From an uncultured Flavobacteriales bacterium (GTDB lineage: Bacteria; Bacteroidota; Bacteroidia; Flavobacteriales_D; Crocinitomicaceae), in the NCBI GenBank assembly GCA_905478665.1, contig CAJQJL010000134.1, positions 1 through 38,891 of the forward strand: a stretch of DNA of 38,891 nucleotides. The letters run 5' to 3'. Under the pieces are notes generated by a model. That model had not been told where the DNA came from, ran no database searches, and worked only from the letters and a program-made list of their open reading frames with translations. Position 1 is the first letter of the stretch, and every line of letters begins with the position of its first letter. A program made the translations under genes and the position numbers. Positions 1 through 38,891 of the stretch are shown here, piece after piece.

Positions 1-593
1 ATTTCATTTGAGAAACCGACTGTAAAGATGGTAGCCGTTTCCATGTCAATAGCCATGGCGCGTACTTTTGATAGATAACTTTTGAATTCTTCGTCATGTT
101 CCCATACACGGCGATTTGTCGTGTAACAAGTTCCTGTCCAGTAATCTTTTTCAAAATCACGAATAGTTGTAGAAATAGCTTTCTGTAAAGCAAATGACGG
201 AAGGGCAGGAACTTCAGGTGGGAAGTAGTCATTACTTGTTCCTTCACCACGAATTGCGGCTATTGGAAGAATCAAATCTCCAACCGCATTCTTTTTTTTC
301 AGTCCTCCACATTTACCGAGGAAAAGCACAGCTTTTGGTCGAATGGATGATAGTAAATCCATACAAGTTGCGGCCGAAGCACTTCCCATTCCGAAGTTGA
401 TAATTGTGATTCCCTCTGCTGTAGCGCATTGCATAGGTTTGTCTTTTCCAATAACTGGAACGCCATGGGTCTCAGCAAATAAATCTACGTAGGTGTGAAA
501 ATTACAGAGCAGAATATATTCTCCAAAATTCTCGAGTTTCTCACCTGTATATCTGGGTAACCAGTTTTCTACTATTTCTTGTTTGGTTTTCAT
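1..593 (-). CDS. amn: AMP nucleosidase (partial, C-terminus beyond window)
   Basis: The gene begins at the ATG at 593-591 and runs off the left edge, so the first 197 residues are visible. They read as a purine-nucleoside-phosphorylase fold enzyme of the short Bacteroidota AMP nucleosidase type, which hydrolyses AMP to adenine and ribose 5-phosphate. Visible supports are a Gly-rich substrate/phosphate loop (INFGMGSASA, about residues 65-74), the strand VLFLGKCGGL (about 89-98) and the family signature AIDMETATIF (about 181-190), whose Met-Glu pair normally contacts the ribose. No signal peptide is present, so it is cytoplasmic. It follows the DPP III gene on the same strand but a strong hairpin lies between them, so it is probably transcribed separately. 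The alternative is another PNP/UDP family hydrolase; the whole C-terminus would settle this. Confidence 0.85.
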   Translation of the reverse strand, partial: MKTKQEIVENWLPRYTGEKLENFGEYILLCNFHTYVDLFAETHGVPVIGKDKPMQCATAEGITIINFGMGSASAATCMDLLSSIRPKAVLFLGKCGGLKKKNAVGDLILPIAAIRGEGTSNDYFPPEVPALPSFALQKAISTTIRDFEKDYWTGTCYTTNRRVWEHDEEFKSYLSKVRAMAIDMETATIFTVGFSNE

Positions 594-617
594 GCAAAAG
601 GTTCTTTTTAGATATAG

Positions 618-650
618 AATTGGGGATTTGATGCTTTCAAATCCCCAACA
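618..650 (-). terminator. Stem-loop terminator after dipeptidyl peptidase III
   Basis: A perfect 12-bp inverted repeat (620-631 with 637-648, core TTGGGGATTTGA) with a 5-nt loop lies 23 nt beyond the DPP III stop codon. On the minus strand the following tract is AT-rich but not a long U run, so termination may be partial. It separates this gene from amn. Confidence 0.6.
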
Positions 651-671
651 CTATATTGATTAACGGATCAA

Positions 672-2696
672 TCAATCCAATATTCCGTACGTCTTACCAT
701 AATAGAGCATTTGCTCTTCGTAAGTCTGCTCATTTTTAATTTGTATGTCTCTAATTTCACCATTGGCTCCTGTTACAGGAACAAATATAGGATAGACGAA
801 ACCACTGTATGGAGCAAGATCCAACGGAGCAACTCTTTCCAATACCTCTTTGTGAATGTCTTGGTTTACTTTAACACCGTAAGTCTCTACTAGATTCTTT
901 CCAGCTTCATAATCGCCTTCGGATTTGATGCGTTGAATTTCACGTAGTAAATCTCCAAAAAGAACTCTTAGTTTTTTGTAGTCAGTGATGTCGTAGAATG
1001 TTTTTCCATTGCGTTCAACTTTTCGAACTACGGCATCTTCCATTCCTTTTTCGATTACCCATGCTGCCACAAGTTGACGATTCTGCATGTGCTCTTCCTC
1101 AACATTTTTCCCAAGATCCAAGCGCTGCAATTGAGTCAACATACCATTTCGGATGTAACCATCATATTCAGCCTTACCAACTTCTAAATTTGGAATTAAG
1201 CCTAAATCAATCAGTTTTTGATCCATGATGTAGTACAAGCCAACTAGATCAGCACGTGCTTCTTCTAACGTACTTGCATAATTCTTAAGGGTTTCTGCTG
1301 GTTGACCAACACCTGGGTTGATTTGTCCTGAGGCATGTCCAACTACTTCATGTAGTGCAGTGTGCAACTTTCCAGCAAGAGAAGCGTAAAGTTTTGCCCG
1401 CTCAATTTCTTCTTGATCGTGTGCAAATTCTTCAACCAATCCTGGTCCAGACGCTTTGTCATAAGCAGCAATAATGTTTCCAAGACTTACAGATTTAGAA
1501 CCGTGTTCCTGACGAATCCAATTGTTGTTTGGAAGATTGACACCTATAGGAGTAGAAGGGGCTGCATCTCCAGACTCACTGGCTACCTGTACAACTTTGT
1601 AACTAACACCTTTAACATCTTTTTTCTTGTGCGATTCCTCGAGTGGAGAATTGTCTTCAAACCATTGAACATTGTCTGTTACAACTTTCATTTGGCGTGA
1701 AGCCTCAAAGTCTGTAATTTGAACGATACTTTCATAAGAAGCACGCTTGGCAACGGCGTCACCGTATACTTCAATAAATCCGTTGATCCAGTCAATATCT
1801 CCTTCAGTCGACTTGGCCCATAAAATGTTGTAGTCGTCCCAGATTTTTAAATCTCCAGTTTGATAATATTCGATAAGCTTCTCGAGAGCAGCTTTTTGGT
1901 CTTCATTCTCAGCAACGCCAACAGCTTTTTCTAACCAGTAGATAATTTTGTCGATGGCTTTACCGTATTTCCCGCCTGATTTCCAAACGTCTTCATACAA
2001 ATTACCATCCTTTAATATTAGCGTAGAATTAAGTCCATGCTCTATTGGATGCGGATCGTTTTCATCAATTCTTGAAGCATAAAATTCTTCAACCATTGCC
2101 TGAGTTACGCCAGGACCGTAGAAGTTGTTTGCAGACTCCTCTATCATATCTGCGTCAGCATCTTTGACCTTACGTTTCATGTGGCTGTCCGTGCTAAACA
2201 TCACCTTTTGTGCTTCCGAACTGATTTTAGCTCCAGTTGCTTTTGTAAGTGTTTTGAAATATTCTTCCGAAAATTCAGGCATCATTTTATCCATTCCATA
2301 GTGATGATGAATTCCATTTGCAAACCAAACTGATTTTGCGTAAGTCATAAAATGGTACCAATCATCGCTATCCTTATCGCCGTCATATTTATCAACGATT
2401 GTTTCAAGACACTTTCTTATTTCAAGATTGTAAGGTCCATTTTGATCATAAATAATATCACGACCAGCCAAACCAGCTTCTGATAAATAGTAAACCAATT
2501 TTTTCTGATCAAGACTCAGTTGATCGAAGCCAACAATGTCATAACGCAATACCTGAATATCGGCAAAACGATCTACCTGTTGTTTGTTAGGTACTTTTCG
2601 ATCAATAGATCCTGTTTCTACTGTTTCTTCAGTGCCACAGGAATAAAGTAGTCCTAGACAAAGAAGTACGGGGATGGCAATTTTTCTTGAAATCAT
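672..2696 (-). CDS. Dipeptidyl peptidase III-family zinc lipoprotein (M49)
   Basis: This 674-residue protein matches peptidase family M49, which removes dipeptides from the N-terminus of short peptides. The zinc site is visible: HEVVGH at residues 449-454 (HExxGH type, where family members usually read HELLGH) and a second ligand motif EEARAD at 478-483. The N-terminus is a lipoprotein signal ending in a lipobox LYSC with Cys20, so the enzyme is predicted to be membrane-anchored in the periplasm or at the surface rather than cytosolic as in eukaryotes. Its length is near the usual size for the bacterial family. The start at 2696 puts the signal peptide at the N-terminus. It is flanked by terminator-like hairpins at 2786-2818 and 618-650, which suggests a single-gene transcript. 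Homologues in databases sometimes carry unrelated names such as dihydrofolate reductase; nothing in the sequence supports that. Confidence 0.9.
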   Translation of the reverse strand: MISRKIAIPVLLCLGLLYSCGTEETVETGSIDRKVPNKQQVDRFADIQVLRYDIVGFDQLSLDQKKLVYYLSEAGLAGRDIIYDQNGPYNLEIRKCLETIVDKYDGDKDSDDWYHFMTYAKSVWFANGIHHHYGMDKMMPEFSEEYFKTLTKATGAKISSEAQKVMFSTDSHMKRKVKDADADMIEESANNFYGPGVTQAMVEEFYASRIDENDPHPIEHGLNSTLILKDGNLYEDVWKSGGKYGKAIDKIIYWLEKAVGVAENEDQKAALEKLIEYYQTGDLKIWDDYNILWAKSTEGDIDWINGFIEVYGDAVAKRASYESIVQITDFEASRQMKVVTDNVQWFEDNSPLEESHKKKDVKGVSYKVVQVASESGDAAPSTPIGVNLPNNNWIRQEHGSKSVSLGNIIAAYDKASGPGLVEEFAHDQEEIERAKLYASLAGKLHTALHEVVGHASGQINPGVGQPAETLKNYASTLEEARADLVGLYYIMDQKLIDLGLIPNLEVGKAEYDGYIRNGMLTQLQRLDLGKNVEEEHMQNRQLVAAWVIEKGMEDAVVRKVERNGKTFYDITDYKKLRVLFGDLLREIQRIKSEGDYEAGKNLVETYGVKVNQDIHKEVLERVAPLDLAPYSGFVYPIFVPVTGANGEIRDIQIKNEQTYEEQMLYYGKTYGILD

Positions 2697-2785
2697 GCTA
2701 GTATTTTTTTTGGTCTTTCGAATTTATGAAATCTTTGACAAGTAATCGATAAGAAGTAGTACAAACGGTAAGAATTTGTTTTAAG

Positions 2786-2818
2786 AAACAAAAAAGGAGT
2801 GAACTTACGTCCACTCCT
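2786..2818 (-). terminator. Rho-independent terminator after small secreted protein gene
   Basis: On the minus strand, 22 nt after the stop of the 2840-3226 gene, arms at 2817-2809 and 2804-2796 (GGAGTGGAC / GTTCACTCC, one G-T pair) enclose a GTAA tetraloop. They are followed by a run of six T. This is a classic intrinsic terminator. Confidence 0.85.
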
Positions 2819-2839
2819 CTGCTATAGAAACTTTGGTAT

Positions 2840-3226
2840 TTAGTGTCTACCAAAGACATGTACAACTGCTTTACCCGGTGTAATTCCCTTCGTATCATAG
2901 AGGAAGGTAATCTTTTGAATAAATCTTTTTCCACCTCTGATGTCAATAACGCGCGAACCGCTTTTTGGCCCGAAGTTATGCCTCAGAGCAACGTTTTCTT
3001 TTGTTCCGTTCTTATAGGTGATAATCATTTTGTGCATGTTCACTGCACCTCCGCGAACTTCAATCTTTAATTTAGAAAATCCGCCTTTTCTTGCTCCAAC
3101 CATAATGACATCTTTGTCAAGTCTATGGTCTACGGGACGCGTTCCCAATTTTTCCCAAGTACCTTGTTGGCTATAAGCAGAAAAAATGAACAGTGCGAAA
3201 AATAGTGTGATAAGTTTGGCATTCAT
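2840..3226 (-). CDS. Small secreted protein of unknown function (DUF2541-like)
   Basis: The 128-residue protein begins at the ATG at 3226-3224, which places a clean signal peptide (MNAKLITLFFALFIFSAYSQ) at the N-terminus; a longer in-frame start 36 nt upstream would bury it. The mature part is a compact beta-rich domain with Trp-Glu-Lys-Leu-Gly at its start, a D-x-D-V-I-M-V-G strand and repeated short strands ending in VVHVFGRH. The pattern resembles the small DUF2541 proteins (E. coli YaaI type), but that is an impression and not a tested match. No catalytic motif is visible. It lies 65 nt after nth on the same strand and is followed by a good terminator, so it could be the last gene of the TPR-nth transcript or have its own promoter. 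Confidence 0.6.
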   Translation of the reverse strand: MNAKLITLFFALFIFSAYSQQGTWEKLGTRPVDHRLDKDVIMVGARKGGFSKLKIEVRGGAVNMHKMIITYKNGTKENVALRHNFGPKSGSRVIDIRGGKRFIQKITFLYDTKGITPGKAVVHVFGRH

Positions 3227-3291
3227 AATGTTTGGTTTTTTGGTTTCTGGTATGTTTGACATACTTCGATAGGAAAGGTTTAATTTACGAA

Positions 3292-3936
3292 TTAAATTAA
3301 TTCCTTTTTTGCTTTTGCTGTACCAATTTTTTGTGTGATAAAATCAATATCAGCCTTTGGTGAGCGAGCTGGAGAGTATTCTCTTCCGTAAAAAATAATT
3401 TGTAAATGCAATTTGTTCCAGAGCTTTTCAGGGAAAATTGCTTTTGCATCTTTTTCGGTCAGTACCACATTTTTGCCATTGGTAATTCCCCAACGTGTCA
3501 GTAAACGGTGGATGTGTGTGTCTACTGGAAATGCTGGAAAGCCGAATGCTTGAGCCATAACAACAGAAGCTGTTTTGTGCCCAACACCTGGAAGTTCTTC
3601 TAACTCTTCGAATCCAACAGGAACTTCACCTTCGTATTTTGCGATAAGCATTTCAGAAAGTGTGAAAATAGCTTGCGACTTTCGAGGAGAGAGTCCACAA
3701 GGGCGAATGATTTCTTTGATTTCTTCAACACTTAACTTTACCATGTCAAATGGATTGTTGGCAAGATTGAATAGATGAGGTGTTACGGTATTTACCCGCT
3801 TGTCTGTGCATTGTGCGGAGAGTAGAACGGCGATCAGTAGTGTGTACGGGTCAGAATGGTCTAAAGGAATTGGTGTTTCCGGATAGAGTCTTTCCAATTC
3901 GCTGATGATATATTCTGCTTTTTCTTTTTTCGTCAT
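3292..3936 (-). CDS. nth: Endonuclease III, iron-sulfur-cluster ligands absent
   Basis: The 214-residue protein is a HhH-GPD superfamily DNA glycosylase/AP lyase for base-excision repair of oxidised pyrimidines. The helix-hairpin-helix ELPGVGHKTA contains the catalytic Lys121, and the Asp of FPVDTHIHRL is Asp139; both match the E. coli enzyme (Lys120, Asp138). Where most family members continue with the C-x6-C-x2-C-x5-C motif of the [4Fe-4S] cluster, this protein reads GREYSPARSPKAD (about 184-196) with no cysteine, so the cluster loop is absent although the end is otherwise intact. The ATG overlaps the stop of the upstream TPR gene (ATGA at 3936-3933), suggesting translational coupling. The function is well supported. 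Confidence 0.93.
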   Translation of the reverse strand: MTKKEKAEYIISELERLYPETPIPLDHSDPYTLLIAVLLSAQCTDKRVNTVTPHLFNLANNPFDMVKLSVEEIKEIIRPCGLSPRKSQAIFTLSEMLIAKYEGEVPVGFEELEELPGVGHKTASVVMAQAFGFPAFPVDTHIHRLLTRWGITNGKNVVLTEKDAKAIFPEKLWNKLHLQIIFYGREYSPARSPKADIDFITQKIGTAKAKKELI

Positions 3937-4557
3937 TTGATTTTAAATCCATTTTTGAGAAATCGTAGGAACTCCCCAAATTGCTTTTTGGAGGTAAATA
4001 CCTTTTTTAATTCTTTACTGGTAGAATTGTTTTCAGGTTCTTGATTCTCAAGATTTGCTTGTTCGGCTTTGGCTTCTTCTATTTTATTCATCGTTGTTTG
4101 GCTCCCGTCAGATTCCAAATCATCAATGGTTTGTAACAAATTGTCTTCTTGCTTAGATAAATTGTCGGCTCTTTCAAAGCGCTCATTTGCCTCTTTTTGA
4201 TACCCTCTTTGTTCCAAAAGCAATCCTAAATTATTGTGAGCAACAGCATCAGTTGGATCCAATTCAACTGCCCGCTCATAATCTTTTACCGCACCTTCTA
4301 TGTCACCGAAGTTGTTCTTTGCAAAAGCTCGACATGCATAGCGATAAGCATATTCAGGTTGAAGTTCCATGGCACGATTGAGATCCTTGAAACAATTCTC
4401 CTCGTCCTTGTTATGCAAGTAGGCAACACCGCGATCACTCAAAATATCGCAATGATTCGGCTGCTCTTCTAATGCAGCAGAGTATAAAATGATAGATTCA
4501 TCGATCTTTCCCTCTTTTAATGCCTCGTGGGCTTGCTCATGTGTTTTATTTGAACAT
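3933..4557 (-). CDS. TPR-repeat protein with an apparent one-base frameshift at its start
   Basis: The reading frame encodes about three TPR units, with clear matches around ALKEGKIDESIILYSAALEEQP, DLNRAMELQPEYAYRYACRA and DYERAVELDPTDAVAHNNLG, then a polar Glu/Gln/Asn-rich tail and a basic C-terminus. TPRs bind other proteins; no enzyme domain is seen. The frame is open from 4569 but holds no ATG before the TPR region. The first plausible start is the ATG at 4557-4555, one base out of frame: removing one T from ATGTTCAAAT would give Met-Ser-Asn-Lys-Thr and a complete first TPR. The only clean in-frame alternative start is TTG at 4442-4440, which would cut through the first repeat. The gene may therefore use a non-canonical start, carry a real mutation, or contain a sequence error. 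A -7 box lies upstream at 4589-4582, and the stop overlaps the nth start. Confidence 0.7.
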
Positions 4558-4573
4558 TCTCTAACTTCGTATT

Positions 4574-4828
4574 ATGTCAAACAAAGGTACCGACTTTCCT
4601 CAATACAGAAAACTTTCAAACAACAAGGTTTATTACAAAATCCTCAATCAACGTGAATTTGATGAGATTCAAATCATTGGCAGCAAAGCTCAATTATTTA
4701 CTACGCAAGCGAAACAATATCCAGAGATATTGAAGATTCAAGACTTATTGTCTCTTTCTATGGAAGGATATAAACTAAGTACGAAAGAAGAGTTCGAAAA
4801 TCTACTCGATAATTATACGCTGCGATAA
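4574..4828 (+). CDS. Conserved-looking small hypothetical protein
   Basis: I do not recognise this 84-residue protein. It has no signal peptide or membrane segment and a mixed charged composition (start MSNKGTDFPQYRKLSNNKVYYKI), consistent with a small soluble alpha/beta protein. Support for its being real is positional: it fills the gap between divergent and convergent neighbours, starts with ATG, and its 3' end overlaps the 3' end of the esterase gene by 27 bp in the opposite orientation. Its 5' end is head-to-head with the TPR gene, whose promoter box lies inside its first codons. Confidence 0.6.
   Translation: MSNKGTDFPQYRKLSNNKVYYKILNQREFDEIQIIGSKAQLFTTQAKQYPEILKIQDLLSLSMEGYKLSTKEEFENLLDNYTLR
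4582..4589 (-). promoter_or_regulatory. Bacteroidota -7 promoter box for the TPR-nth genes
   Basis: TACCTTTG on the minus strand matches the TAnnTTTG -7 consensus exactly. It would start a transcript near 4577, about 20 nt before the ATG at 4557. The box lies within the first codons of the divergent gene at 4574, so the two transcripts overlap head to head. No convincing -33 TTTG was found. Confidence 0.5.
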
Positions 4829-5917
4829 TCCATTAGGATTGTCTGTATGCAGGATGTACATTCCAGGATTCAACTGACTTAAGTCGAAAATGTTTGTGCC
4901 AGAATTAATGGTCAAATTCATTAGTTCTTCACCAGCCAGCGACACAATTGTTCCATTTTCAGCAGATGATGACTCAATGTTGATTACGCTTTTTGATGGA
5001 TTTGGGTAAATCGAGAAACTCATGTTCAGTGATGATGATACTCCAGCTGTAGCTGGGCTCGAATGAGACCATTGTCTTAAGAAAAGCCAAATTTCGACTG
5101 CTTCAGTGAAATCGTTTACGGGTTGATAAAAATATTCATGATCTGCACCGTTTACTCGCCAAAGTTCAACAGATCCTTGAGGATTGCACGATTGGTACAC
5201 GAAGCGATCAACAGTATAACCATCTGAAGCGACATCTGGTAATTGTGTTGAATCAGCAGTTGCCGAACAACCGTGTGCGTTTCTCCAAAAATCAATCGTT
5301 GGTTGAACCAATTCCAATGTAGGAAGTGGAGATCCTGCGTATGGTACGGTTCCGTCAGCAGTGCCATGAACATGCATCACTGGGGTTGCATAACTTGGTA
5401 CACATGTATTCAGATCTGCAGTTGACATTGTGCCAGACATAGACCCAATAGCAGCAATTCTGCTGTTTAATTCACAAGCTAACTTGTGACTCATGATTCC
5501 TCCCATAGAAAAACCAGTGGCATAGATCCGTGTCGGATCTGCATTTTGGTTGAGGATCACATCATCGATTAATTGATGAAAGAATGAAATATCATCAGCT
5601 GTCGAAGACAAAAATGAAGTCCCGTTTGCCCATGAAGACTGCCCAAATGAATTGTCTAATCCTTGTGGATATATGGCAATAAATCGTGCAGTGTCTCCCA
5701 TTTGATTGTAGCCAATGTTAGCCATGTTCGTAGCAACATCTCCTAATCCATGAAGACAGAAAACAACAGGAAGTGATTCCGTTACTGGGTCAAATCCAGT
5801 TGGAAGGTATTGCACGTAGCTGCGCGTAGTTCCGTTAATGTCCACTGTTTCATTGGTTTCTTGCGAGAAAGATGTGGAGAATAATAATAGTGACAGTGTG
5901 GCTAAAATAACTTTCAT
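4802..5917 (-). CDS. Secreted PHB depolymerase/CE1-like esterase with T9SS class A tag
   Basis: The 371-residue protein has a signal peptide (cleavage after about residue 19, ...STSFSQ), an alpha/beta-hydrolase domain and a C-terminal secretion tag. The hydrolase shows the oxyanion region CLHGLGD (about 54-60), nucleophile motif GFSMGG (135-140, Ser137), the acid in HGTADGTVPY (Asp188) and a His in GADHEY (His260). This arrangement is that of the LpqC/polyhydroxybutyrate-depolymerase and feruloyl/acetyl-xylan esterase group; the real substrate cannot be read. From about 298 the sequence SFSIYPNPSKSVINIES, ending in GMYILHT and QRIIIE, is a T9SS type A sorting domain, so the enzyme is exported across the outer membrane. 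It is divergent from the lipoprotein gene at 5985, and its 3' end overlaps the small gene at 4574-4828. Confidence 0.88.
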   Translation of the reverse strand: MKVILATLSLLLFSTSFSQETNETVDINGTTRSYVQYLPTGFDPVTESLPVVFCLHGLGDVATNMANIGYNQMGDTARFIAIYPQGLDNSFGQSSWANGTSFLSSTADDISFFHQLIDDVILNQNADPTRIYATGFSMGGIMSHKLACELNSRIAAIGSMSGTMSTADLNTCVPSYATPVMHVHGTADGTVPYAGSPLPTLELVQPTIDFWRNAHGCSATADSTQLPDVASDGYTVDRFVYQSCNPQGSVELWRVNGADHEYFYQPVNDFTEAVEIWLFLRQWSHSSPATAGVSSSLNMSFSIYPNPSKSVINIESSSAENGTIVSLAGEELMNLTINSGTNIFDLSQLNPGMYILHTDNPNGLSQRIIIE

Positions 5918-5951
5918 AGTAGAGTGATAGTATAGAATGTGTTTATCAATA

Positions 5952-5959
5952 CAAATTTA
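5952..5959 (-). promoter_or_regulatory. Bacteroidota -7 promoter box for the esterase gene
   Basis: TAAATTTG on the minus strand is an exact TAnnTTTG match. It predicts a start near 5946 and a leader of about 29 nt before the ATG at 5917. It lies in the divergent intergenic region shared with the lipoprotein gene. Confidence 0.5.
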
Positions 5960-5984
5960 TCCAAAATTTACGTATTTTCATACG

Positions 5985-6437
5985 GTGAAATCGTACTACT
6001 TAATCTTACTGCTTATTCTTGGTGCATGCTCATTGAGTCCCGATCAGGAAACATCCCTGAACAAAGCTATGACGATGTATATTAATGCGCGAAATGAGGG
6101 TGGGGTAACGGCTTATGTCGCGTACACACATCCAGCTGCGGTTGCACATTACACGGCATTAGGAGATAGCGTTTTCAAATCGCGCTACGACCTTTCAGCG
6201 GTGAACGACAATCCATTCTTAAAGGATGGAACTATTTTGGAAATTGAATCAGAAGGAAGTCGATTGCATATTAAATATAGCTTTGTGAGTCTTGCTCCAT
6301 TGTATTCTGATGAACGCAGCAAGGAGGTTTACCTATTCGCGATATCTGAAGATAACGGCGAGTCTTGGTTCTTCATTGATGAGGAAGATTATTTCGATAC
6401 AGATATTATCAAGGAAAAAGACAGATTGATCAAATGA
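5985..6437 (+). CDS. Small lipoprotein of unknown function
   Basis: The start chosen is GTG at 5985, which gives a 150-residue protein beginning MKSYYLILLLILGAC: a short charged N-terminus, hydrophobic core and lipobox LGAC with the lipid Cys at residue 15. A longer frame from 5937 would put unrelated residues ahead of the signal. The mature domain is acidic and holds an EDNGESWFFIDEEDYF stretch, resembling small NTF2-like lipoproteins, but no family is certain. A weak -7-like TATTTTCA (5973-5980) ends 4 nt before the GTG. The stop overlaps the ATG of the following beta-barrel gene (ATGA, 6434-6437), so the two are probably translationally coupled and functionally linked at the outer membrane. 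Confidence 0.7.
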   Translation: MKSYYLILLLILGACSLSPDQETSLNKAMTMYINARNEGGVTAYVAYTHPAAVAHYTALGDSVFKSRYDLSAVNDNPFLKDGTILEIESEGSRLHIKYSFVSLAPLYSDERSKEVYLFAISEDNGESWFFIDEEDYFDTDIIKEKDRLIK

Positions 6438-7246
6438 GAAAAATAATTGCAAGCATAGCGTGCCTGGTGGTACTCCAAACGTTTGGACAAGGATGGGTGC
6501 CAGCAGGGGCAAGGTCAATGTCACTAGCAAACGCTTCGGTTACATTTGAAGATGTATGGGCTTTTCACAACAATCCTGCTGCTTTGGCAGAGGTCGAGAA
6601 CTTCAGTATTGGTCTTTCATATGAAAATCGGTTCCTATTAAAAGAACTTCAAAGTCAAGGTCTGGCAGTAGCGATTCCATTGAAAGTTGGTGTGATCTCG
6701 GTCGGTGGACATATGTACGGATACAATCGTTTTCGTTCTTACAAAGGAGGACTCGGTTACAGTATGAAGCTCGCGGAGAAGATTTCAGCAGGAGTTCAAT
6801 TGAATTATCAAGGGATTACGCTTTCGGATGGTTATGGATCGAAAGGGAATATGACAGCAGAAGCTGGTGTTCATGCAAATGTTACCGATAATTGGAAAAT
6901 TGGGGTGAGCGTATTTAATCTAAACAGAGCGAAATTGTCGGATTATGAGGATGATCGTTTTTCAACCATTATGCGTCTGGGGACATCCTACCTTTTTTCA
7001 AAGAAATTTTTGTTGGCAATAGAAGCAGAAAAAGATCTTGATTATTCCTTTCGTTTTAAATCGGGACTAGAGTATCAAGTAGTTGATAAGTTCTTTTTAA
7101 GAGCAGGAGTCGCAACAGTACCGCTTGAATTGAGTTTTGGACTTGGATACCATTTGGAGAAAGTTCACATAGATTTCGGAACAGCATATCACCAAATTTT
7201 GGGTTGGTCTCCACATTTTTCTCTTGTTTTTGAAGCGAAGAAGTAA
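6434..7246 (+). CDS. Outer-membrane beta-barrel protein (PorV/PorQ/UPF0164-like)
   Basis: The 270-residue protein has a signal peptide (about residues 1-18, ...LQTFG) and then a series of amphipathic strands with alternating aromatic/hydrophobic residues. The early segment GARSMSLANASVTFEDVWAFHNNPAAL is typical of PorV/PorQ and FadL-like Bacteroidota barrels, which carry an 'NPAAL' turn. The end, HFSLVFEAKK, looks like a barrel-closing strand. Members include T9SS components, but this protein is too generic to name as one. It sits between a lipoprotein gene (4-nt overlap) and the HhH-barrel gene that begins 3 nt after its stop, so these three very likely form one transcript. Confidence 0.75.
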   Translation: MRKIIASIACLVVLQTFGQGWVPAGARSMSLANASVTFEDVWAFHNNPAALAEVENFSIGLSYENRFLLKELQSQGLAVAIPLKVGVISVGGHMYGYNRFRSYKGGLGYSMKLAEKISAGVQLNYQGITLSDGYGSKGNMTAEAGVHANVTDNWKIGVSVFNLNRAKLSDYEDDRFSTIMRLGTSYLFSKKFLLAIEAEKDLDYSFRFKSGLEYQVVDKFFLRAGVATVPLELSFGLGYHLEKVHIDFGTAYHQILGWSPHFSLVFEAKK

Positions 7247-7249
7247 GCA

Positions 7250-9331
7250 ATGATAAAGCAACTACATATTGTTTTGATCGGCTTGCTAATTAGCTCTTCA
7301 TGCTTGTTTGGGCAGGAGGAGAGGGATAATATCATCCAGCAACGTGTTGAGTTTATTTCAGAGCAATTGGAAACGGAAGAAATTGATTTGACGGATATCG
7401 TTGAACAACTAAATTTCCGATTCGATAATCCCTTGAACCTTAATTCTGCTAAGATTGAAGATTTACAGGAATTGGGATTGCTGACCGATGTTCAGATCAA
7501 TGATTTGATGTTGCACAGAAAGCTCTTTGGAAAATTCATCTCCATCTATGAAGTTCAAAGCCTTCAATATTGGGACATGGGAACAATTGGTCTTGTACTG
7601 CCATTTGTCAAGGTCGATGATAAACTGGATCAATTGCATGTAGGATTGAAAGAAGCTTTCAAACAAGGGAAGTTCGAAGCCTATTTTCGATACCAACAAA
7701 TTTTGGAGGATAAAGCAGGCTATGAAGATGTCAGCGATTCCATACTTCAAAATAGTAATAGTTACTATCACGGGAATTCGGCACGCTACTACACACGATT
7801 GCGATTTAGCTATCGTACGAACCTAAGCATTGGAGTGACAGCCGAAAAAGATCCAGGAGAAGAGTTTTTTAAGGGAAGCCAGAAAAATGGATTTGATTTC
7901 TATTCTGCGCATGCATTCTACAAAGGAGGAAAATATGTGAAGGCTGTCGCATTGGGTGATTATCAAGTACAAATTGGTCAAGGCTTAAATCTTTGGACGG
8001 GATATGCATTTGGTAAAACGGCAGATGTTACCAATGTGAAAAAATCGGCTAATTCATTAAAGCCGTACACTTCGGTTGATGAAGCACGTTTTTTGAGAGG
8101 AGCAGCTGTGCAACTTGGGTATAAGAATTTTTCGTTGACAACTTTCGGGTCATACAAGCAGGTGGATGCCTCATTCGCACTCGCAGATTCTTTGGATAAT
8201 GCGAATCAAATTGTTGAGAGTATCAACCTTGGTGGATTGCACAGAACGAATAGTGAAATCGCTCGGCGGCATACCTTGAATGAACTGATTGTTGGATCAA
8301 ATTTACAATACTCGCTTCGGAGTCTCCAAGTGGGAATCGCAGGAGTGTATCAAGGATACGATAAGGAATTTATCAAGGATACGAATTCGTACAATCAATA
8401 TGATTTTAGAGGAAAAAGTACAGTTGGTTTAAGTGCTGACTATAGTTGGGTGATTCGTAATTTCAATTTCTTTGGAGAGGTTTCTACAACGACTTATTCA
8501 GGTGGATTTGCCAATGTACATGGAGTCCTCTTTTCGCTCGATAGGCGTGCATCAATGAGTGTCGTTTACCGAAATTACGGAAGAAACTACCAAACCTTTT
8601 ACAACAATGGTTTTGCAGAAGCAAGTCGAACGCAGAACGAGAGTGGATTGTATGCAGGTTTAAAATTGAACCTTACAAAATCGTTCACCTTGAACACGTA
8701 TGTCGATATTTTCAAGTTCCCATGGATGCGATATCAAGTTGATGCTCCTTCCAATGGACACGAGTTTCTTATTCAACCTTCGTATAGACCGAGTCGAAGA
8801 TTGGAAATTTACCTGCGTTTCAGAGAGCAACGCCGACAAAAAAATAGTCGCGATTCAGACGGAACAATTACTCCGATCGAAGATGTTATACAACGAAACT
8901 ATCGAATCAACCTAAGTTATCAGGTGTCAGAAAGTATAAAGCTGAAGAGTAGAGTAGAGTTTGTCACGATTGATCGACCGAGTAATCATCCTGAAAGTGG
9001 AGTTATCGTTACTCAGGACATCATTTTTAAGCCAAAGTCATTTCCCGTTGATCTCGCATTACGCTACGCCTTATTTGACACGGATAGTTACGACACGCGT
9101 ATCTATACCTATGAAAACAATGCGCTGTATGTTTTCTCGTCACCATCGTATTATTATCAGGGGAGTCGGGCGTATGCAATGGTTCGGTGGACATTCCTTC
9201 GGAAATTTGACTTATGGGTACGTTATGGTATTTGCATATTTGCCAATCGTGAATCTTTGGGGTCTTCTGCCGAGGAAATTTTGGGAAATACCAAATCTGA
9301 TTTGACAGTTCAGTTGCGCTTGAAGTTTTAG
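7250..9331 (+). CDS. Helix-hairpin-helix (ComEA-like) outer-membrane barrel protein
   Basis: The 693-residue protein has an N-terminal signal peptide (cleavage around residue 22, ...CLFGQ), a helical region, then a helix-hairpin-helix segment at about 60-120 with PLNLNSAKIEDLQELGLLTDVQI and a second FGKFISIYEVQSL turn. The rest, from about residue 135, is made of beta strands with aromatic girdles and ends in LTVQLRLKF, a C-terminal aromatic barrel signal. Such HhH units bind DNA in ComEA; in this Bacteroidota family the unit is fused to a large barrel and its role is not established to my knowledge. It is last in the lipoprotein-barrel-HhH barrel operon, 3 nt after the preceding gene. A role in surface DNA handling is inference only. 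Confidence 0.78.
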   Translation: MIKQLHIVLIGLLISSSCLFGQEERDNIIQQRVEFISEQLETEEIDLTDIVEQLNFRFDNPLNLNSAKIEDLQELGLLTDVQINDLMLHRKLFGKFISIYEVQSLQYWDMGTIGLVLPFVKVDDKLDQLHVGLKEAFKQGKFEAYFRYQQILEDKAGYEDVSDSILQNSNSYYHGNSARYYTRLRFSYRTNLSIGVTAEKDPGEEFFKGSQKNGFDFYSAHAFYKGGKYVKAVALGDYQVQIGQGLNLWTGYAFGKTADVTNVKKSANSLKPYTSVDEARFLRGAAVQLGYKNFSLTTFGSYKQVDASFALADSLDNANQIVESINLGGLHRTNSEIARRHTLNELIVGSNLQYSLRSLQVGIAGVYQGYDKEFIKDTNSYNQYDFRGKSTVGLSADYSWVIRNFNFFGEVSTTTYSGGFANVHGVLFSLDRRASMSVVYRNYGRNYQTFYNNGFAEASRTQNESGLYAGLKLNLTKSFTLNTYVDIFKFPWMRYQVDAPSNGHEFLIQPSYRPSRRLEIYLRFREQRRQKNSRDSDGTITPIEDVIQRNYRINLSYQVSESIKLKSRVEFVTIDRPSNHPESGVIVTQDIIFKPKSFPVDLALRYALFDTDSYDTRIYTYENNALYVFSSPSYYYQGSRAYAMVRWTFLRKFDLWVRYGICIFANRESLGSSAEEILGNTKSDLTVQLRLKF

Positions 9332-9402
9332 CCGATAGAGTAGGTCTTAATTTCATGATTTTTGCTATTTTTCAGTAACTAATAATCACGAAACCGAAAA
9401 CT

Positions 9403-10251
9403 ATGAAAAGGCTTAAAAAGTTTTTACCAATCCTATTGATTCCAGTATTAACTGCATGCGGTGGAGATGCCACTGAAACTACAGGTGATGATACCACTGA
9501 AACGGCAACTGAAGAAGAAGTGTCTGCTGAGTTTGCAGATATAGCTGGACTGGCGGATCAATCAAGTTTAACAAACGTAGAACTAAATAGACTAATTCTC
9601 TTTTTGAATGACCGAGAAGTAATCTTAACGGGGTATCCGTATGCATATCCGCTTGGAGAAGGTGAAGAGGTTGAGTTTAAACCGAACTCATCAGATATGT
9701 TGGATGGAATCGATAACTCGGTAGACAATTGCAGTATTCGAATTAAGTTCAAAAATGAAACGGAACCACGAATGATGCACATCGGTGATTTATTTGCTGT
9801 AAAGGGAAAAATCGACATCTCATATTCTGTTAGTGAAGAATGGGGGAATACAACACGGATTTCTCTTACGGATGCTGAATACGTTGACAATGCTGAAGCA
9901 AAAGGTGGGGAGCTGAAATCTATCGAAGAGATTGATCTATCGAAGCAAATTTTCTGTGGAGACTTGTTCTCACTTATGGACAAGCATTATGGTGCACTTG
10001 CAAAGAAGAAAATAAGCGTTAGTGGAAGATACATTTCAACAACAGTATCAAAAAGTTTGGAAGGAGAGATTCTAGAAATTCGTGTCGATCTTGGTGACTC
10101 TGACAACAAAGTGGGGTGTGAGATGATTGATGAACCAAACGGAGATGATTTGAACGCACAAAGAGCCGCAGGAAAAGATCTAGTCATTGAAGGAACATTT
10201 TCTGGAATTACGTTCGATAACCCTCGAATCAATGGAGGAGTGCTGAAGTAG
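9403..10251 (+). CDS. Lipoprotein with two OB-fold-like halves
   Basis: The 282-residue protein starts with a lipoprotein signal (MKRLKKFLPILLIPVLTACGG; Cys19) followed by a Thr/Glu-rich acidic linker of about 30 residues. Two related beta-rich halves can be seen: one around NDREVILTGYPYAYPLGEGE to DAEYVDN (about 68-168) and one around KKISVSGRYISTTVSKSLEG to FSGITFDNPRINGG (about 205-280). Both have the 'xVxVxGxY' first strand expected of OB-fold (tRNA_anti-like) domains. No enzyme motif is seen. It lies 71 nt after the HhH-barrel gene and is followed by a bidirectional terminator, so it may be monocistronic. The OB-fold call is inference. Confidence 0.6.
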   Translation: MKRLKKFLPILLIPVLTACGGDATETTGDDTTETATEEEVSAEFADIAGLADQSSLTNVELNRLILFLNDREVILTGYPYAYPLGEGEEVEFKPNSSDMLDGIDNSVDNCSIRIKFKNETEPRMMHIGDLFAVKGKIDISYSVSEEWGNTTRISLTDAEYVDNAEAKGGELKSIEEIDLSKQIFCGDLFSLMDKHYGALAKKKISVSGRYISTTVSKSLEGEILEIRVDLGDSDNKVGCEMIDEPNGDDLNAQRAAGKDLVIEGTFSGITFDNPRINGGVLK

Positions 10252-10282
10252 ATCTGAGCAATTAATAGAAGTATTATACTGA

Positions 10283-10307
10283 AAAAGCCCGATTTTATCG
10301 GGCTTTT
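10283..10307. terminator. Bidirectional intrinsic terminator
   Basis: An 11-bp perfect stem AAAAGCCCGAT / ATCGGGCTTTT with a 3-nt TTT loop lies between convergent genes (stops at 10251 and 10337). T-rich tails on both strands let it terminate transcription from either side. Confidence 0.88.
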
Positions 10308-10336
10308 CTGTTTATGTAACAATTTGTATCAGCTGT

Positions 10337-11077
10337 CTATCGTATCGTTCGGATGTAGATCAGTTTATAACGTCCTTTTCCACTGTCGCGTTGGTCAATT
10401 TCAAATTTCCCTGTCGCCTTAATCAGTGGTGTTAATTTCTCGAAACCGTAATTTCGTGCATCGAAATTTGGTTGTTTCTTTTGAATTAAACTTCCAACGT
10501 CTCCCAAAAATGCCCATCCATCATCGTCGGCGAGGTCATTTACAGATTGCGTGATTAGTTTGATTGTGCTTGGGCCAACTGTGTCTACCGTCTTCTTCTT
10601 GGGCTTTGTCTTGCCTGTGGAAGCTGCTTCTTCTTTATCGTCAGACCCCAATATTTCGAGGTAAACGAATTTATCACAGGCCACAATGAACGGGTTTGGT
10701 GTTTTCTTTTCACCAATTCCAATAACCATTAGTCCAGCCTCACGGATTCGCGTTGCAAGCTTTGTAAAGTCACTGTCACTTGATGCGATACAGAATCCGT
10801 CTGCCTTTCCAGAGTAGAGGATGTCCATTGCATCGATAATCATAGCTGAGTCCGTTGCATTTTTTCCAGTTGTATAACCGTACTGTTGCATCGGTGTAAT
10901 TGCATTTTCCAAAAGAACTTTTTTCCACTTTGATAAATGGGGGTTTGTCCAGTCTCCATAGATACGTTTTATGGTAGGATTGCCATACTTGGCAAGCTCC
11001 TCCATCATTTCTTTTATGTACTTGGATGGAATGTTGTCCCCGTCAATTAGAACGGCGAGTGTTTTATCTTTTTCCAT
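10337..11077 (-). CDS. NYN/PIN-like nuclease domain protein with C-terminal OST-HTH (LOTUS) domain
   Basis: The ATG at 11077-11075 gives 246 residues and puts the first NYN strand at the N-terminus; the frame is open upstream to 11125 but that adds residues unrelated to the family. The NYN domain (about 5-140) shows the acidic residues of the PIN-like fold: LIDGDN (Asp12, Asp14), Asp76 in NATDSAMIIDAMD and SSDSDF (Asp101, Asp103), with RIYGDWT between. A basic linker (about 145-165) leads to an OST-HTH/LOTUS domain (about 168-240, GWAFLGDVGSLIQKKQPNFDARNYG). LabA/DUF88-type proteins of this architecture are thought to bind or cleave RNA. It lies 37 nt downstream of the dnaX C-terminal reading frame on the same strand, with no terminator between, so it is probably co-transcribed with dnaX. 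Confidence 0.85.
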   Translation of the reverse strand: MEKDKTLAVLIDGDNIPSKYIKEMMEELAKYGNPTIKRIYGDWTNPHLSKWKKVLLENAITPMQQYGYTTGKNATDSAMIIDAMDILYSGKADGFCIASSDSDFTKLATRIREAGLMVIGIGEKKTPNPFIVACDKFVYLEILGSDDKEEAASTGKTKPKKKTVDTVGPSTIKLITQSVNDLADDDGWAFLGDVGSLIQKKQPNFDARNYGFEKLTPLIKATGKFEIDQRDSGKGRYKLIYIRTIR

Positions 11078-11114
11078 TATATATATTTTGATTTGAGGTG
11101 AAGAACATTGAATT

Positions 11115-11495
11115 TTAATATTCAATATCGAGATTGAAAGTGTTCTTCAGCGTGTGCAAGTTAGGGTTTTTTCTTGCAAGTGCCGCAAATTTGTCCTTTC
11201 CAGTTTGATATTTCACCTCTTGTTCGGGATTGTTTGTGATCTCCAAACGAATCATAATGCTAAAGTTTTTCAGGTCTCTCCTGACAAAATCAAGTAGGTC
11301 AGATAAGGCAGGCTGGATGTAGTCAATTTGAACTTGATTGTCTACTTCCATAATGTATTTGTCGTCCGCCTCTCGCTTTGGCTCTCGCTTAATCATTGCG
11401 TTGTAGAAGGTTTCCTTCCCCTCATTTTTCTGTTGAAAAGCAAATTTACGCCAAGCCATTTTTAGATCGTCATAAGCGTACGCATTGTGGGGCAT
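11115..11495 (-). CDS. DnaX C-terminal (tau-type) domain as a separate reading frame
   Basis: This frame starts with ATG at 11495 and codes for 126 residues (MPHNAYAYDDLKMAWRKFAF to LHTLKNTFNLDIEY). The pattern 'MP...y....l...W..FA...k..GK', then 'DNQVQIDYIQPALSDLLDFVRRDLKN' and 'KYQTGKDKFAALARKNPNL' is what I expect at the C-terminus of Bacteroidota DNA polymerase III gamma/tau proteins. It is in the same frame as the linker frame at 11514-11739 but separated from it by an in-frame TAA (11516-11514); the ATG is 18 nt after that stop. It could be made as a separate subunit by reinitiation, reached by stop-codon readthrough, or be normal coding sequence broken by a sequence error. The domain contacts partner replisome subunits in better-known tau proteins; that role is inferred. 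Confidence 0.65.
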   Translation of the reverse strand: MPHNAYAYDDLKMAWRKFAFQQKNEGKETFYNAMIKREPKREADDKYIMEVDNQVQIDYIQPALSDLLDFVRRDLKNFSIMIRLEITNNPEQEVKYQTGKDKFAALARKNPNLHTLKNTFNLDIEY

Positions 11496-11513
11496 GTTGT
11501 TTATGTCGATCCC

Positions 11514-11739
11514 TTATATTTTTTCCTCTTCCTTTTTCTCCATCATTTTTTTGATGGAAAGATTGGATGTGCTCAAATGACCAGATGGTGTCTCCAAAAC
11601 TTTCGGCGGAGGCTTCATCATCAAATCCTTGGACGATGCCTTAATGGTTGGCTTAACCGTAGCTTTTTGGGCTTTCTCCCTAAGGTTTTGATTCGGAAAC
11701 GGGATGATCTTGACGTGGTCCGTCAGTCGTTTTTTTTTT
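11514..11739 (-). other. dnaX: dnaX tau linker encoded in the -1 frame
   Basis: From the A10 run at 11739-11730 the frame -1 relative to the dnaX core stays open for about 71 codons after the run (RLTDHVKIIPFPNQN to KKEEEKI) before TAA at 11516-11514. Its Lys/Pro-rich low-complexity composition is that of the flexible linker normally found between the clamp-loader ATPase and the tau C-terminal domain, so this is coding sequence and not noise. A -1 shift on the A run would yield a product of about 441 residues. The same frame resumes after the TAA as the C-terminal domain. Confidence 0.6.
11711..11739 (-). promoter_or_regulatory. dnaX: Candidate dnaX frameshift site: A10 run plus hairpin
   Basis: On the coding strand ten consecutive A residues (11739-11730) follow codon Leu366, then a 4-nt spacer and a hairpin TGACG-GACCA-CGTCA (11725-11711) whose first three bases are the zero-frame stop TGA. 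A slippery A run with a downstream stem a few nucleotides away is the arrangement of known dnaX recoding sites: ribosomal -1 shifting in E. coli, and slippage on an A run in Thermus. The zero frame gives a gamma-like 371-residue protein and the -1 frame gives the longer product. Confidence 0.6.
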
Positions 11740-12838
11740 CGAGCTCCGTGTTGATGGAGCACAATTGCATGAGGGCCATTTCGACCAGCAATCGTTGATT
11801 TTTTGAAGCTTTATATTCGACATCGGCTCTGCTCAATACACCTAAAGCGCGCAAGAGGTAACCAGCATCTATTTTCTTCGATTGCTCGACAAATTTTGCT
11901 TGAATAGACTCGCTTACTTCCAATAATTGCGCGGTGCGAACATCTTTGCAAACTAACAAGTTTCGGTAGTGATCGGCTAATCCAACAATAAAATTGTGTG
12001 GATCGAATCCCTTTTCAATAATGTCGTTCATTAATAGCAATGAACTAGGAATATCATCTTTCAAGGCATTCTCAACGATCCTGAAATAGTAATCGTAATC
12101 GAGAATGTTTAGATTATCTATTACGTTGTCGTACGTAATTGAATCTCCAGAGAACGTAACGATCTGATCGAAGATAGACAATGCATCACGAAGGGCCCCA
12201 TCTGCTTTTTGAGCGATAATATGCAATGCATCCGTGTCAGCAGTAATCCCTTCCTTCTCAGCAATGAAAGCCAAATGGTCAGCAATGTCCTTTACCTTGA
12301 TACGGTTGAAGTCGAAAATTTGACAACGTGAAAGAATCGTTGGAATGATCTTGTGTTTCTCAGTTGTTGCCAGAATAAATATTGCATGCTTTGGCGGTTC
12401 CTCCAGTGTCTTCAAAAAAGCATTGAATGCCGATGTTGAGAGCATGTGAACCTCATCAATGATATACACCTTATGCGTTCCCAATTGTGGAGCAATGCGC
12501 ACCTGATCAATTAGGCTTCTGATATCTTCAACTGAATTGTTTGAAGCAGCATCCAATTCGTAAACATTCAACGATGCTCCTGAATTGAAAGATTCACAAG
12601 AATCGCAAACGTTACATGCTTCGATATTCTCCGTTCTGTTAAAGCAATTGATTGTCTTTGCAAGAATTCTCGCCGATGAGGTTTTTCCCACTCCACGCGA
12701 ACCACAGAACAAAAAAGCCTGCGCGAGATGATCACTTTTTATTGCATTACGAAGCGTAGACGTAATCGACTTTTGACCAACAACAGTGTCGAAGGTCTGA
12801 GGTCTGTATTTTCGCGCCGAAACAATAAAATCACTCAT
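11723..12838 (-). CDS. dnaX: DNA polymerase III subunit gamma/tau, clamp-loader ATPase part
   Basis: The zero-frame product is 371 residues and covers the AAA+ clamp-loader ATPase that, with delta and delta', loads the beta clamp on DNA. Visible motifs are Walker A GSRGVGKTS (46-54), four zinc-ligand cysteines (65, 75, 78, 81), Walker B DEVH (128-131) and the sensor/arginine motif SRC (170-172), followed by the lid and collar helices up to about 365. The start is ATG at 12838; a TTG one codon earlier is not needed. The frame ends at TGA (11725-11723) right after an A10 run, at the point where a tau linker should begin; the linker continues in the -1 frame. An exact -7 box (12844-12851) ends 5 nt before the ATG, suggesting a leaderless mRNA. 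It is divergent from the gene at 13013. Confidence 0.93.
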   Translation of the reverse strand: MSDFIVSARKYRPQTFDTVVGQKSITSTLRNAIKSDHLAQAFLFCGSRGVGKTSSARILAKTINCFNRTENIEACNVCDSCESFNSGASLNVYELDAASNNSVEDIRSLIDQVRIAPQLGTHKVYIIDEVHMLSTSAFNAFLKTLEEPPKHAIFILATTEKHKIIPTILSRCQIFDFNRIKVKDIADHLAFIAEKEGITADTDALHIIAQKADGALRDALSIFDQIVTFSGDSITYDNVIDNLNILDYDYYFRIVENALKDDIPSSLLLMNDIIEKGFDPHNFIVGLADHYRNLLVCKDVRTAQLLEVSESIQAKFVEQSKKIDAGYLLRALGVLSRADVEYKASKNQRLLVEMALMQLCSINTELEKKND

Positions 12839-12843
12839 CAAAA

Positions 12844-12851
12844 CAAAGTTA
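12844..12851 (-). promoter_or_regulatory. -7 promoter box immediately before dnaX
   Basis: TAACTTTG on the minus strand matches TAnnTTTG exactly and ends 5 nt before the dnaX ATG at 12838. The transcription start would fall at or next to the start codon. No clear -33 TTTG is seen. Confidence 0.6.
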
Positions 12852-13012
12852 ATTTTTTAGTTTGATCTCACCTAAAATTGTTGATAACTTGAAACATCAG
12901 TGAAGAGTTTTGGGTTCCGCACTGTCCTTGACTTAAAAAGGGAAAATTTCACAGGATGGTCAAAATCCGGGGTTAATTTCATAACTTGTACCACAAACTA
13001 AAACTTTAGAAA

Positions 13013-15385
13013 GTGCTAAAACGAACTCTCCTCCTGTGTGCATTGCTTGCGCACGCTTTAACTTCAAACTCACAAGTCAATCTTAATCTTCTTTCAAACT
13101 ATGTTTATCCTCCATCAAGGGGAGAGTGTAGCGATATCTGGGGATATGTAGATCAAGCGGGTAACGAATATGCGATCGTTGGGAATAATAATGGAACGTC
13201 TATCGTTGATGTGACGGATCCTTCGAATCCATCGGAAGTATTTTATTCTGCTGGACCTTCGTCAATCTGGCGTGATATTAAGGTATGGCAAAACACTGCT
13301 TACATTACAAATGAAGAAAGTGGTGGAATGAAAATTATTGACATGAGTAATCTGCCAGGACCTATTACGGGAGCAGATGTTTATAATTTTAGTGGGTCTA
13401 CCTACCAATTTAATTCTGCTCATGACCTCTATATCGATGAAAACGGACACGGTTATATCCTTGGTGCAGATAATGGAGTTGGAGGGGCAATCATCTTAAA
13501 TCTTGCTACAAATCCATTGGCTCCAACTGAATTGGGTCGCTACAACGATTTTTATTTACACGATGCTTTCGTTCGTGGTGATACTTTATGGGGCGGTGCT
13601 ATCAACGATGGTTTTTTCGTCGTTGTTGATGTTTCTAATCCTGCATCTCCTACAACAATGGCGACGCAATTTACACCTTCGACATTTACACACAATTGCT
13701 GGTTGTCCGATGATGGTAATTCTTTGTTTACTACGGATGAGGTTTCGGGTGCATACCTCGGATCTTATGATGTAAGTGATATTAATAATATTGTTCAACT
13801 CGATCAAATTCAGTCTAGTCCAGGGAATGGTGTGATTCCGCACAACAGCTTTGTATTGGGAGATTACTTAGTCACTTCCTACTACCGTGACGGTGTAACG
13901 ATCCATGACATTTCTGATCCAGCGAATATGATTGAAGTCGGAAATTACGATACTTCCCCAAATATGTCGGGAGACGGGTTTAATGGATTGTGGGGTGTTT
14001 ATCCTTACCTTCCTTCTGGAAATATTATTGGAAGTGATATAGAGAAAGGGTTGTTTGTTTGGGGGCCTAATTATGTGCCAGCAGCATACTTGGTTGGTAA
14101 TATTACCGATATTGTAACAACGAATCCAATTAACAATGCACAGGTAGACATTCTATTGACGAATGATACGGATAACTCAGATGCGATTGGAGATTATGCA
14201 ACTGGAACAGGTACAGCAGGAACATATACGGTGACGTATACGAAGCTTGGTTACGCGACGGAAACAATTAATAATGTTGTATTGGCAAATGGCGCTACAA
14301 CAGTACTTGATGTTGAGATGCAGCCTTTGACGACTTTTACGCTTTCTGGTCAGGTGATTGATGAAAATTCAGATCCAGTTATTGGAGCGCAGGTGAAGAT
14401 TTCGAATGGTGCTTTCACAACGACGGTAACAACCAATGGACTTGGTAATTTTGATGTGCCAAGCTTTTTGGAAGGAACGTATGACGTGTTCATCGGGATA
14501 TGGGGTTATCATTCTTTCTGTGCATTGAACGAGAATTTATTAATAGCTGGAAATCCATATGTATACCAAATAGAAAGTGGTTATTCAGATGATTTTGCAC
14601 TCGACCTTGGTTGGTCTGTATCTGGTAATGCAAATACAGGAGACTGGGAAAGAGGAATTCCTGATGGAACAACCTTGGGGGGGGCTCAATCGAATCCAGG
14701 TGCAGATTCTCAAGGAGATTGTGGTGAAGAAGCATACGTTACAGGAAACGGAGGAGGAAGCGCTGGGAATGATGATATCGATGGAGGAGAGACAGTTCTT
14801 ACTTCACCAGTATTTGATTTGTCTGCGTATGTAACTCCCTACATTAGCTTTGAGCGCTGGTTTTTTAACGACGGAGGTACAGGTTCTCCAAACGATTCAA
14901 TGGTGGTAGAATTGACTAACGGTACTATGACAGTTACACTTGATTTTGCAGTTGCAAATGACCCAGATGCTGGTACATGGGCTGCGAAGAATTTCAAAGT
15001 GTCTGATTTCCTTGCGCCAACGAATTCCATGCAATTGAAAGTTCGAGCAATGGACATTCCATCTGGTCATATTTCAGAAGGTGGACTCGATAAATTTAGA
15101 GTCGTTGATTCTTCAAGTGTTGGTGTTGAAACTTTGGCAGGTTTTGATGGTATTTCAGTTTACCCTTCACCTTTCCATGAGAAGTTAATGATCAGCTCAT
15201 CGACTTCTGCAGATCAGATTTCAATTGAAGTTTACGAGATGACTTCTGGTAGAAAAATTGATTCACGAACATTTGAGAATGCTCCAATGTTCAGTTTTGA
15301 GAATAACTATGCACGCGGCGTGTACTTGATTCAAGTATACGGTGATAATGAGTTATTGAAGACGGAACGGGTAATTAAGATGTAG
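13013..15385 (+). CDS. Choice-of-anchor B (LVIVD-repeat) secreted protein with T9SS class A tag
   Basis: The start is GTG at 13013, since a TAG lies two codons upstream in frame and the next residues form a signal peptide (MLKRTLLLCALLAHALTSNSQ). Residues about 30-360 hold LVIVD-type beta-propeller repeats: SDIWGYVDQAGNEYAIVGNNNGTSIVDVTDP and later ...IIDMSNL..., ...VVVDVSNPASPTT... and ...VTIHDISDPANMIEVG, the pattern of the 'choice-of-anchor B' family. They are followed by two carboxypeptidase-regulatory-like Ig domains (about 362-425 and 440-500), a MAM/jelly-roll-like segment rich in Gly/Asp (about 520-690) and a T9SS type A tag from about 708 (GISVYPSPFHEKLMIS to ...ERVIKM). It is a surface or secreted protein; the ligand is unknown. 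It converges on the desaturase gene with a 15-nt gap and no terminator visible. Confidence 0.88.
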   Translation: MLKRTLLLCALLAHALTSNSQVNLNLLSNYVYPPSRGECSDIWGYVDQAGNEYAIVGNNNGTSIVDVTDPSNPSEVFYSAGPSSIWRDIKVWQNTAYITNEESGGMKIIDMSNLPGPITGADVYNFSGSTYQFNSAHDLYIDENGHGYILGADNGVGGAIILNLATNPLAPTELGRYNDFYLHDAFVRGDTLWGGAINDGFFVVVDVSNPASPTTMATQFTPSTFTHNCWLSDDGNSLFTTDEVSGAYLGSYDVSDINNIVQLDQIQSSPGNGVIPHNSFVLGDYLVTSYYRDGVTIHDISDPANMIEVGNYDTSPNMSGDGFNGLWGVYPYLPSGNIIGSDIEKGLFVWGPNYVPAAYLVGNITDIVTTNPINNAQVDILLTNDTDNSDAIGDYATGTGTAGTYTVTYTKLGYATETINNVVLANGATTVLDVEMQPLTTFTLSGQVIDENSDPVIGAQVKISNGAFTTTVTTNGLGNFDVPSFLEGTYDVFIGIWGYHSFCALNENLLIAGNPYVYQIESGYSDDFALDLGWSVSGNANTGDWERGIPDGTTLGGAQSNPGADSQGDCGEEAYVTGNGGGSAGNDDIDGGETVLTSPVFDLSAYVTPYISFERWFFNDGGTGSPNDSMVVELTNGTMTVTLDFAVANDPDAGTWAAKNFKVSDFLAPTNSMQLKVRAMDIPSGHISEGGLDKFRVVDSSSVGVETLAGFDGISVYPSPFHEKLMISSSTSADQISIEVYEMTSGRKIDSRTFENAPMFSFENNYARGVYLIQVYGDNELLKTERVIKM

Positions 15386-15400
15386 ATTGAGATTTCGGCG

Positions 15401-16879
15401 TTATACTAGCTTCGAATCTTGAAACAAACATTCACAGGCAATTTTCGCGCTGTTTAATGCCAAAGGTATTCCGCCTCCTGGATGGACAGAAACACCTGCA
15501 AAATAGAGACCTACAATTTCCTTACTGTAGTTGGGGTGTCTGTAAAATGCTGAAAAGCGGTTGTTCGATGCATTGCCATAGATGGAACCGAACTTTCCAT
15601 GGTATTTAGATTCGACTATGCGTGGGTCAAGAGCTTCTTCGACTTCAATCAACGGAGCGATGTCTTCGCCTAGAAGTGCACTCATTTTTTTGATTACAAA
15701 GGCGCGTTTTTCTGCGAGGTGTTTGTCCCAGTCTTGCCCTTGGTTAATTGGAGCATTGAGCAAAACAAACCAATTCTCACATCCTTTTGGTGCATCGCCT
15801 TCAACGATTTTTGAAGAAACATAAAGATAGATCGACGGTTCAGCATGAATGCTCTTATCATGGAACACGGCATCAAATTCTTCTTTGTCGGTATCGGAAA
15901 ATATCATGTTATGGACTTCGAGCTGATCGAAACTTTTCTTAATTCCCCAATAGAAAGCCAATACTGAACTCGATTTTTCTTGAGAGAGGGTCTTCTTTGG
16001 GTGCTTAGCGTTTGGAAGCAATTTTTCGTATGTAAATGAAATGTCCATATTACTCACGACAAAGTCACTGCTATACGTTCCTTTTGATGTTTTTATACCT
16101 TGAATTTTTCTGTTCTCGACAATGATCTTCTCAACGGGTTCCCCAAGGTGAAACTGCACGCCTTGTTCTTTCGCTAAAGCATATAGGCTTTCAGTAATTT
16201 GAATCATTCCGTTTTTTGGAAGGACAGGATGAATATTGATCTCAAGGTGAGAAATCATGTTCATCATTGCAGGAGCCATATACGGATGACTACCATTGTA
16301 TTGCGCAAAGCGATTGAAAATTTGTACCGTCCGTGGATTTTTGAATGCACGTGAATTTTCTTGGTGCATTGTGCTCATCAGTTTGTAACTGGGCAGCTTA
16401 AGCAATGCTTGCCTGAGTTGCTTTCCCAGCAATCCTCGCCAACGATGCAGCGAACGCTCGATAAATAATGGAGCAATTAGCCTGTAATTCTTCTCCGCTT
16501 TCTTAAGGTATTTCTCAACAGTTTCGGGGTCTTCACCGAGTTTGTCGGCAATTTCATTGACGACTTGTTCATTGTCCCGCTTAAGGTCTAATACAGTACC
16601 ATCGTTGAAAAAGTACTTGAAGGAAGATTTCAAATCGGCCATTTCGAACGACTTGAAATCTTTCCCACAAAGTGTATATATTTCTTCGATGTATTCTGGG
16701 CAAGTAAGCAGAGATGGTCCTTGATCAAACCTGTATCCATTTACAAGGCGACTGTTTATTTTTCCTCCAGGAAAGTCATTGGCCTCAAAAACATGCGTCT
16801 CAATTCCCTTTTGGGCAAGACGAATGGATGCTGCCAGACCAGCTACTCCTGAGCCAATTACAATCGCTTTTTTGGACAT
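15401..16879 (-). CDS. crtD: CrtD/CrtI-type carotenoid desaturase (FAD-dependent)
   Basis: The 492-residue protein opens with the FAD-binding dinucleotide fold AIVIGSGVAGLAASIRLAQKG and the second loop VFEANDFPGGKINSR. It then has GYRFDQGPSLLTCPEYIEEI, which in Bacteroidota is closer to CrtD-type 1-hydroxycarotenoid 3,4-desaturase and related enzymes than to the phytoene desaturase CrtI, whose usual start of this region reads FDIGPTWYWMP. The C-terminal FAD-contacting motif is LYFAGVSVHPGGGIPLALNSAKIACE. It would introduce double bonds into a carotenoid in the cytoplasmic membrane. No other carotenoid gene is near, so the pathway is incomplete here. Whether it is CrtD, CrtI or a related isomerase/saturase is not certain from sequence alone. 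It lies 6 nt downstream of the cyclophilin gene, so they probably share a transcript. Confidence 0.75.
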   Translation of the reverse strand: MSKKAIVIGSGVAGLAASIRLAQKGIETHVFEANDFPGGKINSRLVNGYRFDQGPSLLTCPEYIEEIYTLCGKDFKSFEMADLKSSFKYFFNDGTVLDLKRDNEQVVNEIADKLGEDPETVEKYLKKAEKNYRLIAPLFIERSLHRWRGLLGKQLRQALLKLPSYKLMSTMHQENSRAFKNPRTVQIFNRFAQYNGSHPYMAPAMMNMISHLEINIHPVLPKNGMIQITESLYALAKEQGVQFHLGEPVEKIIVENRKIQGIKTSKGTYSSDFVVSNMDISFTYEKLLPNAKHPKKTLSQEKSSSVLAFYWGIKKSFDQLEVHNMIFSDTDKEEFDAVFHDKSIHAEPSIYLYVSSKIVEGDAPKGCENWFVLLNAPINQGQDWDKHLAEKRAFVIKKMSALLGEDIAPLIEVEEALDPRIVESKYHGKFGSIYGNASNNRFSAFYRHPNYSKEIVGLYFAGVSVHPGGGIPLALNSAKIACECLFQDSKLV

Positions 16880-16885
16880 TCTAGA

Positions 16886-17338
16886 TTAGTCGATAATTTC
16901 AATCGCGTTAATGCTGTCTCCTTCTCTGATTTCATCGACAGTTTCAATGCCATCAACAACCTTTCCGAAACAAGTATGAACACCATCTAAATGCGATGTG
17001 TTATCTCTTGAGTGACAAACAAAAAATTGTGATCCTCCAGTGTTTTTTCCAGCGTGTGCCATTGAAAGAACTCCACGATCGTGATATTGATTGTCTCCAG
17101 TCACTTCGCAGTCTATTTGGTATCCTGGACCACCAGTACCGGCCATCCCACTTTCACCATCACGTGTATTCGGACACCCTCCTTGAATTACAAAATTTGG
17201 TAGAACACGGTGAAATTTCAAACCGTCGTAATAACCGTCTTTTGCCAACTTTACAAAGTTTGCCACTGTATTTGGTGCGTCCTTTTCGTAGAACTCCACT
17301 TTCATATCACCTTTCGGTGTTTTGATAATTGCTTGCAT
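16886..17338 (-). CDS. Cyclophilin-type peptidyl-prolyl cis-trans isomerase
   Basis: The protein is taken from ATG 17338-17336 (150 residues); a longer in-frame start at 17371 would add 11 residues not typical of the family. The cyclophilin domain fills the protein: [13 protein letters not shown] (42-54, catalytic Arg44 and Gln52), [15 protein letters not shown] (92-106) and [11 protein letters not shown] (117-127, His121). It has no signal peptide and is predicted to be cytoplasmic, catalysing proline isomerisation in folding. The Trp often found in the LDGxHTxFG region, which gives cyclosporin sensitivity in eukaryotic forms, is absent, as in most small bacterial members. It is followed by the desaturase gene and is divergent from bshC, whose start is 85 nt away. 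A 7/8 match to the -7 box (GATATTTG) precedes the start by about 20 nt. Confidence 0.92.
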
Positions 17339-17411
17339 GTGTAATATTTTTTTTGCTACAAATATCATCATTTAACTCAGAATTTAAACACGCATAGTTG
17401 ATCATTCTTAA

Positions 17412-17419
17412 TACATTTG
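17412..17419 (+). promoter_or_regulatory. -7 promoter box immediately before bshC
   Basis: TACATTTG matches TAnnTTTG exactly and ends 3 nt before the bshC ATG at 17423, which predicts a leaderless or nearly leaderless transcript. Confidence 0.6.
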
Positions 17420-17422
17420 TGT

Positions 17423-19006
17423 ATGCAGGTTTTTAGATTCCACAGAAATCAATTGAAAAGATTCGACGATCAACACCTTAATTTGGTGTACAATCAGCAA
17501 GTGTATGCCGAATACATTAATCGGTCGTTTTCCATTGAGAATTTTGAAAAACAAATTGATGAAAAAGAACGCAACTATCAAGGGCGAGGTGTTCTTGTTG
17601 AAGCACTCAAACATCAATATGCGGAAATTAAAGATCTGAATGCTGTTGAAGCGAACATAAAAGCATTAAGCAGTGAAAACACATTTACTGTAACAACAGG
17701 ACATCAGCTTTCACTATTCACTGGCCCTTTATATTTCATTGTAAAGATTTTGCACGTCATTAAATTGAGTGAACGCCTGAACAGTGAATACCCTGATAAT
17801 AGGTTTGTACCTGTATTTTGGATGGCTTCTGAAGATCATGATTTTGAAGAAATTCAATCGACGAATCTTTTCGGGAAAAAACTGACGTGGGAATCTGAGC
17901 AAAAAGGACCTGTTGGTCGATTTGACCTTGATGGCTTCGATGCGTTTAAAGAAGAAATTGCGGCGTTTTATAAGAATCATCCAGAATCTCCAATTCATGA
18001 ATTATTAGAGACCTATGACGGATCTAATTTAACCGAGGCAACTCGAAAATTGGTACACACACTCTTTAAAGAGTATGGACTGGTTATTATCGATGGAGAT
18101 GATCCAACACTGAAACAACAATTCGCTCCCATCATTGAAAAGGAATTGGACGAGGAGTTTTCTTTTAAGGCTGTTGAAAAGACAAATGAATCGCTAAAGA
18201 AAGATGGCGGCAAGATTCAGGTGAAGGCCCGTGAAATCAATTTATTTTACGTTGATAAAGGTGTTCGTTCGAGGATTCAGCGCAATGACGTTGGATATCT
18301 CGTTGACGGAGTCGGAACGTTTACGCAAGATGAGATCAAAGCAGAATTGGCGAATCATCCAGAGCGATTTTCACCCAATGTTATTTTGAGACCACTTTAT
18401 CAAGAGACGATTTTGCCGAACCTTGCATACATTGGCGGGGTAGGAGAGATGACATATTGGCTTCAGCTAAAGGGTGTGTTTGATGAGGTTGGATGTACGT
18501 ATCCTATGATAGCCGTGCGAAACTCAGTAATGTGGATTGATGGAGCAGTAGGGAAGAAAATGGGTAAAATTGACTTGCACATTGAGGATACTTTCAGAGA
18601 TACCGATTTAATCAAGAAGGAATACGTTGAGCAACATGCGGGTGAAGAATTAGATTTCAGTGAATTGGATGCCACTTCTGCAAGCTTGTCAAAGCTTATT
18701 GAAGATATGGTCTTGACAATAGATGCCGACAAGAAACAATATGCAGCTGGAGAAATAGCAAAATTGGAGAAGCAAATTTCTGGAGTCAAAGGAAAAATGC
18801 TCAAACATTCGAAGGCGAAGCACGAAGAAGCAATGAAACTCATTGATTTTGTAAAGAAAAAACTCTTCCCCGATGATGGGCTTCAAGAAAGAGGCGCCAA
18901 TTTCTTTTCTTTTTGTCCAGATGGAAATTATTCACAACGCATCCGAACTCTATACAATGCGCTCAATCCAGAGGAAAGTGATTTTATCGTTTTGTTGGAA
19001 ATATAA
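17423..19006 (+). CDS. bshC: Bacillithiol biosynthesis cysteine-adding enzyme
   Basis: The start is ATG at 17423 (527 residues), because a TTG two codons earlier falls on the promoter box. BshC adds cysteine to glucosaminyl-malate in the last step of bacillithiol synthesis, the low-molecular-weight thiol of Firmicutes and many Bacteroidota. Strong family motifs are TTGHQLSLFTGPLYFI (91-106) and VFWMASEDHDFEEI (131-144), in which TGHQ, FTGP and ASEDHDF are diagnostic. There is a Rossmann-like core and a C-terminal helical coiled-coil region (about 410-480, rich in Lys/Glu) before the ending SDFIVLLEI. Length agrees with the family (about 520-540). It is cytoplasmic. bshA and bshB are not in the window. 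It is followed by a TonB receptor gene with its own promoter. Confidence 0.95.
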   Translation: MQVFRFHRNQLKRFDDQHLNLVYNQQVYAEYINRSFSIENFEKQIDEKERNYQGRGVLVEALKHQYAEIKDLNAVEANIKALSSENTFTVTTGHQLSLFTGPLYFIVKILHVIKLSERLNSEYPDNRFVPVFWMASEDHDFEEIQSTNLFGKKLTWESEQKGPVGRFDLDGFDAFKEEIAAFYKNHPESPIHELLETYDGSNLTEATRKLVHTLFKEYGLVIIDGDDPTLKQQFAPIIEKELDEEFSFKAVEKTNESLKKDGGKIQVKAREINLFYVDKGVRSRIQRNDVGYLVDGVGTFTQDEIKAELANHPERFSPNVILRPLYQETILPNLAYIGGVGEMTYWLQLKGVFDEVGCTYPMIAVRNSVMWIDGAVGKKMGKIDLHIEDTFRDTDLIKKEYVEQHAGEELDFSELDATSASLSKLIEDMVLTIDADKKQYAAGEIAKLEKQISGVKGKMLKHSKAKHEEAMKLIDFVKKKLFPDDGLQERGANFFSFCPDGNYSQRIRTLYNALNPEESDFIVLLEI

Positions 19007-19045
19007 ATCTGTAAAATAATCTGTCTTAGAACTCGTTTCTAAAGC

Positions 19046-19053
19046 TACATTTG
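19046..19053 (+). promoter_or_regulatory. -7 promoter box immediately before the TonB receptor gene
   Basis: TACATTTG (exact TAnnTTTG) ends 4 nt before the ATG at 19058, again predicting a transcript starting at the start codon. Confidence 0.6.
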
Positions 19054-19057
19054 CACA

Positions 19058-21766
19058 ATGCGAGCACTCTTATCTCTCATATTTACGCTACTTATGTTTC
19101 TTTCGTATGGCCAGTCCATGAAAGTGACAGGAAAGTGTGTAGACAAAAAAGGGGTTCCAATTGACAATGTTACTGTCTATTCTTTATCTGCTAAGAAACC
19201 AAAAGTATTTACCGACGAAACGGGAGAATATGAACTTGTTTTCGCGGAAGGAGATACTGTTGAGATCTTTTATCGCACGTCACGCTTGGAAGAGAAACAA
19301 CTAGTCGTGTTAAAAGGAAAACGAACAAAAGCAAAGACTATTAAGTTTCCATTTCAGCAAGAGACAGAAGTTATTGCAATTGGAATAAAAACGGATGATG
19401 GTCCACTAGTGCTGCCAACACAAGATTTACGTAAGCTTCCAGCGGAAGGTGGTGTAGAGAAGTACTTGGTGTACACAACGGCCGCCGTTTCAAACAATGA
19501 GTTGACAACGAACTACAATGTCCGCGGAGGGAGTTACGATGAAAACCTAGTTTACGTCAATGGTTTCAATGTCTACCGTCCGTTCTTAACACGTTCAGGT
19601 CAGCAGGAAGGAATGAGCTTTATCAATTCTTCGCTGGTGGAAGATATTCGATTCTCAGCGGGAGGGTTCGATTCTCAATACGGAGATAAAATGAGCTCTG
19701 TTTTGGATATCACGTACAAAACACCTACGAAATTTGGAGGATCTTTAGTGGCGTCATTGCTAGGGGTGGAGGCGCATGTTGAACACGATGCTGGACCGCG
19801 TTTGAATTATCTTGTCGGAGCACGCTACAGATCAAATGGATATTTATTGAACTCTTTGCCAACAAAAGGCGGTTACAATCCTGTTTTTTGGGATGCACAG
19901 TTTCTCACAAATTTTGCGATCAATGAAAATTTAACGTGGTCGGTACTCGGACATTTTTCATCGAACAACTACCGGTTTGCACCTGAAACACAGGAAACGG
20001 ACTTCGGAACGGCAAATGAAGCGTATTCATTCAAGGTCTACTTTGAGGGACAAGAAGAAACGAAATTCCAAACGATGATGGGAGGAACTTCATTGAAGTG
20101 GAAGGCTTCAAATAAGACGAATCTTGATTTATATGCGACTGTGTTTAACACTGTTGAGCGTGAGTACTTCGACATTCTAGGAGAGTATTTTATCAATGAG
20201 TTGGAAACGGATCCATCAAAGGAAGAGTTTGGAGATTCTGTTGCCGTGCTTGGAGTTGGGTCCTTTTTAAACCACGCAAGAAATAAACTGAATGCAACCA
20301 TCATCAACCTCTATCACAATGGAGATCATACCTTTAAAACAGGATACATAGATGTGGATAGTGCACGCTTCCAGTCACACGCTTTGAAGTGGGGAGTGAA
20401 TTTCCAACTAGACGATTTTTATGACAAGTTAAGCGAGTGGAAATTGGTTGATTCGGCAGGATATTCTGTTCCGCAGGGAGATGACAGTCAAATAATTCTT
20501 TTTGAAACTATTAAAGGAGAACTGAATTTGAAGTCTCAACGCTATACTGGATTTTTGCAGTTTAATTCGGTATGGTCAAACAGCCAAAGGGATAAACTTG
20601 TCACCGTTTCAAAAAGGTATAAAACAAAAACAGTGGATGGAAAAGTCAGAAGAGTTCCACGCACGTTTTCCGATACAATTCGAACATCTCCTTCAAGGTG
20701 GGCATTGACGATTGGAGCGCGATCAGGATATACAACAGCCAATGATGAGTTTTTCGTGACACCACGATTGGCGGTAAAGTTTGAGCCAAGAGCATACATG
20801 GTGAAGGACGAAAAAGTCGTGCGAAGAAACGTAAATATTCACTTTGCAACAGGGCTGTATTATCAACCTCCTTTTTATAGAGAGTTCAGAACCTTTGATG
20901 GAAATTTAAATTTGGATGTGAAGGCACAGAAATCGGCACATGCTGTTCTGGGAACCGATGTCTATTTTGACATGTGGGAACGCGAGCGACCATTCAAGTT
21001 TACTGCTGAGGCATACTATAAGTACATGTGGGACTTAAATACTTACGAGATCGACAATGTACGTACCCGTTACTATGCGAATAATGAATCAAAAGGATAC
21101 GCTTATGGTTTGGACATGAATGTTCATGGGCAGTTCGTTGAAGGGATAGAGTCATTTTTCAAGATTGGCTTCTTGAGTACGAAGGAGGATATCATTGGTG
21201 ATTATTATTACGATTATTACAATGCTGCTGGTGAAGTAATCAATTTCGGAATTAGCGAAGATCAAACAGTGGTTGATAGCGTTCGTGTAGAACCTGGATT
21301 TGTTCCAAGACCTGCTGATCAATTGTTAAACTTTGGCGCGTTGATTCAGGATAGAATGCCGAAATTTGAAAGCTTTAGTGTTCAGGTAGGAATTCAGTTT
21401 GGTTCTCGACTTCCTTATGGACCACCTGATTACCAACGTTACAAGGATACGCTCCGAATCAAATCATATTTCCGTGTTGATATTGGTATGTCGTACGACT
21501 TCTTATACAAATTCAAGCAGAGGGAGAAGAAGTTAAGATTGGACAATCTAAAGTTGAAGCCTGGCGAAGAAAAGACGATACAAAAAACAAACTTCATTAC
21601 CAGAAATTTCTCGGATGCTGTTTTGTCGTTTGATGTGTTTAACCTGCTTGGTGTAAACAACGTGCTTTCAAAGCAATGGATTCAAGATGTATCTGGAAAG
21701 TATTATTCAATTCCGAACTACTTGACGCAGCGTAGGTTCAATCTAAAGCTGATACTTCGGTTTTAG
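19058..21766 (+). CDS. TonB-dependent outer-membrane receptor
   Basis: The 902-residue protein has a signal peptide (MRALLSLIFTLLMFLSYGQ), a carboxypeptidase-regulatory-like domain (about 20-110: KVTGKCVDKKGVPIDNVTVYS), a TonB plug domain (about 120-240: TTNYNVRGGSYDENLVYVNGFNVYRP, then VEDIRFSAGGFDSQYGDKMSSVLDITY) and a C-terminal 22-stranded-type barrel ending in RFNLKLILRF, a barrel signal with terminal Phe. Such receptors import large or scarce nutrients using TonB energy; the substrate is not visible. No SusD partner is next to it, so it is not a SusC/D polysaccharide pair. It is single in its transcript: the next gene is on the opposite strand and overlaps its stop by 4 bp. Confidence 0.9.
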   Translation: MRALLSLIFTLLMFLSYGQSMKVTGKCVDKKGVPIDNVTVYSLSAKKPKVFTDETGEYELVFAEGDTVEIFYRTSRLEEKQLVVLKGKRTKAKTIKFPFQQETEVIAIGIKTDDGPLVLPTQDLRKLPAEGGVEKYLVYTTAAVSNNELTTNYNVRGGSYDENLVYVNGFNVYRPFLTRSGQQEGMSFINSSLVEDIRFSAGGFDSQYGDKMSSVLDITYKTPTKFGGSLVASLLGVEAHVEHDAGPRLNYLVGARYRSNGYLLNSLPTKGGYNPVFWDAQFLTNFAINENLTWSVLGHFSSNNYRFAPETQETDFGTANEAYSFKVYFEGQEETKFQTMMGGTSLKWKASNKTNLDLYATVFNTVEREYFDILGEYFINELETDPSKEEFGDSVAVLGVGSFLNHARNKLNATIINLYHNGDHTFKTGYIDVDSARFQSHALKWGVNFQLDDFYDKLSEWKLVDSAGYSVPQGDDSQIILFETIKGELNLKSQRYTGFLQFNSVWSNSQRDKLVTVSKRYKTKTVDGKVRRVPRTFSDTIRTSPSRWALTIGARSGYTTANDEFFVTPRLAVKFEPRAYMVKDEKVVRRNVNIHFATGLYYQPPFYREFRTFDGNLNLDVKAQKSAHAVLGTDVYFDMWERERPFKFTAEAYYKYMWDLNTYEIDNVRTRYYANNESKGYAYGLDMNVHGQFVEGIESFFKIGFLSTKEDIIGDYYYDYYNAAGEVINFGISEDQTVVDSVRVEPGFVPRPADQLLNFGALIQDRMPKFESFSVQVGIQFGSRLPYGPPDYQRYKDTLRIKSYFRVDIGMSYDFLYKFKQREKKLRLDNLKLKPGEEKTIQKTNFITRNFSDAVLSFDVFNLLGVNNVLSKQWIQDVSGKYYSIPNYLTQRRFNLKLILRF

Positions 21767-22188
21767 CGACTAAACTCAGAAATAGAGTACATACTCTTCT
21801 CTTCTGTTTCTAGAATTGTAGATTGAAGTACCATATTTGTTCCTGAATATTCTTTGATGGTATATTTCAGAACAGTTCCATAAAAGGTAACATCTAGCTT
21901 GTCTCCTTCCAATTTATAGGTGGCCTCCATTTTGTTATTGGTCTGAATAGTAAGGTCTCCATTTTGATGAAAGATCCAAGTAGTTTCTACGATAGGTTCT
22001 GAACCTTCTGATTTAACGCCGTCGTTTATGAAATAAGCGAAATTCACATGCCAGCGGCCCAAGAGATCATATGAATCGTCACTAGCAGAAACTTTTTCAA
22101 TGGTCACCTCTTCGATACTAGTTGGAGTTTCTTGCGCAGTAGCCCACGATGATAGAAAGAGTACTGAGACAAAGTAGAGTAGTTTCAT
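21763..22188 (-). CDS. Lipocalin-like small secreted protein
   Basis: The 141-residue protein has a signal peptide (MKLLYFVSVLFLSSWATAQ) and a mature domain beginning with DLLGRWHVNFAYF, followed by strands ETTWIFHQNGDLTIQTNN, ATYKLEGDKLDVTFYG and MVLQSTI. The 'lGrWhv...' opening and 'W.F..nGdl' strand are typical of Bacteroidota lipocalin-like domains that bind small hydrophobic ligands; no ligand can be named. The stop codon overlaps the TonB receptor stop by 4 bp in convergent orientation. Confidence 0.65.
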   Translation of the reverse strand: MKLLYFVSVLFLSSWATAQETPTSIEEVTIEKVSASDDSYDLLGRWHVNFAYFINDGVKSEGSEPIVETTWIFHQNGDLTIQTNNKMEATYKLEGDKLDVTFYGTVLKYTIKEYSGTNMVLQSTILETEEKSMYSISEFSR

Positions 22189-22235
22189 TTTAGCCGATTC
22201 GTAAAATTAAATATATTCATATTTAAATTAAAACA

Positions 22236-22261
22236 GCACCTCCATCCTTGGATGAAAGTGC
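22236..22261 (-). terminator. Intrinsic terminator after the zinc metalloprotease gene
   Basis: On the minus strand, arms at 22261-22251 (GCACTTTCATC) and 22246-22236 (GATGGAGGTGC) pair over 11 bp with two G-T pairs around a CAAG loop. They are followed by GTTTTAATTT. The hairpin lies 23 nt after the stop at 22284. Confidence 0.75.
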
Positions 22262-22283
22262 CGCTAATTCAGTGCAGAATCTA

Positions 22284-24884
22284 TTATTTGATTTCCTTCA
22301 AGGCGTTGTCAATCAAGGTCGACAAATGCGCTTTGTGAGCTTTCGTTGCAATGTCTCCTGATGATCCTGAAGCCATTTTACGAATTTCCTTTAGGAAGTA
22401 TATCGCGTGAGATTGAGCAACGGGCATGTACAGTCCACTTTTTGGTCCTGTTACCATTCCTATCAGCATTTTTGTGTATTCCAGCTGAAGGTTTTGTCTG
22501 AAGGTATTCACATTTCCACCGATATCTGCTTTGAAAATTGCGTTGTTCAAATCGCCCATCATTGAAGAAAGATCGTATTCGTTTCCGTACAACTTTGAAT
22601 CAACTACACGTTGCAAGGTGTTGTAATGAAGCAAGTGAGAAAGTGCACCAGCTTGTATTGAGAGTACATATCTGTGAACCTTTGGGTCTTCAGATCCGAA
22701 GAAGAAATTAAACCCTCTTCGTTGTGGTTGAATGTAGTTGTAAAGTCCATTAGCGAAATCAAAAGCCTTTGGTGCGAAAATTCGCTCAGACAATGTGTTC
22801 ATCGCTAATTTCTGTGTGGCAAGTTCAACAGGGGTATAAGGTTTAGTAGCACCATCTTGACCGATCATAGCACGATCAAGGTACACGCCACCAACGTAGC
22901 GCGAAACTGTTTGTGAGACATCTCTATATTGGCGCAACATTGACATATATGCAATGAAGTGGTCATGGTGAGATGTGTTTTCCTCATCATATTTTTCCAA
23001 CATCTCAGAAGCCAATGTATTTACGAGATCCAAACGCTCAACACCGTATTCAATCGCATCGCTCGTCAGGTCAAAAATGTTTACACGCGGATCAATTGCC
23101 TTTCCAGGTGAACGCATATCATCTGCGTCGTTTCCGAATAAGAGATTGTGCTCAGTTGAACGGTTCAATAAAGCATCCGTTTCCTCTTGAGAACGTCCTT
23201 GCTCGTATGCAAATTGAATTGCCCATAAATCGTAAGGTCCCGGACGCATTGTGTAGTACTGACCTTGCTTTTCACGATCTGCAGCAGCATTGATTGAAGG
23301 GTAATCCATTACAGATCCCATAAGACCAACCTTTGAAGTAACTTCTGTGTTGTGGATGGTTGCTAAGTCGTGCAGTTGACTTGACTTCATGTTGTGATTC
23401 AAACCAAGTGTATGACCTAATTCATGTAATATTAAGTAGTGTAAAAATTCTTTGATCATCTTACTGTCTTCGATTGGTGCACCATCAATGTATTGAAGGA
23501 CTAACCCCGCGAATGCATTGTTGACCGCGCTCATTTGAGAAACCTGACAACCATGTTCAGTGCAACTCGATAATTGAATAAGATCTTCTGATACGTTTTC
23601 ACTTCCTTCTGGTTTAGAGAAGAAATCTTCAGCCTTTAATCTGCCCAAAACTGAACGGTATTCAAACATGATGTCTGCTCCCATTATTTCTCCTGTACGC
23701 GGATTCACAAAACTAGGACCGTATCCACCAAATGGAGGATAAGGAGAAGCTGTCCAACGAAGAACGTTGTAGCGAATGTCACCTGCATCCCAATCAGCAT
23801 CATCAGGTTGTTGCTTTACGACTAAGGCATTTTTGAAACCAGCTTTTTCAAAGGCAATGTTCCATTGTTCAGCCGCTGCCTTAATGATTGGTCGAAGGTT
23901 TTCAGGAGTTGTGTTTTCCATCCACCAAACAATTGGTTCAACAGGCTCAGAAATTGCAGCATTCGGATCTTTCTTAACAAGGTTCCATCGATGAACTAAA
24001 TCACGATAGTTAGCATTTTTAGTACTCGTCATATCCGTTACTTGAGTAAGGAAATAACCAATTCTTGGATCGTCAATAAGTGGAACGTAGTCGTTTTTCG
24101 GCATTTCGATCAAACTGTGATAGATCTTGATGCTTACGTTTCTTCCGTCCGTTACGTCTCTACCGCCACCGTTCAACACACTAGGCTTAGAGTATACGTA
24201 CTCAACAGCCAAATCTGTATTTGCAGGATAGCTGCGAACCGCGTTTACTTTTGTTTTATCCTTATCCAAACTACCCAACGTGAAGGCAAATGGCGTCTGA
24301 CCTGGGAAGCTCGGTGGCTTCACTTGACCGAATGTTTCATTTAAGAAAAGCTCATCTGCGTCAATCAAAAACTGCGTTTCATCATCGTTGATTCCTTCGA
24401 TCTTCATGCTTGCCATAATCGCATTTGGCATATTGGCCTCTGCTGATTTGGCAAGCGCATTTTCAGGGTCGAAGTAGGAAGATGTATTCTGAGTTACAAA
24501 TTCGATGCGGTTGAAATATTTTTCAATTTTAAATACCTTAGATCCACGATAATTTCCTCTAAACCCTCTTGCGGCAACAGGTCCATCTGCAGTCTGACTG
24601 AAGTAAATAAACTCTTTTCCAATTTGATCTTCCGTAATGAGCAATTTCATAGCCCCACTCGTTGAGTCTTGATAAATCGTGAAGAGACCTTCAAAAGCCT
24701 GACTCTTCTTGATCATGTCTTCAATCTTTTTCGGAGCATCCTTTGCAGGAGCTTCTTTTTTTGGCTCGTCGCCTTTTTTCTTTTTCTTCTTTTGAGCGTG
24801 TACATTCTGTACTGAGAATATCAGTAGCGTAAACAGTACAAAACGCAAAAGTGTATTTGCTGTTTTTAAAGTGGAAGTTTTCAT
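22284..24884 (-). CDS. Secreted zinc-dependent metalloprotease (DUF5117/DUF5118/DUF4953 type)
   Basis: The 866-residue protein has an N-terminal signal (hydrophobic about 14-30, ending ...NVHA), then a Lys-rich linker (KKKKKKGDEPKKEAP) and the family's N-terminal domains. The metzincin zinc motif HELGHTLGLNH lies at 487-497 (His487, Glu488, His491, His497). Before it comes the typical EKAGFKNALVVKQQPDDADWDAGDIRYNVLRW (about 346-377), and after it VMDYPSIN, which fits a Met-turn-like region. Large Bacteroidota metalloproteases of this kind are probably periplasmic or secreted; the natural substrate is unknown. No T9SS tag is present at the C-terminus (ends ...LSTLIDNALKEIK). The gene is preceded by a 7/8 -7 match (TATGTTTA) and followed by a good terminator, so it is transcribed alone. 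Confidence 0.88.
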   Translation of the reverse strand: MKTSTLKTANTLLRFVLFTLLIFSVQNVHAQKKKKKKGDEPKKEAPAKDAPKKIEDMIKKSQAFEGLFTIYQDSTSGAMKLLITEDQIGKEFIYFSQTADGPVAARGFRGNYRGSKVFKIEKYFNRIEFVTQNTSSYFDPENALAKSAEANMPNAIMASMKIEGINDDETQFLIDADELFLNETFGQVKPPSFPGQTPFAFTLGSLDKDKTKVNAVRSYPANTDLAVEYVYSKPSVLNGGGRDVTDGRNVSIKIYHSLIEMPKNDYVPLIDDPRIGYFLTQVTDMTSTKNANYRDLVHRWNLVKKDPNAAISEPVEPIVWWMENTTPENLRPIIKAAAEQWNIAFEKAGFKNALVVKQQPDDADWDAGDIRYNVLRWTASPYPPFGGYGPSFVNPRTGEIMGADIMFEYRSVLGRLKAEDFFSKPEGSENVSEDLIQLSSCTEHGCQVSQMSAVNNAFAGLVLQYIDGAPIEDSKMIKEFLHYLILHELGHTLGLNHNMKSSQLHDLATIHNTEVTSKVGLMGSVMDYPSINAAADREKQGQYYTMRPGPYDLWAIQFAYEQGRSQEETDALLNRSTEHNLLFGNDADDMRSPGKAIDPRVNIFDLTSDAIEYGVERLDLVNTLASEMLEKYDEENTSHHDHFIAYMSMLRQYRDVSQTVSRYVGGVYLDRAMIGQDGATKPYTPVELATQKLAMNTLSERIFAPKAFDFANGLYNYIQPQRRGFNFFFGSEDPKVHRYVLSIQAGALSHLLHYNTLQRVVDSKLYGNEYDLSSMMGDLNNAIFKADIGGNVNTFRQNLQLEYTKMLIGMVTGPKSGLYMPVAQSHAIYFLKEIRKMASGSSGDIATKAHKAHLSTLIDNALKEIK

Positions 24885-24980
24885 GCTTGGTTTGTTGTTA
24901 TTTTTTTGAATTCTGAGTAAACATAGTAAAAAAAACGCGCAGCCATATTTTAGTTACAGATGAATGGCAAGATCGCAGGT

Positions 24981-25421
24981 TTATCGGTCGAGAAGTCTTC
25001 TATGATAGCTAATTTGACCCAAATGATAGTTGAGATGTCCTTGCAAATGAATGAGGAAGTATTCAACCGTCATAGGGTGTCCGAACACTTCAATGGGATA
25101 GGTTTCTTTCAGCTGTTCTTGAGTGACTGTGGTTAAGACTTGGTCGATAACTGTTTTTACTCTTTCAATTTTGGCGAGAAGCTCAGCGCGAGAAAGTCTT
25201 TCCGAAAATTCACGTTTTCGATCTCGGACATAACCAGAGTTTCCAAGAGTAGCTCCAATAAAGTGTTGCAAGTTACCACACAAGTGGAGGCAAAGCGTTC
25301 CAGCAGAATTGTTTACTTCACCTTCTTTGATCCATAGTTTTTCTTCGTTGGAATATGCAGAAATCTCTTTCGCTAGCATATCCAAATTTTTCGTAAAGAG
25401 TTGCTTCAGCGAGACAATCAT
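24981..25421 (-). CDS. DinB-like four-helix-bundle protein
   Basis: The 146-residue protein looks like a DinB/DUF1572-type four-helix bundle: helix 1 ...QLFTKNLDMLAKEISAYS, then AGTLCLHLCGNLQHFIGATLG, and a final helix VEYFLIHLQGHLNYHLGQISYHRRL. The histidines in LHLCGNLQH and HLQGHLNYH fit the triad that binds a metal in this superfamily, whose members include bacillithiol- and mycothiol-dependent transferases; which activity this one has cannot be told. Since bshC is in the window a bacillithiol link is possible but is inference. The start ATG overlaps the stop of the upstream small secreted protein (TAATG at 25423-25419), so the two genes are coupled. Confidence 0.75.
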   Translation of the reverse strand: MIVSLKQLFTKNLDMLAKEISAYSNEEKLWIKEGEVNNSAGTLCLHLCGNLQHFIGATLGNSGYVRDRKREFSERLSRAELLAKIERVKTVIDQVLTTVTQEQLKETYPIEVFGHPMTVEYFLIHLQGHLNYHLGQISYHRRLLDR

Positions 25422-25780
25422 TACTTTTCGATGCTTTTGATAATGATGTATGTTCCAACTCTGCTTTGAACTTGATATTTATCGTCAGGGCATGAGTCCC
25501 ATTCTCCTTCCATGATCTCCATGGTTACAGCAATTCCACGATCTAGGTATTCTTCCAAATCTTTGCGGGTCACATCACTCTCACAAATTTTAATGAAATA
25601 ATCTTGAACTGAGCATCGCAGATAGAGTTCTTTCGTGTCTGTTGGTTCTCCGTTTTTCTTCACAAAGGCCTTTTCTACTAGTAAGCAAGTCGTAATATTC
25701 GACTTCTTCATTTCTCTTTTTTCTTGTCCAAAGCTTGCGAATGCTAGAAGTATGCAAGCGGTTAATAATTGTATTTTCAT
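25421..25780 (-). CDS. Small secreted protein of unknown function
   Basis: Taken from ATG 25780-25778 (119 residues), the protein starts with a signal peptide MKIQLLTACILLAFASFGQ. The frame is open further to 25819 but that would overlap the aminotransferase gene and bury the signal. The mature part contains three cysteines (CLLVEKAF, LRCSVQDYFIKIC) and a GEWDSCPDD segment; no family is recognised. It lies 19 nt after the aminotransferase gene and shares a TAATG junction with the DinB-like gene, so the three form a likely operon (aminotransferase, small secreted protein, DinB-like). Confidence 0.65.
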   Translation of the reverse strand: MKIQLLTACILLAFASFGQEKREMKKSNITTCLLVEKAFVKKNGEPTDTKELYLRCSVQDYFIKICESDVTRKDLEEYLDRGIAVTMEIMEGEWDSCPDDKYQVQSRVGTYIIIKSIEK

Positions 25781-25799
25781 CTGTTTAGTTTTTGTTAAT

Positions 25800-26957
25800 C
25801 TATAGTGTTCCCGAGTCACGAATTTCGATCAAACTCGCTTTAAGGTAATCAATATCTTCTTGTGTTACATATGCTTGCGTTGAAAGACGCACATATACTT
25901 GACCGTTCAATTTAAAAACGGGGATTTCAATTTTATACTTTTCGAACAATAGGGCTTTCAACGGAATTGGATCGTCTGTGGGAACAGGAATGCTACAGAT
26001 TTGGCCGAGAAATTCTCTAGTGACGGGACAAACAGGTTCTGTTCCAAATATATCACAGAGGTCTTGATAATTGGCAAGAATGAGTTCTTTAGCTCTTGCA
26101 GAGACTTGCTCCCAATTATTGTTTTTTAGAAATTTAATGGCTGCAGGAATGGTCAGGAAAGCGGAGTAATCGCGTGTTCCTTGAACCTGATGGTAATCCA
26201 GAAATTTGGATTTACCTGGTACCTCAGCATCATATCCCCAACTTACAATAACAGGATCGAAATCATTTTGAACCTTCTTTGAAGCATAAAGGAAGGAGCA
26301 TCCTTTGGGTGTTAGCATCCATTTGTGACAGGCTCCCGTATAAATATCCGCTTTGAGTGCACGAAGGTCAAGAGGGATGTGTCCAGGAACGTGCGCACCA
26401 TCTACAATTGTCAACAAGCCAAGTTCTTTTGCTCGTTCACAAATTTCAGCAACAGGAAAAATGGTCGCCGACATACTTGTGATTTGACTAATAAAGATGG
26501 CTTTGGTGTTCGTTGAATGCCCTTTCCAAAAGGCTTCTATGAATTCCTCTTTTGAATGAAGAGGTATTGGTATTTCCTGTTGAATATATTTTGCTCCTGC
26601 TTTGTTACAATAGTATTTCCACGTCTTGTCGAGCGCGCCATATTCATGATTTGTTGCTAGGATTTCATCTCCCGATTTAAGATCAAGACTTTTGGCGATA
26701 ATGTTAATCGCATAGGTTGGATTGGTAGTAAGTACCAAATCATCGGCGTCACAGCCAATATACTCACCTAATGCTTCTTTAGCTTCTTGAAGATGTACAT
26801 TTCCACGATTCACGAAAAAATCTACAGGATCGCGCTCCAACTGAAGTTGCCACTGCTGATAATCTTCGAAAATAGGTTGCGGACAAGCGCCAAATGAACC
26901 GTGGTTTAAGTGTCTAAATTCCTTACTTAGTAAAAATTGATCTTTCAGGTTTTCCAT
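25800..26957 (-). CDS. Class V (isopenicillin-N-epimerase-like) aminotransferase
   Basis: ATG at 26957 gives 385 residues beginning MENLKDQFLLSKEFRHLNHGSFGACP; the frame is open to 26996 but the HLNHGSFG start motif fits this site and the promoter box lies just upstream. The fold is the PLP-dependent class V family: TTNPTYAINIIAKSLDL, DGAHVPGHIPLDL (Asp that contacts the PLP pyridine) and TGACHKWMLTPKG with the Schiff-base Lys. Members include isopenicillin N epimerase, cysteine desulfurase-like and hercynylcysteine-type lyases. A specific substrate cannot be read. It is cytoplasmic. It follows a good terminator (27000-27027) by about 43 nt, and a 7/8 -7 box (TATTTTAG, 26970-26963) ends 5 nt before the ATG. 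Confidence 0.85.
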   Translation of the reverse strand: MENLKDQFLLSKEFRHLNHGSFGACPQPIFEDYQQWQLQLERDPVDFFVNRGNVHLQEAKEALGEYIGCDADDLVLTTNPTYAINIIAKSLDLKSGDEILATNHEYGALDKTWKYYCNKAGAKYIQQEIPIPLHSKEEFIEAFWKGHSTNTKAIFISQITSMSATIFPVAEICERAKELGLLTIVDGAHVPGHIPLDLRALKADIYTGACHKWMLTPKGCSFLYASKKVQNDFDPVIVSWGYDAEVPGKSKFLDYHQVQGTRDYSAFLTIPAAIKFLKNNNWEQVSARAKELILANYQDLCDIFGTEPVCPVTREFLGQICSIPVPTDDPIPLKALLFEKYKIEIPVFKLNGQVYVRLSTQAYVTQEDIDYLKASLIEIRDSGTL

Positions 26958-26962
26958 TGAAT

Positions 26963-26970
26963 CTAAAATA
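26963..26970 (-). promoter_or_regulatory. Probable -7 box before the aminotransferase gene
   Basis: TATTTTAG differs from TAnnTTTG at one position and ends 5 nt before the ATG at 26957. It lies just downstream of the terminator of the previous gene, where a promoter is needed. Confidence 0.4.
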
Positions 26971-26999
26971 CGAATATTGGCAGTGGCAGAGAACAAAAA

Positions 27000-27027
27000 A
27001 TGGGAAGAATATTAGAATCCTTCCCAT
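27000..27027 (-). terminator. Intrinsic terminator after the 27047-27895 gene
   Basis: On the minus strand an 11-bp stem (ATGGGAAGGAT with ATTCTTCCCAT, one G-T pair) around a 6-nt loop is followed by a T tract at 26999-26995. It separates the secreted unknown from the aminotransferase operon. Confidence 0.88.
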
Positions 27028-27046
27028 CAATTATGAAGTTAGAATA

Positions 27047-27895
27047 TTATTTCTTTTCTCTTGTCAAGGCTTCGTCCATTGTGAAGTTGATTGTTTCTGC
27101 CGCGATTGGAATTGCTTTTGTTTCCACAAAAGTACCGTTCCAAATAATGTGCATCGTAGCAAATTGCATGTCAACAATACGTCCGTCAATATGGAAAACG
27201 GCGTTGAACTTCAGCTTGTCGCCTTTTTTCAGAATGTTTGCTTTTGATTTCGTGTCGTCATTTGCGTACACAACCTCTTCCTCCGACTTCTTACGTTTAG
27301 CACGTACTGAAAGATTAGAAGCATCAACAATTGCAAGATCATCACCCAGGTAAGTTACTTCAAACTGTGCCTTTGCTTCACGCGTACTTGCGTCATACTT
27401 TTTCAAGATCACTTTGAAGTTTCCAGAAGTGAAGTTATTGGACGACGCTGGCAATTGAAATTCAGGAGCCTCTTCAACAGTTCCATCTACAGGAATTCTG
27501 TACAGTCCACCTACTTCAACGGCAAACTCCTTTTGACGGAATTGGTCGCCTCCGTTAACCATTAAGGTTTTCGTTTTCGAATCATTTGGACTGATGTAAA
27601 ATGGCTTCACAGTTGGGCGCTTATCGCCAAAACTGTATTTAAACGAAGTTTCCTTAGAATCATAGTAAATGAAGTCGTTTGAGTTATTTTGAATGGTTAA
27701 ACCAAACTTGTTATGATCTGCCTGTGCAACGCCATTTTTAGATCCAAGCTCGAACTTAAAGGATCCGTCTTCAACTTCAATCGGTTCTGGGTTCGAATAA
27801 TAGACGCGCTCGTAATCCTCAACTCCCTGCGCAATTAGCGAAGGTGCTCCTAGAATTAAAACGGCTAATAGAGACAATGTAGTCTTTCTTTTCAT
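27047..27895 (-). CDS. Secreted protein of unknown function
   Basis: The 282-residue protein has a signal peptide (MKRKTTLSLLAVLILGAPSLIAQG) and a soluble, beta-rich mature part. Motifs visible by eye are KFGLTIQNNSNDFIYYDSKET, YRIPVDGTVEE, FKVILKKYDASTREAKAQFEVTYLGDD and MHIIWNGTFVETKAI; none is a known family signature to me. A role as a periplasmic or surface protein is all that can be said. It has its own terminator at 27000-27027 and is separated from the upstream beta-propeller gene by 252 bp with no strong gene signal. Confidence 0.7.
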   Translation of the reverse strand: MKRKTTLSLLAVLILGAPSLIAQGVEDYERVYYSNPEPIEVEDGSFKFELGSKNGVAQADHNKFGLTIQNNSNDFIYYDSKETSFKYSFGDKRPTVKPFYISPNDSKTKTLMVNGGDQFRQKEFAVEVGGLYRIPVDGTVEEAPEFQLPASSNNFTSGNFKVILKKYDASTREAKAQFEVTYLGDDLAIVDASNLSVRAKRKKSEEEVVYANDDTKSKANILKKGDKLKFNAVFHIDGRIVDMQFATMHIIWNGTFVETKAIPIAAETINFTMDEALTREKK

Positions 27896-28147
27896 GTTTT
27901 TGATTTTTTTAAAATTAGTGATTATTTGAGAATGAGCTTTCGCTAAGTTTTACATTTTTTCTAAAAAGGAGATGCCTCAGGAGTGAGGTTTCAATTTTGA
28001 CAATACTTTGATGATCAGGATTTAATACTTTGAATTTCTGAGTCGTTCCAATGGAAGTTGGGCGAACAATGAGTAGTGTGAATAATCGTTTCATAACAAG
28101 CATTAATTAATTGCTTGTCGTTTTGCAATGATTATGCCATAACGGAT
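27896..28147. other. Intergenic region without a convincing gene
   Basis: A 62-codon minus-strand frame (27915-28103) is open here but its product, a short hydrophobic start followed by unstructured sequence, has no recognisable domain and overlaps the probable promoter of the next gene. A weak hairpin CCTCA-GGAG-TGAGG at 27975-27988 with a T-rich run on the minus-strand side could be a terminator for the 28148-29905 gene. Nothing else is seen. Confidence 0.5.
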
Positions 28148-29905
28148 TTAGTGCATAAGCGTGATGAATCCACTTTTCACTTCTTTCTGCCCTGTTTTGT
28201 ACTGTACCTCTATGTGATAGTAGTAGGTGCCATCGACAACGGGTTGTCCACTTTTATTGTTTCCATCCCATGGAATCGTTATGTCATTTGTTTCGAAAAC
28301 GACATTTCCCCATCTGTTTAGAATGACAACTTCACCTTTAATATTGCAACCATCGCAGAATACAAGAAGGTCATTTGTGCCATCTGAATTTGGAGTGAAA
28401 ATATTCGTTGGTTGGAAGTTGAAAACATCCTCTTCGTCATCAACTGGTGGGGGAGGAGGATTGCCATTTCCTTCGCAAGCGTCTACAACCTTTGCAACGA
28501 ACAAATCGTTATCATTCGTCCCAGAACTTACAAGTGAGAAGGTGTCAAGTGCCATGTCTTGCTTGAAAAATCCAGTAATATATACGTTACATGCCGAATC
28601 AACAGCAACTGACGCAGCTCTGTCATTAAAGGGGCCACCACCTTCTAATACCCACTGCCAAACACCATCCGTGTTGATCATCGCAACATAGAGTTGCGTA
28701 CTGTCAGTTCCAGCGTCCACTTCAATGTCTCCAAATTTTGCATTTCCTCTATATTGTCCAGAGACGAAGATATTGCCTTGATTATTTGCGCAAATTCCCA
28801 TACCACGATCACCACTTTTTTTAGAACCAGCTTTGGTTGCCCAAACCCAATCACCGTCTTTTGTCATTTTGGAAACGAATATGTCTTTATCGCCAGGAGA
28901 CCCATAGTTGTTCAAATCATCTGTTCCAAAAAAAACTTCTGTCCTAAATTCACCAGTGACGTACATGTGTCCATCATTCCCATAAGCGATCTGATCGGCC
29001 CTGGCATCCAAAGAATCACCTATTTGTTCAACAAATTGAAAATTTCCATCATTGTCCCACTTGGCAACGTAGATGTCTAAACTACCGTACGTACTATTCA
29101 AAATTGTTCCACCGATATCACTTGTTCCTTTAAATCCTCCTGCCACATATACATTGTCTTCGTCATCCATGCCGATTCCATTGTCGCGGTAACCGTAGAT
29201 TCCATCAAAGACTTCAACCCATTGCCAATCGCCGTCATTGGATAGTTTAGCAACGTATGCCAACGAGTCGTTTGCATCAAGTGGAATTTGAATTGCATCA
29301 AAATAGGCTGTATTAGGAGTAAAGTCATTGTTTGAGATAAACCCAGTAACGAAGATGTTTCCCTGACTGTCAGAAACCAAGTCTTGGCCATGATCGTCAT
29401 TGTACCAACCTGACCCTGCCTCAACTCCTGCATTTTTCATCCAAATTTCATTTCCATCGGTATCCAACTTTGTAATATAAATTTGATCCGTGTATGACGA
29501 AGGGTTGTAGACGTTTAAAGAGCCCCATTGCAAACCACCCCAGCATGTCCCCGTAACATAGACGTTTCCTTGAGGGTCGACGCAAAGTCCTAAACCACGA
29601 TCGTCGTAATAGTTAATACCATTCTTTACCCATAAAAAATTACCTTGAGGATCTAGTTTTGCTATGAAAGTCTCTTTACTACTCTGAAAGGAAAATCCAG
29701 TGTTAAATGGGCCGAAATCTGCTTGCTCATTGTAATAACCTGTTATAAAGATATTCCCATCTGGATCTGTAACAATGGTTGTTCCCTTGTCTGATTTAAG
29801 GCCACCCGCTTTTACAAGCCATTCCCATGATTGAGCATTGGTCACATTAGAAATACAGAGTGCGATAAATAAAAGAAAGGAAGAAACCGAGAGAAGTCGA
29901 CGCAT
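28148..29905 (-). CDS. SBBP-like beta-propeller protein with T9SS class B sorting domain
   Basis: The 585-residue protein has a signal peptide (about residues 1-24, ...NVTNAQ) and a series of repeats with the theme 'G..I..D..GN.Y.TG.F....', e.g. TTIVTDPDGNIFITGYY, GLCVDPQGNVYVTGTC, GIGMDDEDNVYVAGGF, SVAVDSACNVYITGFF, as in the SBBP (beta-propeller) family. A Pro-rich linker (GNGNPPPPPVDDEED) precedes the C-terminal domain from about 495: FNFQPTNIFTPNSDGTNDLL, NRWGNVVFETND, WDGNNKSGQPVVDGTYYYHIEV. This is the T9SS type B (CHU_C/gliding motility) sorting domain. It is predicted to be exported to the cell surface or medium; ligand unknown. It is divergent from the gene at 30037 with 131 bp between. 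Confidence 0.9.
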   Translation of the reverse strand: MRRLLSVSSFLLFIALCISNVTNAQSWEWLVKAGGLKSDKGTTIVTDPDGNIFITGYYNEQADFGPFNTGFSFQSSKETFIAKLDPQGNFLWVKNGINYYDDRGLGLCVDPQGNVYVTGTCWGGLQWGSLNVYNPSSYTDQIYITKLDTDGNEIWMKNAGVEAGSGWYNDDHGQDLVSDSQGNIFVTGFISNNDFTPNTAYFDAIQIPLDANDSLAYVAKLSNDGDWQWVEVFDGIYGYRDNGIGMDDEDNVYVAGGFKGTSDIGGTILNSTYGSLDIYVAKWDNDGNFQFVEQIGDSLDARADQIAYGNDGHMYVTGEFRTEVFFGTDDLNNYGSPGDKDIFVSKMTKDGDWVWATKAGSKKSGDRGMGICANNQGNIFVSGQYRGNAKFGDIEVDAGTDSTQLYVAMINTDGVWQWVLEGGGPFNDRAASVAVDSACNVYITGFFKQDMALDTFSLVSSGTNDNDLFVAKVVDACEGNGNPPPPPVDDEEDVFNFQPTNIFTPNSDGTNDLLVFCDGCNIKGEVVILNRWGNVVFETNDITIPWDGNNKSGQPVVDGTYYYHIEVQYKTGQKEVKSGFITLMH

Positions 29906-30024
29906 AAGTTTTAGACCGTTTATGTTAACACTATATTAATAATACGTAAATAATGATCAAAGAGTTGTTTCAAGGGATACGATTTTTGGGAATAATGGGA
30001 ATTCTAATAATAAACTGAGAATGC

Positions 30025-30032
30025 TATATTTG
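30025..30032 (+). promoter_or_regulatory. -7 promoter box immediately before the TPR-PP2C gene
   Basis: TATATTTG matches TAnnTTTG exactly and ends 4 nt before the GTG start at 30037, so the mRNA is predicted to be leaderless with a GTG start. Confidence 0.6.
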
Positions 30033-30036
30033 TTAG

Positions 30037-32196
30037 GTGCGCCAACTAAACTTCTACATATTATTGGTTTTACTATTTGTTGCGACGGATAGTCATTCAC
30101 AGAATAATCAGTTTAAAAAGGATTCTACACTTGCAAAGCGCTATTTCAAATTGTTTCAGAAGTACGAGTATCAAGATACCTTGAAGGCCAGAATGTATTC
30201 TGATTCGGCAATTTACTTTGCATACAAAACAAAAGACAATGATCTGATAGGAAGGGCGCATCAGTTTAAAGGCTGGTTTTTTCAGGATTGCTCAAGGTTT
30301 AAAGAGGCCAATGAACAGTTTTATTCTTCGCTCGCCTATTTAAGAAAAGCTGGAAGCGAACAAGGTGTGGCTGATGCATATGGAAATCTGGGGAATTCGT
30401 ACTTAGATATGGATGAGTACCGAAAGAGTTTGAAATATCAACAATTGTCACTTTCGGCAAACGACAAGATTATTGCAAGCAATCCAGATGAAGAGCGTTT
30501 AAATTGGGCTGAAGAAGGGAGAACCTATGCTTTGCACAACATCGCCAATATCTATCAGAATATTGAACTATACGAAAAGGCGCTTGAGTACGAATACAAA
30601 AGTATTGGATTTGAGTTGAAACGAGATAATTTTGTAGGGGTAGCGATTTCCTACAATACGTTGGCAGCAATTCATAAAGAAATGAATCAGGTTGACAGCG
30701 CCATTTATTTTTTTAAAAAAGCGCTGAAAATATATGAGAACCATGATTATCCGATAGGATTGGCTTCTACACTTCATGCGTACGCAACGACAAAAAATTC
30801 TGGCTTGTCGAAAGCCAAACGTAGGGAAATGCTCCAAGAAGCATTGGATATTTTCCAAAGTCGAGGAGACATTGATGGAGAGACTAAGTTGCTTATTGAT
30901 ATAGGTGAAAGTCAATTTGATGAATTGTCGACAGATAGCTTGAGTAAATTGTTGGAACATATTTATAAGCATATAGAGGAAGGTGAGATCGATTTTGTTC
31001 AAGAGCGTTATTTTCATTTATACTCAAGATATAATTCGCGTATCGGTCAATACGATTCGGCTTATTTCGCTTTAGAAAATTTTCTTGAATTGAAAGCTGT
31101 TTCGGATGAGAAGAAAAGGTCGAATGATTTAATTGCACAAGATATTCGCTTTGAGTTGGAGAATGGTTTTGCGCTGGAGCGCTTGAAACATCAGGAGGAC
31201 ATCAATGTTCAACAGAATTACATTTATCTCAGTGTAATCGGGTTAATAATTGTCCTCGTTTCACTCTTCTACTTTATTCAATCTAATAGGCGTAGCAAGC
31301 GGGTGAACGAAATTCTTTCAGATAAGAATCATATGATTAATGAACAGAAGGAGATTGTAGAAGAGAAGAACCGATCGATCTCCGATTCCATTAATTATGC
31401 AAAGCGGTTGCAGACAGCGATTCTTCCAACAACAGATTATGTAAACAAATATTTACCAAACAGTTTTTTGCTATTCAAGCCTAAGGACATTGTAAGCGGC
31501 GACTTTCATTGGTTTGAGGTAAAGGATGATGCTTTGTTTATCGCTGCAGCAGATTGCACTGGACACGGTGTTCCTGGCGCGATGGTAAGTGTAGTTTGTA
31601 GTAATGCACTCAATCAGTCATTCAATGAATTTGGACTGAGCGAACCAAATCTCATTCTAGATAAGACGCGCGAACTTGTCATTACACGTTTCGAGAAGAG
31701 CGGTCAGGAAGTTGTCGATGGAATGGATATTGCCCTTTGTGCAATTAAGAAGAACAAATTGATTTTTTCAGGTGCCAATAACCCACTTTGGGTTGTTCGT
31801 AAGAATGAACATTTCAAAAACTTGATAGAGGAAGCTTCCATTCAAGGGGATAAGCATTCATTGATTGAAATAAAAGGAGATAAACAACCTGTAGGGAAGT
31901 ACGCTCAACTAAAGGAATTTACGAGAAACGAAATTACGCTTTGCAAAGGTGATACAGTTTATATCTCAACGGATGGATTTGCTGACCAGTTTGGTGGAGA
32001 GAACGAAGCTGCTCGAAAAAAAGGAGGGAAGAAGTTTAAGTACAAACCATTTAAGCAAGAACTTTTGAAAATGGTTGATTTATCTATGGATGAACAAAGA
32101 GAACGCCTTGACGTATTGTTCAACAATTGGAAAGGCTCATTGGAACAAGTAGATGACGTATGTATAATTGGATTCCGAGTGGAGTCTACTTATTAA
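30037..32196 (+). CDS. TPR-transmembrane-SpoIIE/PP2C phosphatase
   Basis: The start is GTG at 30037, directly after the promoter box. The 719-residue protein has a signal peptide or first membrane segment (MRQLNFYILLVLLFVATDSHSQ), about six TPR units (about 30-330, with clear copies such as ADAYGNLGNSYLDMDEYRKSLKYQQLSL), a transmembrane helix (about 396-418, YLSVIGLIIVLVSLFYFIQ), a coiled coil and a SpoIIE-type PP2C phosphatase (about 480-715: FKPKDIVSGDFHWFEV, AADCTGHGVPGAMVS, STDGFADQFGG). The acidic residues expected at the metal site are present. In Bacteroidota such proteins are usually taken to sense signals with the periplasmic TPR part and dephosphorylate a cytoplasmic partner, e.g. 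an anti-sigma antagonist; no such partner gene is adjacent. The 3' end overlaps the convergent MOSC gene by 11 bp. Confidence 0.9.
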   Translation: MRQLNFYILLVLLFVATDSHSQNNQFKKDSTLAKRYFKLFQKYEYQDTLKARMYSDSAIYFAYKTKDNDLIGRAHQFKGWFFQDCSRFKEANEQFYSSLAYLRKAGSEQGVADAYGNLGNSYLDMDEYRKSLKYQQLSLSANDKIIASNPDEERLNWAEEGRTYALHNIANIYQNIELYEKALEYEYKSIGFELKRDNFVGVAISYNTLAAIHKEMNQVDSAIYFFKKALKIYENHDYPIGLASTLHAYATTKNSGLSKAKRREMLQEALDIFQSRGDIDGETKLLIDIGESQFDELSTDSLSKLLEHIYKHIEEGEIDFVQERYFHLYSRYNSRIGQYDSAYFALENFLELKAVSDEKKRSNDLIAQDIRFELENGFALERLKHQEDINVQQNYIYLSVIGLIIVLVSLFYFIQSNRRSKRVNEILSDKNHMINEQKEIVEEKNRSISDSINYAKRLQTAILPTTDYVNKYLPNSFLLFKPKDIVSGDFHWFEVKDDALFIAAADCTGHGVPGAMVSVVCSNALNQSFNEFGLSEPNLILDKTRELVITRFEKSGQEVVDGMDIALCAIKKNKLIFSGANNPLWVVRKNEHFKNLIEEASIQGDKHSLIEIKGDKQPVGKYAQLKEFTRNEITLCKGDTVYISTDGFADQFGGENEAARKKGGKKFKYKPFKQELLKMVDLSMDEQRERLDVLFNNWKGSLEQVDDVCIIGFRVESTY

Positions 32197-32632
32197 TCAA
32201 AGTAACGAGATCTCGTTCTTTTATTTCACCTTCACTTATTAATTCGCAGCAAACACCACCTCTCCAATTTGGTTTTAAAGCTTCAGTCAGCCCTTGGTGT
32301 TGTTCATCCATACGATTGCATGGCTCAAGCTCACCTGTAACTTTTAGCAGTACATCTTTACCAATTCTCAAGTAGTTGCCTACGGTGTTTTCTAAATCAA
32401 CACCACTGATTAGTATATTGGCACGACGTGTAGCCCAGTGCAGACGTCGATCTAATTCGCTACATACCTCATCCCAGCTTTCTTTACTCATGACAGTAAC
32501 CTGCCTGTGGTTTCGAAATTTACCCCTGCTGTCATCACCTACGCCTTTCGCGAAAGTCACGTTTGCCGCATAATAGACATCCATTGGCGCACGTTTCTTT
32601 GGTCGTGTTGCTATTCCGATTACTTCTCCCAT
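32186..32632 (-). CDS. MOSC-domain protein
   Basis: The 148-residue protein consists of a MOSC domain, a beta-strand-rich fold found at the C-terminus of molybdenum-cofactor sulfurases and in YiiM/YuaD-type proteins. Visible features are the start GEVIGIATRPKKRAPM, DSRGKFRNHRQVTVMSKESWD, NILISGVDLE, YLRIGKDVLLKVTGELEPCNRM (conserved Cys in PC) and HQGLTEALKPNWRGGVCCELISEGEI. It probably binds a sulfur-carrying or molybdenum cofactor-related substrate; no Moco genes are near. A near-consensus box TAAATTTA (32637-32644) ends 4 nt before the ATG at 32632. The last 11 bp overlap the convergent PP2C gene. Confidence 0.85.
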   Translation of the reverse strand: MGEVIGIATRPKKRAPMDVYYAANVTFAKGVGDDSRGKFRNHRQVTVMSKESWDEVCSELDRRLHWATRRANILISGVDLENTVGNYLRIGKDVLLKVTGELEPCNRMDEQHQGLTEALKPNWRGGVCCELISEGEIKERDLVTLINK

Positions 32633-32698
32633 GGCATAAATTTAACTCAATCTTTATATTAATCCATTCAAATGATTGAGATTCTGTAAGGTCAATTG

Positions 32699-33043
32699 TT
32701 AGTATCCAATTTTTGTGCGCCTTAGTTGACTATTCTTGACCAAGAATAGAATCAAGAAAAGAACCGTTGTCAGGAAAAAGATTCCTCCAAAGAATGTCCC
32801 GATGGCTATACCGGCAATTCTTGATTTCGCTCCTTTCTCTTGCTCCAATTGTCGTTCAAGCGTCATCAATTGCAATCGACTTTCCTTTTCGTCGAGTTCA
32901 TATTGATGTTTTTTCTGCATCTCCATAATCTCGTTGACATATTTATATTCCTGTGCTTGCAATTGAGTCACGCAAGCAGATTGAGCAGAAGTGGACAGAG
33001 GAAAGAGGATAAATAGTAGAGGTCCGATGTTAAAATATTTCAT
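32699..33043 (-). CDS. Small membrane protein with coiled coil, unknown function
   Basis: The 114-residue protein has an N-terminal signal or membrane segment (MKYFNIGPLLFILFPLSTSAQ), a charged coiled-coil helix (about 30-70, YKYVNEIMEMQKKHQYELDEKESRLQ) and a C-terminal transmembrane helix (about 82-102, FFGGIFFLTTVLFLILFLV) with a basic tail. It is therefore probably anchored with the coiled coil outside the cytoplasm. No family is recognised. It follows citrate synthase by 92 nt, with a strong terminator between, so it is transcribed separately. Confidence 0.6.
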   Translation of the reverse strand: MKYFNIGPLLFILFPLSTSAQSACVTQLQAQEYKYVNEIMEMQKKHQYELDEKESRLQLMTLERQLEQEKGAKSRIAGIAIGTFFGGIFFLTTVLFLILFLVKNSQLRRTKIGY

Positions 33044-33092
33044 AGTCAGAATTTATTAAGGTATTGAGGTCAACAATCGAAAAATTGAAAAC

Positions 33093-33119
33093 AAAAAAGG
33101 CGCTTATAAAAGCGCCTTT
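33093..33119 (-). terminator. Intrinsic terminator after citrate synthase gene
   Basis: A 10-bp perfect stem AAAGGCGCTT / AAGCGCCTTT (33096-33105 with 33110-33119) with a 4-nt loop is followed on the minus strand by a T run. It lies 16 nt beyond the stop at 33136. Confidence 0.9.
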
Positions 33120-33135
33120 CAAAGATTTTTTTTGA

Positions 33136-34425
33136 TTATCTATCTTGGAATTGAACGTAGTCTCTTTCGTTTTCTCCAGTATATATCTGGCGAGGACGAC
33201 CGATTGGTTCACCGTTCTCAATCATTTCTTTCCATTGTGCAATCCATCCTGGTAAACGTCCAATAGCGAACATTACCGTAAACATTTCTGTTGGTATCCC
33301 AATTGCTTTGTAGATAATTCCAGAATAGAAGTCAACGTTTGGATATAAATTACGCTCCTTGAAGTACTCATCTTCCAAGGCTACTTTTTCTAATTTCTTC
33401 GCAATGTCCAATAATGGATCATCAACACCTAATTTGTCAAGTACATCGTCACATGCTTTTTTGATAATCGTAGCACGTGGATCGAAGTTCTTGTATACAC
33501 GATGTCCGAATCCCATCAAGCGGAATGAATCACTCTTATCTTTTGCCTTTACAACCCATTTGTCAACATCACCACCATCATTGGCAATTTTCTCAAGCAT
33601 TTCAATTACTGCTTGGTTTGCACCTCCGTGTAGGGGCCCCCAAAGCGCATTGATTCCAGCTGAGATTGATGAATAAAGGTTTGCATGCGATGATCCAACG
33701 ATACGTACCGTAGAAGTTGAACAATTTTGTTCGTGGTCCGCGTGAAGAATCAATAATGTATTTAATGCTGAAACGATTACTGGATCCATCTCGTAGTCAG
33801 ATGTCGGCATCGCGTACATCATGTGCAAGAAGTTTTGTGTGTAATCGTATTTATTGTTTGGGTACATAATAGGATGACGCAATGCATTCTTATATGACCA
33901 TGCTGCCAAGGTTGGCAACTTTGCAATTAATCTGTGTATTGTTAAATCCTTTGCTTCAGGTCCTCTGTCTGGATCTAAAGATTCTGGATAAAATGTAGAA
34001 AGTGAACAAACCATTGATGCAAGAATTCCCATAGGATGCGCTTGCGCTGGGTATGCCTCGAAGAATTGCTTCATGTCTTCGTGTACCAACGTGTGGTTTG
34101 TAATACTTGTAGTGAAAGTTTCAAATTCCTGAGAACTAGGAAGTTCCCCGTAAATTAATAAATATGCAACTTCAAGAAAGCTTGCTTTTTCAGCCAACTG
34201 CTCAATTGGATATCCTCTGTAACGTAAAATTCCATTTTCACCATCCAGATAAGTAATAGCACTTTTCGTACTTCCTGTGTTTTTAAATCCAGGGTCTAAA
34301 GTAATATATCCACCAGTTCCACCTCTCAGTTTACTAATATCAATACCTTTTTCTTTTTCAGTCCCCTCAATTACAGGTAGTTCGTACGACTTTCCGTCCA
34401 ATTCTATTTTAGCAGTTTCACTCAT
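33136..34425 (-). CDS. gltA: Citrate synthase
   Basis: The 429-residue protein is a hexameric-type (type II) citrate synthase that condenses acetyl-CoA with oxaloacetate at the entry to the TCA cycle. Active-site features are His266 (LHGGANQ), His308 (GFGHRVYKNFDPRA), Asp365 (NVDFYSG) and conserved His231 (ADHEQN), plus RPRQIYTG (410-417) near the C-terminus. The N-terminal beta-rich part (ELDGKSYELPVIEGTE, DPGFKNTGSTKSAITYLDG, GILRYRGYPIEQL) is typical of the GltA type. Its length fits the family (about 427-430). It is cytoplasmic. A near-consensus -7 box (TATACTTG, 34448-34455) gives a short leader of about 20 nt. It is a single-gene transcript ending at a strong terminator. Confidence 0.97.
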   Translation of the reverse strand: MSETAKIELDGKSYELPVIEGTEKEKGIDISKLRGGTGGYITLDPGFKNTGSTKSAITYLDGENGILRYRGYPIEQLAEKASFLEVAYLLIYGELPSSQEFETFTTSITNHTLVHEDMKQFFEAYPAQAHPMGILASMVCSLSTFYPESLDPDRGPEAKDLTIHRLIAKLPTLAAWSYKNALRHPIMYPNNKYDYTQNFLHMMYAMPTSDYEMDPVIVSALNTLLILHADHEQNCSTSTVRIVGSSHANLYSSISAGINALWGPLHGGANQAVIEMLEKIANDGGDVDKWVVKAKDKSDSFRLMGFGHRVYKNFDPRATIIKKACDDVLDKLGVDDPLLDIAKKLEKVALEDEYFKERNLYPNVDFYSGIIYKAIGIPTEMFTVMFAIGRLPGWIAQWKEMIENGEPIGRPRQIYTGENERDYVQFQDR

Positions 34426-34447
34426 TTTTTTCTTAATGTCTTTTGTG

Positions 34448-34455
34448 CAAGTATA
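34448..34455 (-). promoter_or_regulatory. Probable -7 box for gltA
   Basis: TATACTTG differs from TAnnTTTG at one base. It would start transcription about 18-20 nt before the ATG at 34425. Confidence 0.4.
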
Positions 34456-34524
34456 TTCGGTCGCCTAAGGTAATACTTCATTTCAATTCTATCAAGGTAG
34501 ACGCGAAATATTTTCCGTCAAATA

Positions 34525-36699
34525 TTACAAATTTTCCAAGGTGAATTCTAACATCATGTTAAACAAATGATTTCGCGTATTGCCTCCGTAAATTCCATGA
34601 TTCTTGTTCGGATAAATAAAGTGGTCAAATTGTTTGTTCGCTGCCACCAATGCATTGATCATTTCCATTGTATTTTGGTAGTGGACATTGTCATCTCCAG
34701 CCCCATGAATAATGAGGTATTTTCCTTTTAGTTTATCAACAAAATTGATTGGTGAATTTTCATCGTATCCACTTGCGTTTTCTTGCGGTGTACGCATAAA
34801 TCGCTCCGTGTAGATGTTGTCGTAATATCTCCAATTTGTTACAGGTGCGACTGCAATTCCCATTTTGAAAACATCTGCTCCTTTTGTCATTGCTAACGTA
34901 GTCATAAATCCTCCGTAGCTCCATCCCATCATTCCAATGCGAGAAGCATCAACGTAATCGTATCCTTGAAGTTCCTTACCAACGGCTATGAAGTCTTCTG
35001 TTTCCAGTTTTCCGAGCTCCAAATATGTAGACTTCTTGAATTCCTCTCCACGATACATTGTTCCTCGAGGATCAACGGAAACAACGATGTACCCATTTTG
35101 AGCTAAAAGCTGATGATACATGTAATTTTGTCCTCCCCAAGAATCATTAACCGTATTTGCGCCAGGTCCGCCATATATGTTTATGTAAACTGGATACTTT
35201 TTTGAAGGGTCAAAATCCGCAGGCTTGATCATCCAACCGTTCAATTCAATTTCATGTCCCTTGAATTTAACAAACTCCTTTTTTGGGAGCTCATAAGCAG
35301 AAAGCGTATTTCTAAGTTGAAGATTGTTTTCAAGTGTACTTAGTTCAGCTCCATTGTTATCACAAAGTGTAAAAACTGGAGGTGTATTGGCATCCGAATA
35401 CGTTTTGATGAAATACTTCATTCCGCTAGAGAAGTCAGCATCATTGTATCCTTTGTCAGAACTGATCAGTTTTTTCTTTTTTCCTTTTAAGTCTATTTTA
35501 TAGATGCCTTTATAAATGGGTCCACTTTCAGCTGAAGTGTAGTAAATAGTTTTGCCTTTTTCGTCAATTCCTAGAAACTCTATGACATCCCATTCTCCTT
35601 TTGTTACCTGTTGTACAGATCCATCAAAAGAAAGTTTGTAAATGTGATTGTATCCATCTGCTTCACTTGTTCTTAATATGGATTGACCATCTTTCAGAAT
35701 CAACAAGTTATCATCAATCTCTACATACGTTTTTGACGTTTCTTCATAGAAAATTTTGGAATCTATTTTTCCCTCAATAGGGCAAATCAAATGATACTTC
35801 AAGTTGTTTTGGTGGCGATTCATCGTTTGAACAATCAGTTTATTGCTGCTTGCAGACCATTTTAAACGAGGGATATATTCGTATTCGCCTAGGTTAATTT
35901 TCTCTGTCTTCGCTTGTTCAAGTGAGTACATGTGAGCCGTAACAACAGAGTTGTCCTCTCCAGCCTTTGGGTATTTAAATGTATATAGGTCTGGGTAGAG
36001 CGTATTGTAATAGAGTAAATTGAACTCCTTAACATCTGATTCATCGAAACGTAAAAAAGCAATGTGCTTACTGTCAGGTGACCAACCGTACCCCTTAATG
36101 ATTGCGAATTCTTCTTCATAAACCCAATCAGTAGTACCATTGATGATTTTGTTGTTTTCCCCATCAGCAGTCACTTGTGTCACTTTGCCAGATTCAATGT
36201 CCTTTATATAGATGTTGTTTTTATGGACGTAAGAAACCTTTTTTCCATCAGGGGAATATTCTGCCAAGGTTTGAGGTTGTCTCGTGTCATCCAAAGCCTG
36301 AATCTTTTTAGTCTCTAAATCAAGTAAATAATAAGTTGCAGAGAAGCTACGACGGTAGATACTTTCAGTCTTTGTTGTAATCAACACTTTCGATTCATCT
36401 TCATTGAAGAAATAATCATCCATTTCCAAAACTTCGCCGTCAACCTTCAACAAATCGGGGGAAACAAGTATCTCACCCTTTGCATCACTATTTGTAAATT
36501 CATGCTTAGTGATTCCCGCATTTCCATCCATCTCAGAAATTTGTGTGAAATAATTCCCGTCGTTCATTGACCGGAAACCATACACCGACTTTCCATAGAA
36601 TTCGTACTTTTTCCAGATTTTTTCAACGGATAATTTCTGTCCTAATAAAGTCGTAGAGAAGCATACGAGTGCTACTAGTAAGGTGAATTTCAATTTCAT
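34525..36699 (-). CDS. Dipeptidyl peptidase IV (S9B) family serine peptidase
   Basis: The 724-residue protein has a signal peptide (MKLKFTLLVALVCFSTTLLGQ), an N-terminal beta-propeller (about 45-460) and a C-terminal alpha/beta-hydrolase domain. The catalytic triad is Ser594 (MMGWSYGGFMTT), Asp669 (HGAGDDNVHYQ) and His701 (NKNHGIYG). The propeller carries the double-Glu motif in DWVYEEEF (Glu195-Glu197), which in DPP IV binds the substrate N-terminus, so dipeptidyl (post-proline) cleavage is expected. It is periplasmic or surface-associated and would work with the M49 peptidase at 672-2696 and the metalloprotease at 22284-24884 in peptide degradation. No terminator as clear as the neighbours' is seen between it and gltA. 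Confidence 0.95.
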   Translation of the reverse strand: MKLKFTLLVALVCFSTTLLGQKLSVEKIWKKYEFYGKSVYGFRSMNDGNYFTQISEMDGNAGITKHEFTNSDAKGEILVSPDLLKVDGEVLEMDDYFFNEDESKVLITTKTESIYRRSFSATYYLLDLETKKIQALDDTRQPQTLAEYSPDGKKVSYVHKNNIYIKDIESGKVTQVTADGENNKIINGTTDWVYEEEFAIIKGYGWSPDSKHIAFLRFDESDVKEFNLLYYNTLYPDLYTFKYPKAGEDNSVVTAHMYSLEQAKTEKINLGEYEYIPRLKWSASSNKLIVQTMNRHQNNLKYHLICPIEGKIDSKIFYEETSKTYVEIDDNLLILKDGQSILRTSEADGYNHIYKLSFDGSVQQVTKGEWDVIEFLGIDEKGKTIYYTSAESGPIYKGIYKIDLKGKKKKLISSDKGYNDADFSSGMKYFIKTYSDANTPPVFTLCDNNGAELSTLENNLQLRNTLSAYELPKKEFVKFKGHEIELNGWMIKPADFDPSKKYPVYINIYGGPGANTVNDSWGGQNYMYHQLLAQNGYIVVSVDPRGTMYRGEEFKKSTYLELGKLETEDFIAVGKELQGYDYVDASRIGMMGWSYGGFMTTLAMTKGADVFKMGIAVAPVTNWRYYDNIYTERFMRTPQENASGYDENSPINFVDKLKGKYLIIHGAGDDNVHYQNTMEMINALVAANKQFDHFIYPNKNHGIYGGNTRNHLFNMMLEFTLENL

Positions 36700-36828
36700 A
36701 ATTTGCTGATTTAATATATATGCAGAATGCTAAAAATAGGAAATGTTTAAGGTTTGGCAATTGTGAAATCGTTAAAAACATTAACCTTTTGTTGATAAAT
36801 TAATAATGACGAATAGTTCATTTTGTTT

Positions 36829-36836
36829 TACCTTTG
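36829..36836 (+). promoter_or_regulatory. -7 promoter box of the structured intergenic region
   Basis: TACCTTTG is an exact TAnnTTTG match on the plus strand. It would start transcription near 36841, about 210 nt before the next ATG at 37054, unlike other boxes in the window, which sit close to the start codon. Confidence 0.5.
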
Positions 36837-36840
36837 TAAG

Positions 36841-37053
36841 GTATTTCCGGCGTGTTGTCCTTGATGCATTCAATTTTGCTGAAACCACGTAGGAGAAAAA
36901 CAGAGCGAAGAATGATCTAGAAATGTACTACACGCAACGATTGCCGATCGGTATCAATCGAATGAACGCAGATTACGCGTTTCCAACTTCTGTACATTCA
37001 TCTTCGTTTATTTCTATAGCAAATTCATTATCAACTAATAAAATCAATTTCTT
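36841..37053 (+). ncRNA. Candidate structured leader or small RNA upstream of lamin-tail gene
   Basis: This 213-nt stretch lacks a gene but starts just after an exact -7 box and folds into several helices. GCGTGT (36850-36855) pairs with ACACGC (36930-36935). Inside it, CATTC and TTTGCT (36867-36871, 36875-36880, with a 3-nt bulge) pair with AGCGAA and GAATG (36904-36914), leaving an A-rich loop. Then follow CGATTG / CAATCG (36938-36943 with 36955-36960) and AACGC / GCGTT (36965-36969 with 36977-36981). The last 70 nt are AT-rich and unstructured. It could be a 5' leader controlling the next gene or an independent small RNA (a flavobacterial 6S-type RNA is one candidate to test). The identity is not established. 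Confidence 0.35.
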
Positions 37054-38022
37054 ATGAAAAGAACACTACTTGTATTAAGTACTATTATGAGTTTCATGTC
37101 ATTCGGTCAGGATTGTTCTGATCTATTTATATCGGAATACGTGGAAGGATGGAGTAACAACAAAGCACTGGAAATCTATAATCCAACGAACGCGACGATT
37201 GATTTAAGCCAATATATGGTTGTTCGTTATTCGAATGGAGCAACATCTGCCACGCCAGAATATGCAGTACAATTATCAGGGTCTATTGCACCTTATGACG
37301 TATACGTCGGAGTTGTAGATAAACAAGATCCAAATGGAACTGGGAACGAAGCTCCAGTTTGGGATTCATTAGCAATAAGAGCAGACGGATGGTATTCACC
37401 AGATTACAATGTCAATAAGACTTGGTATTGGAATGGGAATGATGCTGTGGTATTGGCAAAGGGAACGCCAGCTAACATTGTAGGTGCGCAATTAATTGAC
37501 GTATTCGGTAAAATTGGTGAAAATCCAGGAAGTGGAACTGGCGCAGGTTGGACTGCTGACTTTCCATACGTTGCTGCAGGTGACACGGTTACAGCTGATC
37601 ACTCAATGCTTCGTAAAGCGACTGTCTTGAAAGGGGAAATCAACCCTACGATCTCTTATTTTGATCCTTTGTTGGAGTATGATTCTATTCCTGCAGTAAT
37701 TGACATAGGCGGTCAACTTTACGGTAACTGGTCAACATTAGGATCTCATACATGCGATTGCGCTCCGTTGAGTGTTGATCCAATAAAAGCTACTAAACTA
37801 TCGATCTTCCCAAATCCGTCAAGTGGAGAATTCTTCATTAACGGAGCGAATGATTACAGCTCAATAGATGTAGTGAATTCATTAGGACAGAACGTTTTGA
37901 GTATAACGAACAATTCAAAGACTTTGGTTTCCTTTGATCTAGGAAAAAGAAGAGGTGTTTATTTCGTGAAGCTTACAGATAATTCAGGAAGTACAGTTAC
38001 CAAACGAGTAATTGTTAAATAG
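37054..38022 (+). CDS. Lamin-tail-domain secreted protein with T9SS class A tag
   Basis: The 322-residue protein has a signal peptide (MKRTLLVLSTIMSFMSFGQ), then a lamin-tail domain (LTD, about 20-175) beginning CSDLFISEYVEGWSNNKALEIYNPTNATIDLSQYMVVRYSNG, the pattern by which LTDs are recognised in secreted Bacteroidota proteins. It contains NGNDAVVLAKGTPANIVGAQLIDVFGKIGE. From about 250 the sequence KLSIFPNPSSGEFFIN to ...RGVYFVKLTDNSGSTVTKRVIVK is a T9SS type A sorting tag. LTDs often accompany secreted nucleases or adhesins, but no enzyme domain is present, so its role is unknown. It is preceded by the structured region at 36841-37053 and followed by a perfect terminator. Confidence 0.88.
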   Translation: MKRTLLVLSTIMSFMSFGQDCSDLFISEYVEGWSNNKALEIYNPTNATIDLSQYMVVRYSNGATSATPEYAVQLSGSIAPYDVYVGVVDKQDPNGTGNEAPVWDSLAIRADGWYSPDYNVNKTWYWNGNDAVVLAKGTPANIVGAQLIDVFGKIGENPGSGTGAGWTADFPYVAAGDTVTADHSMLRKATVLKGEINPTISYFDPLLEYDSIPAVIDIGGQLYGNWSTLGSHTCDCAPLSVDPIKATKLSIFPNPSSGEFFINGANDYSSIDVVNSLGQNVLSITNNSKTLVSFDLGKRRGVYFVKLTDNSGSTVTKRVIVK

Positions 38023-38040
38023 CCGTAACAATATCTAATC

Positions 38041-38068
38041 AAGAGGTCGATTTATCGACCTCTTTTTT
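38041..38068 (+). terminator. Intrinsic terminator after the lamin-tail gene
   Basis: A perfect 10-bp stem AAGAGGTCGA / TCGACCTCTT with a TTTA loop is followed by a T run (38063-38068). It lies only 12 nt before the ATG of the next gene. Confidence 0.9.
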
Positions 38069-38079
38069 GAAAACAGTAA

Positions 38080-38891
38080 ATGAAATCTCTCCTATCTATT
38101 CTTGTCGTGATCAGCAGCTTCACGGCAATTTCTCAAGTTGCTACCGTTAGCGGGAAAGTGACGGATAACGGTGCGAAACAACCAGTTGTTGGTGCTAAGA
38201 TTATTTTGTCTCCTGAGCACAGAGCAATTTCTGATTTTGATGGAAATTACACGATCGAAAATGTTCCTTTTGGGGAATATAACATGACGATCACCATGCT
38301 TTCGTTTGACACTATGCGTGTTGCATTGACAGTCGATAAAGCGGATTTTAACTATGAGATTATTCTAGGTGGAAGTCAAGAACTAGAGGAAGTTAAAGTT
38401 ATTGGAAACCTTGCGCAGGATCGAAAAACGCCCGTTGCTGTTACGACTTTAGGGAAAAAGGAAATAGAGGAAGAATTGGGTTCTCAGGATTTACCAATGA
38501 TTTTAAATTCGAAACCTGGTGTTCACGCAACACAACAAGGAGGTGGAGACGGTGATGCCAGAATCACGATACGTGGTTTTAGCCAGCGAAATGTTGGTGT
38601 TATGATTGACGGTGTGCCTGTCAACGATATGGAAAATGGATGGGTGTATTGGTCAAACTGGTTTGGTTTGGATGCGATAACATCACAGGTGCAGGTGCAA
38701 AGAGGATTGGGAGCAACAAAACTTGCCATGCCCTCGGTAGGTGGAACAATGAACATTCTAACACAGAATACAGGAGGGAAACGAGAAATTAAAGTACGTC
38801 AAGAGTACGGAACAGGAACATTTTTAAGAACATCATTGTCCTACAAATCTGGAACACTGCCAAAAGGATGGGGAATCTTATTCTCTGGCTC
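38080..38891 (+). CDS. TonB-dependent receptor (partial, C-terminus beyond window)
   Basis: The first 270 residues are visible, starting from ATG at 38080 with a signal peptide (MKSLLSILVVISSFTAISQ). A carboxypeptidase-regulatory-like domain follows (about 20-100: VSGKVTDNGAKQPVVGAKII, ISDFDGNYTIENVPFGEYN), then a TonB-box/plug region (about 100-225: LEEVKVIGNLAQDRKTPVAVTTL, LNSKPGVHATQQGGG, DARITIRGFSQRNVGVMIDGVPVND, VQVQRGLGATKLAMPSVGGTMNIL), after which barrel strands begin (KVRQEYGTGTFLRTSLSYK). It is an outer-membrane importer; the substrate is not visible. The frame stays open to the window edge. The start lies 12 nt after a strong terminator, so its promoter must overlap that hairpin or read-through supplies it. 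Confidence 0.92.
   Translation, partial: MKSLLSILVVISSFTAISQVATVSGKVTDNGAKQPVVGAKIILSPEHRAISDFDGNYTIENVPFGEYNMTITMLSFDTMRVALTVDKADFNYEIILGGSQELEEVKVIGNLAQDRKTPVAVTTLGKKEIEEELGSQDLPMILNSKPGVHATQQGGGDGDARITIRGFSQRNVGVMIDGVPVNDMENGWVYWSNWFGLDAITSQVQVQRGLGATKLAMPSVGGTMNILTQNTGGKREIKVRQEYGTGTFLRTSLSYKSGTLPKGWGILFSG

Follow-up and report, generated by a model that had tools for sequence, protein, structure and literature searches.

The window, a stretch of 38,891 nucleotides from an uncultured Flavobacteriales bacterium, carries dnaX on its minus strand. The zero frame of the gene (11723..12841) encodes a short gamma-type form of 372 amino acids, which comprises the clamp-loader ATPase, the lid, and domain III, and ends at TGA 11725-11723. 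Its product matches the Pfam families DNA_pol3_delta2, DNAX_ATPase_lid, and DNA_pol3_gamma3, the model TIGR02397, and positions 1-368 of the gamma/tau model NF011531 (614 positions; E 6.9e-205). The minus strand reads G 11740, a run of ten A's (A10) at 11739-11730, CGAC, and then the TGA, so that the encoded gamma frame closes 4 nt past the run. A10 is proposed as a slippage run from the sequence and the family alignment. The earliest third-frame stop, TAG 11682-11680, lies 47 nt past A10, which is far by the standards of the class.

The -1 frame is open from A10 to TAA 11516-11514, for about 74 codons, and encodes a tau linker rich in lysine and proline (11517..11738, minus strand; KKKRLTDHVKIIPFPNQ...) that aligns with 22 genus relatives. 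Beyond the TAA the same frame resumes as the tau C-terminal domain (11115..11513, minus strand; first ATG at 11495), whose product matches positions 496-613 of NF011531 with E 2.5e-18. As positions 1-368 of this model are matched by the zero frame and 496-613 by the -1 frame, both pieces are parts of one tau. The original prediction had not noted the C-terminal domain. It had described the ten A's with the zero-frame TGA 4 nt later, about 71 open codons in the -1 frame with the composition of a tau linker, and a polarity opposite to that of E. coli, and the minus-strand letters agree with all three, gamma being the zero-frame product and tau lying in the -1 frame. The gene adjoining dnaX at 10337-11125 (minus strand) encodes an NYN + OST-HTH/LOTUS protein, and in L004 and L012, too, the gene after dnaX is a close relative.

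The C-domain is identified as part of tau by its NF011531 match. Pfam gives no match for either the C-domain or the linker, and a PDB sequence search with the C-domain returns only two chitinase chains (E 0.057-0.058). The AlphaFold model of the domain has a mean pLDDT of 76.8 and a pTM of 0.60. Foldseek finds no match to this model at E<=0.001, and domain V of E. coli tau is absent from the best 50 rows. The top rows include 4tps (SirA with DnaA domain I) at E 0.013 and the DciA DUF721 domain 7ykm at E 0.16, a likeness that may serve as a weak hint.

A dnaX match is present in 34/34 genomes of the genus. The site was read in 31/34 of them, G027, G032, and G038 being left out, and the contig of L015 ends before it. 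In the genus search, the dnaX matches of G027 and G038 contain stops or are broken. In 29/30 genus loci that reach the site, the zero-frame stop lies 14 nt from the start of a run of A10, A11, or A13, and the remaining one, L012, has A11 and a continuous frame. In the family of the window, the 95 loci with the N-terminal anchor have tau in the -1 frame in 91 cases and in frame 0 in two, and two have no assignable frame. The run is kept in 77 family loci and lost in 16. The alignment proposed in the original prediction bears out both the A run and the -1 frame: across 75 split run-bearing family loci, the window included, 48 aligned columns are free of gaps and the ten A's are invariant in 75/75 (these loci were selected for a run of at least 10, and the 16 run-less family loci are not among them). 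The dnaX A10 run exceeds chance. The coding sequence for domain III and the C-domain in the genes read (166,353 nt) has six runs of nine or more A's, and the linker beyond the site (70,009 nt) has four. Lysine codons elsewhere are 27% AAG, yet the run remains pure A.

The 16 run-less family loci with tau in the -1 frame (L226, L228-L232, L235, L243, L322-L325, and L327-L330, from the genera coded g12, g16, g19, g27, and g30) have a gamma stop of the form ATC-N-TAR in 13 cases, and ATGA, TAATG, or GTGA in the rest. In 6/16 the open stretch of the tau frame begins just some 10 nt ahead of the gamma stop. These letters hint at termination-reinitiation, perhaps at AUC, which would yield a separate C-domain.

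The class sample spans 72 families and comprises 293 genomes with the N-terminal anchor, of which the family of the window supplies 95; the tau frame is assignable in 282. In 250/282 the stretch that separates domain III from the C-domain contains nine or more A's in a row, and 32/282 have no such run. At least one run-bearing genome was read in 62/72 families. A10 is the usual length (201 of the 250), followed by A11 (26), A9 (20), A12 (2), and A13 (1). Relative to the clamp-loader frame, 105 of the run-bearing genomes have tau in frame 0, 122 in -1, and 23 in +1. Thirteen families have more than one frame state among their run-bearing members. On a FastTree built for 282 rows from up to 185 residues, the most parsimonious history has 34 changes of frame state and 11 changes of run presence. 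The close pair L053/L055 (99% identical over up to 150 amino acids) has A10 with -1 against A11 with frame 0. Most frame differences between close relatives, in contrast, have A10 on both sides, and the pair L253/L260 has a GUGAGC-type hairpin and A10 in both members, with frames +1 and 0.

Among 80 loci taken from named records, some of whose contigs are shared with the class set, a run of nine or more A's is present in 60 and absent from 15, and 5 are not assignable. Their titles include Pedobacter, Hymenobacter, Mucilaginibacter, Flagellimonas, Aquimarina, Chitinophaga, and Crocinitomicaceae, and A10 with the stops is present in the Pedobacter, Hymenobacter, and Flagellimonas loci. L355 and L358, from metagenome-assembled genomes titled Chryseobacterium gleum and Chitinophaga pinensis, have dnaX 82% and 81% identical to that of the window and carry the site of its family; these record titles look wrong. 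In other classes of the phylum, 13/31 loci have a run of at least nine near the same place, most of them with no assignable frame. Family f80 (L348, L349, L350, and L352) has A10 in 4/4 loci, three split and one continuous, and A9 or A10 near the same place also occurs in f78, f79 (2/3), f82, f85, f86, f89, and f91.

If slippage yields all frames, both non-tau frames should end shortly after the run. In the class they stop within 60 nt of it in 247/250 genomes and within 30 nt in 236/250. For runs of at least eight (245 of the first 278 loci read), both stops lie within 60 nt in 115/116, 104/106, and 23/23, as against 64%, 56%, and 67% at control positions 60-570 nt further along the same genes. 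Per family, the stops are nearer than in the control in 60/62 and 57/62 (p 2e-10 and 3e-10, values that are too small as relatives are not independent). A -1 shift gives no access to the third frame, and this frame, too, is closed within 30 nt in 94% of the -1 class versus 58% in the control. Both stops also lie within 30 nt of the run in 99 of the 105 run-bearing genomes whose frame is continuous, and the 16 continuous run-less genomes have no such stops (medians 42 and 47.5 nt, counted from positions 40-100 nt past the anchor). Named-record loci with the run have both stops within 60 nt in 59/60 cases.

Two hairpins flank the run in the window. The downstream one, TGACG (11725-11721) with CGTCA (11715-11711) and the loop GACCA (11711..11725, minus strand), was proposed in the original prediction as a stem that begins at the stop codon. 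Its letters pair as written, but across the family loci its pairing is 78.9% versus 78.8% in column shuffles, with no co-variation, and folding against shuffles gives z values of -0.07 and -0.52, with no excess stability. The downstream hairpin is thus rejected as a conserved element, both folding and pairing being at shuffle level.

The 60 nt upstream of the run fold well (z -3.15). RNAalifold recovers here a stem of GCUCC (11760-11756) and GGAGC (11747-11743), with an 8-nt loop and a 3-nt spacer to the A run, which is the proposed slippage-stimulating hairpin (11743..11760, minus strand). In the 75 family loci (66 distinct) 93.0% of its cells are paired versus 86.9% in shuffles, and there are 24 double changes versus 9.6, with 0/500 shuffles as high. 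The double changes are confined to one of the five pairs, at which CG, UA, GU, AU, and UG are seen. Co-variation was counted in the family of the window, and the other families were judged by folding. In the base-pair profile of 62 families a compact hairpin is seen, the 3' arm of which occupies positions -9 to -2 relative to the run. The strongest hairpin whose end lies no more than 5 nt from the run has a mean of -4.98 kcal/mol versus -1.88 kcal/mol in control windows, for which the G+C content upstream (0.476 versus 0.424 in the control) is a partial confounder. A hairpin ending 0-5 nt before the run is stronger than the control in 50/62 families, with no excess in 12/62, and 203/228 such hairpins end 0-3 nt before it. 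The position of the hairpin is kept between families, and its sequence differs. Among run-less dnaX genes, most of them from records with Bacteroidaceae, Bacteroidales, or Prevotella in the title, a separate GGGC-loop-GCCC hairpin lies about 45-57 nt past the domain III anchor in 10/12 loci, which were chosen after the motif was seen; L390, L393, L406, L407, L413, L415, L429, L431, L165, and L176 have it, and L402 and L160 do not.

The dnaX site is best read as a programmed transcriptional-slippage element, with a probability of roughly 0.78. In this reading, a short nascent hairpin just 5' of A10 would form near the exit channel as RNA polymerase reaches the run, and the rA:dT hybrid would realign, giving mRNAs with differing numbers of A's. 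Those with the linker in frame would be translated to tau (clamp loader, linker, and C-terminal domain), and the remaining ones would stop soon past the run and give a gamma-type clamp loader. With the frames mixed by slippage, it would matter little which one the DNA encodes, and the encoded frame has switched repeatedly in the class while the run, the hairpin, and the flanking stops were retained. The run, the stops, the frame states, the hairpin, and the conserved tau frame are observed in the sequences; slippage itself, the action of the hairpin, and the two products with their ratio are what we infer from the locus and its relatives. Slippage is favoured because the run is kept in three frame states, because both non-tau frames are trapped by stops, and because the hairpin lies 5' of the run.

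A broader statement, which we hold to be probable though less firmly, is that across the larger part of the sampled class, and in some of the phylum beyond it, the hairpin and A10 cause slippage so efficient that the encoded frame of the essential clamp-loader gene is nearly neutral, and that selection for both tau and gamma holds the run, the 5' hairpin, and the two-frame stop trap. Assuming monophyletic families, there are at least 15 within-family switches (two or three states occur in 13 families), and these, with the 34 changes on one tree, support a nearly neutral frame.

The original prediction of a programmed recoding site at A10 holds, and of the two mechanisms that it named, transcriptional slippage is favoured and the ribosomal -1 shift is not. 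With programmed -1 frameshifting on A_AAA_AAA or A_AAA_AAN, shifted ribosomes would make tau and the others would stop at the TGA to give gamma. This is unlikely, even though all 91/91 split loci read in the family of the window are -1, as a ribosomal shift would also give, and the window has A_AAA_AAA in phase, a stop 4 nt past the run, and the downstream stem starting 6 nt after the heptamer. The third-frame stop 47 nt off likewise speaks against slippage in the window, and so, for the class, do the 32/282 run-less genomes, the 12/62 families with no hairpin excess, and the restriction of the double changes to a single pair. Tau is ascribed to ribosomal frameshifting in some bacteria in section 21 of Atkins 2016 (PMC5009743), a paper that also names lysine tRNA content as relevant. 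However, the downstream stem behaves like shuffled sequence, the conserved hairpin is 5' and not 3', the third frame is also closed early, and the same run occurs in 23 genomes with +1 and 105 with frame 0. Of the frame states and the stops, ribosomal shifting accounts for no more than the -1 state and a single stop, and it is therefore disfavoured as the sole mechanism, and RNA-polymerase slippage of the Thermus type, with a nascent stem-loop, appears to fit better. DNA-level phase variation, in which replication slippage would alter the A run and cells would switch between tau and gamma, is very improbable. It would account for one-A differences such as that of L053/L055, but the 75 split family loci have no indel at the site, most frame differences have A10 on both sides, and, should tau and gamma both be required, a cell lacking either of them would be expected to have low fitness.

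A homopolymer sequencing error as the cause of the split frame is conceivable when one genome is viewed, as homopolymers are prone to error. It is ruled out by the identical frame relation in 29/30 genus loci, large contigs among them, and by the absence of indels over 75 family loci. A relative with 9 or 11 A's and one continuous frame had been named as the sign of such an error. This state does occur, in L012 and L055, but only in these 2/77 run-bearing family loci, and their A11 fits a putative slippage site and not an error in the window. The TAA 11516-11514 is a different matter. A stop in the tau frame between the run and the C-domain is found in the window only (1/250 run-bearing class loci), and it is either a recent nonsense change or a sequence error. 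As assembled, it would bar full tau in the window even after slippage, which counts against slippage there. If the TAA is real, the genome of the window may have ceased to make tau, with gamma and a separately translated C-terminal piece from the ATG 11495, 18 nt downstream, or with a decaying gene, an outcome that we consider about as doubtful as the ribosomal shift, or slightly more so. The singular TAA with an in-frame ATG soon after it, the sister clade without the run, which has stop/start overlaps at the gamma stop, and the presence in the assembly of just one dnaX match at E<=1e-60 agree with such a loss. In opposition to it, the downstream C-domain is intact and 88% identical to its nearest relative, and the assembly has 185 contigs and is 89% complete, so that a base error or strain mixture is possible. 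In E. coli, tau tethers the polymerase to the clamp loader, and a free C-domain could not.

If the slippage reading is true, selection for making both tau and gamma has been long-lasting, a point that is debated for E. coli, and in dnaX a cellular housekeeping gene has its reading frame fixed by polymerase slippage and not by the DNA. Automatic annotation would list genes of this kind as broken or truncated, and the members in frame 0 would hide a second product. Slippage assisted by a nascent hairpin would also become testable in culturable bacteria, for example Pedobacter, Hymenobacter, or Flagellimonas. A literature search in the main texts of open-licence PubMed Central articles retrieved no report of the frame drift, the class-wide stop trap, or the 5' hairpin.

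E. coli dnaX uses a -1 ribosomal frameshift on A_AAA_AAG with a 5' Shine-Dalgarno sequence and a 3' stem-loop, and the frameshift product is gamma. The dnaX described here resembles it in its A-rich slip site and in the predicted origin of gamma and tau from one gene. In contrast, the shifted product here would be tau, the window has GAA AAA AAA AAC, which gives A_AAA_AAA and A_AAA_AAC, and the site has no supported stimulatory 3' stem-loop. A candidate Shine-Dalgarno-like stimulator, GGAG, precedes the in-phase A_AAA_AAA by 5 nt and coincides with an arm of the co-varying 5' hairpin.

The slippage study of the Roseiflexus IS630 element is reportedly that of Penno from 2015. This element is described as having stem-loop-mediated transcriptional slippage on a T5C5 motif, with unidirectional deletion of a single C, in its transposase (PMC5009743). 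In both systems an inverted repeat lies directly 5' of the slip motif and a nascent RNA stem-loop is involved, as is proposed here. The motif in dnaX differs, being an A10 homopolymer in a housekeeping gene.

Thermus thermophilus dnaX has transcriptional slippage on A9 with tau in the encoded frame (Larsen 2000, via PMC1088944 and PMC5009743). It shares with the present genes at least nine A's late in the gene, near stops in both non-tau frames, and gamma and tau from one gene, which is here a prediction. The window has A10 (11730-11739) after domain III and non-tau stops at 4 and 47 nt. Its tau is in the -1 frame and not in the encoded one, which is the tau frame in 105/250 run-bearing relatives. 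The run here is mostly A10 and not A9, tau may lie in any of the three frames across the class, and a 5' stem-loop is present, of which the accounts of Thermus dnaX in PMC1088944 and PMC5009743 make no mention. A further close known type is the two-ORF dnaX of Antonov et al. 2013 (PMC3711429), with 17 fs-genes from 12 genera, nine of them with ten A's, and -1 at the DNA level, for which slippage was proposed. The original prediction was not aware of a description for this lineage; the two-ORF A10 gene and the slippage proposal are known already from that work. As in those genes, the gamma stop of the window lies beside a poly-A run and the tau C-domain is in the -1 frame, interrupted here by one TAA. 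Members in frame 0 or +1 with the same run, third-frame stops, and a 5' hairpin are not mentioned in the two-ORF dnaX account of that paper.
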